DNA from: Thalassospira lucentensis
GTDB lineage: Bacteria > Pseudomonadota > Alphaproteobacteria > Rhodospirillales > Thalassospiraceae
Assembly: GCF_032921865.1 (NCBI RefSeq)
Contig: NZ_CP136684.1
Location: 974,501 to 1,038,500 of the forward strand
DNA length: 64,000 nucleotides
Direction of reading: 5' to 3'
The notes beneath the pieces were generated by a model, which saw only the letters and a list, made by a program, of their open reading frames with translations, was not told where the DNA came from and searched no databases. The first letter of the stretch is position 1. The number at the start of each line of letters is the position of its first letter. Below, in pieces: positions 1 to 64,000 of this stretch. The position numbers were made by a program, and so were the translations under genes.

Positions 1-2
1 CC

Positions 3-1475
3 GCGTTAAAGCAGATGAAGGCATGGGCGGATCGGCTTACGACACAGGGAAAGTTCGGAACGCTTGAACAATTGATCCTTCAGGCGGCGTTTGGCGAATA
101 TCTGGCACAGATTCAGGGCGGCATTGCGATGTCGCAGGGCGAGTTCATCCGTCTTTCAACCCTTGGCGTCCCGGGCGATGTGATTGCTGCCCTTGGCGAT
201 AGCCGCGCGGTTGCGACCCTGACCGGCATGGGCAACAGCGACGCCACCCGACGCGCCATTGCCGATCAGATCAAGGACAGCCTTGATACCGGCCGCTTTG
301 GCGAAACCGGGCTTGAAGACGAAACCCTTGATATGGTCCGGGACCAGTTCCGGCGCTTTGTCGATGAAAAGGTCAGCCCGCATGCCCATGGCTGGCACGA
401 ACGCGATGAACTGATCCCGATTGAAATTATCAACGAAATGTCCGAACTGGGCGTTTTCGGCCTGACCATCCCCGAAGAATTCGGCGGGCTTGGCATGGGC
501 AAAACCGCGATGTGCGTCGTGACAGAAGAACTCTCGCGCGGCTATATCGGGATCGGCTCGCTTGGCACACGGTCGGAAATTGCCGCCGAACTGATCCGCC
601 TTGGCGGGACGGATGCGCAAAAGGAACATTACCTGCCGAAACTGGCATCGGGTGAAATCCTGCCAACCGCGGTCTTTACCGAACCCAATAACGGATCGGA
701 TCTGGCGCGCCTGCGCACGCGTGCGATCAAGGATGGCGATACCTATAAGGTCACCGGCAACAAGACATGGATCACCCATGCCGCCCGATCCGACCTGATG
801 ACGCTTCTGGCGCGCACCAACCCCGATGAAACCGGGTATCGCGGGCTTTCCATGCTGCTGGCCGAAAAGCCGCGCGGCACGGAAACTGATCCGTTCCCGG
901 CCAAGGGCATGAGCGGCGGCGAGATCGAGGTGCTTGGCTATCGCGGCATGAAGGAATACGAACTGTCGTTTGACGGGTTCGAGGTTCCCGCCGAAAACCT
1001 TCTGGGCGGCGATGAAGGTCAGGGCTTCAAGCAACTGATGGCGACCTTTGAATCTGCCCGCATCCAGACCGCTGCCCGTGCGGTGGGTGTCGCCCAGAAC
1101 GCGCTTGAAATCGGCATGCGCTATGCGCAGGACCGCATCCAGTTTTCCAATCCGCTTTACAGCTTCCCGCGGGTTTACGGCAAAATCGCCTGGATGGTGG
1201 TTGAAACCATGATCGCCCGTCAGTTGACCTATTTTTCCGCCATCGAAAAAGATCAGGATATCCGCTGCGATATCGAGGCCGGCATGGCAAAGCTTCTGGG
1301 CGCACGCGTCGCATGGTCCAACGCCGATAATGCGCTGCAAATCCACGGTGGCAATGGCTACGCGCTTGAATACCAGATCAGCCGCGTCCTGTGCGATGCC
1401 CGCATCCTGAACATTTTCGAAGGGGCGGCCGAAATTCAGGCGCAGGTCGTGACCCGCGGCCTTCTGGGCCGATAG
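3..1475 (+). CDS. mcd: Acyl-CoA dehydrogenase, probably (2S)-methylsuccinyl-CoA dehydrogenase; 5' end outside window
   Basis: The frame is open to the left edge, so the start is missing; the first ATG inside the window (15) need not be the real one. The visible protein has about 100 residues before a standard acyl-CoA dehydrogenase fold. Family signs are the FTEPNNGSD substrate/FAD-loop motif, IQFSNPLYSFPRV, and the C-terminal ILNIFEGAAEIQ, whose Glu is in the usual catalytic-base position. The N-terminal extension and the GMSGGEIEVLGYRGMKEYE stretch match my memory of methylsuccinyl-CoA dehydrogenase of the ethylmalonyl-CoA pathway (methylsuccinyl-CoA to mesaconyl-CoA, electrons to ETF). The etfBA genes and a B12 adenosyltransferase at 12.4-15 kb are compatible. 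The general family is certain; the exact substrate is inferred. Confidence 0.75.
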   Translation, partial: ALKQMKAWADRLTTQGKFGTLEQLILQAAFGEYLAQIQGGIAMSQGEFIRLSTLGVPGDVIAALGDSRAVATLTGMGNSDATRRAIADQIKDSLDTGRFGETGLEDETLDMVRDQFRRFVDEKVSPHAHGWHERDELIPIEIINEMSELGVFGLTIPEEFGGLGMGKTAMCVVTEELSRGYIGIGSLGTRSEIAAELIRLGGTDAQKEHYLPKLASGEILPTAVFTEPNNGSDLARLRTRAIKDGDTYKVTGNKTWITHAARSDLMTLLARTNPDETGYRGLSMLLAEKPRGTETDPFPAKGMSGGEIEVLGYRGMKEYELSFDGFEVPAENLLGGDEGQGFKQLMATFESARIQTAARAVGVAQNALEIGMRYAQDRIQFSNPLYSFPRVYGKIAWMVVETMIARQLTYFSAIEKDQDIRCDIEAGMAKLLGARVAWSNADNALQIHGGNGYALEYQISRVLCDARILNIFEGAAEIQAQVVTRGLLGR

Positions 1476-1553
1476 ACGGGGCCGCTGCCCGAACGTCTCG
1501 CTTAGTTCCTGTTCCAGCGAACCGTGGCCCCGGTGAAAAACTTGGGCAAACTT

Positions 1554-1583
1554 GGCCCGTCAACCTTGACGGGCCTCTTTCTT
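1554..1583 (+). terminator. Rho-independent terminator after acyl-CoA dehydrogenase
   Basis: Perfect 10-bp inverted repeat GGCCCGTCAA / TTGACGGGCC (1554-1563 and 1566-1575) followed by CTCTTTCTT. It lies 79 bp after the stop and closes the upstream transcription unit before the chemoreceptor. Confidence 0.8.
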
Positions 1584-1717
1584 GTATCAACCTAAAGTAT
1601 GATATCTGTATACCTACCCTGCGGTGGTAACATCACTTTAATCAACAGGTAAAAAATCGAAAAATCGAAGCCTGTGCGGCCTGATGTGCCGAAGGGGAAA
1701 TAGGGAGAGACGTTTCT

Positions 1718-3817
1718 ATGAATCACGCGTCTGCATCACCGGAAAATACAATTTTTACGCGTGCACACGCCGCGCGCGAGATTTTTGACAAACATGCCGA
1801 CAAGCTCGCCGAAAGCCTTCTGGCCGAGCTGTTTGGCTCAGGTCAGAACAGCCGTAATCCGCACGATCCGAAAGCCCATGTCAGCGCACTGGCAAAACGC
1901 CTGCGTACATTGATGGCCGCAACCAACGGATCAGATTTTGATGCCTGCTTTGCCGATCACATTCTGGCCGATGCCATTGTCGGCACCCCGGCAAGCCGCA
2001 TCGTTCAGGCCTACCACAACACAATCGAAAATTTTGCCCGACTGGCGGCCTCCGAGGGACGCGGCAGACGCGATCCCGGCGTGCTGGACGCCTGCCGTTC
2101 GGTGCTGATGGGGGATATGGCCTGCCTGATGGCCAAGGCGGAACGTAAATCCGCACAGGGCCGTTCGGCATCGGAAATCCAGTCGATGTCGGAAATCATT
2201 GAACGCGAAACCGATAACATGATCGCCGAAGTCGGGTTTCAGGCCGGTCGCACCAATGACGTGGCGCAAATCATGGCATCCGATGCGCATGATCTGTCGG
2301 AACTGGTCGAACGGATCACATCGACCACCGCCATTGCCAGTAACAATGTCTCCACCGTCGCCTCCGCGACCGAGGAATTGCAGGCATCAAGCGAAGAAAT
2401 CGCGGACCGCATCCACAAAACCAACGACATCGCCAGTCAGGCCGTGACCCGCGCACAGGAAACATCGGTCACGATGAACAGCCTGTCAGACACCGCAAGC
2501 GAGATCGGCAAGGTCGTCGATATCGTCAAACGCATTTCCGACCAGACCAAGATGCTCGCCCTCAACGCGACCATCGAAGCCGCCCGCGCAGGCGATGCTG
2601 GCAAGGGCTTTGCGGTTGTGGCGAACGAGGTCAAAAACCTCGCATCGCAAACCGAAAAGGCCATTTCCGATATCAACGCCCAGATCACCGCCATTCAGAA
2701 CGCCACATCCGAGGCGGTCGGCGCGATCGAAGGCATTGGCGGCGCGATTGACGAAGTCAGCCAGCTTTCATCAGATATCGCCTCCTCCGTTCAGCAGCAA
2801 ACCGCCGCCATCAGCGAGATTTCAACCAGCGCCCAGGAAGTGTCCACCCACATGCAGGGCATTTCCAGCGACATCGCACTGGCCAGCGAAAGATCACACA
2901 ACGCCAGCAAGACATCGGAAAACCTGCGCATTCTCGCATCGAATATCCGCAAGGATATCAACGAGATGGAAAACCGGTTCCGCGTTGTTCTGCGTTCGGC
3001 AGACACCAGCAACCGCCGCAATCAGGAACGCGTTCCGATTGCCGTTGATATCGAAATGGATTTCGGCAATGGCGACAAACGCAAGGGCGTTACCGCCGAT
3101 ATGTCGGTGGCCGGTCTTCTGGCCCGGATCAAGGCCAGCGATCAGGACAATGGCAAACCGGTTTCGATCCTGCTTGATGGCAACACCCGTCTGCACGGCA
3201 TCCTGAAGGCGGTTTCAAATCTGGGGTCGCATGTCCAGTTCACCGAACTGGACGAAGAAGCCAACCGCACGATCATGGGGCTTTTGCAGAAAACCCGCGA
3301 TCACGACAACAAGATCGCCGAACTGGGCGCACCCTTGGCGGCCCAACTGGCAAAGGTACTGGAAAACGGCATCCGCAATGGCGAGATCAGAAAAGAAGAT
3401 CTGTTCCGTCCCCGCTATGAACCGATTGACGGCACAGACCCGATACAGTTCATGACGCCCTATATCCCCTATACCGACCGGCATTTCACCCCGTTACAGG
3501 AAGAAATCCTGCAAAAGGACAAACATATCGTCTTTGCCGCCGGGGTGGATATCAACGGCTTCCTGCCGACCCATAACAAGGTCTACAGCCAGCCACAGCG
3601 CCGCGGTGAACCGGCATGGAACATGGGCAACTGCCGCAACCGGCGCATCTTTGACGACCGGGCCGGCCTGATGGCGGCACGCAATACCAAACCCAAACTG
3701 TTGCAGACCTATTTCCGCGACATGGGATCAGAAGTCGTCTTCATGAAGGAATGCGACATCCCGATTGTGGTCAATGGCGAACAATGGGGCAATCTGCGCA
3801 TCGGCTATCGCGCCTGA
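1718..3817 (+). CDS. Cytoplasmic methyl-accepting chemotaxis protein with PilZ domain and extra C-terminal sensor-like domain
   Basis: A 699-residue chemoreceptor with no membrane segment, so probably cytoplasmic. Residues 1-150 are helical and carry [18 protein letters not shown], loosely reminiscent of a protoglobin fold (weak inference). Residues about 180-420 are the MCP signalling hairpin with the conserved tip [20 protein letters not shown] PilZ domain starts near 432, with intact RxxxR (RNQER) and DxSxxG (DMSVAG), the c-di-GMP-binding signature. Residues about 578-699 form a Cache/PAS-like C-terminal domain with GFLPTHN, a CRNRR box and [10 protein letters not shown]. The order suggests one receptor integrating c-di-GMP with another cytoplasmic signal. 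No che genes lie nearby. It is monocistronic between two terminators. Confidence 0.88.
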
Positions 3818-3836
3818 TCATTGCCAGAAGCAGAAA

Positions 3837-3869
3837 CAAAAACACCCCGGTCACATGCCGGGGTGTTTT
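3837..3869. terminator. Bidirectional terminator between convergent genes
   Basis: Perfect 10-bp stem AACACCCCGG / CCGGGGTGTT (3841-3850 and 3858-3867), with an A-run on the left and a T-run on the right. It can end both the chemoreceptor transcript (plus) and the SAH-hydrolase-like transcript (minus). Confidence 0.9.
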
Positions 3870-3888
3870 GTATTTGATGAAACGGAAA

Positions 3889-5067
3889 TCAGCTATGCGA
3901 CCGTAAAACCGCCTCGGCGATTTCGCGTTCGACATCCGCCGGGTAATCATAGAATCCCGGCTTGAAGGACGATGCGCCCCCTGATGCCAGCCAGTCGATC
4001 CCGCGAATCAGAATGGCGGAAAACGGGTCAAACAGGTCCTTGCCCGATCCCCCCATGCCCGGCGCGAGGTTAAGAAGGCTGCCACGGTTCAGAAGGTAAA
4101 CTTCCTTGCCGTTATCAAGCGTGAAACGTTCGATATAGCGGCGCATCCGGGTGCATTCCTGCGTATCAAGCCATTTGACGTCAATTTCGGTATTGGAATG
4201 CCCGACATTGACCAGAATGGCACCACGACGCGCCAGTTTGATCTGATCCGGGCCAAGAATGCCGGAAAAACCGGTGGCGGTAACGACAATCGCACATTCC
4301 CGAAGCCCGTCTTCAAGCGCCACAACGCGGCAACCGTGATGCTGTGCTTCAAGGGCGCGAACCGGATCGCGTTCGGCGACCGATACGACCGCCCCCAGAT
4401 TGCGCGCCCGTTCGGCAACGCCGCGCCCGACCGGGCCAAAGCCGATCACCAGAACCGAACGACCATAAAGCGCCAGACCGGTGACATTGGAAAAGACCGG
4501 CCACATTTCCTGCGCCACGTGATGGCGATTATGCAGTCGATCCTTGATCGCGATATCGTTCCAGTTAAAGACCGGGAAAGTGAAATCAAGCTTTTCAACG
4601 CGGTGAACGCCGGTCGTGGTCGCTTCAAGCGCACCATCAACCTTATGGCCCTTTTTCACAAACGCCTCGATCAGTTCCCCACCCATGTCGGCCACGATAT
4701 CGGCCGGGCTATCAGACAGGATATCGATGCTTTTGGCATATTCTTCTGGTGTCATGCCGGAAAAGGCATGGACCTCGACCCCGTTCGCCGCCAGATAGGC
4801 CGCCGCAACATCATCGGTGCTATCGGGGTTGCACGCGCCCACCTTGACCTTGGCGCCTGCTTTGACGAACGGCAGCAAGGTCGGAATGGTGTCTTCAAGA
4901 ACGTGCTGGAAACTGACGATGGTTTTGTCACGCAGATCGCGTTTGGCAACGTAATTGCCGTATTTGGCAGTCACCGGGCAGATCACCTCGCGCCAGGCAA
5001 GGGTTTCATCGGTGATATTGGCAGCAAGTGCCGGATCCTTGATGCGGCTGGTGGTCGAGGTGGTCAT
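3889..5067 (-). CDS. Divergent S-adenosylhomocysteine hydrolase-like NAD-binding protein
   Basis: 392 residues, shorter than ordinary SahH (about 430-470). The fold is recognisable: N-terminal substrate-like domain, EATTTG, NWNDIAIK, Rossmann motif VIGFGPVGRGVA and VNVGHSNTEID. Compared from memory with SahH, several active-site positions differ. The Asp in the NVNDSVTKSKFDN motif is His here (IKDRLHN), the GHP motif near the C-terminus is replaced by GMGGSG, and the usual C-terminal KxxHYRY tail is absent. NAD binding is well supported; SAH hydrolysis is doubtful. No methyltransferase or methionine-cycle gene is adjacent. It looks monocistronic, with two inverted repeats just upstream. Confidence 0.75.
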   Translation of the reverse strand: MTTSTTSRIKDPALAANITDETLAWREVICPVTAKYGNYVAKRDLRDKTIVSFQHVLEDTIPTLLPFVKAGAKVKVGACNPDSTDDVAAAYLAANGVEVHAFSGMTPEEYAKSIDILSDSPADIVADMGGELIEAFVKKGHKVDGALEATTTGVHRVEKLDFTFPVFNWNDIAIKDRLHNRHHVAQEMWPVFSNVTGLALYGRSVLVIGFGPVGRGVAERARNLGAVVSVAERDPVRALEAQHHGCRVVALEDGLRECAIVVTATGFSGILGPDQIKLARRGAILVNVGHSNTEIDVKWLDTQECTRMRRYIERFTLDNGKEVYLLNRGSLLNLAPGMGGSGKDLFDPFSAILIRGIDWLASGGASSFKPGFYDYPADVEREIAEAVLRSHS

Positions 5068-5100
5068 GGGTGGGCTCGCTTGAAACGTGGGACGAATACT

Positions 5101-5180
5101 GGATTACCCCCATGTGTTAATCCCAGCCCGGCCGGATGAAAAGCATTTCTGACCATGTGGTCAGATTTTTCATCCGGCGG
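5101..5180. promoter_or_regulatory. Inverted repeats upstream of the SahH-like gene
   Basis: Two repeats lie in the 141-bp gap before the SahH-like gene. GGATTA (5101-5106) pairs with TAATCC near 5119-5124. A longer imperfect one spans 5128-5180, with outer arms CCGGATGAAAA / TTTTTCATCCGG and an inner perfect CTGACCA-TG-TGGTCAG. There is no T-run after it on either strand, so an operator is more likely than a terminator. No regulator gene is adjacent. Confidence 0.4.
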
Positions 5181-5208
5181 GCAGGATCAAGGACGCGAAC
5201 CCCTTACT

Positions 5209-5913
5209 TTAAGGACGCGCCGGAATTTCCAGACCACGTTGCACCGCCGGACGCGCAAGCCCGCGTTCAAGCCATGCCGGAACGTTTTTGAGGCTGTCAT
5301 AATCCACCAGTGCCCCGGCATCATAGAAACCGACCAGATTGCGCACCCAGCCAAGGGTTGCGATATCGGCAATGGTATATTCATCACCCATGATCCAGTC
5401 ACGCCCGGCAAGACGCGTTTCCAGAACACCCAGCAAACGTTTGGATTCCCCAACATACCGATCCCGCGGGCGTTTATCCTCGTATTCACGCCCGGCAAAT
5501 TTGTGGAAAAAGCCAAGCTGGCCAAACATCGGGCCAATTGCCGCCATCTGGAAAAACACCCACTGGATGGTTTCGATCCGGGCAATCGGATCAGATGGCA
5601 GGAATTTTCCGGTTTTTTCCGCCAGATACAAAAGAATTGCGCCCGATTCAAACAGGCCAACCGGTTTTCCATCCGGGCCGTTAGGGTCAATGATGGCCGG
5701 GATTTTGCCATTCGGGTTCAGCGACAGGAATTCCGGCGTCCAGGTTTCGTCCTTGCCGATATCGATGAAATGCGGCTCGTAATCGATGCCGGTTTCTTCC
5801 AGCATGATCGAAACCTTGACCCCGTTCGGTGTCGGCAGGGAATAAAGCTGCAGGATATCGGGGTTCTTGGCGGGCCAGCGTTTGGTGATGTCAAATGCGG
5901 ACAGATCAGCCAT
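5209..5913 (-). CDS. Glutathione S-transferase, YfcG/YghU-like (Nu class)
   Basis: About 234 residues. The N-terminal thioredoxin-fold domain has SLPTPNGVKVSIMLEE, matching the Thr/Asn-containing active-site loop of E. coli YfcG, followed by LNPNGKIPAIID and LFESGAILLYLAEKTGKFLP. The C-terminal all-helical domain has YTIADIATLGWVRN. Nu-class enzymes act as glutathione-dependent disulfide reductases rather than conjugating transferases. The start at 5913 (MADLSAF) is preferred because AAGGA sits about 10 bases upstream; the frame extends further without family similarity. The function beyond thiol redox work cannot be told from context. Confidence 0.85.
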   Translation of the reverse strand: MADLSAFDITKRWPAKNPDILQLYSLPTPNGVKVSIMLEETGIDYEPHFIDIGKDETWTPEFLSLNPNGKIPAIIDPNGPDGKPVGLFESGAILLYLAEKTGKFLPSDPIARIETIQWVFFQMAAIGPMFGQLGFFHKFAGREYEDKRPRDRYVGESKRLLGVLETRLAGRDWIMGDEYTIADIATLGWVRNLVGFYDAGALVDYDSLKNVPAWLERGLARPAVQRGLEIPARP

Positions 5914-5946
5914 CTGATTATTATCCTTCCTGATTTGGGTCATGGT

Positions 5947-6019
5947 GGTTGATGGGATCGCACATTGCGCCAGACCATCAACCCTTATCCAACGTGATGT
6001 CCCCAAGATGTAGGATAAG
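5947..6019. promoter_or_regulatory. Two inverted repeats upstream of the glutathione transferase gene
   Basis: GGTTGATGG (5947-5955) pairs with CCATCAACC (5975-5983). Immediately after, CTTATCC (5984-5990) pairs with GGATAAG (6013-6019). Arms are separated by 19 and 22 bases and both copies have nearly the same 28-29 bp spacing. They occupy the promoter region of the glutathione transferase, about 35-105 bp before its start codon. Candidate operator; no regulator identified. Confidence 0.35.
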
Positions 6020-6197
6020 ACGGTCTTCCCGCCAGCGCGAAATTGGCAATTGACTGTTTCCCGACCTGTTTCAGTCCTGCGGCAACAACAGATCAGGCCA
6101 ACCCGCGCATGCAGATCGGCCTGACTGGACTGCGACATCCGGATCAATATTCATCCGCTGCCGATATGGGATTGCCTTAACCGCGTGCGATATTATC

Positions 6198-6638
6198 TTA
6201 CCAGGCACGATAAGGCAGGAATTTGCCATCAAGGGTCACGACAACGCGGTCGCCCTTCGGATCGGCCTTGCGTTCGATATACATTTCGTAATCAATCGCG
6301 CTCATGATGCCGTCGCCGAACTTCTCATGGATGATTTCTTTGATCGTTTCGCCGTAAACGCCCATGATTTCATAGATACGGTACACGGCTGGATCGGTCG
6401 GCACCGCCTGTTCCCAGATTTTCATCGGGCATTCCTGCAACACGGCGGATGCCTCCGCCGGAAGCTCCAGCAGGGCCACCAGCATATCGGCCTTTTCCTT
6501 GGGCGCGGAATTCATGCCAAGGCAGACCGACGTGGTCCATACCGGGGACATGCCGATCTTGCTGGCGATTTCTTCCCAGCCAAGACCCTTGGCTTTTTTG
6601 GACGTAATGATCAGTTCTTTCACATCTGCTTTTTTCAC
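6198..6638 (-). CDS. cynS: Cyanase (cyanate hydratase)
   Basis: Converts cyanate and bicarbonate to ammonia and CO2 (via carbamate). The 146-residue protein has an N-terminal lambda-repressor-like helical domain and the C-terminal cyanase domain. The catalytic Arg and Glu are in YRIYEIM and the catalytic Ser in IMSAIDYE; VHEKFGDGI of the E. coli enzyme appears as IHEKFGDGI. The GTG at 6638 is chosen because GGAG lies 7 bases upstream; a GTG at 6656 is also in frame but has no good ribosome site. It is the last gene of the cynABD-S operon, 36 bp after the ATPase gene. Confidence 0.95.
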   Translation of the reverse strand: MKKADVKELIITSKKAKGLGWEEIASKIGMSPVWTTSVCLGMNSAPKEKADMLVALLELPAEASAVLQECPMKIWEQAVPTDPAVYRIYEIMGVYGETIKEIIHEKFGDGIMSAIDYEMYIERKADPKGDRVVVTLDGKFLPYRAW

Positions 6639-6674
6639 AGCTTTTCTCCACTTCACTGTCTGTGTCGTTACGGA

Positions 6675-7604
6675 TTAGTCGGCACCATTCACCACCCGCG
6701 CACGCGCAGGTGTTTCCCCGGCACCTTTGTTGGATTTATTGGCAACCGGCCCGTTCAGACCAAAACGGATGACGTTCGGTTCGGAAACGCCATCCTCGTC
6801 GCGCTTCCCGGCCAGTTCGCGGGACCGTTTGGCAAGGAATTCGACCAGATGGTTGCGAATATCGTAATAGTCGGGATGATGGATGATATCGGCCCTGACA
6901 CGCGGACGTTCGATATCGACCTGTACCGATTCCGCAACCCTGGCATAGGGGCCGTTGGTCATCAGAAGGATGCGGTCGGCAAGAAGGATCGCCTCGTCCA
7001 CATCATGGGTGATCATGAAGACAGTCTGATCCGACCCGGCCCAGATACGGATCAATTCATCCTGAATGCTGCCCCGTGTCAGGGCATCAAGTGCCCCAAA
7101 CGGCTCATCCAGCAACAGCAGTTCCGGCTGAATGGCAAAGGCACGCGCAATCGAAACGCGCTGACGCATGCCACCTGATAATTGTGATGGCTTGCGAAGC
7201 TCCGCCCCGCCGGTCAAACCCACCATTTCCAGATATTTGATCGAATGATCATGGACCTGTTTCTTGGTCCAGTTGCGATGACGCGCCTGCACGGCAAAGG
7301 TCACGTTTTTAAGCGCGGATAACCACGGCAACAGGGAATAGTTCTGAAACACGATACCGCGATCAAGGCTCGGCCCCGATACTTCCCTGCCATTCATGAT
7401 CACCGCACCGTCGGTCGGCTCGTCCAGCCCGGCAAGGATATTCAGGATCGTCGATTTGCCGCAGCCCGAATGACCGATGATGCAGACAAATTCGCCCTTT
7501 TCGATGCCAAGATTGACGTTTTCAAACACGGTTAACGGATCAGATCCCTTAGGGCCGGGAAACCGTTTGCTTAGTCCCTGTACGCTCAGGAAGGGTGTTG
7601 GCAT
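6675..7604 (-). CDS. cynD: Cyanate/nitrate-type ABC transporter ATP-binding protein
   Basis: 309-residue ATPase of the NrtD/CmpD/CynD group of taurine/nitrate importers. Walker A GHSGCGKST, signature LSGGMRQR, Walker B LLLLDEP and the switch His in MITHDVDEA are all present. About 45 C-terminal residues past the ABC domain are charged and low in complexity. Start 7604 (MPTPFLS) has AAGGAA just upstream; the frame reaches back to 7646 inside the permease gene. It lies 11 bp after the permease stop and 36 bp before cynS, so cyanate is the probable substrate, although nitrate-type transporters look the same by sequence. Confidence 0.88.
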   Translation of the reverse strand: MPTPFLSVQGLSKRFPGPKGSDPLTVFENVNLGIEKGEFVCIIGHSGCGKSTILNILAGLDEPTDGAVIMNGREVSGPSLDRGIVFQNYSLLPWLSALKNVTFAVQARHRNWTKKQVHDHSIKYLEMVGLTGGAELRKPSQLSGGMRQRVSIARAFAIQPELLLLDEPFGALDALTRGSIQDELIRIWAGSDQTVFMITHDVDEAILLADRILLMTNGPYARVAESVQVDIERPRVRADIIHHPDYYDIRNHLVEFLAKRSRELAGKRDEDGVSEPNVIRFGLNGPVANKSNKGAGETPARARVVNGAD

Positions 7605-7615
7605 GGTGCTTTTCC

Positions 7616-8446
7616 TTATTCCTGGTACTGCACAAGGCGGGCGCAATAGGCGAACGCCGTATCAAGAAGCATGCCGACAAGGCCGATCATCAGGATCGAA
7701 AAGATCACACTGGTCAGATCCAGATTGTTCCATTCGTTCCAGACGTAATAGCCAATGCCGGTACCGCCCACGAGCATCTCGGCGGCCACAATCACCAGCC
7801 ACGCAATCCCGATGGAAATCCGCATCCCCGTCAGGATCGTCGGCGCCGCCGCCGGAAGAATGACGATCCATGCGGTTTTAAGCGTGCCCAGTTCATGGGT
7901 GCGCGCGACATTGACCCAGTCCTTGCGTACACCGGCAACGCCAAAGGCCGTATTGATCAGCATCGGCCAGATCGAACAGATAAAGATCACGAAAATCGCC
8001 GATGCCTGACTGTCCTGAATGACAAATAGCGCAAGCGGCATCCACGCCAGCGGCGAAATCGGGCGAAGGATCTGGATGAACGGATCAAGTGCCCGATACA
8101 TCAATGGCGACATGCCAATCAGAAACCCGGCGGGAATGGCAATTGCAGCGGCCAGAAAATAGCCCGACAGCACGCGATAAAGCGAATAGCCGATCTGAAT
8201 GCCAATCCCCTTGTCGTTGGGACCGGCATCATAGAAAGGGTTGGAAAGTTCTTCCCACGCCTTGACAAACACCGCAGATGGCGGCGGCACGGCGGCCTTT
8301 GGCTCTGCCCCGCCCATCAGGATTTCATATTCTGTCAGTTCACTGCCCAGTTTCTGCTGGGGGCTGGCGGCCTCCCATATTCCAAGAAGAACCGCCAGCA
8401 AAACAGCAGACAACAGCAGCGCCCTGGCATTCAGGGATGCGATCAT
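7616..8446 (-). CDS. cynB: Cyanate/nitrate-type ABC transporter permease
   Basis: 276-residue inner-membrane permease of the BPD_transp_1 family. It has an N-terminal membrane segment (LLLSAVLLAVLLGIWEAA), about five further segments, and the EAA-type cytoplasmic loop ELGTLKTAWIVILPAAAPTI that contacts the ATPase. It begins one base after the stop of the binding-protein gene (TGA-T-ATG), which implies translational coupling. It works with the adjacent binding protein and ATPase. Confidence 0.88.
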   Translation of the reverse strand: MIASLNARALLLSAVLLAVLLGIWEAASPQQKLGSELTEYEILMGGAEPKAAVPPPSAVFVKAWEELSNPFYDAGPNDKGIGIQIGYSLYRVLSGYFLAAAIAIPAGFLIGMSPLMYRALDPFIQILRPISPLAWMPLALFVIQDSQASAIFVIFICSIWPMLINTAFGVAGVRKDWVNVARTHELGTLKTAWIVILPAAAPTILTGMRISIGIAWLVIVAAEMLVGGTGIGYYVWNEWNNLDLTSVIFSILMIGLVGMLLDTAFAYCARLVQYQE

Positions 8447-8447
8447 A

Positions 8448-9917
8448 TCAGCTTACCCCTTTGCCAATCGGGAAGCTGTTGACATAGGCCTCGGGCTGAT
8501 CGGGGTCGAACTCTTTGCCCATGATCGTGTATTTCTGATAGGTGCTGTCTGGTGCTTCGTAGCCAAGGTCCTTCATGATCTTGGCGCAATCGCTCGCGAC
8601 ATAGACTTCTTCGGCGATTTTCTTGTAATCGACATCGCCGTCGATATAGCCCCAGCGCTTCATCTGCGTCAGAATCCACACACCCATCGAATGCCACGGG
8701 AACGGATCGAAATCGATGCGATCCGGCACATTCTTGACCTCGCCCAGACCATCGGCATACCGCCCGGTCAGGACCTGCTCGATGACCGGCACCGGCTGGT
8801 TCAGATAGTTGGTCGGCGCGATTGCTGCCGAAATTTCCTTGCGGTTTTCCGGCTTCGATGCGTATTGCGTCGCATCGACAATCGATTTCAGAAGCGCGCC
8901 ATAGGTATTGGGCATTTCATCGGCAAATGCCTTGGAACAGGCAAATGCGCAGCACGGATGACCTTCCCAGATATCCTTGGTCAGGGTGTGGATGAAGCCG
9001 ATTTTCTCCCAGACGGCACGCTGGTTGAACGGATCAGGCGACAGATAGCCATCAAGGTTACCCGCACGCAGGTTGGCGACCATTTCGGGCGGCGGAACGA
9101 CACGGATCTGGATGTCTTTATCCGGGTCAAGGCCATGTTCGGCGACGTAATAACGCAGCAGGAAGTTGTGCATCGAATATTCGAACGGCACACCGAACTT
9201 GAAGCCCTTCCACTGTTTGGGATCGCGTTTATCAAGATGGTCGTTATGCAGGACAATCGCCTGCCCGTTGATGTTTTCAACTGCCGGCATCAGGAACGGG
9301 GTTGCGGTCGAACCCGCCCCCATGGTGATGGCAAGCGGCATCGGGGTGAGCATATGCGACGCGTCATATTCATTGTTCAATGACTTGTCACGTGCGACCG
9401 CCCAGCCCGCAGTTTTGATCACATCGACATCAAGGCCGTATTTCTCATAAAAGCCCATCGGCTGGGCCATAATGATCGGTGTGGCGCAGGTGATCGGAAC
9501 AAAACCGATATTAAGCTTGGTCTTTTCCGGCGTGCCCAGATCATCAAGGATCGCCGCCTTGACCTTATCCAGCGGCAGGACCGACGCCAGTGCCGCCATC
9601 ATCGTGCCGCTGCCAACCATTTTGGCAAAGGAACGACGCGAAATCTCGTTATGCCCGAAGACAGAGCGGACCACCGCACTTTCAATCGCGCGATCCAGCA
9701 TTTCCTCGCTGCTGGCAAGTTTGCCAGACGATGACGCCGCGCCATCCACAGCCATATCGCTATGGGCGGGCATCGATGCCAGATCGTATGTGTCTTCGTG
9801 ATGGTCATGACCGGCATGGTGATGTTTGCCGGTTGCGCAAGCCTCGCAGCCGCACGATTTGCTATGCCGCAGATCGCTTTCGCCACTGAATGGATCGCCC
9901 AGACTTTTGATAGACAT
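8448..9917 (-). CDS. cynA: Cyanate/nitrate ABC transporter substrate-binding protein with Cys/His-rich leader and internal Tat motif
   Basis: About 489 residues, NrtA/CmpA/CynA family: periplasmic solute-binding domain from about residue 130 (IGFVPITCATPIIMAQ). Residues 94-95 are the twin arginine of SRRSFAKM followed by a hydrophobic stretch (VGSGTMMAALASVLPL), a Tat signal as in NrtA. Before it lies an unusual leader with Cys 22, 24 and 27 (CGCEAC) and a His cluster (HHHAGHDHH, 32-40), which looks able to bind metal. Start 9917 has an AGGGGG ribosome site; the upstream frame to 10055 lacks family likeness. First gene of the operon, downstream of a consensus sigma-54 promoter. Confidence 0.88.
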   Translation of the reverse strand: MSIKSLGDPFSGESDLRHSKSCGCEACATGKHHHAGHDHHEDTYDLASMPAHSDMAVDGAASSSGKLASSEEMLDRAIESAVVRSVFGHNEISRRSFAKMVGSGTMMAALASVLPLDKVKAAILDDLGTPEKTKLNIGFVPITCATPIIMAQPMGFYEKYGLDVDVIKTAGWAVARDKSLNNEYDASHMLTPMPLAITMGAGSTATPFLMPAVENINGQAIVLHNDHLDKRDPKQWKGFKFGVPFEYSMHNFLLRYYVAEHGLDPDKDIQIRVVPPPEMVANLRAGNLDGYLSPDPFNQRAVWEKIGFIHTLTKDIWEGHPCCAFACSKAFADEMPNTYGALLKSIVDATQYASKPENRKEISAAIAPTNYLNQPVPVIEQVLTGRYADGLGEVKNVPDRIDFDPFPWHSMGVWILTQMKRWGYIDGDVDYKKIAEEVYVASDCAKIMKDLGYEAPDSTYQKYTIMGKEFDPDQPEAYVNSFPIGKGVS

Positions 9918-9979
9918 GTGGTCACCCCCTGTTTTGTTTACGCCGCCCGTCAGGCGACACCGATATTCGGGGTGATAAC

Positions 9980-9995
9980 AGCAACCGGCGTGCCA
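9980..9995 (-). promoter_or_regulatory. Sigma-54 (-24/-12) promoter of the cyn operon
   Basis: On the minus strand TGGCAC-GCCGG-TTGCT matches the RpoN consensus TGGCAC-N5-TTGC(A/T) at every fixed base. The expected transcription start is near 9969, about 50 bases before the cynA ATG. A sigma-54 activator gene is transcribed divergently from the same gap. Confidence 0.88.
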
Positions 9996-10065
9996 GATTT
10001 GTGCAGCGCGAAAAACTCTAGGGAAAGACTGGACTTTGGCCCGAAACAGGCGCAATCTCGGGCTA

Positions 10066-10118
10066 TACGAAATTTCGTAATTTACGATATTTCGTAACCA
10101 TATTTACGAAATATCGTA
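10066..10118. promoter_or_regulatory. Three palindromic upstream activator sites (TTACGAWATWTCGTAA)
   Basis: Site 1 (10066-10079) is TACGAAATTTCGTA, a perfect palindrome. Site 2 (10082-10097) is TTACGATATTTCGTAA and site 3 (10104-10118) is TTACGAAATATCGTA, each with one mismatch. They lie about 100-145 bp upstream of the predicted cyn transcription start, the usual place for enhancer sites of sigma-54 activators. Site 3 is 11 bp before the regulator's own ATG, which suggests autoregulation. Confidence 0.8.
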
Positions 10119-10129
10119 GGCCAATCACG

Positions 10130-12073
10130 ATGGATCAGATTGCAAACCCGCCACCCCCAACGGTTTCGGATGCCCTGTATCAACAGGCCCTTGCATCGCA
10201 TATTCATCCGACTTTGCTGGTGCATCCGCAAAGTGATCGCATCATGTTTGCCAATCAGGCGGCGGCGCATTTGCTGGGCCGCAGCATTGCGGACCTTAAA
10301 TCTACCGCCATGAGCAGCCTGCACAAGGGGCAGGTGCCAAGCCTTGTGGTGTTCAGTCAGGCCGCCCTTTATCACGGCTTCGCCTGGACGCGGGGCCTTA
10401 ACCTGATGCATGCGGATGGCACCGAAATCCAGCTTGAACACGAAGCCCGCGCCCTGCACTGGGAGGGCGAGGATTACCTGATCATCATCCTGTGTGACCT
10501 TGATGCCCGCCACCGCCGCGACGTCGATGCCGAGGCCGATAATTACCTGCGCGAAGGCATTGCCGAATGGCGGCGTGCCGAACGGTTTTTCCGCGAAATC
10601 GAACGCGAAAACCAGTTGATCCTGGGGGCAGCGGGCGAAGGCATTTACGGGGTCAACAGCGACGGCATCACCACCTTCGTCAATCCGGCTGCCGAACGGA
10701 TGCTGGGCTGGACGGCCGAGGAACTGGTGGGCAAGGAAATCCATTCGATCATCCACCATTCGCATATCAATGGCGATCCCTACCACGCCGAACATTGCCC
10801 GATTTACAATGCGTTCCGCGAAGGCATCGTTCGGCGGGTTGATGACGAGGTTTTCTGGCGCAGCGACGGCAAACCGATCCGGGTTGAATATACCTCCACC
10901 CCGATCCGCGATCATGGGCTGGTGATTGGCGCGGTGATCGTGTTTCGCGATATCACCGAACGCAAGATTGCCGAGGAAAAGCTGCATGCGGCGCTTGCCG
11001 AAGTCGACCGCCTGCGCGAAAGGCTCGAACTTGAAAACGCCTATCTGCAGGAAGAAATCCTGTCGACCAACAACCACCATGAAATCATCGGCCAGTCCGA
11101 GGCGATCAATAGTGCGCTTAAACAGATCGATCTGGTCGCCCCGACCGATGCCAACGTCCTGATCACCGGGGAATCGGGGACCGGCAAGGAACTGATCGCG
11201 CGCGCCATCCATCAGGCAAGCCACCGGCGCGACCGTGTTCTGGTGCGCGTGAACTGTGCCGCCATCCCCCATGAACTGTTCGAAAGCGAGTTTTTCGGCC
11301 ATGTCCGCGGTGCCTTTACCGGGGCCGTGCGCGATCGCGTCGGGCGGTTCGAACTGGCCGATGGCGGAACGCTATTTCTGGACGAGGTCGGTGAAATCCC
11401 GCTGGAACTACAGGGCAAGCTTTTGCGCGTTCTGCAGGATCAGAAGTTCGAACGCATCGGCGAGGAACGCACGCGAGAGGTCAATGTAAGGCTATTGGCC
11501 GCAACCAACCGCGATCTCAAGGAAGAAGTCCGGCTCGGCCGCTTCCGCGAAGATCTGTATTTCCGCCTGAATGTGTTTCCCATCGAATGCCGGCCGCTGC
11601 GCGAACGGCCCGACGATATCCCGCCCCTGGCGACACATTTCCTGCGCAATATCTGCCAGCGGCTGAACATTCCGCAACTGACGCTCACCAACGGGCAGGT
11701 CCGAAGCCTGATGAAATATGACTGGCCGGGCAATGCGCGCGAACTTGAAAACATCATCGAACGCGCCGCCATTCTGGCGCGCGACGGTAAACTGAATTTT
11801 GACCTGCCCGAACCCAACCGCCGCGAAACAGATCATGGCAATGCCAACCCCGCACGTGATCAGGCCAGCCCCCAATCGGCAATCCTGACCGAAGATGACC
11901 GGCGCAAACGCGAATATGACAATATCATCCGCGCCCTTGAAACCACACGCGGCCGGATTTTTGGCCCCGATGGCGCGGCAGCCCTTTTGAATGTAAAGCC
12001 GACAACACTGGCATCGCGGATCAAAAAGCTTCGGATTGACCGGCGCGATTTCACGCCATCGGGCCAACCCTAG
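10130..12073 (+). CDS. Sigma-54-dependent transcriptional activator with PAS sensing, divergent from cyn operon
   Basis: 647 residues. Residues 1-140 resemble a degenerate PAS; 160-285 are a clear PAS domain (AAGEGIYGVNSDGITTFVNP) ending in the FRDITERK exit motif, with an unusual His/Cys-rich loop HHSHINGDPYHAEHCPIY. Residues about 317-555 are the AAA+ domain: Walker A GESGTGKE, sigma-54 contact loop GAFTGA, Walker B GGTLFLDEVGE. The C-terminal FhlA-like Fis-type helix-turn-helix is GPDGAAALLNVKPTTLASRI. There is no receiver domain, so it should sense its signal directly. The divergent position and the palindromes make it the probable activator of cynABDS. The start has only a weak ribosome site, overlapped by palindrome 3. 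Confidence 0.9.
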   Translation: MDQIANPPPPTVSDALYQQALASHIHPTLLVHPQSDRIMFANQAAAHLLGRSIADLKSTAMSSLHKGQVPSLVVFSQAALYHGFAWTRGLNLMHADGTEIQLEHEARALHWEGEDYLIIILCDLDARHRRDVDAEADNYLREGIAEWRRAERFFREIERENQLILGAAGEGIYGVNSDGITTFVNPAAERMLGWTAEELVGKEIHSIIHHSHINGDPYHAEHCPIYNAFREGIVRRVDDEVFWRSDGKPIRVEYTSTPIRDHGLVIGAVIVFRDITERKIAEEKLHAALAEVDRLRERLELENAYLQEEILSTNNHHEIIGQSEAINSALKQIDLVAPTDANVLITGESGTGKELIARAIHQASHRRDRVLVRVNCAAIPHELFESEFFGHVRGAFTGAVRDRVGRFELADGGTLFLDEVGEIPLELQGKLLRVLQDQKFERIGEERTREVNVRLLAATNRDLKEEVRLGRFREDLYFRLNVFPIECRPLRERPDDIPPLATHFLRNICQRLNIPQLTLTNGQVRSLMKYDWPGNARELENIIERAAILARDGKLNFDLPEPNRRETDHGNANPARDQASPQSAILTEDDRRKREYDNIIRALETTRGRIFGPDGAAALLNVKPTTLASRIKKLRIDRRDFTPSGQP

Positions 12074-12212
12074 GATACGGCTATAGGAACCAGTCATCGG
12101 AAATCGCAAAGATTTTTCGATCTGCGACCTTGCCCCCGCCCGCAGTTTGACGCAGCATGTCGCCCCGCCCGGCACATCACACCCGCAGGGCGGCACAAAG
12201 GAGTAGTCCGGT

Positions 12213-12407
12213 ATGGCTGGATTTTTACAGATTGGCGTTCTGATCGCGATGGCCGCGGTCGCGGTTATTCTGGTGCTTGGCATCATCACCATGGCACGTG
12301 GCAAGGATGCCAGAAAATCCAACAAGCTGATGCAGCTTCGCGTACTGGTACAGGGGATTGCCCTGCTGCTTCTGGTCATTCTGTCCTTCATGGCGCTGGG
12401 CAAATAG
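12213..12407 (+). CDS. Twin transmembrane HIG1-domain small protein
   Basis: 64 residues with two hydrophobic helices (LIAMAAVAVILVLGIITM and VQGIALLLLVILSFMAL) joined by a basic loop containing LMQLRVLVQG, which fits the RxxxQ signature of the HIG1/twin-transmembrane family common in alphaproteobacteria. A good ribosome site (AAAGGAG) precedes the ATG. It is 52 bp before the adenosyltransferase gene, an arrangement I recall from other alphaproteobacteria. Possible role in respiratory complexes, by analogy with mitochondrial HIG1 proteins only. Confidence 0.8.
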   Translation: MAGFLQIGVLIAMAAVAVILVLGIITMARGKDARKSNKLMQLRVLVQGIALLLLVILSFMALGK

Positions 12408-12459
12408 GCCCGCCGATGATCCACCCCGAAAGTCACGCATCAGGACAACGGAATTCACC

Positions 12460-13032
12460 ATGGTTCAACTGACCCGCATCTACACCAAATCCGGCGACAA
12501 GGGCAAAACCGCCCTTGGCAATGGCACCCGCGTTGCCAAAAACGATATTCGCGTTGCGGCCTATGGCACGGTGGACGAAACCAATGCGGTGATTGGGGTT
12601 GCCCGCCTGCATGCGACTGGTGATGTCGATGCCATGCTCGCCCGCATCCAGAACGACCTTTTTGATCTTGGGGCCGATCTGTGCACGCCCGGTGATGGCA
12701 GCGACGATAACCCGGAACGCCCGGCCCTTCGCATCACGAGCAAGCAGACCGAGCGGCTGGAAAGCGAAATCGATGCGATCAATGCCGGTCTTGATCCGCT
12801 GACATCCTTTGTCCTGCCCGGTGGCAGCGCCCTTTCGGCCCAGCTTCATGTCGCGCGCACCGTATCGCGCCGCGCCGAACGGCTGATTGTGGAGCTCTCG
12901 GGAATCGAGGCGATCAACCCCGAAGCGGTCCGTTACATCAACCGCCTGTCGGACCATATGTTCGTTCTGGCCCGCCATGCCAATAATGGTGGCAAGGACG
13001 ATATCCTGTGGCAACCCGGCCTGACCCGCTAG
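12460..13032 (+). CDS. Cob(I)alamin adenosyltransferase, PduO/MMAB type
   Basis: 190 residues. Adenosylates cob(I)alamin with ATP to give coenzyme B12. The ATP-binding N-terminus is RIYTKSGDKGKTALGNGTRVAKND; the helical core has AYGTVDETNAVIG and the C-terminal RTVSRRAERLIV and YINRLSDHMFVLAR motifs of PduO-type enzymes. The ATG at 12460 starts the family sequence; the frame reaches back to 12358 inside the previous gene. Likely co-transcribed with the twin-TM gene. Its product would serve B12-dependent mutases such as those of the ethylmalonyl-CoA pathway. Confidence 0.92.
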   Translation: MVQLTRIYTKSGDKGKTALGNGTRVAKNDIRVAAYGTVDETNAVIGVARLHATGDVDAMLARIQNDLFDLGADLCTPGDGSDDNPERPALRITSKQTERLESEIDAINAGLDPLTSFVLPGGSALSAQLHVARTVSRRAERLIVELSGIEAINPEAVRYINRLSDHMFVLARHANNGGKDDILWQPGLTR

Positions 13033-13121
13033 GCAAATATTCGAACAAACCCCTGTCTTTTCAGGGTTCGGTTGCGTATCAAGGCAGCCCGAGACTTCAG
13101 AATTTCAGTAAAGAAGTTGTC

Positions 13122-13175
13122 GTTAACGTTAACCTCTTTACGTAAATTGACAAGCCCCGTAGCACCCCCTATTGT
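13122..13175 (+). promoter_or_regulatory. etfBA-hbd promoter with two adjacent palindromes
   Basis: TTGACA (13147-13152), a 17-bp spacer and TATTGT (13170-13175) make a strong sigma-70-type promoter, giving a 5' leader of about 90 bases before etfB. Directly upstream are two perfect palindromes, GTTAACGTTAAC (13122-13133) and TTTACGTAAA (13137-13146), the latter abutting the -35 box. Candidate operator for a fatty-acid or electron-transfer regulator; the regulator is not in the window. Confidence 0.65.
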
Positions 13176-13274
13176 GCATCGCGGGGAAAACAGTAACATC
13201 GGGCCCCACTGCGGACTGCCCCGGCAGAACGCAGCAAGCCCATAGCTTCGACAACAAAAACGAACAGGTCTGTC

Positions 13275-14024
13275 ATGAAGGTTCTTGTCGCCGTTAAGCG
13301 CGTTGTGGATTACAACGTCAAGATCCGTGTCAAACAGGACCAGTCTGGCGTTGAATTGAACAACGTCAAAATGTCCATGAACCCGTTTGACGAAATCGCC
13401 GTTGAAGAGGCCGTCCGCCTCAAGGAAGCCGGCACCGCGACCGAAGTGGTCGCTGTATCGCTGGGTGTGAAACAGTGTCAGGAAACACTGCGTACCGCCC
13501 TTGCCATGGGTGCCGATCGCGGCATTCTGGTCGAAACCGACGACGAACTGCAACCGCTTGCCGTTGCCAAACTTCTCAAGGAAGTCGTTGCCAAGGAAAG
13601 CCCGGATCTCGTGATCCTCGGCAAACAGGCAATTGATGACGACGCCAACCAGACCGGTCAGATGCTGGCCGCCCTTCTGGACTGGCCGCAGGGCACGTTC
13701 GCGTCCAAGGTTGCCGTTGCCGATGGCAAGCTTGACGTCACCCGCGAAGTCGATGGTGGTCTTGAAACCATCAAGATCGATCTTCCGGCCATCGTCACCA
13801 CCGACCTTCGCCTGAACGAGCCGCGCTATGCGTCGCTTCCCAACATCATGAAAGCCAAGAAAAAGCCGCTTGATACGCTAAGCCCGGCTGATCTTGGTGT
13901 CGACACCGCGCCGCGCCTGAAAACCCTGAAAGTGACGGAACCGCCGGCACGTCAGGCAGGTGTAAAAGTTGCCAGCGTCGCCGAGCTTGTCGACAAGCTT
14001 CGCAACGAAGCAAAAGTGATTTAA
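13275..14024 (+). CDS. etfB: Electron transfer flavoprotein beta subunit
   Basis: 249 residues, full length. Carries the EtfB signature in [26 protein letters not shown] and the N-terminal [20 protein letters not shown]. With EtfA it forms the soluble FAD/AMP protein that takes electrons from acyl-CoA and related dehydrogenases to ETF:quinone oxidoreductase. It is 15 bp before etfA, in one operon with a 3-hydroxyacyl-CoA dehydrogenase. Confidence 0.97.
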
Positions 14025-14039
14025 GCGGGGGCCGATCAA

Positions 14040-14975
14040 ATGAGCATTCTTGTTATTGCCGAACACGACAATACCGAACTGAAGGGCGCAACGCTCAATA
14101 CCGTTGCCGCCGCACAGAAAATCGGTGGCGACATCACCATTCTGGTCGCGGGCGAAAACTGCCGTGCGGTTGCCGATGCGGCCGCAAAGGTTGCGGGCGT
14201 TTCCAAGGTTCTGGTTGCCGATAACGCGGCCTATGGCCATTTCCTGGCTGAAAACCTGGCCGGTCTCGTCAATGAACTGGCCGGTGATTACAGCCACGTT
14301 CTGGTGGCCGCTTCGACCACGGGCAAAAACTTCATGCCCCGCGTTGCAGCATTGAAAGACGTCGCGCAGATTTCCGACATCACCGATGTCGAAGGTGCCG
14401 ATACCTTCGTCCGTCCGATCTATGCCGGTAACGCGATGGCAACCGTTCAGTCGTCAGACAGCCTGAAACTGATCACCGTCCGTACCACGGGCTTTGATCC
14501 GGTCGCGGCCGAAGGCGGTTCTGCATCGATCGAAGATATCGCAACTGCGAAAGATGCCGGAAAATCCGCTTTTGTCAGTCAGGAACTGACCGAGTCGGAA
14601 CGTCCGGAACTGACCGCAGCCAGTGTTGTCATCTCTGGCGGTCGCGGCATGGGCTCGGGCGAGAACTTCCACCTGATCGAACCGATTGCCGATAAACTCG
14701 GCGCTGCCATTGGCGCTTCGCGTGCCGCAGTCGATGCGGGATACGCCCCGAACGACTGGCAGGTCGGCCAGACCGGCAAAGTTGTTGCACCGCAGCTATA
14801 CATTGCGGTAGGCATTTCAGGTGCGATACAGCACCTTGCCGGCATGAAGGACAGTAAGGTCATTGTTGCGATCAACAAGGACGAAGAAGCACCGATCTTC
14901 TCGGTTGCCGATTACGGTCTTGTCGCGGACCTGTTCGAGGCCCTTCCCGCACTGGCGAGCGAACTCGACAAATAA
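14040..14975 (+). CDS. etfA: Electron transfer flavoprotein alpha subunit
   Basis: 311 residues. The C-terminal FAD-binding domain shows [41 protein letters not shown] and [17 protein letters not shown], the conserved EtfA signature. Partner of EtfB in the preceding gene; a potential electron acceptor for the acyl-CoA dehydrogenase at the left edge. A hairpin follows before hbd. Confidence 0.97.
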
Positions 14976-14990
14976 TCAGATCCCATCTAG

Positions 14991-15030
14991 GGTCAGAACA
15001 GTCAAAGAACATTGTTCTGACCTTGTTTTG
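14991..15030 (+). terminator. Intra-operon hairpin between etfA and hbd
   Basis: GGTCAGAACA (14991-15000) and TGTTCTGACC (15013-15022) form a perfect 10-bp stem with a 12-nt loop, followed by TTGTTTT. It may partly terminate, giving more etfBA than hbd, or may act in mRNA stability. Confidence 0.5.
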
Positions 15031-15055
15031 ACCCTGGGGGATGAGTGGGGAACAA

Positions 15056-15943
15056 ATGGCTTCGCTTGAAGATATCAAGACCATTGGCGTAATCGGCGCC
15101 GGTCAGATGGGCAACGGGATTGCTCATGTGATTGCGCTTGCCGACTACGACGTCCGACTGCTTGACGTATCGGCAGAGGCGCTCGACAAGGCGCTTGGCC
15201 TGATTGGCAAGAACATGGATCGTCAGGTCAAGAAAGACCTGATTACCGAGGCACAGAAAGAAGCGGCCCTTGCCCGGATTACCACGGGTACGGATTACAG
15301 CTTCCTGTCTGACTGCGATCTCGTGATCGAGGCCGCAACCGAAAACGAAGAGACCAAGAAACAGATTTTCAAGGCTCTGTGTCCGGTTCTGGGTCCCGAA
15401 GCCATCATTGCGACCAACACATCGTCCATTTCGGTGACGCGTCTGGCTTCCTATACAGACCGCCCGTCGAAATTCATGGGCATGCACTTCATGAACCCGG
15501 TGCCGCTGATGAAGCTGGTCGAACTGATCCGTGGTATTGCCACGGACGAGCCGACCTATCGCACCATTCATGAACTGACCAAGAAACTGGGCAAGGACAC
15601 GGCAAGTGCCGAAGATTTCCCGGCTTTCATCGTGAACCGTATTCTGCTGCCGATGATCAACGAGGCGATCTATACGCTTTACGAAGGTGTCGGCAATGTC
15701 CGGTCCATCGACGATGCCATGCGCCTTGGCGCAAACCATCCGATGGGGCCGCTGCAACTGGCCGATTTCATTGGTCTGGATACCTGCCTGTCGATCATGC
15801 ATGTCCTGCATGATGGTCTGGCCGATACCAAATATCGCCCTTGCCCGCTTCTGGTCAAATATGTCGAAGCCGGCTGGCTTGGCCGCAAGGTCGGCCGCGG
15901 CTTCTATGACTATAGCGGCGACGAGCCGGTTCCGACCCGCTGA
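15056..15943 (+). CDS. 3-hydroxybutyryl-CoA dehydrogenase
   Basis: 295 residues. NAD-binding Rossmann GVIGAGQMGNGIAHV, catalytic-region IEAATENEETK, and the signature FVNRILLPMINEA with MGPLQLADFIGLDT in the C-terminal dimer domain: 3-hydroxyacyl-CoA dehydrogenase family, short form (Hbd/PaaH-like). Oxidises 3-hydroxybutyryl-CoA to acetoacetyl-CoA or the reverse. The ATG at 15056 (GGGGA a few bases upstream) is preferred to the ATG at 15041, whose G-run is too close. Co-transcribed with etfBA. Confidence 0.92.
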   Translation: MASLEDIKTIGVIGAGQMGNGIAHVIALADYDVRLLDVSAEALDKALGLIGKNMDRQVKKDLITEAQKEAALARITTGTDYSFLSDCDLVIEAATENEETKKQIFKALCPVLGPEAIIATNTSSISVTRLASYTDRPSKFMGMHFMNPVPLMKLVELIRGIATDEPTYRTIHELTKKLGKDTASAEDFPAFIVNRILLPMINEAIYTLYEGVGNVRSIDDAMRLGANHPMGPLQLADFIGLDTCLSIMHVLHDGLADTKYRPCPLLVKYVEAGWLGRKVGRGFYDYSGDEPVPTR

Positions 15944-15964
15944 TCATCGCCGGATCAAAAATTC

Positions 15965-15997
15965 AAAAGGCCACTGCATCACTGCGGTGGCCTTTTT
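15965..15997 (+). terminator. Terminator after hbd
   Basis: Stem AAAAGGCCAC / GTGGCCTTTT (15965-15974 and 15987-15996) ending in a T-run; closes the etfBA-hbd unit. Confidence 0.88.
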
Positions 15998-16128
15998 GCA
16001 TTGGGGGTATACCCCCGCCTTGATGATTTAACCGACGTGCAAAGCTTTTGATCTTTCGATCAGAAATTGCCCTGCTATGATGACCCATAAGAAACCAAGA
16101 CCAAAAAGAATCCAGGAGGCCGTCCCAC

Positions 16129-17595
16129 ATGTTTCTCGGAATAGATGTCGGTACATCTGCCGTTAAAGCGCTTCTGATGGATGAACATTCGGTCACCGTC
16201 GCCGAAACAGATGTGCCCCTGACGCTGAGCAACCCCAAACCATTCTGGAGCGAGCAGCACCCGGATGACTGGTGGGCTGCGACCTGCACGGCGATGGATC
16301 AGTTGAAATCATCCAACCCCGCCGCCCTTGCCGCGGTTCGCGCGATTGGCCTGTCGGGCCAGATGCACGGTGCGGTGATCCTTGATGCGAACGATAAACC
16401 ACTTCGTCCTGCGATCCTGTGGAATGACGGCCGGGCAAAGGCCGAATGCGATGAATTGCAGGCCGCCCTGCCCGATCTGCCATCGCGTGCCGGTGTGGTC
16501 GCCATGCCGGGCATGACCGCGCCCAAACTGATCTGGCTGCGCAAACACGAACCCGATATCTTTGCCCGGATCAAAACCGTCCTGCTGCCCAAGGATTACA
16601 TCCGTTTCTGCCTGACCGGCGAAAAGGTCACCGAAATGTCGGATGCCGCCGGCACGCTCTGGCTTGATGAAGAAAGCCGAAGCTGGAACTTTGACGCCAT
16701 CGCCGCAACCGGCATGGATATCGCCCAACTACCCCGCCTTGTCGAAGGCAGCGACCCCACCGGCCATCTGCGCGGTGAACTGGCCGCGCGCTGGGACATG
16801 AAGCCGACCGTGATTGTCGCGGGCGGCGGCGGGGATGCCGCGACCGGTGGCATCGGTGTCGGCGCGGTCAGCCATGGCGACGGCTTCATTTCGCTCGGCA
16901 CATCGTCACAGATTTTCGTCGCATCGGATCGTTATCGCCCGAAACCCCACGAACTTCTGCACAGCTTCGCCCATGCAGTACCCCAGCACTGGTTCCAGAT
17001 GGCCGTCCTGCTGAACGGGGCAAGCTGCCTTTTGTGGGCGGCAAACCTGTTGGGTGAAAAGGATATCGGCGCATTGCTGCAACGGACCGAAGCCGGGCAC
17101 AAGGCCCCCTCGGATGTCGTGTTCCTGCCCTACCTTAATGGCGAACGAACCCCGCATAACGATCCCTATGCGCGCGGCGTGTTCTTTGGCCTTGGCAGTG
17201 ACACATCACGCGAAACAATGGTCCAGTCGGTGCTTGAAGGTGTCGGTTTTGCCCTTCTGGATGGGCAGTCACGCCTGCATGCCGCCGGAACGCATTGTGA
17301 ATTGCCCGGTGTCATTGGCGGCGGTGCGCGCAGCCGATACTGGATTCAGTTGATATCGGATATCATGGGCTGCCCGCTTGCCCGATACGAAGGGGCGGCC
17401 AAGGGCCCGGCCTTTGGCGCGGCGCGCCTTGGACGGCTGGCACTCGATAACGAAACGGTCGAGGATGTCTGCCAGAAACCGGCCATTCAGGAAGTGATCG
17501 AACCCGATATGAACAGACACGCGGCCTATCAACCGCGATTTGCCAAATTCAAACGCATCTATTCCGCGCTTCGCGAAGAATTCCAACCCGCCTGA
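16129..17595 (+). CDS. xylB: Xylulokinase
   Basis: 488 residues, FGGY sugar kinase. N-terminal phosphate loop LGIDVGTSAVKALLMD; XylB-type substrate motif GLSGQMHGAVILD and LWNDGRA; C-terminal signature LPYLNGERTPHNDPYARG. Phosphorylates D-xylulose to xylulose 5-phosphate for the pentose phosphate pathway. A strong ribosome site AGGAGG precedes the ATG. No xylose isomerase or transporter is adjacent, but a ribokinase follows. A TGATC-TTTC-GATCA palindrome (16049-16062) lies in its promoter region. Confidence 0.9.
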   Translation: MFLGIDVGTSAVKALLMDEHSVTVAETDVPLTLSNPKPFWSEQHPDDWWAATCTAMDQLKSSNPAALAAVRAIGLSGQMHGAVILDANDKPLRPAILWNDGRAKAECDELQAALPDLPSRAGVVAMPGMTAPKLIWLRKHEPDIFARIKTVLLPKDYIRFCLTGEKVTEMSDAAGTLWLDEESRSWNFDAIAATGMDIAQLPRLVEGSDPTGHLRGELAARWDMKPTVIVAGGGGDAATGGIGVGAVSHGDGFISLGTSSQIFVASDRYRPKPHELLHSFAHAVPQHWFQMAVLLNGASCLLWAANLLGEKDIGALLQRTEAGHKAPSDVVFLPYLNGERTPHNDPYARGVFFGLGSDTSRETMVQSVLEGVGFALLDGQSRLHAAGTHCELPGVIGGGARSRYWIQLISDIMGCPLARYEGAAKGPAFGAARLGRLALDNETVEDVCQKPAIQEVIEPDMNRHAAYQPRFAKFKRIYSALREEFQPA

Positions 17596-17647
17596 CCCAC
17601 GCCACCAGACTGATACCTTTTGCCCCACCTGATCGGCTTTTTTGCGG

Positions 17648-17663
17648 TGTGATGCATTTCACC
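17648..17663. promoter_or_regulatory. CRP-like site upstream of rbsK
   Basis: TGTGA-TGCATT-TCACC matches the CRP/FNR-family pattern TGTGA-N6-TCACA at nine of ten fixed bases. It lies 86 bp before the ribokinase ATG. The overlapping CATTTCA-CC-TGAAATG palindrome (17655-17670) offers another reading. Confidence 0.4.
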
Positions 17664-17748
17664 TGAAATGTTGCACCGGGTTCTTTAATCACTTCAAAAG
17701 ATGCCAATATCAGCAAAAGGTATTAGAAATTTGCCAATCGGATAGCCC

Positions 17749-18678
17749 ATGACCATTGCCATTGTCGGAAGTTCCAATATCGATTTTGCCGCCCGCGTTG
17801 CCGAATTGCCCAAACCCGGCCAAACCGTATCGGCCAAGGATTACATCACAGGCCCCGGCGGCAAAGGCTGCAATCAGGCGGTTGCCGTGGCCCGCCTGGG
17901 GCAGAAACCTGTTTTCATTTCCAAAATCGGCAATGATGTTCTGGGACGCAGTCTGATTGATACGCTCAAAATCGAAGGATTTGACACCAACCAGCTGATC
18001 CAGACGACGGATGCGCAGACCGGCACCGCCCTGATATCCATCGACGATGCCGGGGAAAACATCATCACCGTGGCCGGTGGTGCCAACATGACCATGAGCC
18101 GCGCCGACATCCGCGAAAAGCAGGTTTTCCTTGAACATTGCGACTATCTGCTCGTGCAGCTTGAATGCCCGGTTGTCGCCGTGGCCTGCGCCATGAAATA
18201 TGCCCGCGACGCCGGGGCCACCATCATTCTTGATCCGGCACCGGTACCCGACCGGGTTGTTCTGCGCGATCTGATGACGCTGACCGATATCGTCACCCCC
18301 AATAGCAGCGAATGTTTCGCCATGACCGGCATTCTTCCCGAAAACCTTGAAACCGCCCATCAGGCCGCCGAAAAGCTGCGCGAAATGGGCGCCCGTATCG
18401 CGATCATCAAAATGGGATCAAAGGGCGCGTTTTATTCGGATGGCGATCAGTCCGGGATTGTCCCGCCATTTGATGTCTCGGCGATTGATACGGTTGCGGC
18501 GGGCGATTGCTTTAACGGTGGCCTGGCCGTCGCCCTGCACGAAGGACGCCCCTTGCGCGATGCCGTCCGCTTTGCCTGTGCGACCGGGGCATTGGCGACC
18601 ACACGCTATGGTGCCGCCGATGCCGCCCCGACCCTTGATCAGGTTTTATCGCTTCTGGAACAAGATACCGGCACCTGA
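17749..18678 (+). CDS. rbsK: Ribokinase, PfkB family
   Basis: 309 residues. N-terminal substrate motif VGSSNIDFAARV with GPGGKGCNQAVAVARLG (PfkB signature 1) and C-terminal ATP/anion-hole signature DTVAAGDCFNGGLAVAL with the catalytic Asp. Phosphorylates ribose or a related sugar. Separate transcription start likely, as 153 bp separate it from xylB. Convergent with the TlpA-like gene five bases after its stop, without an obvious terminator. Confidence 0.88.
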   Translation: MTIAIVGSSNIDFAARVAELPKPGQTVSAKDYITGPGGKGCNQAVAVARLGQKPVFISKIGNDVLGRSLIDTLKIEGFDTNQLIQTTDAQTGTALISIDDAGENIITVAGGANMTMSRADIREKQVFLEHCDYLLVQLECPVVAVACAMKYARDAGATIILDPAPVPDRVVLRDLMTLTDIVTPNSSECFAMTGILPENLETAHQAAEKLREMGARIAIIKMGSKGAFYSDGDQSGIVPPFDVSAIDTVAAGDCFNGGLAVALHEGRPLRDAVRFACATGALATTRYGAADAAPTLDQVLSLLEQDTGT

Positions 18679-18683
18679 TCGCG

Positions 18684-19244
18684 TCAGGACGCGGCATCAA
18701 TCAGGCTGTTGAAATAATCGATGACCGGACCGGCATCCCATTTGGCCGTGCCTTCCAGCTTGCCAATGACCTGCCCGTTGGCATCAATCACGAAACTGGT
18801 CGGAAGGCCGCGCGCGCCAAAGGCCCGTGCGGTTGCCCCGCGCGGATCAAGCACGACATCAAGATGGCCGATTCCGTTTTCATCAAAGAATTCCTGCACG
18901 ATTTCCGCCCCGCCGCGATCCTGACTAAGGGCCAGGACACGGAACGGCTTGCCCTCCATCTCAGACGCCAGACGATCAAGATCGGGCATTTCTTCAATGC
19001 AGGGCGCGCACCATGTCGCCCAAAGATTAACCAGAATAACCTGACCTTTCAGGTCTTTAAGGTCACTTTCGCTGCCATCTTTTTCGATGAAAACCGCCTT
19101 TTCCGGCAGGCTTGTGCTATCAGGTGCGGTGTCCATTTTCGAAAGTTCTTGCGGCAATTGCGTATCTGCGAAGGCAGGGCTTGCATAAATGGCCGATATG
19201 GCGACAATCACGCCCAGTTTTACGTAACGAAGCAGTGCCTTCAC
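18684..19244 (-). CDS. TlpA-like periplasmic thiol-disulfide oxidoreductase
   Basis: 186 residues: signal peptide ([18 protein letters not shown]), then a thioredoxin-fold domain with active site WATWCAPC and the cis-Pro loop [12 protein letters not shown]. Probably reduces periplasmic thiols, for example in cytochrome c maturation or copper-site assembly. Start GTG at 19244 is preferred because AGGTGA lies five bases upstream; GTG 19253 is an alternative. It is divergent from argH with only 32 bases between start codons, so the argH promoter must overlap this gene. Confidence 0.85.
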
Positions 19245-19276
19245 AATACTCACCTTTCCAACGCTTGCGGATCACA

Positions 19277-20692
19277 ATGACCGATCAAAACGCCACCGAC
19301 CAGAAAAATGCCAACGCCCTGTGGGGAGGCCGCTTTGAAGCGGGCCCGTCCGCCATCATGGAAGAAATCAATGCTTCCATCGGCTTTGACAAACGCCTGT
19401 ACGCCCAGGACATTCAGGGTTCCAAAGCCCATTGCGCCATGCTGGTCAAGCAGAAGATCATCCCCGCAGAAGATGGCGAGAAAATAGTCGCGGGTCTAGA
19501 CCAGATCCTTCAAGAAATCGAGAGCGGCCAGTTTACCTTCTCCGCCGCCCTTGAAGACATCCACATGAATGTCGAAAGCCGCCTGCGTGATCTGATCGGG
19601 CCTGCCGCCGGTCGCCTGCATACCGCGCGCTCCCGCAATGACCAGGTCGCGACCGATTTCAAACTCTGGGTGCGCGACGTGGCACTGGCCGATCTTGAAG
19701 CCGGGCTCAAGGGCCTTCAGGAAGCACTGGTTGAACAGGCCGGCACCCATGCTGAAACCATCATGCCGGGCTTTACCCACCTTCAGGCCGCCCAGCCGGT
19801 CACCTTTGGCCATCATCTTCTGGCCTATGTCGAAATGTTTGGCCGGGATCGTGGCCGCGTTGCCGATTGCCGCACGCGTGCTAATGAAAACCCGCTGGGT
19901 TCAGCGGCCCTTGCCGGAACGCCCTATCCGATTGACCGTCACATGACGGCGTCATCGCTTGGCTTTGATCGCCCGACCGCGAACTCGCTGGATGCGGTGT
20001 CGGATCGCGACTTTGCGCTGGAATATCTGAACGCGGCCTCGATCACCGCCATGCACCTGTCGCGCCTGGCCGAGGAAATGGTGATCTGGTGTTCGGCACA
20101 GTTCCGCTTTGTCGGCATGTCGGACAAGTTTTCGACCGGCTCCTCGATCATGCCGCAGAAACGCAACCCCGATGCCGCCGAGCTGATCCGCTCCAAGATC
20201 GGTCGTATCGTTGGCTGCTATAACTCGCTGATGCTCTCGATGAAGGGTCTGCCGCTGGCCTATTCCAAGGACATGCAGGAAGACAAGGAACCGGTCTTCG
20301 AGGCCCACGACCATCTGGGTCTGTGTGTCGCCGCCATGACCGGCATGATTGCCGACATGAAGGTTCACAAGGACAACATGCGTGCGGCTGCCGGTGCCGG
20401 TTACACCACCGCAACCGATCTGGCCGACTGGCTGGTCGCCGAACTTGGCATGCCGTTCCGCGATGCCCATCACGTGGTCGGTGCGACCGTGAAACTTGCC
20501 GAAGGCAAGGGTTGCGATCTTGATCAGCTTTCGCTCGAAGACCTTCAGGGGATCGAACCCAAAATCACCAACGCCGTTTACGATGTCCTGACTGTCGAGG
20601 CATCGGTCAGTGCCCGTCAAAGCTTTGGCGGCACCGCCCCGGTCCGGGTGAAGGAACAGGTCGCGGCGGCAAAGGAAAGGTTCCTGAAATGA
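19277..20692 (+). CDS. argH: Argininosuccinate lyase
   Basis: 471 residues. Family signature [11 protein letters not shown] (catalytic Ser loop), THLQAAQP with the catalytic His region and [10 protein letters not shown] are intact. Last step of arginine synthesis: argininosuccinate to arginine and fumarate. The ATG at 19277 begins the family sequence; the frame extends back to 19112 without likeness. Its stop overlaps the lptM start (ATGA), and lptM overlaps lysA, giving a coupled trio. Confidence 0.97.
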
Positions 20693-20835
20693 GCAACCCG
20701 ATCTTTAAACGCAGCACAGTGATCGTACTGGCGGTGATGCTGGGCCTGTCTGTTGCCGCCTGTGGCAAAAAAGGCCCGCTTGAACCACCGACCGACGAAG
20801 GCAACAAATATCCACGGACATATCCGGCACAATGA
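20689..20835 (+). CDS. lptM: Small lipoprotein LptM (YifL-like)
   Basis: 48 residues. Signal peptide [15 protein letters not shown] with the lipobox Cys, then the family hallmark [10 protein letters not shown]. LptM (formerly YifL) stabilises the LPS translocon LptDE and helps its disulfide formation in E. coli. Start and stop both overlap neighbours by four bases (ATGA with argH, ATGA with lysA), and the argH-lptM-lysA order is common in proteobacteria. Confidence 0.88.
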
Positions 20836-22097
20836 ACCATTTTGAATATATTGATGGCGTCCTTCACGCAGAAGGCGTTTCCATCCCCGAGCTTGCCGAA
20901 AAAGTCGGCACGCCGTTCTATTGCTATTCCACCGCCACCCTTGAACGCCATTACAGGGTGTATGCCGGTGCGTTTGACGGGCTTGATGCCACGGTTTGCT
21001 ATGCGATCAAGGCAAACTCCAATCAGGCCGTCCTGAAAACGCTCGCCAAACTGGGTGCCGGTGCCGATGTGGTTTCGGTTGGTGAAATGCGCCGCGCCCT
21101 GCGTGCCGGTGTCGCCCCGGGCAAAGTCATCTTTTCCGGCGTTGGCAAGGCCGATGCCGAAATGCGCGAAGCCCTTGATGCCGATATCGCCCAGATCAAT
21201 GTCGAAAGCATCCCGGAACTCGAAGAACTCAACCGGGTTGCCCTCGACATGGGTAAAAAGGCCCGGATCGCGATCCGCATCAACCCGCATGTCGATGCCA
21301 AGACCCATGAAAAGATCGCCACCGGCAAGGCCGAAAACAAATTCGGCATCGACTGGACCCGCGCGATCGAGGTTTACCGCATGGCCGCCGCCATGGACGG
21401 GATCGAGGTCACCGGCATTGCGATGCATATCGGATCACAGCTAACCGATCTTGCCCCCTTCCGGGAGGCCTTCACCCGTCTTGCCGGGCTGGTCGAAAAG
21501 CTTCGCGCCGAAGGCATCAATATCCGTAATCTCGACCTTGGTGGCGGGCTTGGCATTGCCTATCAGGGCGAAACCCCGCCCCTGCCCGATGCCTATGGCC
21601 AGATGGTGCGTGAAACCGTCGGTCACCTTGGCTGTCACATCACGCTGGAACCGGGCCGCCTGATTGCTGGCAATGCCGGTGTGATGATTTCGCGTGTCAT
21701 GTATATCAAGGACGGCGAAGCCAAACGCTTTGTCATTCTCGATGCCGCGATGAACGACCTGATCCGGCCAACCCTTTACAGCGCCTATCACGAAATCATC
21801 CCCGTCGATGAACAGGGTGAAGGCGACAAACAGGCGACCGTCGATATCGTCGGACCGGTCTGCGAAACCGGCGACACCTTTGGCAAGGACCGCAAACTGC
21901 CCGATGATCTGAAACCGGGCGATCTGGTCGCGGTCATGTCGGCAGGTGCCTATGGTGCGGTGATGTCATCGACCTACAACACCCGTGCCCTGACGCCCGA
22001 AGTTCTGGTCAAGGGCAACGACTTCGCCATCGTCCGCCCGCGCCAGTCGATTGACGACCTGATCGGTCTGGACCGCATTCCCGACTGGCTCGACTGA
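20832..22097 (+). CDS. lysA: Diaminopimelate decarboxylase
   Basis: 421 residues. PLP Lys in CYAIKANSNQAVL, fold-type III barrel, HIGSQLTD, glycine-rich phosphate site DLGGGLGI, EPGRLIAGNAGV and the C-terminal substrate Cys in VGPVCETGDTF. Catalyses the last step of lysine synthesis, meso-diaminopimelate to L-lysine. Ends at its own terminator; the 1.36 kb that follow carry no clear gene. Confidence 0.97.
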   Translation: MNHFEYIDGVLHAEGVSIPELAEKVGTPFYCYSTATLERHYRVYAGAFDGLDATVCYAIKANSNQAVLKTLAKLGAGADVVSVGEMRRALRAGVAPGKVIFSGVGKADAEMREALDADIAQINVESIPELEELNRVALDMGKKARIAIRINPHVDAKTHEKIATGKAENKFGIDWTRAIEVYRMAAAMDGIEVTGIAMHIGSQLTDLAPFREAFTRLAGLVEKLRAEGINIRNLDLGGGLGIAYQGETPPLPDAYGQMVRETVGHLGCHITLEPGRLIAGNAGVMISRVMYIKDGEAKRFVILDAAMNDLIRPTLYSAYHEIIPVDEQGEGDKQATVDIVGPVCETGDTFGKDRKLPDDLKPGDLVAVMSAGAYGAVMSSTYNTRALTPEVLVKGNDFAIVRPRQSIDDLIGLDRIPDWLD

Positions 22098-22128
22098 TCC
22101 GGGCCGGCAAAAACCGGAAAAACTTTGC

Positions 22129-22165
22129 AAGGCGGTCTTTCAACACGAAAGGCCGCCTTCTGCAT
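22129..22165 (+). terminator. Hairpin terminator after lysA
   Basis: Arms AAGGCGGTCTTTC (22129-22141) and GAAAGGCCGCCTT (22147-22159) pair over 13 bp with one G-T wobble. The T-run after it is short, so efficiency is uncertain. Confidence 0.65.
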
Positions 22166-22369
22166 ATCCGCATCCTGCCCGGCAGGGTTCATCTGACCTG
22201 CCCCATCTCCTTCGATCTCCCGGATGGTTCCGGGGACCAACGGCAGTACAGGAACGCCAGACTCCGAAAGCATGGTAACCGGCCGGTTCTCCGGGAAGCA
22301 GACGAAATGCCCCACCCGAACAAAACACGGCCTTCCGACAGACGTCCCACTGACAGCCACAGGCTTACC

Positions 22370-22895
22370 GCCCGCTCCGGTCCCTTCCGCCAACGCCATG
22401 ACCACGAAGCCCGGCCAAACCCCGGACCTCAGAAAGCCTAACCACCAGACACCCCACAGACCGCCCAAAACCTCGCTGCCCGTTTCGGCCGCTTCCGGCA
22501 ATGGCATGATCACGAAACCCGGACGCACCTCGGGCCTCCACCAGCCCTCGCCAGCAGATGGCACACTGACGGCCCGCAGCCTCGCTACCCGCTCCGCCCT
22601 CTCGGCAATGCCATGATCACCGACGCCCGGACAAAACTCGGGCCTCCAGCAACCGTCGCCGACGGACAATCATCGGCCGCTTTGCCGCCTCGATCACCGT
22701 CCGGCCAAGGCGGCAACCTGCCACCTCGACGACCAGACACACCTCGGGCCACTGCCATTTTCACCAGCAGACGGTCCAGGGGCTCGCTGCCCACTTCGAT
22801 CATCTTCCGGCCACGGCGGCAACCTGCCACCCCGGCGTCCAGACACACCTCGGGCTGCTGCCATTTTCACCAGCAGACGGTTTTCGGGCGCACTG
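22370..22895. repeat. Degenerate tandem repeat, about 107-bp unit, five copies
   Basis: A shared motif (CTCGGGCC or close variant) recurs at 22529, 22637, 22743 and 22849, with a weaker copy near 22421; spacings are 108, 108, 106 and 106. The GATCA core recurs at 22508 and 22615 and, in another register, at 22692 and 22798. The last two copies are the most alike, sharing for example CGGCAACCTGCCACC and CTGCCATTTTCACCAGCAG; earlier copies are diverged. Because the spacing shifts between 106 and 108, no one reading frame is kept through all copies, so this is probably not coding. It sits between lysA and the TIGR02302 gene. Confidence 0.75.
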
Positions 22896-23160
22896 CCCCC
22901 AACCTGTCCACCACCGACGGACCGCAAATCACTGCCGCCACTGCTGCCATTTCTGCCCCTTCCGGCAAATCCGGGGTCGCTTCCCGACAAGACGCACCTC
23001 TCCCGTCATGACAAACAAGCGTAATAAAAGCGTGTTAGAATCGGCGCGGAATGCCGCCGTAATGGCTCCGCCATCCGCCGACGCATATCCTGCGGACTGC
23101 CCCGCCACCCTGCCTCAATCCTTGCCGCTGCATCCTGATCACCTCTTTGATCCGGCCCCA
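22896..23160. other. Non-coding stretch after the repeats
   Basis: Short frames on both strands here lack a ribosome site plus any recognisable protein sequence. No tRNA fold was seen. I find nothing I can name between the repeats and the hairpin at 23166. Confidence 0.5.
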
Positions 23161-23164
23161 AACG

Positions 23165-23226
23165 CAAAAACCCGCGAGGCTCAGGGCCTTGCGGGTTTCG
23201 GTCCGGGTGCATTTCTCCCGTTGACT
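23165..23226 (-). ncRNA. Possible small RNA of about 60 nt
   Basis: On the minus strand TTGATT (23255-23260), a 17-bp spacer and CATAAA (23232-23237) form a plausible promoter, and the strong terminator at 23166-23197 follows about 30 bases after the expected start. No gene upstream on the minus strand needs this terminator. The RNA itself is predicted, not shown. Confidence 0.35.
23166..23197 (-). terminator. Orphan minus-strand terminator
   Basis: Minus-strand stem AACCCGC / GCGGGTT (with further GC pairing) ends in GGGTTTTTGCGTTT. There is no annotated minus-strand gene upstream of it. Confidence 0.7.
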
Positions 23227-23460
23227 TTATCTTTATGCCACAACAAAAAGAACAAATCAAGAACTTTTTGAAAAAACTTTGCATGCCTTCAAAAGCCGCC
23301 GCCCTTCAGGGACCGCCTTTTATTTTGGCCTGGCCGCGATCCTGACTTGACCCGCCCCGCCAAAGCCCCAAACTTAGATTAAGGTCTGAAATCTGTTCAT
23401 AGGACCACGCTGGCGTCACATGTCCCGGACACGGGGCGATTGCAGGGGCCTGAAATCGAT

Positions 23461-25890
23461 ATGTCGATCATACCACCCAATCCCCGACTGGAACGGCATC
23501 TGCGCTTGGCGCGGATGATCATGTCGTGGGAACGGGTGTGGCCGCGGCTGATCCCGCCTTTGACAATCGTGATGCTGATCGCCGGGCTGACCCTGACCGG
23601 CACCTTTGAAATACTGCCCGCGACCGGGCATATCATGTTGCTTTCGATCCTGTCGGTTGCCGGTCTTGTCGCCATCATCCTGCCGTGGCGCCATTTCACA
23701 TGGCCCAATCGCCGTGCTGTCCTGCAAAGGATCGAACAGGAAAATGGCCTTGAAAACAATCCGCTGCAAAGCCTTGAAGACCATATCGATGATGGTGACG
23801 ACCCGCTAACCAGTTACCTGTGGCAAAAGCAGTTGCAACGCCACGAGGCTATGCTTGATAACCTGCATTTGCCCCGCCCCCTGCCCTCGCTGGCGCGCAT
23901 TGACCGCTATGGGCTGGTGGTTTTGCCGGTACTGCTCCTCGCCGTCGGGCTGTTTGTCGCCCATGACCGGATGGGGGAACGTTTCTATAAGGCGTTCAGC
24001 CCGCTGCAACGGCTGGGTGCTGCCGATTTCAGCACCACATTATGGGTCACCCCGCCTGCCTATACCGGACAGATCCCGCGAGTCCTCCGTTTTGCCGATG
24101 GCACCGACCAGCCGCAGCTGCAACCGGCGGATACAAACGCCGGAAATCCCAATGTTATCGATGTGGATGTCCCCGTCGGATCAACACTGGCCGGCAGCAT
24201 CGGAAGTGTCTGGCAACCGACACTGCATACCCCCACCGGCGAACGCGAGATATCGGAAAGCAGCGACAACAGCTATGTCATTTCGACCGCCCTTGATCAG
24301 GCCGGGCCGTGGCGCATTTCGGTCTGGGGCAATGACCGGCTGACACTGAATGTCAATCTGGTGGCCGATAAACCGCCCGCCCTTTCATTCGTCAGCCCGC
24401 CCTCGGTGACGCGCCGCGATCATATCCGTCTCGATTATGTCGCGACCGATGATTACGGCATGAACAACCTTGATCTGATCATCACCCCCGCGACCGATGG
24501 CATTGGCGCCGAACAGTTCGGGTCGATCGACAATATCCGTATCGATATGTCCGGTCGCGATGGTCAGGGGGGTGCTGTATCCATGCCGACCCGGATCGAA
24601 GGCCCCCGTTTCCTTGATCTTGTTTCCCATCCCTGGGCAGGGCTTCCGGTCAATCTTCAACTGGTATCGCAGGACAATTCCGGGCAGCGCGGCGAAAGCG
24701 ACATGCGATCCATCGTGTTGCCGGAACGCGAATTCACCCATCCGGTTGCCAAAAAGCTGATCACGATCCGGCGTGGCTTGCTGCGCTATCCCGACAAGGC
24801 GCTTGAAATGCGCAATGCTCTTTTGCCCGTGCTGTATGCCCCGCAGGCATTTAACGGTCATATCGGTATTTTCCTGGCCCTGTCGGTCACCGAAGCCCGT
24901 CTTTCGGCCCATCTGCGCGACCGCGACGTCCATCAGGAAGTCGCCGGATTGCTGTGGCACATTGCCGAAGAAATCGAACGTGGCAGCTATGGCATGGCCG
25001 AACGCAATCTGATGGAGGCCGAGGAACGGCTGCTCGAAGCACTCGCCGATCCGAACGTCACCGAGGCCGAAATCGCCGAGCTGATCGAAAACTATCGCCG
25101 GGCCCTTAACGAATATATGGCCGCCCTCGCCCGCGAGGCACCGCAAAACCAGCAAAGCCAGCAACAGGCGCCCGCCGCCATCCTTGAACAGCAGGACCTC
25201 TCGCGCATTGTCGATCAGATAGACGCCCTGATGCGGGCCGGTGCCCGTGATCAGGCACGCGCCCTGATTGATCGCCTGCGTGAACTGGTTGAAAACATGC
25301 AGGTCACATCGGGCGACGGCGGGACCGATATCACATCGACCCTTCGCGAAATGCTCGATGGCATCCGTGATCTTGCCCGTCGGCAGCAGGAACTGATGAA
25401 CCAGGGCGACAACCCATCCACCAATTCCGGCGGCAATGGCAACCGTGCCGAGGAACAGCAAAACCTTGCCGGTGATGCCCAGAACCTGACCAATAATTCC
25501 GGCTTTGGCCAGTTTGGCAATCTCAGCGGCATTGAAACTGCCATCGAGGCGATGCAGCGCGCCGCAGAAGCCCTTGGCCGCAACCGCGCCCACGAAGCCC
25601 TGCAACAGCAGGGACAGGCCATGGAGGCCCTTCAGCGCGGCATTGGCGAACTGAGCCGTGCCCTTGAAGGACTTAGCCAGATGATGCCGATGCTTGATGA
25701 ACTGCGCGGGTCGGGCAACCGTGATCCGCTTGGCCGGCCTGTCGGCGGGGATGGCACAACCGTCATCCCCGAAGTCGACACGCTTGAACGGGCGTGGCGT
25801 ATCTTGCAGGAACTGCGCCGCCGATCCGGCGACCCGGACCGCCCGGTGATCGAACAGGAATATATCGACCGGCTGCTTAAACGGTTCTAG
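23461..25890 (+). CDS. TIGR02302 / DUF4175 membrane protein
   Basis: 809 residues. Three membrane segments in the first 170 residues (LIPPLTIVMLIAGLTL, HIMLLSILSVAGLVAIILPW, YGLVVLPVLLLAVGLFVA), a beta-rich periplasmic-like middle, and a helical Gln-rich C-terminal half (QQSQQQAPAAILEQQ; repeated amphipathic helices with MNQGDNPSTNSGG linkers). This matches the alphaproteobacterial low-complexity family TIGR02302, function unknown. ATG 23461 begins the conserved PPNPRLERHLRLARM; the frame opens at 23440 with a TTG. A terminator follows at once. Confidence 0.85.
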   Translation: MSIIPPNPRLERHLRLARMIMSWERVWPRLIPPLTIVMLIAGLTLTGTFEILPATGHIMLLSILSVAGLVAIILPWRHFTWPNRRAVLQRIEQENGLENNPLQSLEDHIDDGDDPLTSYLWQKQLQRHEAMLDNLHLPRPLPSLARIDRYGLVVLPVLLLAVGLFVAHDRMGERFYKAFSPLQRLGAADFSTTLWVTPPAYTGQIPRVLRFADGTDQPQLQPADTNAGNPNVIDVDVPVGSTLAGSIGSVWQPTLHTPTGEREISESSDNSYVISTALDQAGPWRISVWGNDRLTLNVNLVADKPPALSFVSPPSVTRRDHIRLDYVATDDYGMNNLDLIITPATDGIGAEQFGSIDNIRIDMSGRDGQGGAVSMPTRIEGPRFLDLVSHPWAGLPVNLQLVSQDNSGQRGESDMRSIVLPEREFTHPVAKKLITIRRGLLRYPDKALEMRNALLPVLYAPQAFNGHIGIFLALSVTEARLSAHLRDRDVHQEVAGLLWHIAEEIERGSYGMAERNLMEAEERLLEALADPNVTEAEIAELIENYRRALNEYMAALAREAPQNQQSQQQAPAAILEQQDLSRIVDQIDALMRAGARDQARALIDRLRELVENMQVTSGDGGTDITSTLREMLDGIRDLARRQQELMNQGDNPSTNSGGNGNRAEEQQNLAGDAQNLTNNSGFGQFGNLSGIETAIEAMQRAAEALGRNRAHEALQQQGQAMEALQRGIGELSRALEGLSQMMPMLDELRGSGNRDPLGRPVGGDGTTVIPEVDTLERAWRILQELRRRSGDPDRPVIEQEYIDRLLKRF

Positions 25891-25927
25891 GGCGTCCTAC
25901 CGGACCCTTTGCGAACGACCACAAAAA

Positions 25928-25955
25928 AAAGGGCAGCGATCCGTCGCTGCCCTTT
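25928..25955. terminator. Bidirectional terminator
   Basis: Perfect 12-bp stem AAAGGGCAGCGA / TCGCTGCCCTTT with loop TCCG, an A-run before it and GTCATTTTC after it. Serves the TIGR02302 gene and the convergent zinc-ribbon gene. Confidence 0.9.
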
Positions 25956-25976
25956 GTCATTTTCAGATCAAACCGA

Positions 25977-26792
25977 TCAGGGTTCGACCGCCTCGCGCGG
26001 GTCAAGGAAGGTGACCTGCAGGCGGGTTGCGGTCGGGTTCGGACGGCGGATCTTGGTTTCCACCGTCATGGTTTCGCCAACCGGCAGCATCTGGGCTTCC
26101 ATTGGCATTTCCGCACTGCCCTGAACCGCACTTTCGTCATAGATCAGCGGCACTTTTTTGCGCTGAACCACACGATCCAGCGGATCAAGAAGCTCGATCA
26201 GCAGATAGGGAAGAACCCGGTCAACCTCGCTGATATTGACGATCTCGGCGCGCACGACAAGAACATCGACACCGTCTTCTTCTTCGCGAGTCGGCGGCAA
26301 TTCACGAATATCAAGACCTTCGCCAACATGCGGGACGTCAAGCCCGACCATGTCATAGACCTTGGCAATCGGCGGCCACAGATTGATCAGGATATCTTTG
26401 GCAAAATATCCGCCCGCGCCAATCCCGCCAAGGATCAGGAAGAACAGGATCCAGCCAACCACACCCTTTTTCGATTTCGCAGGCGGCTTCGGATTGTTGC
26501 GAATCAGCTGCTGCGGGATGGGGGGCGGATCGGGGATTTTATCGGCTTCTTCGAAACCGGGATCAACCTGACCTGGCATCTGGTCGGCATTGAAGTCGGC
26601 ACCAAGTGCGCCGTCCTGATCGAAAGGTGGCGGCAGCTTGTTTTCCTGCGCTGGCGACGGGGTTTTCGTTCCCGGCGGGTCCTGATGCCAGCTATTGCCG
26701 CAATTTTTGCAGCGCACGGTTCTGCCCTTTGGGCCGATCGCCTCTGTTTTCACAGAGTATTTTTTTGAACAATCTGGGCAAGTAATGATCAT
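25977..26792 (-). CDS. MJ0042-type zinc-ribbon and DUF3426 membrane protein
   Basis: 271 residues. N-terminal zinc ribbon CPDCSKKYSV...VRCKNCGNSW with two CxxC pairs, a Pro-rich linker, one membrane segment (GWILFFLILGGIGAGGYFA) near residue 110, and a C-terminal beta-sandwich-like DUF3426 region (VVRAEIVNISEV). This architecture is common in proteobacteria and, in alphaproteobacteria, often next to ftsEX as here. The cytoplasmic zinc site plus extracytoplasmic domain suggests a sensor or scaffold; no function is established. Confidence 0.85.
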   Translation of the reverse strand: MIITCPDCSKKYSVKTEAIGPKGRTVRCKNCGNSWHQDPPGTKTPSPAQENKLPPPFDQDGALGADFNADQMPGQVDPGFEEADKIPDPPPIPQQLIRNNPKPPAKSKKGVVGWILFFLILGGIGAGGYFAKDILINLWPPIAKVYDMVGLDVPHVGEGLDIRELPPTREEEDGVDVLVVRAEIVNISEVDRVLPYLLIELLDPLDRVVQRKKVPLIYDESAVQGSAEMPMEAQMLPVGETMTVETKIRRPNPTATRLQVTFLDPREAVEP

Positions 26793-26880
26793 TGCAAACC
26801 TGGCATCTCGATGTCAGCGGCATGAAACCCGGGGCACGGCCATAACCTGAGTGATTTCCGGCGACCCCCCGAATTCGCCG

Positions 26881-26935
26881 GTGTAGGGCAGAACCTACAC
26901 TATATGTAAATAGCGGCGATTTAACAGACTGTTAA
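26881..26935. promoter_or_regulatory. CtrA-like site and hairpin upstream of ftsE
   Basis: TTAA-CAGACTG-TTAA (26921-26935) fits the CtrA recognition pattern TTAA-N7-TTAA and is also a perfect palindrome with a central A. A second repeat, GTGTAGG / CCTACAC (26881-26900, 6-nt loop), lies just before it. The rest of the 366-bp gap between the divergent zinc-ribbon and ftsE genes holds no gene I can support. Confidence 0.5.
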
Positions 26936-27158
26936 GCACAGATAACTGAAGCTGCCCGAATTTGGTTGGCACAGCATTGCATATATGGTGCTTCGATGAC
27001 ATCCGAAGAACTGTTTAAGTCGTCATATTTTAGGCCAATCTGCAATGATACCCACTTTGGGGTCTGCCAGATCGGACTTTTGCAATTGTTCAACCGGCCC
27101 CCGCATTATCATGTTATGTCGGGTCTGATACGTCGTGCTGCGATATGGAGCGCAAGTT

Positions 27159-27836
27159 TTGACTGAAGTCGTAAGTTTCAGGAATGTGGGTGTCCGCTAT
27201 GAATCCGGGCCGGAGATTCTGCGCGATCTGAACTTCACCCTGCATCGTGGCAGCTTCCATTTCCTGACCGGGGCTTCGGGTGCAGGCAAATCGACATTGA
27301 TGCGCCTGCTTTATCTTGCCCTGCGCCAGACCCGCGGCGAGATCAACATTTTCGGCCGCGACAATATCCGTATTCCGCGCGATGAACTGCCCGCGATCCG
27401 CCGCAGGATCGGCGTGGTGTTTCAGGATTTCCGCCTGATCAATCACCTGACGACTTTTGAAAATGTCGCCCTGCCGCTGCGCGTCGCCGGGGTTGAGGAT
27501 TTGCAGATCCGCAAGAACGTGACCGAACTTCTGGAATGGGTCGGCCTTGGTGATCAGATCAACGCGGTACCATCCCGGCTTTCGGGCGGACAGCAGCAAC
27601 GCGTTGCCATCGCGCGCGCCGTTATCGGACGCCCGGCCCTGCTTCTGGCTGACGAGCCCACCGGTAACGTTGATGACCGCATCGCCATGCGGCTGTTATA
27701 TCTTTTTGAAGAACTGAACAAACTTGGCACCACGGTGCTCATCGCCACCCATAACCGGCAACTGGTGCGTCGTTTTGGCCATAATCAATGGCTGCTCGAA
27801 GCTGGCACCCTGCACGACATCACGCATAGCGCGTAA
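27159..27836 (+). CDS. ftsE: Cell-division ABC ATPase FtsE
   Basis: 225 residues. Walker [11 protein letters not shown], FtsE-typical [29 protein letters not shown], signature LSGGQQQR and Walker B LLLADEP. With FtsX it couples divisome ATP hydrolysis to activation of septal peptidoglycan hydrolases. The TTG at 27159 is taken as the start: GGAG lies eight bases upstream and [14 protein letters not shown] matches family N-termini. GTG 27135 is in frame but lacks a ribosome site. Confidence 0.93.
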
Positions 27837-27883
27837 CCGGACCAACCGACGGCAACTGGCTCAGACAGGACCCAAAATCGATC

Positions 27884-28786
27884 ATGGCTTTTCGTTCGCA
27901 ACCGTCACATCTGCCACTTGATAGCGACTCATCGACGCGCTTTTTGCCAAGCATCGTCGCATTGATGGTGGCCCTGCTGACGTTTTCGATTGTTGGCCTT
28001 GCCGCCCTGCATGACAGTGTCGGCAAATGGTCCGGCCAGATCGAAGGCAGCCTTTCGATACAGGTTCCCCCGACCGGCATGGCGGATCGCGACCCCGAAG
28101 AACGCGAAGAAGCCCTGCAGGCAACGGTTGACGATATTATCGAACAGCTCGCCGACATGCCGGGCATTTCCCGGATCGAGGAACTCAGCCCCGAAACCAT
28201 GTCCGCCCTTCTGGAACCTTGGCTTGGCCCGGACGAGGTCGTCAGCGAATTACCCATCCCGCGCATTATCGAAATCACGCCGGAAACCGGTTTTAATTTC
28301 GATGCCCTTGAACGCAGGTTGGGCGAAATCGCGCCCGAGGCGGTTCTGGACGACCATCGCATCTGGATTGAACGGATTGCCGATGTTGCCTTTTCGGTCG
28401 AACTGGCGCTGATTACACTGATTATCGTTCTGTTCGGGGCAACGATGCTGTCGGTCGTATTTGCCACCCGATCAGGTCTTTCCATTCATCGCACAATCAT
28501 CGAATTGCTGCACCTGATCGGGGCGCAGGATTCGTATATCGCGGGCCAGTTTGCCCGTCATAACCTGCGGCTGGCGTTTTTTGGTGCCCTGATCGGCCTT
28601 CTGATCGCCCTGCCGGTTTCGGGGGTAATCGCGTGGCTTGGCATGCGGGCGGGCTGGCCGATCCCGACACTGGTTTTCAGCCCGCTTTTCATTGCGATCA
28701 TCATTGCCATTCCGTTCGTGGTCGCTGGTGTCGCCCAGATGACGGCCAAAAGAACTGTACTGCGTGTCTTGCGCAGAATGTTGTAA
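27884..28786 (+). CDS. ftsX: Cell-division protein FtsX
   Basis: 300 residues with the FtsX layout: membrane segment near residue 30 (LPSIVALMVALLTFSIVGLAAL), a periplasmic domain (about 50-160), then three membrane segments (VELALITLIIVLFGATMLSVV, AFFGALIGLLIALPVSG, SPLFIAIIIAIPFVVAGVA). The SIHRTIIELLHLIGAQDSYIA loop is characteristic. It is 47 bp after ftsE and should form the FtsEX complex. Confidence 0.92.
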   Translation: MAFRSQPSHLPLDSDSSTRFLPSIVALMVALLTFSIVGLAALHDSVGKWSGQIEGSLSIQVPPTGMADRDPEEREEALQATVDDIIEQLADMPGISRIEELSPETMSALLEPWLGPDEVVSELPIPRIIEITPETGFNFDALERRLGEIAPEAVLDDHRIWIERIADVAFSVELALITLIIVLFGATMLSVVFATRSGLSIHRTIIELLHLIGAQDSYIAGQFARHNLRLAFFGALIGLLIALPVSGVIAWLGMRAGWPIPTLVFSPLFIAIIIAIPFVVAGVAQMTAKRTVLRVLRRML

Positions 28787-28879
28787 CCTGCCTCACTCCT
28801 CCGTATAGTCGGCCTGCAGCGTCGTGATCATTTCCCGTTTCGGATCATGACCTTGTCCCCAAAAGGAGAGCCTTGTCGC

Positions 28880-28915
28880 ATGCCAGCGTCCCGTCAGGCC
28901 CAATCATATGAGTAA
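28880..28915 (+). CDS. Possible 11-codon upstream ORF before ydcF
   Basis: AAAAGGAGAG, the best ribosome site in the gap, sits about 10 bases before this ATG. The 11-codon frame (MPASRQAQSYE) ends in a TAA that overlaps the ydcF start region (28908). It may couple translation to ydcF, whose own ribosome site is weak. Purely positional evidence. Confidence 0.3.
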   Translation: MPASRQAQSYE

Positions 28916-29633
28916 GCCACCCCTTTCCGTTCAGCACCGGCGACGCTTCCGCCGGTTCCGTTTTTTGCTGTCGACCCTGATCCTGCTGGGGCTGGTCTGG
29001 GCGGGTGGTTTTGTCTGGTATGTCGATATCATCCCGACCGAGGTCAATGAACCTGACCGCACGACCGATGCCATCGTCGTTCTGACCGGCGGCAGTGAAC
29101 GCCTGTCAGAAGGCCGTCGCCTTCTGACCCGCCATCTTGCCAAAAAGCTGTTCATTTCCGGCGTTTATCGCGGGGTCGAAGTGGACGAACTTCTGTCCGC
29201 TGGCAAAGCCGACCCCCGGCTGATTTCATGCTGTGTGGTTCTGGGCCATGTCGCGGAAAACACGCGGGGCAATGCGCTTGAAACGGCGGTCTGGGTCTAT
29301 GAAGAAGGCTATAAAAGCCTGCGCATCGTCACAGCCAATTATCACATGCCGCGATCGCTTCTGGAATTTCGCAGCCTGATGCCCGATGTCGATATCATCG
29401 CCCATCCGGTTTTCCCCGAGAATGTCAAGGTCGATAGCTGGTGGCGCTGGCCGGGAAGCGCCAGCCTGATTGCCAGTGAATATAACAAGTTCCTGTTTGC
29501 CAGCCTGCGGAACTATCTTCTCGGATTTCTTCCGGACGGGGACCGTGCTGGCCTGCATGGACCGAGCACGCCATCAACGCCGCCAAAGCAGGATTATTCG
29601 GCGTCCAATCGCCTGTCCCAGAAATCAGGCTGA
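28908..29633 (+). CDS. YdcF/SanA-like DUF218 membrane protein
   Basis: 241 residues: one N-terminal membrane helix (FLLSTLILLGLVWAGGFVWYV), then a DUF218 domain with DAIVVLTGGSERLSEGRRLL, NTRGNALETAVWVYEEGY and IVTANYHMPRSLLEFR. The family includes SanA/ElyC-type envelope proteins whose chemistry is poorly known. It sits between ftsEX and plsC, in keeping with an envelope role. Confidence 0.85.
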   Translation: MSKPPLSVQHRRRFRRFRFLLSTLILLGLVWAGGFVWYVDIIPTEVNEPDRTTDAIVVLTGGSERLSEGRRLLTRHLAKKLFISGVYRGVEVDELLSAGKADPRLISCCVVLGHVAENTRGNALETAVWVYEEGYKSLRIVTANYHMPRSLLEFRSLMPDVDIIAHPVFPENVKVDSWWRWPGSASLIASEYNKFLFASLRNYLLGFLPDGDRAGLHGPSTPSTPPKQDYSASNRLSQKSG

Positions 29634-29705
29634 AGATACGGCGTTTCACTCGTGTCTCATAACTGTTACAAACCCTTTGACGAAGTGTTTGAAGGATCTG
29701 TCTGC

Positions 29706-30557
29706 ATGAGAGCCCTGCGCGCGTTTTTGTTTAACGTGTTGTTTTTCGCCGGTACCGCAGCATTGTGCATTGTGCTCATTCCGGTGATGCCGTTTGGCCG
29801 CAAAATCAATCAGTGGGTTGGCCATACATGGTGTCGCCTGACACAGGGAATGCTGGCGACGTCGGTTGGCATGTACAGGCGTATTCGCGGCCTTGAAAAC
29901 CTGCCGAAAGGCCCGTGTATTCTGGTTGCCAAGCATCAGTCTGCGTGGGAAACCCTGACCTTTCACACGGTCGTGCCTGACCCGGCCTATATCCTTAAAA
30001 AGGAACTGACCCGCATCCCGTTGATGGGGCAGTTTCTGCTGCTGTCCGGGCAGATCGCGGTCGACAGATCGGCTGGATCATCGGCCCTGAAAGACATGAT
30101 CAAGGGTGCCGAACGTGCCCTTGCCGATGGCAGACAGATCGTGATTTTCCCCGAAGGTACGCGCACGCCCCCCGGGTCGGATCGCCCCTATCACCCGGGC
30201 ATTTACGCGCTTTACAAGGCTTTCCCGAATGTCCCGGTCATTCCGGTCGCGATTAATTCCGGCATGTTCTGGGGACGGCACAGCTTCATGAAATATGGTG
30301 GCGAGGTCACCATGGAATTCCTGCCCGCGATGGAACCTGATCTGGATCGCAAAACCTTTATGAAGACGATCAAGGGCAGGATTGATGACCGCACCCGTGA
30401 ACTCGAACGCGAAGCACAAACCGAATTCAACCTGCCGACCCTGACATCCCGTGACGTCGAGATCGAGGAAGCCCGCGAAAAGGCCGAAGCCGAACAGCAG
30501 GAAGCCAAAACCGCAATTCCGATGAAATCCATCGACAAGGAAAAAACGCCTTCCTGA
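29706..30557 (+). CDS. plsC: 1-acyl-sn-glycerol-3-phosphate acyltransferase
   Basis: 283 residues. One N-terminal membrane segment, acyltransferase motif I as KHQSAWETL (HX4E in place of the usual HX4D), motif III VIFPEGTRTPPGS, and motif IV PVIPVAINSG. Makes phosphatidic acid from lysophosphatidate. The C-terminal 40 residues are a charged helix. Start 29706 (MRALRAF) has AAGGAT eight bases upstream; an upstream in-frame GTG (29652) is less likely. Confidence 0.88.
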   Translation: MRALRAFLFNVLFFAGTAALCIVLIPVMPFGRKINQWVGHTWCRLTQGMLATSVGMYRRIRGLENLPKGPCILVAKHQSAWETLTFHTVVPDPAYILKKELTRIPLMGQFLLLSGQIAVDRSAGSSALKDMIKGAERALADGRQIVIFPEGTRTPPGSDRPYHPGIYALYKAFPNVPVIPVAINSGMFWGRHSFMKYGGEVTMEFLPAMEPDLDRKTFMKTIKGRIDDRTRELEREAQTEFNLPTLTSRDVEIEEAREKAEAEQQEAKTAIPMKSIDKEKTPS

Positions 30558-30579
30558 TCAGACGGATCGTTCGAACACC

Positions 30580-30609
30580 AAAAAGGCCGGAGTTTCATCC
30601 GGCCTTTTT
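30580..30609. terminator. Bidirectional terminator
   Basis: Perfect 12-bp stem AAAAAGGCCGGA / TCCGGCCTTTTT with a 6-nt loop; ends plsC (plus) and the DMT-family gene (minus). Confidence 0.92.
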
Positions 30610-30636
30610 CAATTCCATCCATTCAACTATCGGCTG

Positions 30637-31572
30637 CTATGCCTTTCGGCGTGTTGCCTGCCAGATACCAAAGGCAATCAATGCGATCCCGCCCAGATGG
30701 TAAAGATGCAATTCCTCGCCCAGGAAGATGATGGCAAGAACACTGGCGAAAACCGGCATCAGATACAGGAACACGCCTGCATTTGCCGGGCCGACAACCG
30801 CAACGCCCTTGTTCCAGAACAGATATCCCAAAAAGGCTGGTCCCGCCCCGATATAGAAAATCTTCAGCATATCGGGCCATGCCGGATCAAGATGGGTAAA
30901 GAACGGCTCATTGCCCACGGTTACCGACCAGATGTAAAGCGGCGTCAAGAACACCAACCCGATCAGGGCCGAAACGAATACGAGGCTTAGCGGATGCACC
31001 CCCTTGGGCGCGCGTTTCAAAAGCATTGAATAGGCCGCCCAGACCATTGCCGAAATCATGGCAAACAGGTCACCCGAGACAAAATTCATCTCGGCAAATA
31101 CCGAAAAATCACCTTTGGCAATAATCACCGCCGTACCGACACCGGCAATCAGCACACCGACCCACTGGCCAAGCTTGGGTTTATCGGCAGTCAGGAAAGC
31201 TGCGAACAACAGAACCCAGACCGGGGTGGTCGCATTCAGAAGCCCGGTATTGACCGCGGTCGTGTTGTAGGCAGCCAGATAAATGACAATCGAAAACATG
31301 AAAACACCGGTTGTTCCGATCAGGAACATCGACATTTTATGATCCGCCATCAGCCTCAGATCGCGTTTAAGGTGCGGAATACAAACCGGAAACAGCAATA
31401 CGGCAGCCACAACCCAACGCCAGAAAGCCAGCGCCTCAAGCGGCACCGTGGCATTCACCCCGCGGGCAACCACGTGGTTTGATCCCCACATCATCGCGCA
31501 GGCAACCAGCATCAGATAGGCTGCCATCATCGGTGCGTTTCCGCCTTTTGACATCGTGGTGGCATTCGACAT
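30637..31572 (-). CDS. DMT-superfamily (EamA) transporter
   Basis: 311 residues with ten predicted membrane helices in two EamA repeats (LMLVACAMMWGSNHVVARG; LFAMISAMVWAAYSMLLKRA). Members export amino acids or metabolites; the substrate cannot be read from sequence. The start overlaps the chaC stop by one base (TGATG), so the two are translationally coupled. Confidence 0.88.
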   Translation of the reverse strand: MSNATTMSKGGNAPMMAAYLMLVACAMMWGSNHVVARGVNATVPLEALAFWRWVVAAVLLFPVCIPHLKRDLRLMADHKMSMFLIGTTGVFMFSIVIYLAAYNTTAVNTGLLNATTPVWVLLFAAFLTADKPKLGQWVGVLIAGVGTAVIIAKGDFSVFAEMNFVSGDLFAMISAMVWAAYSMLLKRAPKGVHPLSLVFVSALIGLVFLTPLYIWSVTVGNEPFFTHLDPAWPDMLKIFYIGAGPAFLGYLFWNKGVAVVGPANAGVFLYLMPVFASVLAIIFLGEELHLYHLGGIALIAFGIWQATRRKA

Positions 31573-32132
31573 CAGATACCGGCTCCCATATTGATTTCAC
31601 CGTATTCGCGGCGCACCAGATCCATCAGATCGTGCAATGGCGGGTCGACAATTCCCATCTGGTCCAGATGACAGACCGTATTTTCAAGATATTCAAGGTT
31701 CGGGCCGATATTGCCGTGTGCCGCGACAATGATTTCAACCGCTGTTCTTACCGGCAGGTTGCCCGCGAACTGTTCATGCGTTGGATCGGCGACATAGGTG
31801 TGCGCAATGACCTTCCGTCCATCGGCAAGCTCGACCTCGACATCGGCGGGAATATAGGTGTTGGTCACCAGTTCGCGTTCATCCAGATATGCCTTGACCA
31901 GCGGCCAGTTGTCCGGCGCGATCCGGAATGCATTGCCCACACATTCCCCGCCAACATTCAGCCCCAGAACCAGCCCCGGGTTTTCCGGTGTGCCGCGATA
32001 ATGATGGGAATATATGCAAAAGGACCGGTGATAGCCGCGCAGCGTCGCGCGTGCCCGTTCTTCAAATTCGAAGCCCGGCCGCCATAGCAGCGATCCATAT
32101 CCAAATACCCATCTTTCCTGGGGCTCAGTCAA
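31572..32132 (-). CDS. chaC: ChaC-type gamma-glutamylcyclotransferase
   Basis: 186 residues. The N-terminal WVFGYGSLLWRPGFEF is the substrate-binding YGSL motif of ChaC enzymes, which cleave glutathione to 5-oxoproline and Cys-Gly. GYHRSFCIYSHHYRGTPENPGLVLGL is also characteristic. It lies between two DMT transporters and is coupled to the downstream one, so that transporter may handle a glutathione breakdown product (inference). Confidence 0.88.
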   Translation of the reverse strand: MTEPQERWVFGYGSLLWRPGFEFEERARATLRGYHRSFCIYSHHYRGTPENPGLVLGLNVGGECVGNAFRIAPDNWPLVKAYLDERELVTNTYIPADVEVELADGRKVIAHTYVADPTHEQFAGNLPVRTAVEIIVAAHGNIGPNLEYLENTVCHLDQMGIVDPPLHDLMDLVRREYGEINMGAGI

Positions 32133-32175
32133 AATTTCCTCCGGTCATGCTGGTATTTTATGTCCGGTTCTGAAC

Positions 32176-33057
32176 CTAGCGTTTCACCATCACCAATGCC
32201 ACCCCGAGTGCGGCAATTGCAAATCCGGCAAAACCGAGCAGGCCCAGATGTTCATCAAAAAGCAGCCAGGCAAAGAAGGCAGCCGTGGGCGGGACAAGGT
32301 AAAACATGCTTGCAACCCGGGTTGCCTCGCCCTGCTTGATCAAAACCATCAGAAGCATGATCGCCCCGATTGACAGCACCAGAACCAGCCACGCCATCGC
32401 AAGAATGAAGTTCATGCTCCATTCGATCACCAATGGTTCCTTGATCAGGGCCACCAGCCCGACAAAAGCCGCCGCAGCGATATACTGGATAACCGTACCG
32501 CTCATCAGGTCCATGCCCGTGCAGAACCGCTTCTGATAAAGCGTCCCGGCCGTCATGCCAAACAGCGCCATGATGGCAAGCCCGATGCCAAAGGCCGTAA
32601 TACCGATCCCGTCACCAATTTTGGGCAGCAGGACCAAAGCCACGCCAATCAGGCCAAGAACAAGCCCGGCCCACTGACGCCCGCTGACACGTTCACCCAG
32701 AAGGGCACCAACAACCGATGCCGTCACAACCGGCTGCAACCCGACAATCAGGGCCGCCAAACCCGACGGAAGCCCCGTATCAATCGCCCAGAAAACGCCG
32801 CCCAGATAAATCCCGTGAACTAGAACCCCGGTGGTACTGATATGGGCAACCTGTCGCCAGCTTTTGGGCCATTTGGCGCCCAGCAGCGAAATCACCGGCA
32901 CCATCAGAACGATGACAATGGCGAAACGGGCAAACAGAAAGGTAAAGGGTTCGGCATAGGGAAGACCGAACTTTGCGCCAACAAAGCCCGTGCTCCATAG
33001 GAACACAAACACAAACGGCATGATCCGTGCAAAAGCCGGATGATCGGTGGCAGGCAT
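32176..33057 (-). CDS. DMT-superfamily (EamA) transporter
   Basis: 293 residues, ten membrane helices, two EamA repeats (VFVFLWSTGFVGAKFGLPYAEP; GLAIMALFGMTAGTLYQKRF). Start 33057 has AAGGGG six bases upstream. Paralogue of the transporter two genes downstream; substrate unknown. It is 89 bp after the prephenate dehydrogenase stop and may be the tail of that operon. Confidence 0.88.
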   Translation of the reverse strand: MPATDHPAFARIMPFVFVFLWSTGFVGAKFGLPYAEPFTFLFARFAIVIVLMVPVISLLGAKWPKSWRQVAHISTTGVLVHGIYLGGVFWAIDTGLPSGLAALIVGLQPVVTASVVGALLGERVSGRQWAGLVLGLIGVALVLLPKIGDGIGITAFGIGLAIMALFGMTAGTLYQKRFCTGMDLMSGTVIQYIAAAAFVGLVALIKEPLVIEWSMNFILAMAWLVLVLSIGAIMLLMVLIKQGEATRVASMFYLVPPTAAFFAWLLFDEHLGLLGFAGFAIAALGVALVMVKR

Positions 33058-33146
33058 GACGTTCCCCTTTAACCGGCGGAAGATGCAGTTTGGGGCCCAT
33101 CTTTCCGCCCGACAACGGCCTGCCATTTGCAAACCGTGAAAATTGC

Positions 33147-34112
33147 TTATTTATCGGACTTGCTTTTACCCTTGGCGTCGCTTTGGCGGTCTTCACCCTC
33201 GGCCGAGAAATTGGTGAAGTACTGCCCGGCATCGACAATACCACGGCGAATTTCGCGTGTACGGGTGAACAGGTCGAACAATTTTTCGCCCTCGCCCCAG
33301 CGGATCGCACGTTGCAACGCCATCAAATCTTCCTGAAAACGGCCAAGAACTTCAAGAACAGCTTCGCGGTTATTCAAAAACACGTCGCGCCACATCGTCG
33401 GGTCGGATGCGGCAATACGGGTGAAATCACGGAAACCCGATGCGGAAAACTTGATGACTTCCTGACGCAGTGCATCTTCAAGATCGGTTGCCGTCCCGAC
33501 GATGGTATAGGCAATCAGGTGCGGCAAATGCGACGTGATGCCCAGAATGCGATCGTGATGATCGGCATCCATGCATTCGACCTTCATGCCACATGCTTCC
33601 CAAAGGGCCTGCACGCGTGTGGTCGCACTTTCCTTTTCCCCCGGAACCGGGGTCAGAATGCACCAGCGGCCTTCAAACAGTTCGGGAAAACCGGAATCCG
33701 GTCCGGAATGTTCGGTCCCGGCCAACGGGTGGCCCGGCACGAACGAAACACCTTCGTCAAGATGCGGGGCGATATCGCGAATGACCGCCTGTTTGACCGA
33801 CCCGACGTCGGAAACAATCGCACCCTTTTTAAGTTTTCCGGCAAGCTGGGCGCCAATGGCTTCATTGGCACCCACCGGGGCACAGATCATCACCAGATCG
33901 GCATCCTTAACCGCTTCCTTGATGTCGCAATAGGCTTCATCGGCAATACCAAGTTCAAGCACCCGGTCACGGGTAGCTTCAGAACGCACGGCACAGGTGA
34001 TTTTTTTCGCCAGACCATCGCGCAGAATGCGACGCGCCAGGGACGAGCCAATCAGCCCCATGCCGATAAAAGCAACGGTATCAAAAAGCGGTTCGGATGC
34101 GGTGTTGGTCAT
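33147..34112 (-). CDS. tyrA: Prephenate/arogenate dehydrogenase family protein
   Basis: 321 residues. Rossmann motif FIGMGLIGSSLARRI, VPGHPLAGTEHSGPD with the catalytic His, and TSHLPHLIAYTIVG. Makes tyrosine precursors by oxidative decarboxylation of prephenate or arogenate. The Lys/Asp-rich tail is low complexity. One base separates it from the aminotransferase gene upstream, placing both in one operon with chorismate mutase. Confidence 0.93.
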   Translation of the reverse strand: MTNTASEPLFDTVAFIGMGLIGSSLARRILRDGLAKKITCAVRSEATRDRVLELGIADEAYCDIKEAVKDADLVMICAPVGANEAIGAQLAGKLKKGAIVSDVGSVKQAVIRDIAPHLDEGVSFVPGHPLAGTEHSGPDSGFPELFEGRWCILTPVPGEKESATTRVQALWEACGMKVECMDADHHDRILGITSHLPHLIAYTIVGTATDLEDALRQEVIKFSASGFRDFTRIAASDPTMWRDVFLNNREAVLEVLGRFQEDLMALQRAIRWGEGEKLFDLFTRTREIRRGIVDAGQYFTNFSAEGEDRQSDAKGKSKSDK

Positions 34113-34113
34113 T

Positions 34114-35211
34114 TTACCTGTTCACAAAGTCTTTGATCGCCTTGAGGCAGATTTCCATTTCTTCCTTCGTACCGATCGAAATACGAAGCATCTGCGGCAG
34201 GCCATAGGCACCAATTTTGCGCGGGATAACGCCCTGTGCCATCATGAAATCATTGGCAGCATCGGCGTTCTTGCCTTCTTCCTTGGGGAATTCGGCCAGC
34301 ACAAAGTTGCCATAGCTCGGATGGGCGATCAGCCCGTCAATCGCGTTCACCTGATCGCGGAACCACGCCAGTGTTTCGGCATTGTGACGCACGCAGGCAT
34401 TGACGAATTCATCATCATCCAGTGCCGCAAGACCGGCTTCCTGTGTCGGAAGGGCCACGTTAAACGGATTACGCAGGCGTTGCAGAACATCGGCAATATC
34501 AACCGGTGCATAGCACCAGCCAAGACGAATGCCGCCAAGACCATAAATCTTGGAAAATGTACGGGTCATGACGGTATTTTTACCGGCTCGCACCAGTTCT
34601 TCACCCGCAGAATAATCTTCCTGACCAGTCATGAATTCGGCATACGCCGCATCAACGACCAGAACGATATCTTCGCGCAGGCCATCACGCAGGCGTTTCA
34701 TTTCCGCATCATTGATGTAGGTGCCCGTCGGATTGTTCGGGTTAGCGACAAAAACGATTTTGGTTTTTTCAGTCACAGCGGCCAGCAACGCATCAACGCT
34801 GGTGGTCATGTTGGTTTCGGCTGCGGTCACCGGAACCGCACCAACACCCTTGGCTGCAATCGGATACATCAGGAAGCCATGCTGCGAATACAGCACTTCA
34901 TCCCCCGGACCGGCATAGGCACGGATCAGAAGGGTGATCAGCTCATCCGAACCGGCACCGCAGACAATCTGATCGGCTTCAAGATTGTATTTTTCAGCCA
35001 GCTTGTTGCGCAGTGCCTCGCAACCACCATCGGGATAGCGATGCAACTTTTCAGCCGACTTGCGGAGCGCCTCGATGGCCTTGGGGCTCGGGCCAAGCGC
35101 GCCTTCGTTCGATGAAAGCTTGATCACGCGGGTTGCACCATCGGTGCGCGACTTGCCGCCAACATAAGGCGCAATATCAAGAATGCCGGGACGTGGGGTG
35201 GGCGCAGACAT
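34114..35211 (-). CDS. hisC: HisC-family aminotransferase
   Basis: 365 residues, fold-type I PLP enzyme. PLP Lys in TRTFSKIYGLGGIRLGW, NPNNPTGTY and SSNEGALGPSP are HisC-like. Because it is sandwiched between chorismate mutase and TyrA genes with no other his gene, it probably acts on aromatic substrates (phenylpyruvate, hydroxyphenylpyruvate or prephenate), perhaps as well as histidinol phosphate. Confidence 0.9.
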   Translation of the reverse strand: MSAPTPRPGILDIAPYVGGKSRTDGATRVIKLSSNEGALGPSPKAIEALRKSAEKLHRYPDGGCEALRNKLAEKYNLEADQIVCGAGSDELITLLIRAYAGPGDEVLYSQHGFLMYPIAAKGVGAVPVTAAETNMTTSVDALLAAVTEKTKIVFVANPNNPTGTYINDAEMKRLRDGLREDIVLVVDAAYAEFMTGQEDYSAGEELVRAGKNTVMTRTFSKIYGLGGIRLGWCYAPVDIADVLQRLRNPFNVALPTQEAGLAALDDDEFVNACVRHNAETLAWFRDQVNAIDGLIAHPSYGNFVLAEFPKEEGKNADAANDFMMAQGVIPRKIGAYGLPQMLRISIGTKEEMEICLKAIKDFVNR

Positions 35212-35265
35212 TTCCTAGTTTCTCCCAGTGGGCAGGGCCGGTGACAATCAACCGGCCGGTATCAA

Positions 35266-36159
35266 TCAACTCAGCGCGTCTTCGGGAATCGGCACGCCAT
35301 AGGCACCAACAACACTGAGATCTTCGGGATCAAGCCCCTGATCGGTCAGTGCGCGCTGAAACACTTCGGCGCGATTACAAAAGAATCCCGGCACATCAAC
35401 AAGAACAAAACGTCGATCACCGGTTTCATCTGCAGAAAAGCCAAGGATTGCCGATCCATCGATGCCATTCGCAATTTTTTTGCGCGCCGTATCCATCGAA
35501 ATCTCGTTTGGCAGGCTGACGATAAACAGCGTGCGATCATCCCCGCTTTCTTCAAGCTCGATCGCCGCAAGGACAAATCCCTCGGTCTGTTCACCACGTC
35601 CGACCGGACGCCCGCCAAATGGCAGCTTCGATACAATGCGCACCGGGCTGTCATCGGACAGCAAAGTCCACCACGGCTGTGCTTCGCCAAGTTCCGGTTT
35701 CGGGAACACGCCGACCGCCGCACGACCTTCTTCAAGGGCGTAAAATGCCTCGCGCGGTGTATCGAATTCGACAATTTCGTTCAGGCAGCCAAAGTTAAGG
35801 CGCGCAAGTTCCCAACAATCAACACCATCGGCATTGCGGCAAAGTGCAACCGTATACGGCGCTTCAAGACGCGTTCCGGCCGCAATCATTTCGCGCCAGA
35901 TCTGGATCAGGGCCGTTTTCGGAAAGGCACCATTGTGACGGTCAACCAGCGTGCGCATGATGCGGGCTTCACGTGCCGGACGATAAGGTACCTTGACCTT
36001 GCCACCCGCGGCAATCACCCGGTCCTTATAGGCCCCGACAGCCTGAACCACCTTTGTGCGCCGGATGATCAGGGATTGCAGTGCCTGATCGATATCATCG
36101 ATTTCCGCCCTGAGCCCGTTCAGGTCAAGATTTGCTAAATTTTCGTCGCTTTGCGCCAT
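35266..36159 (-). CDS. Chorismate mutase with divergent C-terminal domain
   Basis: 297 residues. Residues about 10-95 are an AroQ-type chorismate mutase (LRAEIDDIDQALQSLIIRR, YKDR, PYRPAREARI). The remaining 200 residues look like a degenerate prephenate dehydratase plus ACT-like arrangement (YALEEGRAAVGVFPKPE resembles the GVVPIENS region) but lack the dehydratase TxR-type catalytic motif. First gene of the chorismate mutase-hisC-tyrA operon. Start 36159 (MAQSDEN) is the first ATG with a plausible ribosome site; the frame opens at 36177 with TTG. Confidence 0.82.
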   Translation of the reverse strand: MAQSDENLANLDLNGLRAEIDDIDQALQSLIIRRTKVVQAVGAYKDRVIAAGGKVKVPYRPAREARIMRTLVDRHNGAFPKTALIQIWREMIAAGTRLEAPYTVALCRNADGVDCWELARLNFGCLNEIVEFDTPREAFYALEEGRAAVGVFPKPELGEAQPWWTLLSDDSPVRIVSKLPFGGRPVGRGEQTEGFVLAAIELEESGDDRTLFIVSLPNEISMDTARKKIANGIDGSAILGFSADETGDRRFVLVDVPGFFCNRAEVFQRALTDQGLDPEDLSVVGAYGVPIPEDALS

Positions 36160-36336
36160 GATCCGCTCTTTTCTCAAACGGCGCCCAGTATTAGGACAGG
36201 GCAGCCGAAAAGCAAAGAAAAGATTGACTAAATCCCGGTCTATTCCTAGCTAGAACAGGCTTGTTTCCTTCGATAGCAAGGAACAGCCAACCTTGCCTGC
36301 AAGAAAAACAACCTAATCAAAGGGAAACGGACATTC

Positions 36337-37497
36337 ATGTCGACCGCCGCCAGTACGGATCAGCGCAGCAAACTTCCCGGCCATCACATGGTCCTTGGGG
36401 AAACGGAAAAGCTGCGCCTTGATAGCGGCATCGAATTTGGGCCGTTCACCATTGCCTATCAGACATATGGCGAACTTAACGCCGACAAGACCAATGCAAT
36501 TCTGGTCTGCCACGCATTGACGGGTGATCAGTATGTCGCCGACGAAGTCCACCCGATCACCGGCAAGGAAGGCTGGTGGCGTGAAATCGTCGGGCCGGGC
36601 AAAATCATCGATACCGACAAATATTTCGTCATCTGTTCGAACGTGATTGGCGGCTGCCTGGGCAGCACCGGGCCCAAGGAAATCAACCCGGCCACCGGCA
36701 AACCCTGGGGTCTTGATTTCCCGGTGATCACGATTGCCGACATGGTGCGTGCGCAGACCATGCTGATTGATGCATTGGGCATCGATACCCTGTTTGCGGT
36801 TATTGGCGGTTCGATGGGCGGCATGCAGGTTCTTGAATGGTGCAAAAGCTATTCCCATCGCGTTTTCGCCGCCGCCCCGATTGCAACCAGCTTCCGCCAT
36901 TCGGCGCAAAATATCGCGTTTCACGAAGTCGGGCGTCAGGCGGTCATGGCCGATCCGGACTGGTGCGGGGGCAATTACCTGCTGGAGGGCAAAAAGCCGT
37001 CCCGCGGGCTTGCTGTGGCGCGCATGACCGCGCACATCACCTATCTGTCGCAACCGGCCCTGCATCGCAAATTCGGCCGCAAGCTTCAGAACCGCGGGGC
37101 GATCACCTATAGCTTCGATCACGATTTCCAGATCGAAAGTTACCTGCGCCATCAGGGCAAAAGCTTCGTCGACCGGTTTGATGCCAACAGCTACCTTTAT
37201 ATCACGCGGGCGATGGATTATTTCGATCTGTCCGCGGATGCAGAAGGTCGCCTTGGGGAGGCGTTTGTTGGCTGCAAAACCCGTTTCTGCGTCATCTCGT
37301 TTTCCAGCGACTGGTGCTTTACCACTGCCGAAAGCCGCCAGCTTGCCCACGCATTGAATGCATCATCGTGCAATGTCAGTTGCGTCGAAATCGAAAGCGA
37401 CAAGGGGCATGATGCCTTCCTGCTCGACGAGCCGGATTTCCATATGGTGTTAAGCGGCTTTATCGAAGGCGCTGCTGAAATCCGGGGATTGAAATAG
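36337..37497 (+). CDS. metX: Homoserine O-acetyltransferase (MetX)
   Basis: 386 residues, alpha/beta hydrolase. Nucleophile Ser in [22 protein letters not shown], acid Asp in [10 protein letters not shown] and His in [10 protein letters not shown] complete the triad. Activates homoserine for methionine synthesis (acetyl- versus succinyl-transfer is not decidable by eye). AAAGGGAAACGG precedes the ATG. I looked for a SAM riboswitch in the 177-bp leader and did not recognise one. metW follows after three bases. Confidence 0.93.
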
Positions 37498-37500
37498 GTT

Positions 37501-38145
37501 ATGAGTCATTCTTTACCAAACGCGACCGGCGTTATTCCGAATGATCGCATTCGTGTCGACCTGCAGCTTATTGCCGATATGGTCGAACCCGGCACGCGTG
37601 TACTTGATATCGGGTGCGGCGATGGTGAATTGCTGAGCTATCTGACGCGCAGCAAAAATGTCGATGGCCGTGGGCTTGAGCTTTCCAACGAGGGGGTGCG
37701 CAACTGCGTAGCACAGGGTCTTCCGGTGATGCAGGGTGATGCGGATCGCGATCTTGGCGATTATCCCGACGGGGCGTTTGATTACGCCATTCTCAGCCAG
37801 ACTTTGCAGGCGACCAACCGCCCGAAACAGGTTCTGACCGAACTGCTGCGCATCGGCCAGAAAGCCATCGTTTCCTTTCCGAATTTCGGGCACTGGCGCG
37901 CACGGTTTGATTTGATGTTCCGCGGGCGCATGCCGCAAAACCCGAACCTGCCGATCATGTGGTACGAAACCCCGAACATCCATTTTTGCACCGTCCGGGA
38001 TTTCGTCACCCTTTGTGATGAGTGCGGCTTTAAAATCGAACGATCGATGGTGCTTAATGAAAGCGGATCGAAAGTCAGTCTCGACAGTCATTCCCGGCTT
38101 GCCAATTTCTTTGGTAATCAGGCGCTTTTCATGCTGAGCAAATAG
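37501..38145 (+). CDS. metW: Methionine biosynthesis protein MetW
   Basis: 214 residues, class I methyltransferase-like fold with VLDIGCGDGELLSYL as the SAM-binding loop and DYAILSQTLQATNRP. Always paired with metX in alphaproteobacteria; it is thought to assist MetX rather than to act as an independent methyltransferase. Three bases separate the two genes. Confidence 0.93.
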   Translation: MSHSLPNATGVIPNDRIRVDLQLIADMVEPGTRVLDIGCGDGELLSYLTRSKNVDGRGLELSNEGVRNCVAQGLPVMQGDADRDLGDYPDGAFDYAILSQTLQATNRPKQVLTELLRIGQKAIVSFPNFGHWRARFDLMFRGRMPQNPNLPIMWYETPNIHFCTVRDFVTLCDECGFKIERSMVLNESGSKVSLDSHSRLANFFGNQALFMLSK

Positions 38146-38168
38146 CACCTGCCGGTATCCGGATTTTA

Positions 38169-38200
38169 AAAGGCCGCAGCAAATCTGCGGCCTTTGTTAT
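38169..38200 (+). terminator. Terminator after metXW
   Basis: Stem AAAGGCCGCAG / CTGCGGCCTTT (38169-38179 and 38185-38195) followed by GTTATTTTT. Confidence 0.9.
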
Positions 38201-38265
38201 TTTTGCCATCACATTTTGCACCTGTTCCCGTCAGATGACGAGCATGATCACGTGATGGGGACGTT

Positions 38266-39135
38266 ATGGCAGTTTCATCGATCTACCAATTCACACGCAA
38301 AGCAGTCCTGATTATTGGCATCGGGCTTTTGGCCGCCTGTTCGCAAAAAGCCGAAACCCTGAAAATCACGGTCACCCAGTTTGGCAGCGCGGCCGAGGAT
38401 GCCTTTGATGCCTATGGCACGGCACAGACCGCGCAATTTGCACCGACACCAAAATCGCAAAACGCCCGGCAATCCGAATTCATCACGAATATGGAAGCCT
38501 TCACCGGCAAGGTGACGCCATCCAATCTGCCCACCCTGCTTGATCCGGATGCGGTTAAAATAGATCCGAATGTTGCGCAAGAATGGCAAAAGACACTGGC
38601 CGACCTGCGCAGCCAGTATCGGCAATTTGTCGCAATTTTCGATCAGATCGAAGGCGGATCGGCCCTTGGGGCATCGGCGGTCACGGATTCCGGTCCGATC
38701 CTTGAAAAACTGCGCAGTCAGCTTGACGCCATCACCAGCGATCTGGCCAAAGACCCGCCGCAATATCTGGTACGTCGCGGCACATTGATCGCCGAACTGA
38801 ACAAAATCCGCTCCGAACCAAATGATGATGACGACGCCAAATCATTGCGTCTGCAAATCTGGTGGCAGGACTGGCAGGCTCTGATGGCCGAGGAAAAGCT
38901 GCTTCAGACCCATACGCTACGCAGCTTCATGACGGCATCCTCTCTTGGCGCGCATCTGCAAAATCAGATCGACAGTTACGCCCAACTGGACGTCACCGCC
39001 CTGATTGGTGCGGCAGAACAGGGCATTGCACTGGCCGGAGAAGTTCGCAACCTGCCACCGACGGAACTTATTGCGCAGGGCAGCAACCTGCTTGAAACCG
39101 CCACCGGTAGTGCAACCGCGATACCAGCACAATAG
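38266..39135 (+). CDS. Unrecognised lipoprotein
   Basis: 289 residues. N-terminal signal VLIIGIGLLAAC with a lipobox Cys (C25), then a helical, Gln/Asp-rich mature part without a domain I recognise (LRSQYRQFVAIFDQIEGG; SEPNDDDDAK). The residue after Cys is Ser, which favours the outer membrane. GGGGA lies upstream of the ATG. The next gene starts 11 bases later, so the two form an operon. I cannot name a function. Confidence 0.75.
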   Translation: MAVSSIYQFTRKAVLIIGIGLLAACSQKAETLKITVTQFGSAAEDAFDAYGTAQTAQFAPTPKSQNARQSEFITNMEAFTGKVTPSNLPTLLDPDAVKIDPNVAQEWQKTLADLRSQYRQFVAIFDQIEGGSALGASAVTDSGPILEKLRSQLDAITSDLAKDPPQYLVRRGTLIAELNKIRSEPNDDDDAKSLRLQIWWQDWQALMAEEKLLQTHTLRSFMTASSLGAHLQNQIDSYAQLDVTALIGAAEQGIALAGEVRNLPPTELIAQGSNLLETATGSATAIPAQ

Positions 39136-39146
39136 GGAGTATCACC

Positions 39147-39437
39147 ATGAGCAATCTTGATGAACTGATAAGGGCCGCCAAAGCCAGCTTCATTGAAATC
39201 GACGCGGCCTACCAGTCGTCAGATATCAACGAAAAACTTGTGATGGCCGAAACACGCAATAAAGCTGCTGATCAGCTTATAACACTTCAAGCAAAGCGGC
39301 TGATCCAGAATGCATCGGCAATTACCGATGCGGATATAGCCGAAATGAAGAACCTTAAAGACCGGATCGATGATGCCGCGCAAATCCAGACAGCCCTTCT
39401 TCAGTTTGTCGGATTGCTGGCAAAATTTGTCGGTTAA
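39147..39437 (+). CDS. Unrecognised small helical protein
   Basis: 96 residues, no signal or membrane segment, predicted mostly alpha-helical (LDELIRAAKASFIEIDAAYQ; DIAEMKNLKDRIDDAAQI). AGGGAG seven bases upstream and tight linkage to the lipoprotein gene support expression. Its stop overlaps the convergent moaE stop by three bases (39434-39437 region). No homologous family recognised. Confidence 0.7.
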   Translation: MSNLDELIRAAKASFIEIDAAYQSSDINEKLVMAETRNKAADQLITLQAKRLIQNASAITDADIAEMKNLKDRIDDAAQIQTALLQFVGLLAKFVG

Positions 39438-39892
39438 TCCGTTTTCCAGCGATCAGCATCGGCATCGTCCGATGCCTTTGCCGTGACCCAATGATCACCT
39501 TGGGCGGTTTCTTCGCGTTTCCAGAACGGGGCCCGGGTTTTAAGAAAATCCATGATGAAGTCGCAGGCCTCGAACGCAGCGCGTCGATGGGCCGACAGGG
39601 TTATCACCAGAACGATCCGTTCACCGGGCAACATACGCCCAAACCGGTGCACGATCCGCACATCATCAAGCGGCCAGCGATTGGCGGCTTCGTCTGCGAT
39701 CTTTTCAAGTTCGCGTTCGGTCATTCCGGGATAATGATCAAGTGTCAGGGCGGAAACGCTGTCCCCGCCGTGGATATCACGCACCAGCCCGACGAAACTG
39801 ACCGCTGCCCCGATATCGGTACGACCTTCGGTCAGGGCTGCCAGTTCGGCACCCGGATCAAAATCCTGTTCCTGAACAGATATACGTGTCAT
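39434..39892 (-). CDS. moaE: Molybdopterin synthase catalytic subunit
   Basis: 152 residues. GAAVSFVGLVRD, LTLDHYPGMTE, IVHRFGRMLPGE and the catalytic-Lys region FLKTRAPFWKRE are MoaE hallmarks. With MoaD it converts precursor Z to molybdopterin. Start 39892 (MTRISVQ) is preferred over the longer frame. It is 26 bp after pgsA; the expected moaD is absent here and must lie elsewhere. Confidence 0.94.
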   Translation of the reverse strand: MTRISVQEQDFDPGAELAALTEGRTDIGAAVSFVGLVRDIHGGDSVSALTLDHYPGMTERELEKIADEAANRWPLDDVRIVHRFGRMLPGERIVLVITLSAHRRAAFEACDFIMDFLKTRAPFWKREETAQGDHWVTAKASDDADADRWKTD

Positions 39893-39918
39893 GCGCGACC
39901 TGATCCTTCCGATAGGTG

Positions 39919-40470
39919 TCAGTCGAGATGCTTGAGCCCGGTGCGAAGATAGATATACCCTGTCTGAACCGTCACAAGCCCAGCAATCCACAACAGGATA
40001 TCACCGATCAGGATCGACGGGATCATGTCGGGCGACGCATCGCCAACCAGAAGAAACCCGATGGCAAGGATTTGTGCCGTGGTTTTCCATTTTGCAAGAA
40101 CCGTCACCGGCAATGGCACTTTCAGTTCGGCCAGATGTTCGCGCAAACCCGACACCATGATTTCGCGGCACATGATGATCACGGCGGGTAAAATGGCCAG
40201 ACCGGAAATGCGTTCAAACGCAACCATCATCATCAGGGCGGCAGCGACCAGAAGCTTGTCAGCAATGGGGTCAAGGAACCGGCCAAGCGGCGAGACAACA
40301 TTCATGCTGCGCGCAAGGTAACCATCAAAAAAGTCCGTCACCCCGGCAAAGGCAAACAGCGCAAACCCGATCCAGTTACCAACCGGTCCGCTGATATAAA
40401 AGGACGCAACCAGAGCCGGAATCACAATGATGCGCGACAAGGTTAGCAGATTGGGAATCTGGTTTTTCAT
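39919..40470 (-). CDS. pgsA: CDP-diacylglycerol-glycerol-3-phosphate 3-phosphatidyltransferase
   Basis: 183 residues, multi-pass membrane enzyme. The CDP-alcohol phosphotransferase motif DGYLARSMNVVSPLGRFLDP continuing to D (DG-x2-AR-x8-G-x3-D-x3-D) is complete. First committed step of phosphatidylglycerol and cardiolipin synthesis. Start 40470 (MKNQIPN) has AGG seven bases upstream. Order uvrC-pgsA-moaE is typical of alphaproteobacteria. Confidence 0.94.
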   Translation of the reverse strand: MKNQIPNLLTLSRIIVIPALVASFYISGPVGNWIGFALFAFAGVTDFFDGYLARSMNVVSPLGRFLDPIADKLLVAAALMMMVAFERISGLAILPAVIIMCREIMVSGLREHLAELKVPLPVTVLAKWKTTAQILAIGFLLVGDASPDMIPSILIGDILLWIAGLVTVQTGYIYLRTGLKHLD

Positions 40471-40622
40471 AAACAGGCCTGTTTGCGGGTATTGTATCGA
40501 ACGGTCCGGCGAAGCGTTTTCTGTCTCCCCGATGCGAGGCAATTATTAATGTCTCCGGGCAGTTACCACAAGAGCCGCGTTCAATTGCAACAAACCTGTT
40601 ATGAAACAGCCGGTAACCGGGA

Positions 40623-42542
40623 TCAGTTTTCGCCGTGGAAATGATCGTAAATCTTGCGTGCAAGGGCGGCACTGATGCCGTCCACCGCCTCAAGATCGGT
40701 CAAACCGGCATCCGCCACGCCGCGTGCCGACCCGAAATGATGCAACAATGCCTTTTTGCGTGCCCCGCCAACGCCGGGCACATTATCCAGAACACTTTTG
40801 CCGATCTGCTTGGACCGTTTGGCGCGATGTGTGCCAATCGCCCAGCGGTGGGCTTCATCGCGCAGACGCTGGATGAAATATAGAACCGGGTCCTGCATAT
40901 CGAGGCGCACGGGCGGCTTTCCGGGGATATGCAGGACTTCCTTGCCCGCATTCCGATCGACACCCTTGGCGACCCCAACCAGCATCACATCTTCGATTCC
41001 CAAATCCTCAAGCACTTCGCGGGCAACGCCAAGCTGCCCCAAACCACCATCAATCAGACAAAGGTCTGGCCATGTGCCGTTTTCCCGGTCCGGATCTTCC
41101 TTTTGCGCACGGGCAAAACGCCGGGTCAGAACTTCGCGCATCATGGCAAAGTCATCACCCGGTGCGATGTCGCCCTTGATGTTGAATTTGCGATAGGCAC
41201 TTTTCATAAAGCCCTCGGGCCCGGCAACGATCATGCCGCCGACCATGTTGGTGCCCTGAATATGGCTGTTATCGTAAACCTCGATCCGTTCCGGCGTACC
41301 GTCCAGTTCCAGTTTATCGGCCAGATCTTCCAGCAATTTGCGCTGTGACGCGCTTTCGGCCATACGACGCCCCAGCGCATCCTTTGCATTGTTCATCGCA
41401 TGTTCGACAAGCTTGCGCCGACCGCCGCGCTTGGGTACCTGCAGGGTGATTTTGCGGTTATTGTTGATCGACAACGCGGTTTCGACCAGTTCCTGGCCTT
41501 CGATCTCGTGCGACAGCAGAACCTGTTTCGGGGCCGGTTTATCGGCATAGAACTGCCCGACAAAGGCCGACAGGATTTCGGGGATCTCAGCCCCCTGTTC
41601 ATGACGCGGGAAATAGGACCGGTTGCCATAGTTCGACCCGGACCGGAAGAAGAACACCTGAACGCAGCTTTGCCCACCTTCGTGATGCAGGGCAATCACA
41701 TCGGCCTCTTCAACGCCTTCAAGATTGATATCCTGATGCGATCGTATCTGGCTTAGGGCACGGATACGGTCGCGATACATCGCGGCCTGTTCAAAATCCA
41801 TGCGTTCGGATGCCGCCAGCATGTCGCTTTCAAGCTGCTTGAGGATTTTCTGGCTACGCCCGGTCAGGAAGTCACGACAGATATCGACAAGCCCGTCATA
41901 TTCGGCCTTGGCAACCCGGTCCACGCACGGCGCGGAACAGCGTTTGATTTGATACAGCAGACACGGGCGCGAGCGGTTGGCAAACACCGCATCCGTGCAG
42001 GACCGCAGCAAAAAAGCCCGCTGCAGATGATTGATCGTGTTGTTCACGGCCCAGGCGGACGCAAACGGCCCAAAGCAACTGCCATCCTTGGCCCGTGCCC
42101 CGCGATGTTTGACGATGCGCGGATAATCGTGATCCTCGGTGATCAGGATATAGGGGAAGCTTTTGTCATCGCGCAGCAGGATGTTGTAACGCGGTTTAAG
42201 CTTCTTGATCAGGTTGGATTCAAGCAGAAGCGCTTCGGCTTCGGTATGGGTGGTGATGATTTCCATACGCACCGTCTGCGCGACCATACGGGCGATCCGT
42301 ATCGGCAACTGCATCAGGCGGGTATAGGCCACCACACGCTTTTTAAGGTTCTTGGCCTTGCCGACATAAAGAACCCGGTCCTTGTCATCGATCATGCGGT
42401 AGACACCCGCCGAACCCGGCATGGTTTTCAGCGCATGTTTGATGGCCTCGACACCACGCGCAGCTCCCCCGTCATAATCATCGCTTTCAAGCGACAATCC
42501 GATTTCCCGAGCGGGGTTTTCGGATGGGGTTTCAGGCTTCAT
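40623..42542 (-). CDS. uvrC: Excinuclease ABC subunit C
   Basis: 639 residues. GIY-YIG nuclease (GVYRMIDDKDRVLYVGKAKN, about 46-75), Cys-rich region (RPCLLYQIKRCSAPC), UVR motif binding UvrB (DMLAASERMDFEQAAMYRDR), RNase H-like C-terminal nuclease (IEVYDNSHIQGTNMVGG; DLCLIDGGLGQL) and terminal helix-hairpin-helix repeats. Cuts both sides of DNA lesions in nucleotide excision repair. GGAG lies eight bases before the ATG. No LexA box was recognised upstream. Confidence 0.97.
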   Translation of the reverse strand: MKPETPSENPAREIGLSLESDDYDGGAARGVEAIKHALKTMPGSAGVYRMIDDKDRVLYVGKAKNLKKRVVAYTRLMQLPIRIARMVAQTVRMEIITTHTEAEALLLESNLIKKLKPRYNILLRDDKSFPYILITEDHDYPRIVKHRGARAKDGSCFGPFASAWAVNNTINHLQRAFLLRSCTDAVFANRSRPCLLYQIKRCSAPCVDRVAKAEYDGLVDICRDFLTGRSQKILKQLESDMLAASERMDFEQAAMYRDRIRALSQIRSHQDINLEGVEEADVIALHHEGGQSCVQVFFFRSGSNYGNRSYFPRHEQGAEIPEILSAFVGQFYADKPAPKQVLLSHEIEGQELVETALSINNNRKITLQVPKRGGRRKLVEHAMNNAKDALGRRMAESASQRKLLEDLADKLELDGTPERIEVYDNSHIQGTNMVGGMIVAGPEGFMKSAYRKFNIKGDIAPGDDFAMMREVLTRRFARAQKEDPDRENGTWPDLCLIDGGLGQLGVAREVLEDLGIEDVMLVGVAKGVDRNAGKEVLHIPGKPPVRLDMQDPVLYFIQRLRDEAHRWAIGTHRAKRSKQIGKSVLDNVPGVGGARKKALLHHFGSARGVADAGLTDLEAVDGISAALARKIYDHFHGEN

Positions 42543-42981
42543 CAGGCGTCTCCGGCAGATTTATTAAAAATCAAAAGTTGTGATGGCCGTCACTTCTCAA
42601 AGTGGCTTCCGACAATACTCAAAAAGATTAACGCCGCAACATCACTTCACAGAATCGCGACCGGAAAAAGATGTCCACCAAGGCTGTGGATAAGTTTGTG
42701 GGTAATAGGGGGGCTCTTTGCTACACCCCTTGAGAGTCTTAACGTTCTATGAAGTGCACATTTATTGAGCAAACAAGTTAAGTTATTGATTTAATTTACA
42801 AAAAATACTGTCAACCTGAAAACATTCGGTAATAGAGGAGTCAAAAAAGAATATTTTCCTTTGATTCCACGTCCCCAGATGCTTGTGCATAAGGGCGGCA
42901 GCGATTCGGCCTAGAGGAATCACAGAGTCCCCGTCCAAAACCGTTAACAAAAGTAAATTTTACGCAGATTTACCGATGCGA
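42543..42981. other. AT-rich gap with DnaA-box-like sequences
   Basis: No gene is supported in these 439 bases. A perfect DnaA box (TTATCCACA, minus strand) lies at 42685-42693, a one-mismatch box (TTACCCACA) at 42697-42705, and TTATGCACA, which fits TTWTNCACA, at 42884-42892. Between them 42755-42810 is distinctly AT-rich (for example TTATTGATTTAATTTAC). It also must hold the uvrC promoter. Could be an origin or a DnaA-regulated promoter. Confidence 0.4.
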
Positions 42982-43407
42982 TCAGCGCGCGATATTAAAG
43001 CGCTCTATTTCGACCCCGACCGCCGCAACGTCGTCAAAGACATCAAGCTTTTCAACCCGGACGTTTACCTTGCGCACCCGGCGATCCGCCAGGCACATAT
43101 CGGCCAGTTTTTCCCCAAGGGTTTCCACAAGGTTCACATGACCGTCACGGCAGATTTCCCGCGTGCCTGTCACCAGATCCTCGTAGCTTAAAACAGTGGC
43201 AATATCGTCATTCTGGACACCTTCGCCTTCAAGTACGGCAAGATCCAGATTGATGCGCACCCGCTGCGGGGCATGTTTTTCGTGGTCATATACGCCAATG
43301 GATGTCTCGACCACCATGTCGCGAACGAATACACGACGCAAACTGCCTGCATGATCTGCATAGGGCAGTGTCGTAATGTTATCGTCCTGCTTAAGGCCTG
43401 CGGTCAT
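42982..43407 (-). CDS. folB: Dihydroneopterin aldolase
   Basis: 141 residues. VFVRDMVVETSIGVYDHEKHAPQRV carries the FolB substrate Glu and Gly-Val-(Tyr) loop, and TLGEKLADMC with VRVEKLDVFDD completes the family pattern. Folate pathway: dihydroneopterin to 6-hydroxymethyl-dihydropterin. Start 43407 has AAGGAAG upstream. Follows the pteridine-reductase-like SDR by 61 bp. Confidence 0.92.
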   Translation of the reverse strand: MTAGLKQDDNITTLPYADHAGSLRRVFVRDMVVETSIGVYDHEKHAPQRVRINLDLAVLEGEGVQNDDIATVLSYEDLVTGTREICRDGHVNLVETLGEKLADMCLADRRVRKVNVRVEKLDVFDDVAAVGVEIERFNIAR

Positions 43408-43468
43408 GGTCTGGTCTTCCTTGTGCTGCGCTTCTGCGGCCAGATGTCCGGAACCCAAGCCCGATGCA

Positions 43469-44239
43469 TCATTCCTCTGGCATATTCTGTTCGCCACTGG
43501 GCGCCCAATTCAGGTGCTGCCCGCCGTCAAGCGCTAACATTTGCCCGGTGATGGCTGGCGCGGCAAGGAAAAATCGTACCGCGTCGCAAATCTCTTGCGG
43601 GTTTGTCCCAATTTTCAGGGGAGTCTGATCGCATTGCTGATCGAAAACTTCCTGTGTTTGCCGAACACTAGGCAATGCCGGACCGGGGCCAATGGCGTTG
43701 ACCCGGATTTGCGGTGCCAATGCCAGTGCCAGCGTCTGGGTCAGGGTCCAAAGACCTGCCTTGGACAAGGTATAGGTCATGAAATGCGGTGTCAGATTCC
43801 AGACGCGCTGATCAATCAGGTTGATGATGGCACCCTTGTACCCGTCCGGTAACCGTTTGGCGAAATCCTGCGACAGTACGAACGGCGCACGCAGATTGGC
43901 TTCCATATGATAGTCCCAGCCTTCGCGCGTGGCGGTGCCGATATCATCATACTCAAAGGTGGATGCGTTGTTGATCAGAACGCCAATCGGGCCCAGTGCA
44001 GCCGTTGCCTCGCGCACGACACGCCCGGTGTCTTCTTCCCGGCCAAGATCGGCCGAAATAACGCAGGCACGACGGCCAAGGGCACGGATTTCATCCGCCA
44101 GGCTTTCCGCATCCCTGCGCGAGGAATGGCAATGAAGGGCAACATCATATCCCTGCGCGGCCAGATCAAGCGATAAAGCCCGTCCGATACGCTTCGCAGC
44201 CCCTGTCACAAGGACCGTTTTCGGCATTATCCCTGTCAT
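43469..44239 (-). CDS. Short-chain dehydrogenase, probable pteridine reductase (PTR1/FolM-like)
   Basis: 256 residues. Cofactor motif TGAAKRIGRALSLDLA, NNAS, catalytic YTLSK and C-terminal ALDGGQHLNW. The weak Ser position (NLIDQRVW in place of the SDR Ser) and the LDGGQHL ending resemble PTR1/FolM dihydropteridine reductases. Immediate linkage to folB supports a pterin or folate reductase role. MPKTVLV at 44227 is an alternative start to 44239. Confidence 0.83.
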   Translation of the reverse strand: MTGIMPKTVLVTGAAKRIGRALSLDLAAQGYDVALHCHSSRRDAESLADEIRALGRRACVISADLGREEDTGRVVREATAALGPIGVLINNASTFEYDDIGTATREGWDYHMEANLRAPFVLSQDFAKRLPDGYKGAIINLIDQRVWNLTPHFMTYTLSKAGLWTLTQTLALALAPQIRVNAIGPGPALPSVRQTQEVFDQQCDQTPLKIGTNPQEICDAVRFFLAAPAITGQMLALDGGQHLNWAPSGEQNMPEE

Positions 44240-44400
44240 CCGGTTTCCATCCCGTCCGTCAAGATGCGTCCCCTTTTCCGGGGAAGGCGGCCGCATTCGA
44301 ACGCAGGCCGCCATCATTTAGTTCAGTAATTCCGGAACTTACAATCAAACCTGCCTGCCGGTCCATCACCGTGTGAACGGTTTCAGGCACGTAAGATGGA

Positions 44401-45363
44401 TCATGCGGTAACCAGACTTGCGACATATCCAAGATAGGCAAGAACAAAGACAATCCCCGTAATCCGCGACACGCCGCGCAGGAAATAGCCGACAACCAGC
44501 AAAAGAACGGTCACCGCCAACATGATCCACAGATCGGATTGCAGTATCTGATCAGGCACCGCAATCGGCGCAATCAGCGACACACCACCGATGATCACCA
44601 GCAGGTTCAGAAGGTTTGAACCAACCACATTGCCCAGCGCGACATCGGAATGCCCGCGAAACGCCGCAACAATGGATGCGGCCAATTCCGGAAGTGACGT
44701 TCCGAACGCGACAAGTGTCAAACCAATCACGGCTTCGGAAACGCCGAACTGACGTGCAACAGAAACACCGCCATTCACCAGCAGATCGGCACCATAGGTC
44801 AGGGCGACAATACCGATAACGGTCGCAACAATCGGTTTCAGCCAACCGCTTGGCACCTCGCCGACTTCGTCGACTTCTTCCTCGTGCAGGTGGCTGGCTT
44901 CGCCCGGGCTTTTTTTGTCATGCTGGTAGGTGAAATACCAGATCGCCGCCAAAACCAGCAGCATCACCGCTCCTGCCCAACGCTCCACAACACCGAACAT
45001 GCAAAGACCGATGAACAGTACAGTGCCCAGCAACATGGTGCCACCATCGCGAACAATCATGGTCCGGGACGCTGCGATTGGCTTCAGAACAGCCGTCGCA
45101 CCAAGGATCAGAAGAATGTTGGCAATGTTGGAACCAACAACGTTCCCCATCGCGATATCCCCCGAACCGGCAAGTGCCGCATTCAGCGACACTACGAATT
45201 CCGGGGCCGACGTTCCGGCGGCCACCACGGTCAGGCCGACGATAACCTTGGAAACACCCATTAGCAGTGCAAGACCAACAGCGCCGCGAACAATGAACTC
45301 GCCACCGGCCGTCAAAAGCACAAGACCACCAATAATCTGCAAATAGGGGATGAACTGTTCCAA
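44401..45363 (-). CDS. CaCA-family Ca2+(Na+)/H+ antiporter (YrbG/CaxA-like)
   Basis: 320 residues with ten or so membrane helices in two inverted Na_Ca_ex repeats. Each carries an alpha-repeat: GTSAPEFVVSLNAALAG then GNVVGSNIANILLILG, and GTSLPELAASIVAAF then GNVVGSNLLNLLVIIG. An acidic/His loop (HLHEEEVDEVGEV) joins the halves. A TTG at 45363 with AGG seven bases upstream begins the family sequence; the frame reaches to 45444 without likeness, so the start is uncertain. Confidence 0.87.
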   Translation of the reverse strand: MEQFIPYLQIIGGLVLLTAGGEFIVRGAVGLALLMGVSKVIVGLTVVAAGTSAPEFVVSLNAALAGSGDIAMGNVVGSNIANILLILGATAVLKPIAASRTMIVRDGGTMLLGTVLFIGLCMFGVVERWAGAVMLLVLAAIWYFTYQHDKKSPGEASHLHEEEVDEVGEVPSGWLKPIVATVIGIVALTYGADLLVNGGVSVARQFGVSEAVIGLTLVAFGTSLPELAASIVAAFRGHSDVALGNVVGSNLLNLLVIIGGVSLIAPIAVPDQILQSDLWIMLAVTVLLLVVGYFLRGVSRITGIVFVLAYLGYVASLVTA

Positions 45364-45683
45364 TGTCGGCCTGCTCGTATGGGGGAAAATTGTGATTATT
45401 TTTGTGCCCTTTAACGGGCCAGCGGAACATGGCATTCCGAACACAGAATAGCAAGCCGTGTCGTCCCGCCGCGGAACCCTTTTGGATGGCTGTGTGATGC
45501 TGTTCCCACACAGGTAAGCACGCCGAACGTAATCGCCACGGTCGCTTACTCTTAATACGTGTCGTCTACCACAGATGTCTTCGCATACGCGAAATTTCCA
45601 TAGAAATCATAGGGGTATTTCCGCTATCCTGATTTGAACGAGTTTCCTTTACACGCCCATCTGCGCCGGACGCATATCCCAAC

Positions 45684-47444
45684 ATGTCTCACAGCGTTCT
45701 TTTCGAACTGTTCCTTGTCCTGACGGCCGCGGTGATTGCTGTGCCGCTGGCCCAGAAATTACGTGCAAACTCGATCATCGGCTTTCTGATCGGTGGTTTT
45801 TGCATCGGACCTTTTGGTTTTGGTCTGATCAATGACCGCGAAGACATTTCAACGGTGGCCGAGCTTGGCATTGTCTTTCTGCTATTCATGATCGGTCTTG
45901 AACTGTCGCGCGAACGATTGCGCGTGATTGGCGGCCGGTTTGCCACCCTTGGATTTCTGCAAATCGGCGTCACGATGGCGGTGATGTTCGGTGTATTGCT
46001 GCTGATCAATTACGATATGCCTGCCTCCATCGTGATTGCCGGAGCACTGGCCCTGTCATCAACAGCCATTATCCTTAAACAGCTTTCCGATGAGCGCCAG
46101 CTGCATACCCGTTTCGGCCGTGCAGCCCTTGCCATCCTGCTGTTGCAGGACGTTGCGGTTGGTCCCTTCCTGATCATGGTGCAGGCCGCAGGCAAGGCCG
46201 GAACCGAAACCAGCCCATGGATCAGTGCGTTAAGTGGGGTCGGCGCTGTTGCCGTCCTGCTGCTTGCCGGTCGTTATCTGCTGCCACGGCTGTTTCGTTA
46301 TATTGCGTCCCTTAAAAATCCCGAACTTTTTGCCATCGGCACCCTGTTTGTCGTTCTGGCTGCCAGTACCCTGACCGAAGCCGCCGGTCTTTCGATGGCG
46401 CTTGGTGCCTTCATCGCCGGGGTGATGCTGGCCGAAACCGAATTCCGCCATCAGATCGAAGCCGACATTTCGCCATTTCGCGGGGTTTTCCTGTCGCTGT
46501 TCTTCATGTCGGTCGGCATGTCGGTGAATGCCAATGTCGTCATTGGTCAGGCCGGTACCATCATTTTATGGCTGATCGGGTTGCTGGTCGTTAAGGCGGC
46601 GGTCCTTTTCGGGTTATCCCTGCTGATCGGCTTTAACCGGGCATCATCGATCCGGGTTGCCATGAGCCTGGCCGCAGGTGGCGAATTCGCCTTCGTCATG
46701 CTGGCACTGGCATCGCAGAATGGCGCGGTTCCGATTGATATCGCCGTGATGCTGATCCCGGTTGTCGCGATTTCGATGGGTTTGACCCCCTCCCTGATTT
46801 CACTGGGCCACCGGATCGAACAGAAACTTCATCCCAAGGAAAACGATCAGCTCAGCGAAATTTCAGATGAAACCGATGGCATTCAGAAGCATGTTCTGGT
46901 GATTGGTTGCGGGCGTGTCGGCCGGGTTCTGGCCCGTCTGCTGCGTACCAAGGATATCCCGTTCATCGTTCTTGAATCCGATGCCCAGCAGGTTTCACGC
47001 GGCCGTGCCGAAGGTCTGCCGGTTTATTTTGCAGATGGATCACGTCCGGAAACATTCCGAGCGGCCCATACAGAACAGGCCCATATTGCCGCCGTTGCCA
47101 TGGGCAACCCGCACGCAACCGAAAAGACCGTCGCCTTGCTGCGACAGCATTATCCACATCTGAAAATCTTTGCCCGTGCCCAGGACATCACACATATCGG
47201 TCCCCTGTCACGCAGCGGTGCGGATGCCGCCATCCCCGAAGTACTCGAAACCGGTTTGCGCCTGTCCGACCATGTTTTGGCCGCCTGCGACATCCCGCAG
47301 GAAGATATCGATACCGAAATTGCCAAGTTCCGTCGTGCCGATATGCTTCTGATGAACGAACTGGCGCCACGCACCGCGCGCCAGAAAGCCGAAGATCCGG
47401 CATCAAAATCGGCCAAACCGGTAAAATCCAGGAAAACCACCTGA
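45684..47444 (+). CDS. Kef-type monovalent cation:proton antiporter with TrkA-N domain
   Basis: 586 residues. A 12-helix CPA2 transport domain (1-380; ELGIVFLLFMIGLELS, ALALSSTAIILKQL, LLLQDVAVGPFLIM with the transport Gln-Asp) followed by a cytoplasmic TrkA-N/RCK Rossmann domain (HVLVIGCGRVGRVLARLL near 405) and a charged tail. Likely glutathione-gated or nucleotide-gated K+/H+ exchange, as in KefB/KefC; no ancillary KefF/G gene is adjacent. Confidence 0.9.
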   Translation: MSHSVLFELFLVLTAAVIAVPLAQKLRANSIIGFLIGGFCIGPFGFGLINDREDISTVAELGIVFLLFMIGLELSRERLRVIGGRFATLGFLQIGVTMAVMFGVLLLINYDMPASIVIAGALALSSTAIILKQLSDERQLHTRFGRAALAILLLQDVAVGPFLIMVQAAGKAGTETSPWISALSGVGAVAVLLLAGRYLLPRLFRYIASLKNPELFAIGTLFVVLAASTLTEAAGLSMALGAFIAGVMLAETEFRHQIEADISPFRGVFLSLFFMSVGMSVNANVVIGQAGTIILWLIGLLVVKAAVLFGLSLLIGFNRASSIRVAMSLAAGGEFAFVMLALASQNGAVPIDIAVMLIPVVAISMGLTPSLISLGHRIEQKLHPKENDQLSEISDETDGIQKHVLVIGCGRVGRVLARLLRTKDIPFIVLESDAQQVSRGRAEGLPVYFADGSRPETFRAAHTEQAHIAAVAMGNPHATEKTVALLRQHYPHLKIFARAQDITHIGPLSRSGADAAIPEVLETGLRLSDHVLAACDIPQEDIDTEIAKFRRADMLLMNELAPRTARQKAEDPASKSAKPVKSRKTT

Positions 47445-47448
47445 AAAC

Positions 47449-47479
47449 AAAAACCCCCATCATAAAGATGGGGGTTTTT
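47449..47479. terminator. Bidirectional terminator
   Basis: Stem AAAAACCCCCATC / GATGGGGGTTTTT (47449-47461 and 47467-47479) with loop ATAAA; ends the antiporter and the convergent pst-pho unit. Confidence 0.93.
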
Positions 47480-47505
47480 CGTTTCACCTTCCGGAATAAC
47501 CGCGA

Positions 47506-48201
47506 TCAGGCGGCTTCGACATCCAGTGCGTAACCGGCGGCACGAACCGTACGGATCACATCGCGCGTTCCCTTGACGTCATTCAATGCCTTGCGCAGGC
47601 GGCGAATATGTACGTCAACCGTTCGGGTCTCGACATAGATGTTCGGACCCCAAACCGCGTTCAGAAGCTGCTCGCGCGAGAAAACCCGCCCCGGATGTTC
47701 GAGGAAGTAACGCAGCAGACGGAATTCGGTCGGGCCAAGATGTATGGCCTTGCCGTTACGGCTGACACGATGGGCAGCCAAATCCATTTCGATATCGGAA
47801 TAGATCAACTGCCCCTGTGGTTGCGCCGGGCCGGATCGGCGAAGCAACGCGCGAATACGCGCCAGCAATTCGCCAATCGCGAATGGCTTGGTCACATAAT
47901 CGTCGGCACCGGTATCAAGGCCACGGATGCGGTCACCTTCTTCGCCACGCGCGGTAACCATAATCACCGGCAAATCGCGGCTTTCCGGTTTCCGGCGGAT
48001 CTGGCGGCAAACCTCGATCCCCGACATTACCGGCAACATCCAGTCCAGAAGGACCAGGTCGACATGGGTTTCAGCCAGAATCTTCAACGCTTCGTCACCG
48101 TCTCCGGCTTCGACAACCTGCATCCCCTCGCGTTCGAGGTTGTAGCGCAACATGGTTACGATTGCAGCTTCGTCCTCGACGATAAGAACCGTTGGGTCCA
48201 T
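47506..48201 (-). CDS. phoB: Phosphate regulon response regulator PhoB
   Basis: 231 residues, OmpR/PhoB type. Receiver: acidic pair VEDE, phospho-acceptor Asp in LVLLDWMLP, Lys in YVTKPF. C-terminal winged helix: LGPTEFRLLRYFLEHPGRVFSREQLLNAVWG and RTVDVHIRRLRKAL. ATG 48201 with GGAG nine bases upstream is preferred; a GTG at 48222 overlaps the phoU stop. Last gene of pstSCAB-phoU-phoB; no phoR in the window. Confidence 0.94.
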   Translation of the reverse strand: MDPTVLIVEDEAAIVTMLRYNLEREGMQVVEAGDGDEALKILAETHVDLVLLDWMLPVMSGIEVCRQIRRKPESRDLPVIMVTARGEEGDRIRGLDTGADDYVTKPFAIGELLARIRALLRRSGPAQPQGQLIYSDIEMDLAAHRVSRNGKAIHLGPTEFRLLRYFLEHPGRVFSREQLLNAVWGPNIYVETRTVDVHIRRLRKALNDVKGTRDVIRTVRAAGYALDVEAA

Positions 48202-48218
48202 CTTCCTATGCTCCAGTG

Positions 48219-48941
48219 TCACTCATTCGGTTCTACGACAGCGAAATTCGCCGCGTCATTTTTTGGCCGAGTATCCATCGGCAGGTCTTCACCCTTGATC
48301 CGGTAATAGATCGTTTCGGCGATATTGGTCGCGTGATCGCCAATACGTTCGATGTTCTTGGCAATAAACAGCAGATGGGTCGATGCCGTGATGTTACGCG
48401 GATCTTCCATCATATAGGTCAGCAATTCACGAAACAGGGAGTTATACATATCGTCAACTTCCTGATCACGCGCCCATACACGCTGGGCCTTTTCCGCATC
48501 GCCTTCGATATAGGCGTCCAGAACGTCCTTGATGATTTCCTGGCACAGCTTCGCCATGTTCGGGATCACCTGAACCGGACGGATCGGCGGCACCTGGTTG
48601 AGAACCTGCGCGCGCTTGGCAATGTTTTTCGCCAGATCGCCAATACGTTCCAGATCGTTGGAAAGTTTAAGCGCTGTCACCACCTGACGCAGGTCATCTG
48701 CCATCGGCTGGCGCAGGGCCAGAAGACGTACGGCAAAATCCTGTACTTCCTGTTCCAGCGTATCGATACGATGATCGGAAATAATGACCTTTTCGGCCAG
48801 TTCCGAATCCCGCTTCACGATTGCGCGGATCGCAGAAATCAGCTGGCTTTCGGCAAGCCCGCCCATCTGCGAGATGATATTGTTCAAACGGGTCAGTTCT
48901 TCGTCAAACGAACTGACGATATGGTGTTTTTCGTCGGCCAT
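48219..48941 (-). CDS. phoU: Phosphate transport regulator PhoU
   Basis: 240 residues, two three-helix repeats with the PhoU metal-binding motifs (ALKLSNDLERIGDLAKNIA and FIAKNIERIGDHATNIAETI). Links the Pst transporter to the PhoR/PhoB system and restrains phosphate-starvation signalling when phosphate is plentiful. It sits between pstB (22 bp) and phoB. Confidence 0.95.
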   Translation of the reverse strand: MADEKHHIVSSFDEELTRLNNIISQMGGLAESQLISAIRAIVKRDSELAEKVIISDHRIDTLEQEVQDFAVRLLALRQPMADDLRQVVTALKLSNDLERIGDLAKNIAKRAQVLNQVPPIRPVQVIPNMAKLCQEIIKDVLDAYIEGDAEKAQRVWARDQEVDDMYNSLFRELLTYMMEDPRNITASTHLLFIAKNIERIGDHATNIAETIYYRIKGEDLPMDTRPKNDAANFAVVEPNE

Positions 48942-48963
48942 CTAATAATACTCCTGCCCGGAA

Positions 48964-49767
48964 TTAACCGAAGCGACCCGTGATGTATCCCTTGGTGCGT
49001 TCGTCCTTGGGATTGGTGAAAATCTGATCGGTTTCGCCCACTTCGACCAGCTTGCCGAGGTGGAAGAACGCCGTGCGCTGCGACACGCGGGCCGCCTGCT
49101 GCATGGAGTGCGTCACGATCACAATGGTGTAGTTCGAACGAAGCTCGTCGATCAGTTCTTCGACCTTTGCGGTCGCAATCGGGTCAAGCGCCGAGCACGG
49201 CTCATCCATCAGGATGACTTCCGGGCTAACGGCAACCGCACGTGCGATGCAAAGGCGCTGCTGCTGCCCACCCGAAAGACCGGTCGCCGGTTCCGGCAGG
49301 CGGTCTTTGACTTCTTTCAGAAGGCCTGCCCGTTCAAGCGAGGTCATGACGATCTCGTCAAGCTCGTCCCGCGAGTTCACCAGACCATGAATACGCGGAC
49401 CATAGGCCACATTGTCATAGATCGATTTCGGGAAGGGGTTCGGTTTCTGGAACACCATGCCGATACGGGCACGCAACTGAACAACGTCGATGGCCTTGTC
49501 ATAGATGTCACGGTCATCAAGCGTCACCTTGCCGTTGATCGTGACACCGTCAATCGTGTCATTCATGCGGTTCATGCAGCGCAGGAAGGTCGATTTGCCG
49601 CAGCCCGACGGACCGATCAGCGCAGTAACCTGACGTTCGACAATGTCAAGATTGACATCGAAAAGCGCCTGGTTGTCACTATAGAAAAGATTAAGGTCAC
49701 GGGCCGTCATTTTCGGGCTAGTGACTGACGGCTCTGCCGTCATTGCGCTTTGAGTTACAACAGCCAT
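48964..49767 (-). CDS. pstB: Phosphate ABC transporter ATP-binding protein
   Basis: 267 residues. Walker [10 protein letters not shown], PstB-specific [26 protein letters not shown], signature LSGGQQQR and Walker B VILMDEP. Start 49767 (MAVVTQS) with GGAAG upstream, one base after the pstA stop. Energises phosphate uptake through PstCA. Confidence 0.96.
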
Positions 49768-49768
49768 T

Positions 49769-51118
49769 TTACCACTTCCGTTCAAATTTCTTGCGCAGAT
49801 ACACGGCCAATCCGTTCATCAGGATCAGGAAGCCCAGCAATACCATGATCGCCGCCGAGGTTTTCTCGACAAAGGCTCTTTCCGGACTGTCAGCCCACAG
49901 ATAAATCTGCACCGGAAGAACCGTCGCCGGATCAAGCGCGCCTCCCGGAACATCAACGATGAATGCCACCATGCCGATCATCAGAAGCGGTGCGGTTTCA
50001 CCAAGCGCCTGCGCCATGCCGATGATGGTTCCGGTCAGAATGCCCGGCATTGCCAGCGGCAGCACATGATGGGTCACCGTCTGTACCGGTGATGCCCCAA
50101 GTCCAAGGGCAGCCTGCCGGATTGACGGCGGTACTGCCTTGATCGCTGCCCGCGATGCGATGATGATCGTCGGCAGGGTCATCAGTGCCAGCGTCAAACC
50201 ACCGACAACCGGTGCCGAACGCGGCAGATGCATGACATTGAGGTAGACCTCAAGCCCGAGAAGACCGAACACGATGGAAGGCACAGCCGCAAGGTTGTTG
50301 ATATTGACTTCGACAATAGTCGTGAAACGGTTTTTCGGAGCGAATTCCTCGAGATAAATCGCGGCCAGAACACCGATCGGGAATGACAGGAGAAGCGTCA
50401 CAATCAGGGTATAGAACGACCCGACCGCGGCCCCCCAGATGCCAGCAAGTTCCGGTTCGCGTGAGTCACCATTGGTGAAGAACCGCGTGTGAAACTGCTT
50501 TTCAACAGCGCCTTCGGCGGTCAGGGCGTCATACCAGCCGAGTTCCTGGTCATTCAGGCGACGGTCGCCTTCATCTGTATCTGCGCTGATATAACCCTTG
50601 TTGAGCATATCAAAATCGTCACCCGAAATCAGCCAGACCTTGCGGGTCTGTCCAATCAGGCTCGGATTATCAAGCACACGCTGGCGCAGGTCGTAAGAAG
50701 CCCCGCCCGAAACGATGTCATAAAGGTCACGGCGTTCGCGGCGATCGGTTACATCCGGGAACCGGTTGCGCAATGCTTCCTTGACCAGACCATCGAAATT
50801 GGCGCGACCGATAACTGCGGGGTCACCTGTTCCGTCCGGATCAATCTCAGCCGGATCGAAATGAATTTCGAGCTGAACATAGGTCTGGAAGAAGGCGCTA
50901 TACCCCTTCGAAACAATCGAATAGCCAAGCACGACAAGCGCCATGAGAGCGATGGCAATCGCGCTCAGGCCATAAATCTTGAACCGGCGTTCCGCCGCAT
51001 ACCGCTTTTTGATGTTGCGGGCAATTTTCGGGCTATCCCAGTCAACCGGCGTGTGCAGATTGCCAGAGATCACTTTTGCGGCGGCTCTATCTTCCATAAG
51101 CGATGCCATATCAGTCAT
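49769..51118 (-). CDS. pstA: Phosphate ABC transporter permease PstA, long form
   Basis: 449 residues, much longer than the E. coli protein (about 296). After the first membrane helix (near residue 65) a hydrophilic insert of some 150 residues (about 90-240) is predicted in the periplasm. The C-terminal half is a standard PstA with five helices and the EAA loop ([24 protein letters not shown]). The start ATG at 51118 overlaps the pstC stop by 8 bases. Long PstA forms are usual in alphaproteobacteria. Confidence 0.92.
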
Positions 51119-52490
51119 ATTTCTCGCGATACTTCTGAACAACCTTAAGGGCAAACACGTTCAGGCCCAAGGTGACGAGGAAAAGAACAAGACCGAGTGC
51201 AAAGGCCGACAGGGTTTTGGCACTGTCGAACTCCTGGTCACCGACCAGAAGCGTCACGATCTGCACGGTAACGGTGGTAACCGCCTGCAACGGGTTGACC
51301 GTCATATTGGCCGCAAGTCCGGCGGCCATAACCACGATCATGGTTTCACCAATTGCACGCGACACTGCCAGCAGAACCGCCCCGACAACACCTGGCAGGG
51401 CAGCGGGAAGGATCACGTGGCGGATGGTTTCCGACCTTGTGGCACCCAGACCATAAGATCCGTCGCGCAGGGATTTGGGCACCTGCGACATGACATCGTC
51501 AGACAGCGACGACACAAACGGAATGATCATAACCCCCATAACGAGGCCGGCCGCAAGCGCGCTTTCGGAGCTGACATCAAGTCCAAGAATAGCACCATTA
51601 TCACGCAGGAACGGCGCGACTGTCAGGGCAGCAAAGAAGCCATACACAACCGTCGGAACACCGGCCAGAATTTCAAGGGCTGGCTTGGCAAAAGCACGGA
51701 ATTTCGATGATGCATACTCGCCCATATAGATGGCAGAGAACAAACCGATCGGCACTGCGACAAACATCGCGATCACAGTGATCAGCAGCGTCCCTACGAA
51801 TAGCGGGATCGCACCAAAGGCCCCTTCGGATGCCACCTGATCAGCACGGATCGCCGTCTGCGGGCTCCATTCCAGCCCGAACAGGAATTCGAGCGGGTTG
51901 ATCTTGGAGAAGAAATGCAGCGCTTCGAACAACAGCGAGAAAACGATCCCCACTGTCGACAGGATCGCGATCCCGGAACAGGCGATCATCGCATAACGCG
52001 CGATACGTTCGACATTGTTGCGTGCCCGCATTTCTTTTGCGATCTTGCGATACGAAAGCGCCAGCCCGACCACCGCCGTACTCAGCATCACCACAACCAG
52101 TGCCGCATTTGCAATGGTCTGCAGGTTCGCAAGACGCTGGCCCGCCTCCACGACTTCCGGATCAACCGACAGATGTTCTCCGTTGCCTGCGGCAATCAGC
52201 GAGATACTGTTCAGTGCCAGTGAAAGACGGCCGGAGTCACCGGTAATTTCGGCAGGAAGATCGGAAACGATCATCGCTTCGATGATCGACCCCTGAAACA
52301 CGTGCCAGACCAGAAGCAGCAAAAGCGCGGGAATACCGCACCACATCGCCGTATAGGTCCCATAATGGGCTGGCAGGGAATGAAGATTGCTGTATCGGCC
52401 GCCCGACAGGGCAACGGCCCGCTGCCGCCCGAAATAGAATGACAGCGCGCAAAGTGCAGCAACCGCGAGCAACAGAAAAGTCAGGGACAT
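51111..52490 (-). CDS. pstC: Phosphate ABC transporter permease PstC, long form
   Basis: 459 residues, longer than the E. coli protein (about 319). Two extra N-terminal membrane helices and a periplasmic segment (SDLPAEITGDSGRLSLALN) precede the standard PstC core with its EAA loop (LRDGSYGLGATRSETIRHVILPAALPG). Pairs with PstA as the inner-membrane channel. Separated from pstS by a terminator hairpin. Confidence 0.92.
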   Translation of the reverse strand: MSLTFLLLAVAALCALSFYFGRQRAVALSGGRYSNLHSLPAHYGTYTAMWCGIPALLLLLVWHVFQGSIIEAMIVSDLPAEITGDSGRLSLALNSISLIAAGNGEHLSVDPEVVEAGQRLANLQTIANAALVVVMLSTAVVGLALSYRKIAKEMRARNNVERIARYAMIACSGIAILSTVGIVFSLLFEALHFFSKINPLEFLFGLEWSPQTAIRADQVASEGAFGAIPLFVGTLLITVIAMFVAVPIGLFSAIYMGEYASSKFRAFAKPALEILAGVPTVVYGFFAALTVAPFLRDNGAILGLDVSSESALAAGLVMGVMIIPFVSSLSDDVMSQVPKSLRDGSYGLGATRSETIRHVILPAALPGVVGAVLLAVSRAIGETMIVVMAAGLAANMTVNPLQAVTTVTVQIVTLLVGDQEFDSAKTLSAFALGLVLFLVTLGLNVFALKVVQKYREKYD

Positions 52491-52581
52491 TTCGATAAAT
52501 CCGTTTGCCTGGAGGGCCTGTTTAAATCACGAGGAGCCAATAGGACAAAAATAATAAATCAATCAAGCCAAGAAACAAAGA

Positions 52582-52611
52582 AACCGGTGGCAGCAGGGGC
52601 CGCCACCGGTT
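52582..52611 (-). terminator. Terminator/attenuator between pstS and pstC
   Basis: On the minus strand the arms AACCGGTGGC / GCCACCGGTT (10 bp) are followed by TCTTTGTTTC. It lies 12 bases after the pstS stop and before pstC, so most transcripts should end after pstS, giving excess binding protein. Confidence 0.8.
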
Positions 52612-52622
52612 GAAAGATCGCG

Positions 52623-53651
52623 TTACATGCTCAGCGGAGCAAGGTTCAGCGCAGCATTGCGAACTGCTTCACGCTCGCTCGCATCCATCGGGATGAGACC
52701 ACGGTCAGCAAGGTAACCTTCGTCACCAAATGCTTTGTCGGAGGTGAATTCGGTCAGATATTCTTTGATACCCGGAATGGTACCAACATGGGCGTTCTTG
52801 ACATAGAAGTACAGCGAACGCGAAACCGGGTAATCACCAGCCGAGATGGCTTCGAAGGTCGGCTCGACACCGGCAATCAGGGAACCCTGAAGTTTGTCGC
52901 CGTTCTGATCAAGGAACGAGAAGCCGAAGATGCCAAGCGCATCATGGTTTGCTTCGAGTTTCTGAACGATCAGGTTGTCGTTTTCACCGGCTTCAACATA
53001 GGCACCGTCTTCACGAACGCCTTTGCAAACTGCACCGTGCTGATCTTTATTGTCTTTGATTGCCTTGATGGCTTCGAAGGAGTCACAGGCTTCTTCAAGT
53101 ACCAGCTCAGTGAAGGCATCACGGGTACCGGAGGTCGGAGGCGGGCCGAGAACTTCGATTTTAACGTCCGGCAGGCTCGGGTCGATTTCGGCCCAGGTGC
53201 TGTACGGGTTATCGATCAGCGACTTGCCGTCTTTCGAAGGAACGGTTTTGGCCAGCGCCAGGAAGATCTGTTCTTTGGTCAGGTCAAGACGCGGAGCATC
53301 TTTGGAGTTCGACAGAACGATACCATCGTAGCCAACTTTGACTTCGGTGATTTCGTTGATGCCGTTTTTGGCACAGGTTTCAACTTCGGACTTCTTGATG
53401 CGACGCGAAGCATTGGTGATGTCCGGGTGCTGTTCGCCAACACCGGCGCAGAACAGCTTAAGACCACCGCCGGAACCGGTCGATTCAATAACCGGGGTCT
53501 TGAACGAGGTGGTTTTACCGAATTCTTCAGCAACCGCAGTTGCGAACGGGAATACGGTGGACGAACCAACGATACGAATCTGGTCGCGTGCCTGGGCCGC
53601 GCCAACAAAGGCAACGCTCATCAGCGCCGCAACAGCAAGAGTCTTCTTCAT
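52623..53651 (-). CDS. pstS: Phosphate-binding protein PstS
   Basis: 342 residues. Signal peptide KKTLAVAALMSVAFVGAAQA, then the phosphate-binding domain with IVGSSTVFPF, STGSGGG and TSGTRDAFTE, the phosphate-ligating loops. Captures periplasmic phosphate for PstCAB. A GGGGA ribosome site precedes the ATG; a candidate Pho box lies 80-110 bp upstream. Confidence 0.96.
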   Translation of the reverse strand: MKKTLAVAALMSVAFVGAAQARDQIRIVGSSTVFPFATAVAEEFGKTTSFKTPVIESTGSGGGLKLFCAGVGEQHPDITNASRRIKKSEVETCAKNGINEITEVKVGYDGIVLSNSKDAPRLDLTKEQIFLALAKTVPSKDGKSLIDNPYSTWAEIDPSLPDVKIEVLGPPPTSGTRDAFTELVLEEACDSFEAIKAIKDNKDQHGAVCKGVREDGAYVEAGENDNLIVQKLEANHDALGIFGFSFLDQNGDKLQGSLIAGVEPTFEAISAGDYPVSRSLYFYVKNAHVGTIPGIKEYLTEFTSDKAFGDEGYLADRGLIPMDASEREAVRNAALNLAPLSM

Positions 53652-53730
53652 GGTAAATTCCCCATTGATTGTTCCAAACCGGAACGGTGCAACGATCTGC
53701 GAGGCGGACTCTAACGCCGGGTGCTTACGG

Positions 53731-53763
53731 TATTGCGTCAGTTTTGTTAACGTTATGTGACAA
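53731..53763 (-). promoter_or_regulatory. Candidate Pho box upstream of pstS
   Basis: On the minus strand three consecutive 11-bp units read TTGTCACATAA, CGTTAACAAAA and CTGACGCAATA: 7-bp blocks related to CTGTCAT separated by A-rich tetrads, the Pho-box layout. It ends about 80 bp before the pstS ATG. Confidence 0.5.
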
Positions 53764-54077
53764 CGTATCAGAGATGCAAACGACCTTCTGAAAACCTTTA
53801 TTTCTCAATGATTTTTTCAAAATAGCGCCTGTGAATAATCAAAGCCGGAACCGGCAATTCCAGGGCTGCATTGTTCGATTTTGACGGACTTGGTTACAAA
53901 AACTGTAACATTGCCCAAACACAGCACTGGAAATTCTTGAGACTGTCGTTCAAACATACCCGAGATACTTTCTGCTTCCCCGACTTTACAAAGCGGGCCG
54001 AAAACACGAAGCTTGTTCATAAGATATCAATCCGTTGGGGACAAAGTAGCGCAGAACCGCGCAAAAGGGAGACGATA
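53764..54077. promoter_or_regulatory. Intergenic region with promoter for the small gene at 54078
   Basis: TTGACG (53881-53886), 17 bp and TGTAAC (53904-53909) form a plausible plus-strand promoter. The palindrome GTTACA-AAAAC-TGTAAC (53893-53909) overlaps its -10 box. This implies a leader of about 160 bases. No gene seen in the gap. Confidence 0.45.
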
Positions 54078-54368
54078 ATGAGCACTTCGCTCGACGAGAT
54101 TCAGGAACTGATCCAGAAACTTTCCGGCGAGTTGGGCGACATGTCCGAAGCCGCATCACGCCATATTGATGACCTGCATGTCGCGGTCAACAACATTGCG
54201 TCTCATGTCCTTGCCATGGAAGCCGTCATTGCCGTGATGGCAACAAAGGTCGATGTCAGCGAAGCCGAAGTGCAAAACTGGATTCGCGAAAAAACCGCTG
54301 CCTTCGCCGAAGACAGCAGCGAAGGTTCTGCCGCCGAAGGCATCGCCACCAGCCTGCTTGCGAAATAA
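54078..54368 (+). CDS. Small helical protein of unknown function
   Basis: 96 residues, no signal or membrane segment. Two long amphipathic helices (LDEIQELIQKLSGELGDM; VAVNNIASHVLAMEAVIAVM), probably forming a coiled coil, then an acidic Ser/Glu-rich tail (EDSSEGSAAEG). AGGGAGA just before the ATG is a good ribosome site. Not recognised; divergent from pstS. Confidence 0.75.
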   Translation: MSTSLDEIQELIQKLSGELGDMSEAASRHIDDLHVAVNNIASHVLAMEAVIAVMATKVDVSEAEVQNWIREKTAAFAEDSSEGSAAEGIATSLLAK

Positions 54369-54403
54369 GCGGCTTTACAACGCATCCGTCCATCAGCTTG
54401 CAC

Positions 54404-54437
54404 AAAAGCCCGCCGACATTACGTCGTGCGGGCTTTT
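54404..54437. terminator. Bidirectional terminator
   Basis: Stem AAAAGCCCGC / GCGGGCTTTT with additional inner GAC/GTC pairing; ends the small gene and the convergent pyc-glcDEF operon. Confidence 0.92.
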
Positions 54438-54459
54438 GCTTTAAAACTCCAACCGCCAG

Positions 54460-55779
54460 CTAGGCGGTCCTTTCCGTATAATAAGGCAAAAGCTTTTCCG
54501 GGACCGGTCCGCCCATTGCCCAGTCAAGCAATTGAACCGTATGCACAACCTTTAACGCATTGGTTTCAAGCTGCACCATGCAGCCGATATTGCCGGTCGC
54601 GACAAGGTCCGGTGCCGTGTTTCTGATATTGCCAAGTTTGCGTTCACGCAATTTACCCGCGATTTCCGGCTGCAGCAGGTTATAAACCCCCGCCGACCCG
54701 CAGCATAAATGTCCCTCGGCAATTTCAAGCACCTCGTACCCGGCCTTTTTCAGAAGGTCGCGGGGCTCACGAATGATCTTCTGACCATGCTGCATCGAAC
54801 ATGCCGAATGATAAGCCACCCGTGCCCCGCCATGGGTCGCACCGGCAAAACGATCCACCGGGACATCAATTCCTGCCAGATATTCGGTCACGTCACAGGC
54901 AAGTTCCGAAATTCTGGCGGCTTTTGCCGCGTAATCCCGGTCGTTCCGTAACATATGCCCGTAATCCTTGACCGTTGTGCCACATCCCGATGCCGTGATG
55001 ACAATCGCATCGAGCCCCTCGCCCGAAAGTTCCCCGGTCCAGGCATCAATATTGGCTTTGGCCTGCTGCTGGGATTGCGCTTCCTTGCCCATATGATGGA
55101 CAAGTGACCCGCAACAACCAGCCCCTTTGGCCACCACAATCTCGATGCCAAGGCGTGTCAGCAAACGCACGGTTGCTTCGTTGATCTCGGTCTCAAGCAC
55201 CTGCTGCGCGCAACCGGTCAGGATGGCGACCCGGCCTTTACGTTGACCAATGGCCGGGATCACCTGCGGCTTATCAACCCAGCTTGGCGGCGGCATATGC
55301 CGTGCCCCCATCTTCACCATGCCCTTCAACCGCCCGGGTAAAAGGCCCGCGAATGGCGATGCCAGCTTCGCCCCGATCAGCGAAAGTCTGAACAGTGTAG
55401 GGTTGGGCACAACAATCGATAGAATCCGGCGCAACCATTTATCGGCAAATGGCCTGTCATAGGTTTCTTCGATATGGGCGCGCGCATTATCGATCAGATG
55501 CATGTAATCAACACCCGACGGACATGTCGTCGTGCACGACAGGCATGACAGGCACCGGTCCAGATGCTTCACCACCTTATCGGTCGCCGGTTTATCGTTT
55601 TCCAGCATGTCCTTGATCAGGTAAATGCGCCCGCGCGGGCTATCGAGTTCATCGCCCAGCGTGACAAAAGTCGGGCATGTCGCGGTACAGAACCCGCAAT
55701 GCACGCATTTCCGCAGGATCTGTTCACTTTCGGCGATTGCCGGATGGGCAAGCTGGGCGGGGGTAAAGTTCGTTTGCAT
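54460..55779 (-). CDS. glcF: Glycolate oxidase iron-sulfur subunit (or D-lactate oxidase counterpart)
   Basis: 439 residues. Two 4Fe-4S ferredoxin motifs near the N-terminus (CVHCGFCTATCP, CLSCLSCTTTCP) and two CCG-type Cys-rich domains (GAGCCGSLVHHMG; EGHLCCGSAGVYN). Passes electrons from the flavin subunits to quinone. The start shares one base with the glcE stop (TAATG). Confidence 0.94.
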   Translation of the reverse strand: MQTNFTPAQLAHPAIAESEQILRKCVHCGFCTATCPTFVTLGDELDSPRGRIYLIKDMLENDKPATDKVVKHLDRCLSCLSCTTTCPSGVDYMHLIDNARAHIEETYDRPFADKWLRRILSIVVPNPTLFRLSLIGAKLASPFAGLLPGRLKGMVKMGARHMPPPSWVDKPQVIPAIGQRKGRVAILTGCAQQVLETEINEATVRLLTRLGIEIVVAKGAGCCGSLVHHMGKEAQSQQQAKANIDAWTGELSGEGLDAIVITASGCGTTVKDYGHMLRNDRDYAAKAARISELACDVTEYLAGIDVPVDRFAGATHGGARVAYHSACSMQHGQKIIREPRDLLKKAGYEVLEIAEGHLCCGSAGVYNLLQPEIAGKLRERKLGNIRNTAPDLVATGNIGCMVQLETNALKVVHTVQLLDWAMGGPVPEKLLPYYTERTA

Positions 55780-57020
55780 TACGCATCCCCCTGCTTGGTA
55801 AGCATTTGGCCAATACGCCCTGGATTAAGGATGCCTTCAGGGTCAAAATTTTCGCGAATCCTGGCATTGATACGGGCCAAAGCCGCGTCCTCGGCATGGA
55901 ACACCGACATCTGATTTCGGATATCTTCTGGCGCACGGACCAAAACCGCCCGCGCATCGTAGGACACGGCAATGTCGCGCACTTTGTCGGCCATCGCATC
56001 ACGCCCCGCCAGTTGCAGCCAGATTTGCGCTCCGGCCCAATCCATCATGACCTTTCCACCGGTTTCCGCCGCCAGCTTCGAGGCAATCGCCCCACCCGAT
56101 GCCGGTGCTGCGGAAACACGCCATAAAATTCCCGCACCACCGGCAAACGGCGCCACATCGGCGACCGACCGCCAGAACACATGACTGTTGGTGCTATGAA
56201 GTTCCTCGCTTGTGCCGATATCGGCCAGAAGCTTGCGCAATGCCTCGCACCGCCAGGCAACCGAGGGAGCCGGTCCCTCAAGGCGCAGCGCGACAATCCC
56301 GGCCCCGATGCCAGTTGCGATATCCACGCCAAGCATTCCAACCTGTTCCCGTGCGATCCATGCGGCGGCAGAAACTTCATTTTCGCTGCCCATGGCACGC
56401 GTCATCGCACGCCCGGCACTTTCTATATCGTCACAGGCGATCAGAACGGTTCGGGTTTTCTCGTCGCGCGGCATGACTTTCATGGTGATGGTATGCATCA
56501 CGCCAAGCGTGCCAAACGATCCCGCCATCAATTTTGAAAGATCAAAACCCGTCACATTCTTCATTACCCGCCCGCCGGATTTAAAATCCTCGGCCCGGCC
56601 GCTAATGGCTTCAAACCCCAAAAGATGATCGCGTGCGGCCCCAACCTTGATGCGGCGTGGACCTGACAAATTCGATGCAACCAACCCGCCAATCGTTCCG
56701 GCATGGTCCGTAACGCCATCGGCCAGCAATCCCGGAAAATTTCCGGGCTCAAAATGGAATTGCTGGTTTTTATCGCTCAGCAATGCGTGGATTTCTGCAA
56801 GAGACGTGCCCGCCCTTACCGACATCACCAGTTCTTCGGGCTCATAAAACATGATCCCGCTCAATTTCGACAGGTCCAGAACATGGTCGGCGGCAACAGA
56901 ATGTCCGTATGTTTTCTTGCTACCCGATCCGATGATTTCCAGCGGGGTTTTTGAACCAAGCGCCCAACTGATGGCCTCGCGCAATTGTTCGGGCGTGGCG
57001 GGGGATATGACTTCCGTCAT
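55779..57020 (-). CDS. glcE: Glycolate oxidase FAD-binding subunit
   Basis: 413 residues, PCMH-type FAD domain (LEIIGSGSKKTYG, FEPGNFPGLLADGVTDHAGTIGG) with the shortened C-terminal half typical of GlcE. Works with GlcD and GlcF as a membrane-associated complex oxidising glycolate to glyoxylate. It is 90 bp after glcD, with nothing recognisable between. Confidence 0.93.
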   Translation of the reverse strand: MTEVISPATPEQLREAISWALGSKTPLEIIGSGSKKTYGHSVAADHVLDLSKLSGIMFYEPEELVMSVRAGTSLAEIHALLSDKNQQFHFEPGNFPGLLADGVTDHAGTIGGLVASNLSGPRRIKVGAARDHLLGFEAISGRAEDFKSGGRVMKNVTGFDLSKLMAGSFGTLGVMHTITMKVMPRDEKTRTVLIACDDIESAGRAMTRAMGSENEVSAAAWIAREQVGMLGVDIATGIGAGIVALRLEGPAPSVAWRCEALRKLLADIGTSEELHSTNSHVFWRSVADVAPFAGGAGILWRVSAAPASGGAIASKLAAETGGKVMMDWAGAQIWLQLAGRDAMADKVRDIAVSYDARAVLVRAPEDIRNQMSVFHAEDAALARINARIRENFDPEGILNPGRIGQMLTKQGDA

Positions 57021-57110
57021 GACGGTTTCTCTCTTCCTCTCCTGATCCTTGCCGACCGGTTGGTGGGAACCGATGGCAGGATTATTTTTATTCTCGTTTT
57101 TCGACCCGGC

Positions 57111-58604
57111 TCAGAAACGCGGAATATCCGGGAACTTGTCGGCGACTTCACGCGCATGCAGGGTTTTAAGTTCCCCGCAGCCATGCAAGGTCGGGAAAAC
57201 CTTGCCGGGATTCAGCAATTCGTCTTCGTCAAACGCCAGTTTCAGGCGTTCCTGATGTTTCATGTCATCTTCGGTAAACATTTCAGGCATCAGATCGCGT
57301 TTTTCGACGCCAATCCCGTGCTCGCCGGACAAAACCCCGCCGACCTCGACACATAGTTTCAGGATATCGGCACCGAATGCTTCGGCCCGTTCCAGTTCGC
57401 CGGGCTGATTGGCATCAAACATGATCAGCGGATGCAGATTGCCGTCGCCTGCATGAAAAACATTGGCAACCCGCAACCCGTGGCGTTGCGACAAAACCTG
57501 CATGCCGGTCAGGACTTCGGCCAGACGTCGGCGCGGAATGGTGCCATCCATACAGATATAATCGGGTGAAATACGGCCAATCGCCGGAAAGGCATTCTTG
57601 CGTCCCGACCAGAACAGCAGTCTTTCATCCTCGCTTTCGGAAATACGCGAATAAACCGCACCGCATTCCCTGGCAATCGCACCGACACGTTCAATCAGAT
57701 AATCGACCTCGACCTTTGGTCCATCGAGTTCAACAAGCAGCAACGCCTCGACATCAAGCGGATAACCCGCATGGACGAAATCCTCAGTCGCCTTGATGGC
57801 CGGGGCATCCATCATTTCAAGTCCGCCCGGGATGATCCCGTCGGCAATGATCCGGGCAACGCAATTGCCGCCTTCTTCGCTGCTGTTAAAGCCAAGCAGA
57901 AGCGCGCGCGCCGTTTCCGGCTTGCGCAGGATGCGTACCGTGACTTCGGTAACGATACCCAGCAACCCTTCGGACCCGGTAATAACCCCCAAAAGGTCAT
58001 AGCCCGACTGATCCGGCCCCTTGCCCCCGACACGAAGGATTTCACCTTCGATCGTGACCATTTCAACACCAAGGACATTATTGGTGGTCAGTCCGTATTT
58101 CAGGGAATGCACCCCGCCCGAGTTTTCGGCGATATTGCCACCAATCGAACAGGCAATTTGGCTGGACGGGTCCGGGGCGTAATAGAACCCCTTATGTTCG
58201 ACCGCACGCGTGATGCCAAGATTGGTCACACCGGGCTGCACAACGACGGCCCGGTTGTCCCAATCGATATCCAGAACGCGGTTGAATTTCATCATGCTGA
58301 TCGTGATAGCATCCGCCATCGGTAGCGCCCCGCCCGAAAGGCCGGTGCCCGCCCCACGGGGAACGACACGAATTTTATGGGTATGACAATATTTCAGGAT
58401 GGCCGCGACCTGCCCGGTATTTTCGGGCAGGACCACGATCATAGGAAGCTGGCGATAGGCCATCAACCCATCGCATTCATAGGGCCTGAGCTGATCTTCA
58501 TCGACGATAACCCCGCCTTCGTTCGGAACGATGTCCCGCATGGCGGCGATGATATCCTTGCGACGCGCAAGGGTCGATTGATCCGGCTCAGGCATCCTAA
58601 GCAT
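57111..58604 (-). CDS. glcD: Glycolate oxidase catalytic subunit GlcD
   Basis: 497 residues, full-length FAD_binding_4 / FAD-oxidase_C enzyme: VVPRGAGTGLSGGALP, GGNIAENSGGVHSLKYGLT, NVFHAGDGNLHPLI, GGVLSGEHGIGVEKRD. The family oxidises glycolate or D-lactate, which cannot be told apart by eye. The ATG at 58604 uses GGGAG that lies within the end of the pyc gene, so pyc and glcD are coupled. Confidence 0.92.
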   Translation of the reverse strand: MLRMPEPDQSTLARRKDIIAAMRDIVPNEGGVIVDEDQLRPYECDGLMAYRQLPMIVVLPENTGQVAAILKYCHTHKIRVVPRGAGTGLSGGALPMADAITISMMKFNRVLDIDWDNRAVVVQPGVTNLGITRAVEHKGFYYAPDPSSQIACSIGGNIAENSGGVHSLKYGLTTNNVLGVEMVTIEGEILRVGGKGPDQSGYDLLGVITGSEGLLGIVTEVTVRILRKPETARALLLGFNSSEEGGNCVARIIADGIIPGGLEMMDAPAIKATEDFVHAGYPLDVEALLLVELDGPKVEVDYLIERVGAIARECGAVYSRISESEDERLLFWSGRKNAFPAIGRISPDYICMDGTIPRRRLAEVLTGMQVLSQRHGLRVANVFHAGDGNLHPLIMFDANQPGELERAEAFGADILKLCVEVGGVLSGEHGIGVEKRDLMPEMFTEDDMKHQERLKLAFDEDELLNPGKVFPTLHGCGELKTLHAREVADKFPDIPRF

Positions 58605-58611
58605 GCGAAGT

Positions 58612-61600
58612 TTACTCCCTTAATTCGATCAGCAGATCCTTGCTGTCGACCTGTGTACCCGCGGGGGCATGGATGGTTGCCACGACCCCGTCCCTTTCCG
58701 CATGAACCGCGGTTTCCATTTTCATCGCTTCAAGCGAACACATCACATCCCCCGCCTTGACCTTCTGGCCTTCGGCAACATGGACCTCGACGACAAGACC
58801 TGGCATCGGGGCCGCGATATGAAGCTGGTTGCCATCCTCGGCCTTTGGTTTGACCTTGCCAGTCGCGGCCAATGTCTTGTCAGCAACCTTGACTGTTCGA
58901 GGCTGACCATTCAGTTCAAAGAACACGGTCCGATTGCCTTCCTCGTCCCCGCCTTCGGATGTTGCCAGATAGCGGATAACAAGCGTCTTGCCCTTTTCCA
59001 GATCGACGGAAATCTCGTCATTCTGGCTCATGCCATAGAAGAAGATCGGGGTCGGCAGGATCGAAACATCGGCATTGTGGCTGCGATGTTCGGCATAATC
59101 GAGGAACACCTTGGGATACATCACATAAGATGCGACCTCGGCATCACTGATGCTGCGATGGGTTTTCTTTTCGATTTCCTTGCGGGTTGCCTCAAAATCA
59201 ATCGGCGGCATGGATTTGCCCGGACGATCCGAAAGGGCTTCGGCCCCCTTAAGCACCTTGCGCTGAAGGGCTGGCGGGAAGCCGCCAACCGGCTGACCGA
59301 TTTCACCGCGGAAGAACGAAATGACGCTATCGGGGAATGCGATGTCCTTTTTCGGGTCCAGCACATCCTTTTCGGTAATGCCCGATGTCACCATCGTCAG
59401 CGCCATGTCACCCACAACCTTCGAGCTTGGCGTCACCTTGACGACATCACCAAACATCTTGTTGACCGCGGCATAGGCTTTGGACACTTCCGGCCAGCGT
59501 TCCTCGATGCCAAGCGACCGCGCCTGCTGACGCAGGTTGGTATATTGGCCGCCCGGCATTTCATGGACATAGACATCCGATGTGCCACTGCGGATATCGC
59601 TCTCAAATCCGGCATAATACCGCCGGACCTGCTCCCAATAGGTCGAAACTTCTTTAAGCGCCTCGGTATTCAGCCCCGGATCACGTGGCTGCCCGATATA
59701 GTTATTGGCAATCGAACCGAGGTTTGGCTGCGATGTCAGGCCCGACATCGAATCCATCGCGGCATCGACCGCATCCACCCCGGCATCAATCGCGGCAATC
59801 ACGGTGGCCGCCGAAATGCCGCTGGTATCGTGGGTATGGAAATGGATTGGGATATTGACCGTATCCTTCAACGCCTTGATCAGGGTCGTTGCCGCCGCCG
59901 GGCGCAGAACCCCTGCCATATCCTTAAGCCCCAGGATATGCGCGCCGGATGCCTCAAGCTCCCGGGCCATTTTGACATAGTAATCAAGGTTATATTTCGG
60001 GCGTTTCTCGTCAAAAATATCGCCCGTATAGCAAATGGTCGCTTCGCACAGCTTGTCGGTTTTCAGAACCGCATCCATGGCGACTTTCATGTTTTCGACC
60101 CAGTTCAGGGAATCGAAGACACGGAAAACATCCATGCCGTGTTCTGCCGCCTGCTTGACGAAATACTCGACCGCATTGTCGGGATAGTTGGTGTAACCAA
60201 CCGCATTCGACGCCCGCAAAAGCATCTGGGTCAGGATATTGGGAACGCGTTCGCGCAGCTTGACCAGACGATCCCACGGATCTTCTTTCAGGAACCGCAT
60301 AGCGACGTCAAATGTCGCCCCACCCCAGCATTCCAACGAAAACAGTTCCGGCAGCCCATGCGCATAATAAGGCGCGATTTCGAGCATATCGAAGGTCCGC
60401 ATCCGGGTGGCCAGCAGTGACTGATGGGCGTCACGCATGGTGGTATCGGTGATCAATACCCGTTTCTGATCCTTCATCCAGCGTGAAAAACCTTCGGCCC
60501 CCAACTGGTCAAGCTTCTGCTTGGTGCCCGGGCGGATTTCGCCCAAATCAATCGATTTCGGCATGACCGGCGCATGCAGGTTGGTCGGCACCACCCGGCC
60601 TTCGACTTCCGGATTGCCGTTCACCGTGACTTCACCGATGAAGCGCAGCAACCGGGTTGCACGGTCGCGGCGGCGCACAAACTTGAACAGTTCGGGCGTT
60701 TCATCAATGAACCGCGTGGTATATTCACCGGCCCGGAATTTCGGGTGATTGATCAGGTTTTCAAGGAACGCCAGGTTGGTCGCAACACCGCGGATACGGA
60801 ACTCGCGAAGGGCGCGGTCCATCCGGTCCACCGCTTCACGCGGGGTACTGCCCCATGCCGTAACCTTTTCCAGCATGCTGTCATAGAACGGTGTGATCAC
60901 CGCCCCGGAATAGGCCGTGCCGCCATCCAGACGGATGCCAAAACCATTGGCACCACGATAAACCTTGATGATCCCGTAATCCGGTACAAAGCTGTTTTCG
61001 GGGTTTTCGGTCGTGATGCGGCACTGAAGCGCATGATCACGCAGCTTGATCTTGTCCTGCCACGGAATGCCGGTTTCCGACGGGAAGCCGATCCGCCCCC
61101 CCTGCGCAACAAGGATTTGCGCCTTCACAAGGTCAAATCCGGTCACGCATTCCGTCACGGTATGTTCGACCTGAATGCGGGGATTGACCTCGATAAAGTA
61201 AAACTTGGATGTATCGACATCCATAAGGAATTCGACGGTACCCGCATTGACGTAATTTGCAGCCTTGCCCAGACGAAGCGCTGCTTCGCAAAGTTCTTTG
61301 CGCTGATCTTCGTTAAGGTAGGGGGCAGGTGCCCGCTCAACGACTTTCTGGTTGCGACGCTGAACCGAACAGTCACGTTCAAACAGATGCACCAGCGTGC
61401 CATGCGTATCGCCCAGAAGCTGGACTTCGACATGGCGGGCACGACGGATCAGCTTTTCGAAATAAACCTCGTCATTGCCAAATGCGGCTTCTGCTTCGCG
61501 CTTGGCGGCCAGAACCTGTTTGGAAAGGTCCTTGGAATTCTCGATGACGCGCATCCCGCGACCACCACCGCCCCAGCTGGCTTTCAGCATGATCGGATAA

Positions 61601-62079
61601 CCGACCTGATCAGCAATGCGGGCCACTTCATCCATATCATCGGGCAATGCGCCTGATGCTGGCATAACCGGCACACCCGCACTTTCCGCCAGATTGCGCG
61701 CGGCAACCTTGTTGCCCAGCGTGCGCATCACTTCAGAATCGGGACCAATGAATGTTATGCCAGCCTCGGCACAGGCATCAGCAAAATCGGGATTCTCGGA
61801 CAGGAACCCATAGCCCGGGTGAATGGCATCAACGCCAGCTTCACGGGCAACGCGCAGGATATCCTCGATATCAAGATAGGCGCGAATGGGTTTGTTGCCC
61901 TTGCCGACAGTGTAACTTTCGTCGGCCTTGAACCTGTGCAGGGCAAAACGGTCTTCGTCGGAAAAGATGGCAACTGTGCGAATGCCAAGCTCGTTGGCGG
62001 CACGCAGAACACGAATCGCGATTTCACCGCGGTTCGCGACCAGAAGTTTACGGATACGCTTTGGTGCAGAACGCGTCAT
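58612..62079 (-). CDS. pyc: Pyruvate carboxylase
   Basis: 1155 residues, single-chain form. Biotin carboxylase (about 10-460; KASWGGGGRGMRV, FIEVNPRIQVEH), carboxyltransferase (about 540-810; TTMRDAHQSLLATRMR, FHTHDTSG) and C-terminal biotinyl domain with EAMKMETA. Makes oxaloacetate from pyruvate, bicarbonate and ATP. Start 62079 (MTRSAPK) has GGAG upstream; the frame runs back to 62208 without likeness. Leads directly into glcDEF. Confidence 0.97.
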   Translation of the reverse strand: MTRSAPKRIRKLLVANRGEIAIRVLRAANELGIRTVAIFSDEDRFALHRFKADESYTVGKGNKPIRAYLDIEDILRVAREAGVDAIHPGYGFLSENPDFADACAEAGITFIGPDSEVMRTLGNKVAARNLAESAGVPVMPASGALPDDMDEVARIADQVGYPIMLKASWGGGGRGMRVIENSKDLSKQVLAAKREAEAAFGNDEVYFEKLIRRARHVEVQLLGDTHGTLVHLFERDCSVQRRNQKVVERAPAPYLNEDQRKELCEAALRLGKAANYVNAGTVEFLMDVDTSKFYFIEVNPRIQVEHTVTECVTGFDLVKAQILVAQGGRIGFPSETGIPWQDKIKLRDHALQCRITTENPENSFVPDYGIIKVYRGANGFGIRLDGGTAYSGAVITPFYDSMLEKVTAWGSTPREAVDRMDRALREFRIRGVATNLAFLENLINHPKFRAGEYTTRFIDETPELFKFVRRRDRATRLLRFIGEVTVNGNPEVEGRVVPTNLHAPVMPKSIDLGEIRPGTKQKLDQLGAEGFSRWMKDQKRVLITDTTMRDAHQSLLATRMRTFDMLEIAPYYAHGLPELFSLECWGGATFDVAMRFLKEDPWDRLVKLRERVPNILTQMLLRASNAVGYTNYPDNAVEYFVKQAAEHGMDVFRVFDSLNWVENMKVAMDAVLKTDKLCEATICYTGDIFDEKRPKYNLDYYVKMARELEASGAHILGLKDMAGVLRPAAATTLIKALKDTVNIPIHFHTHDTSGISAATVIAAIDAGVDAVDAAMDSMSGLTSQPNLGSIANNYIGQPRDPGLNTEALKEVSTYWEQVRRYYAGFESDIRSGTSDVYVHEMPGGQYTNLRQQARSLGIEERWPEVSKAYAAVNKMFGDVVKVTPSSKVVGDMALTMVTSGITEKDVLDPKKDIAFPDSVISFFRGEIGQPVGGFPPALQRKVLKGAEALSDRPGKSMPPIDFEATRKEIEKKTHRSISDAEVASYVMYPKVFLDYAEHRSHNADVSILPTPIFFYGMSQNDEISVDLEKGKTLVIRYLATSEGGDEEGNRTVFFELNGQPRTVKVADKTLAATGKVKPKAEDGNQLHIAAPMPGLVVEVHVAEGQKVKAGDVMCSLEAMKMETAVHAERDGVVATIHAPAGTQVDSKDLLIELRE

Positions 62080-62293
62080 GGACACCGGGCTCCTACCAGA
62101 TTTGTAGGGCAGGTGCGTCCCTGTGCGCCCCTGCCGAAAACCAAGAGAAACGCCACGATATGATCCCGGAATGCGTTGCGGTGCGGGATGCCTGCAACGC
62201 CATACCATCTGTGGCGATAAAGGATGTCTGTCACGTTAAAACGCGTGCAGTGCATCCAGGGTTCCTGGCGCCCGGTGGGCAGGCGACGTGTCT

Positions 62294-62323
62294 GATATAT
62301 GCGCAATGCGCTGCCTCTGTCAA
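62294..62323 (-). promoter_or_regulatory. Promoter of the pyc-glcDEF operon
   Basis: On the minus strand TTGACA (62318-62323), an 18-bp spacer and TATATC (62294-62299). A perfect -35 box with a good -10; the GntR-type palindrome ends 12 bp upstream. Confidence 0.6.
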
Positions 62324-62335
62324 AGCATGATCTTC

Positions 62336-62356
62336 GAAATTGGTAATACCAATTTC
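62336..62356. promoter_or_regulatory. PdhR/LldR/GlcC-type GntR operator
   Basis: A perfect palindrome with 10-bp arms GAAATTGGTA / TACCAATTTC around a single A. The core TTGGTAATACCAA fits the FadR-subfamily pattern TTGGT-N3-ACCAA bound by PdhR, LldR and GlcC in E. coli. It lies just upstream of the pyc -35 box, in the gap shared with the kinase gene. The regulator gene is not in the window. Confidence 0.75.
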
Positions 62357-62513
62357 ACTTTGTCGCGGCCAGTGCCTTTTCACCATGCGGAAAATCTCGA
62401 CTTTGAACAATGCAACCCAAAGGTTCGAAAACTGCGATCAGGCGCAGACTTTTGATGCTTTTATGATATTGTCCGGCCCGAAAAATTTTCCTGTATCCGA
62501 GACTGTTGCGCCC

Positions 62514-63917
62514 ATGCCGAAAATCAATCTTCGACTAAAGTTTTTGCTGCTGTCGATCCTGCCACTGGTTCTGGCGGCTGCGGCAATCTCGTATCTGGTG
62601 TTTGCACAGGCCGAACGACTGGCCGAAGCCGAAATCAGAACGTTCGAGCGCAACATCCTTGAAGCCCGCAAGGAAGAGCTTAAAAGCTATCTTGAACTCG
62701 CCCTTGCCTCGATCGATCACATCTATTCGGTCGCAAGCCCTTTGGATGCGGTTTCCAAGGAACGGGTCAAAAGCATCATCGAAGACCTGTCCTATGGCGA
62801 GGATGGCTATTTCTTTATCTATGACCGCGATGGCACTGCCCTTGTCGATCCGCCCCAACCGTGGCGACTGGGGCGGACATACTGGAACCTGCGCGATCTG
62901 AACGGGAATTCCGTCATTCAGGCGCTGATTTTCAATGCCGAAAAGGGGGGCGACTTCCTGCGCCATGTCTGGGAAAAACCATCGACCGGCGAGCCTGCCG
63001 AAAAAATCGCCTATTCCCTGATGCTGGATAAATGGGGCTGGATGATCGGCACCGGGATTTATATCGATGACATTTCCGAACAGGTGAAGGAAATCGAGAC
63101 CGAGGTATCATCCCACATCCGTGACACGACCATATCAATTGTCGGAATCACCATTCTGGCGGTTTTGCTGGTTGGCATTTCGGGCACCGTAGTCACGCTT
63201 TCAGAACGCAAACTTGCCGATTCCAAGCTAAAGGAACTGACCCATCGGGTTGTCGACGTTCAGGAACAGGAACGTTTGCGGGTGTCGCGCGAACTGCATG
63301 ACGGCATCAGCCAGATCCTTGTTTCCGTCAAATATTCGGTCGAAACCGCCATCGCACGATTGGGGCCGGAAAAGAATGCCGCGACCGAACCGATGGAAAA
63401 GGCCGCCAAACGTTTGCAGGATGCCATTCACGAGGTCCGTCGCATATCGCGCGACCTGCGCCCGGCGGTTCTGGATGATCTGGGCCTGCGTCCGGCGATT
63501 GAAAGCATGTGCAAGGAATTGGCAGACCGGTCCGACATGCAGATTGATGTCAAATCGGATAACATTGATGTTGTTCTTGATATCGCAAAAAAGACGACCC
63601 TGTATCGCGTCTTGCAGGAAACCCTGACCAATATCGAACGCCACGCCGATGCCACGCATATCAAGGTCACGATCCGCCGCGAAGGCCAGAGTGTCGTGAT
63701 GAAAATCATCGATAACGGTGTCGGGTTTGAAACCAACCGTTATATTCGAAATCGCGATCCGCGTGCCGGGATCGGACTTCGCAATATGCGCGAACGCATG
63801 GAATTCCATGGTGGCGGCATGACCGTCAAATCCGAACCGGACGATGGCACAACCATCACAGCCTATATTCCGGTTTCGCGTGATAATGATCTACCCGTCA
63901 CCGCCATCACCGGCTAA
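62514..63917 (+). CDS. Cache-domain sensor histidine kinase, NarL/DegS type
   Basis: 467 residues. Membrane helix near residue 15 (FLLLSILPLVLAAAAISYLVF), a periplasmic single-Cache domain (about 35-195; GYFFIYDRDGTALVDP, WGWMIGTGIYIDDI), second helix (ISIVGITILAVLLVGISGTVV), then HisKA_3 with phospho-His in SRELHDGISQ and an HATPase (TNIERHADATHI, GIGLRNMRERM). Cache domains of this kind bind small organic acids. Start 62514 (MPKINLR) begins the family sequence but has a weak ribosome site; the frame is open from 62340. Confidence 0.88.
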   Translation: MPKINLRLKFLLLSILPLVLAAAAISYLVFAQAERLAEAEIRTFERNILEARKEELKSYLELALASIDHIYSVASPLDAVSKERVKSIIEDLSYGEDGYFFIYDRDGTALVDPPQPWRLGRTYWNLRDLNGNSVIQALIFNAEKGGDFLRHVWEKPSTGEPAEKIAYSLMLDKWGWMIGTGIYIDDISEQVKEIETEVSSHIRDTTISIVGITILAVLLVGISGTVVTLSERKLADSKLKELTHRVVDVQEQERLRVSRELHDGISQILVSVKYSVETAIARLGPEKNAATEPMEKAAKRLQDAIHEVRRISRDLRPAVLDDLGLRPAIESMCKELADRSDMQIDVKSDNIDVVLDIAKKTTLYRVLQETLTNIERHADATHIKVTIRREGQSVVMKIIDNGVGFETNRYIRNRDPRAGIGLRNMRERMEFHGGGMTVKSEPDDGTTITAYIPVSRDNDLPVTAITG

Positions 63918-63977
63918 GGTGACATCAGATGTTTCGGCCCAGATGTTTCCGTAATGTGACAGAGAACTGAATTGACC

Positions 63978-64000
63978 ATGAGCAGCGCAAATATCTCCTA
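63978..64000 (+). CDS. Start of next gene, possibly the partner response regulator (truncated by window end)
   Basis: An ATG 60 bases after the kinase stop opens a frame reading MSSANIS to the window edge. NarL-type kinases are usually followed by their LuxR-type response regulator, so that is the guess; too little sequence is visible to test it. Confidence 0.35.

Follow-up and report, generated by a model that had tools for sequence, protein, structure and literature searches.

A candidate three-palindrome operator of the sigma54 activator CynF at the cyanate locus of Thalassospira lucentensis

Introduction

How are the cyanate genes of Thalassospira lucentensis switched on, and what is the role of three palindromes that lie between cynABDS and a divergent activator gene? 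In E. coli, the local control of cyanase is exerted by CynR, a LysR protein that acts without sigma54 and belongs to a different protein family from the activator CynF discussed here. The DNA analyzed, hereafter the window, is a stretch of 64,000 nt from the forward strand of contig NZ_CP136684.1 (positions 974,501–1,038,500; assembly GCF_032921865.1).

CynF has been described in P. pseudoalcaligenes (oleovorans) CECT5344, where its gene and cynA are divergent and 268 bp apart, with an RpoN box (PMC6627978). It is essential for cynABDS, and cyanase activity was undetected in a cynF mutant; the system is induced by cyanate and repressed by ammonium (section 2.2), and a sigma70 promoter was predicted for cynF (PMC6627978). 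The first-pass annotation of the window had regarded a sigma54 activator of cyanase as undescribed, which is contradicted by this published system. The genetics of cyanate control by CynF are thus in print, and no operator was given in the papers found: "palindrom," "UAS," "enhancer," and "operator" are absent from the main text of PMC6627978, no CynF operator was found in the open-access literature, and the operator letters gave one literature match, on type VI secretion. The new part of this work is the candidate CynF operator; sigma54 control of cyanase by CynF was already known.

The cyn Genes and Their Promoter

The coordinates of the locus are listed in Table 1.

Table 1. Features of the cyanate locus, with positions counted from the first base of the window.
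Feature	Position	Strand	Basis
cynS, cyanase	6198..6638	-	Cyanate_lyase; TIGR00673 170 bits, cut-off 113.3
cynD, ABC ATPase	6675..7604	-	ABC_tran; ntrCD model above cut-off
cynB, ABC permease	7616..8446	-	BPD_transp_1; ntrB model above cut-off
cynA, periplasmic binding protein, 489 aa from ATG at 9917	8448..9917	-	NMT1_2
sigma54 -24/-12 box TGGCACGCCGGTTGC of cynABDS	9981..9995	-	exact motif match
possible cynF promoter TGGACT-17-CAATCT, immediately before site 1	10030..10058	+	weak sigma70 match, putative
operator site 1 (candidate), ATACGAAATTTCGTAA, center 10072.5	10065..10080	.	1 mismatch to TTACGAWATWTCGTAA
operator site 2 (candidate), TTACGATATTTCGTAA, center 10089.5	10082..10097	.	exact match to TTACGAWATWTCGTAA
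operator site 3 (candidate), TTACGAAATATCGTAG, center 10111.5	10104..10119	.	1 mismatch to TTACGAWATWTCGTAA
cynF, divergent activator gene	10130..12073	+	PAS, Sigma54_activat, AAA-lid matches
CynF domains: PAS1 ~28–123, coiled helix, PAS2 ~171–274, AAA+ 319–560 (GAFTGA loop), HTH 588–633			

The full-consensus -24/-12 box reported in front of cynABDS was perfect. The exact pattern TGGCAC-N5-TTGC occurred twice in the window, the other copy (12522–12536) lying within an ORF. With one mismatch allowed there were 12 occurrences vs. 7.46 expected, and 5 of 100 shuffles reached 12; the box by itself is therefore insignificant, and its position and conservation are what count. It was perfect in 17 of the 18 Thalassospira loci, and L024 matched at 9 of 10 positions. 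Judged from the -12 position, cynABDS transcription would start near 9969, and rpoN was found in the same genome. Control by a LysR protein similar to CynR was rejected, as there were no LysR genes among the scanned neighbors and ORFs.

The N-terminus of CynA (9590–9917, minus strand) consists of a long extension with a CGCxxC motif and a His-rich stretch, followed by a twin-arginine-like signal. This extension is possibly metal-binding.

CynF and Related Activators

The divergent gene is a CynF orthologue. It is transcribed away from cynABDS, a sigma54 box precedes cynA, and its product showed full-length homology to the Pseudomonas mendocina group (55% identity to locus L142, residues 3–643). 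As in CECT5344, the activator is a divergent sigma54 protein of the Fis family, an RpoN box stands before cynA and the gene order is identical. The L142 locus, from a relative of CECT5344, also carried the triple palindrome. Its cynF–cynA interval (268 bp, counted by hand) equaled the length published for CECT5344, and its sigma54 box TGGTACAGCTCCTGC lay 77.5 bp from site 1, compared with 91.5 bp in the window.

The protein had been annotated as a receiver-less PAS/AAA+/Fis activator. The PAS and AAA+ domains held (Sigma54_activat E 2.1e-72, with Walker A GESGTGKE and GAFTGA present), and a Pfam scan of CynF found no receiver domain. The Fis-type helix-turn-helix had no Pfam match in the window CynF, and its assignment came from the alignment and a structure model. 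The AlphaFold model (33 sequences; mean pLDDT 72.9, pTM 0.31) contained two PAS-like folds, long connecting helices, and a C-terminal helix-turn-helix, with the AAA+ part at low confidence. The 50 matches listed in a PDB search with this model were AAA+ activators.

Assignments to other known regulators were rejected. CynF scored 390.6 bits for FhlA, 377.4 for NorR and 365.8 for NifA, against NCBIfam cut-offs of 830, 476, and 528.85, respectively. A regulator of the NitA/Nit1C type was also rejected, as the neighbor of cynF is cynABDS and not a Nit1C cluster.

FhlA gave the top NCBIfam score and has a similar recognition helix. Its consensus CATTTCGTACGAAATG shares the words TTTCGT and ACGAAA with the CynF sites, but in opposite order. 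The sensor of FhlA is a GAF domain. In the E. coli hyc-fhlA stretch examined, ACGA-N4-TCGT was absent and the FhlA consensus was unfound at 3 mismatches, so the likeness remains a lead.

The Three Palindromes and Their Conservation

The candidate sites share the core ACGA-N4-TCGT, and their centers are spaced by 17 and then 22 bp. Four matches to TTACGAWATWTCGTAA with at most 3 mismatches were present in the window; shuffles averaged 0.28, and none of 100 reached four. Measured from the final base of the -12 element, the centers lie at 91.5, 108.5, and 130.5 bp, in agreement with the ~100–145 bp upstream given in the first-pass annotation if this is counted from the start site. The coordinates and letters given there were right, and the stated range 9980–10118 missed the last base of the 16-mer site 3. 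The gap between site 3 and the start codon of cynF is ten bases. With 2 mismatches allowed, the palindrome was found at six places in the genome (both strands read each) vs. four for the reversed control; given these counts and the single triple, no further targets are claimed in this genome.

Orthologues of CynF (at least 79% identity) were found in 18 of 28 Thalassospira genomes (100 genomes examined, own included). Outside the genus, loci were drawn from 289 genomes of the class (15 matches, E 1e-110 or better), 398 genomes of the phylum (25 matches; own included in these sets), and 21 plasmid records, 8 of which were taken. Loci were divided by whether the match reached PAS1 (start at or before query residue 31), and the best three-site score near the regulator start was recorded; paralogues L026–L036 were left out of this scoring. 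PAS1-reaching matches scored 30–34 in the 18 genus loci and 24–32 in 34 outside loci, so that all 52 exceeded the 16–21 obtained from 397 random pieces of the window. Ten loci with matches from residue 116 or later scored 18–22. Besides paralogues, this group included L058, a broken plasmid copy matching from residue 116 that had no operator and whose upstream genes look deleted. Conservation of the palindromes beside orthologous regulators had been set beforehand as a test able to refute the proposal, and when the test was run the proposal withstood it.

The G of ACGA was invariant in all three sites of the 32 outside loci counted, a set without L054 and L055. The two spacings in these were 17/22 in 13 loci, 17/21 in 11, 17/23 in 4, and 18/22 in 4. 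As exceptions, the Rhodobacterales loci L054 and L055 retained sites 1 and 2 only, and L045–L049 had at least one degenerate half-site, with L045 and L046 the worst. The triple was present as a single copy in 19 of 29 Thalassospira genomes, and cynS was present in the identical 19. The reversed triple pattern was absent from the 29 genomes.

On the plasmid of Loktanella salsilacus (L054), one CynF-type gene stands between cynABDS and a Nit1C cluster. This suggests a single regulator for cyanate and nitrile use.

Gene-Blind Search for the Triple

The strict triple pattern was also scanned in one genome per species across 84,980 species, with no gene named. At least 119 triples were found vs. 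~0.01 expected from base composition, and viral contigs contained none. A CynF-like bEBP was detected by tblastn in 111 of the 119 listed loci; in the other eight, the triple was always less than 500 bp from the end of the stretch. cynA or cynS (at least 35% identity, tblastn) was present in 75 listed loci, Nit1C genes in one, and neither class in 43. In the six "other" loci whose match to CynF ran full length, the stretch also ended less than 500 bp from the triple. PAS1-reaching matches stood beside cyn or nit genes in 66 of the 72 listed, and the other six were cut near the triple. The polarity was the same in all 69 listed cyn loci in which cynF was seen: cynF ran in the direction from site 1 to site 3 and the cyn genes ran opposite. 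The recognition helix PTTLxxR occurred in 117 of 133 bEBPs of triple loci vs. 2 of 19 others.

The Nit1C cyanide/nitrile cluster is controlled by NitA, which is also a divergent sigma54 regulator of the Fis family but acts on nitBCDEFGH and not on cynABDS (PMC11049912). At the Acinetobacter plasmid loci L053, L056, and L057, the triple, at 18/22, preceded Nit1C genes, with a CynF-like regulator divergent from them. A triple with a CynF-like bEBP was likewise present at the Nit1C genes of L068 and of scan locus L175, and in all five loci the first spacing was 18 instead of 17.

These results bear on the possibility that CynF is a bystander and that a different regulator occupies the sites, such as one acting globally in nitrogen control. 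The motif ACGA-N4-TCGT differs from the NtrC site. Repression of the CECT5344 system by ammonium agrees with such a regulator (PMC6627978), but every positive genus genome had one triple, always alongside cynS, and the triple tracked CynF-like bEBPs across phyla, also with non-nitrogen targets. We consider this explanation very improbable. In these sequence comparisons the triple behaves as an operator, in agreement with the annotated dedicated activator with an operator of its own. The comparisons assign this predicted operator to CynF-type activators, with a nearly fixed spacing, a constant phase to the promoter, and a tendency to travel with cyn genes.

A sigma54-like element, TGGYRN-N4/5-TTR, was observed 3–6 bp past site 3 and facing cynF in 22 of the 119 listed loci, including L086, L089, L097, L129, L142, and L144. 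It was usually without the GC of the -12 element. Of the 15 titled loci, 14 belonged to Gammaproteobacteria (by genus or title) and one to unspecified Proteobacteria.

Distance and Phase Between Operator and Promoter

A box matching at least 9 of 10 positions and oriented away from site 1, at a distance of 40–130 bp, was found in 87 of 118 listed loci (the 119 minus one with a short flank). The same criterion yielded 0.000 boxes per locus in shuffled sequence and a single box on the site-3 side. With a slightly looser score, a sigma54 box was found in 106 of 117 listed loci (two left out for short flanks), and 11 had no convincing box. Between the site 1 center and the end of the -12 element, the distances were 54.5–55.5 bp (n = 2), 66.5–70.5 (n = 10), 76.5–80.5 (n = 42), 86.5–92.5 (n = 43), 94.5 (n = 1), 102.5–103.5 (n = 6), 112.5 (n = 1), and 114.5 (n = 1); the Acinetobacter Nit1C loci had 121.5–122.5 bp.

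After removal of similar loci, 65 distances gave a phase R of 0.76 at a best period of 11.7 (10–12 scanned, a range chosen after the distances were seen, though the R test itself was not), and this R was reached by 0 of 20,000 uniform simulations; the phase and association counts contain related sequences, and clustering at 75% AAA+ identity left 5 representatives, too few for use. Two of the 65 distances lay in troughs vs. 41% expected, with the troughs drawn after the data were seen. The steps of ~11 bp indicated that the enhancer keeps one helix face.

Here, two explanations were considered for the position of the sites: the first is that CynF would bind all three, loop to the sigma54 polymerase, and drive cynABDS, for which we infer the binding, the inducer, and the dependence on RpoN and to which we give a probability of about 0.86; the other is that the palindromes only repress cynF, while CynF or NtrC drives cynABDS from some other position. 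The second agrees with the layout of the genus loci, where site 3 directly adjoins the start of cynF and the sites occupy the region in which cynF transcripts are expected to start. However, the sites are helically phased to the sigma54 box of cynABDS. In addition, the activator gene was reversed in ten "other" loci, with the triple past its 3′ end in those inspected, and a 9/10 sigma54 box was retained in nine of the ten, at a distance to site 1 of 79.5 or 90.5 bp (L103 had none). These reversed loci indicated an enhancer role independent of autoregulation. In P. mendocina L142, moreover, the cynF start codon is 56 bases beyond site 3. Repression of cynF as the sole function is thus very improbable.

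Autoregulation of cynF

An enhancer role driven by CynF may coexist with control of its own gene. In a genus alignment of 12 sequences, read by eye, 11 had the hexamer TGGACT and L023 had TAGACT; the -10-like hexamer was variable, and the length from TGGACT to site 1 was unchanged in 11 of 12. The position of TGGACT, immediately before site 1, places the expected start of cynF transcription at or within the sites. In L041, L042, L051, and L053 an ATG overlapped site 3 or followed it directly. With site 3 abutting the cynF start and site 1 at the expected transcription start, bound CynF would limit its own synthesis. CynF probably represses its own gene; the case is weaker for Pseudomonas, given the distant start codon of L142.

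Signal Sensing

When 52 relatives were aligned (45 of the 120 listed from 3565 homologues, plus seven plasmid proteins), H205, H209, H210, Y218, and C223 of PAS2 were kept in every row, and PAS1 was more variable. At four cyn loci (L134, L164, L170, and L197), CynF had no PAS1 and began at PAS2. If a PAS domain is the sensor, this points to PAS2. As a bolder addition, His205/209/210, Tyr218, and Cys223 might form the signal site, for example if cyanate carbamoylates the cysteine.

Cofactor binding is common among PAS domains. It is a tentative but serious possibility that the PAS module senses the nitrogen or redox state and that cyanate acts indirectly. In CECT5344, nitrogen-starved cells had basal cyanase and cells given ammonium had none, in line with this possibility, but cyanate raised the activity ~15-fold over starvation (PMC6627978, Table 1). 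The segregation of PAS1-reaching matches with cyn or nit genes (see above) also argues against it.

A Wider Activator Family

Titles were listed for 80 of the 119 scan loci. Titled triple loci without cyn genes included records from Planctomycetota, Bacteroidota, Acidobacteria, Verrucomicrobia/Kiritimatiellales, and Gemmatimonadetes, and many were metagenome-assembled. In 35 "other" loci the match to CynF was partial and began at residue 119 or later. Five "other" activators were scanned for domains: L104 and L136 carried GAF, L101 a cNMP-binding domain, and L149 and L154 PAS. Among the neighbors scanned, L104 and L136 had CMD-family genes, L101 had OsmC and pyruvate:ferredoxin oxidoreductase, and the neighbor at L154 matched no family.

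In the Bacteroidota loci L101, L120, L150, and L151, the triple lay between the activator stop and apparent osmC and pyruvate:ferredoxin oxidoreductase genes. The cNMP domain was found in L101, the sole activator scanned among these four.

We consider it rather probable that the triple (17–18 and 21–23 bp, on one helix face) is a single cis-code of a sigma54 activator clade in at least six phyla, in which sensors and targets were swapped. The DNA-binding end and the operator would then be constant, with PAS-PAS, PAS, GAF, or cNMP-binding sensors. The targets would be cyanate, cyanide/nitrile, OsmC plus pyruvate:ferredoxin oxidoreductase, and carboxymuconolactone-decarboxylase-family genes. The simplest reading is that operator and helix-turn-helix were retained and sensors exchanged.

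Regulatory Model and Implications

In the model proposed for T. lucentensis, the Fis-type helix-turn-helix of CynF would bind the three ACGA-N4-TCGT sites. Through the PAS module, cyanate and/or nitrogen need would be signaled and lead to a higher-order CynF oligomer. This oligomer may assemble on the three sites as described for NorR of norVW, a ligand-sensing activator with three enhancer sites, all reported to be required (PMC4987338); NorR differs in its GAF sensor and GT-N7-AC site. CynF would then loop the DNA to the sigma54-polymerase waiting at the -24/-12 box, and its ATP hydrolysis, as expected from its family, would open the cynABDS promoter. Bound CynF would probably also limit the expression of cynF.

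The natural series of distances (~68, 79, 90, 103, 112, and 122 bp) offers a test bed for the facing of sigma54 enhancers and promoters. If the single-code reading is true, the family would be a clean case of one enhancer code outlasting changes of both sensor and target. With a readable operator, the regulons of CynF and NitA become callable from sequence, and the operator marks users of cyanate and cyanide in genomes.
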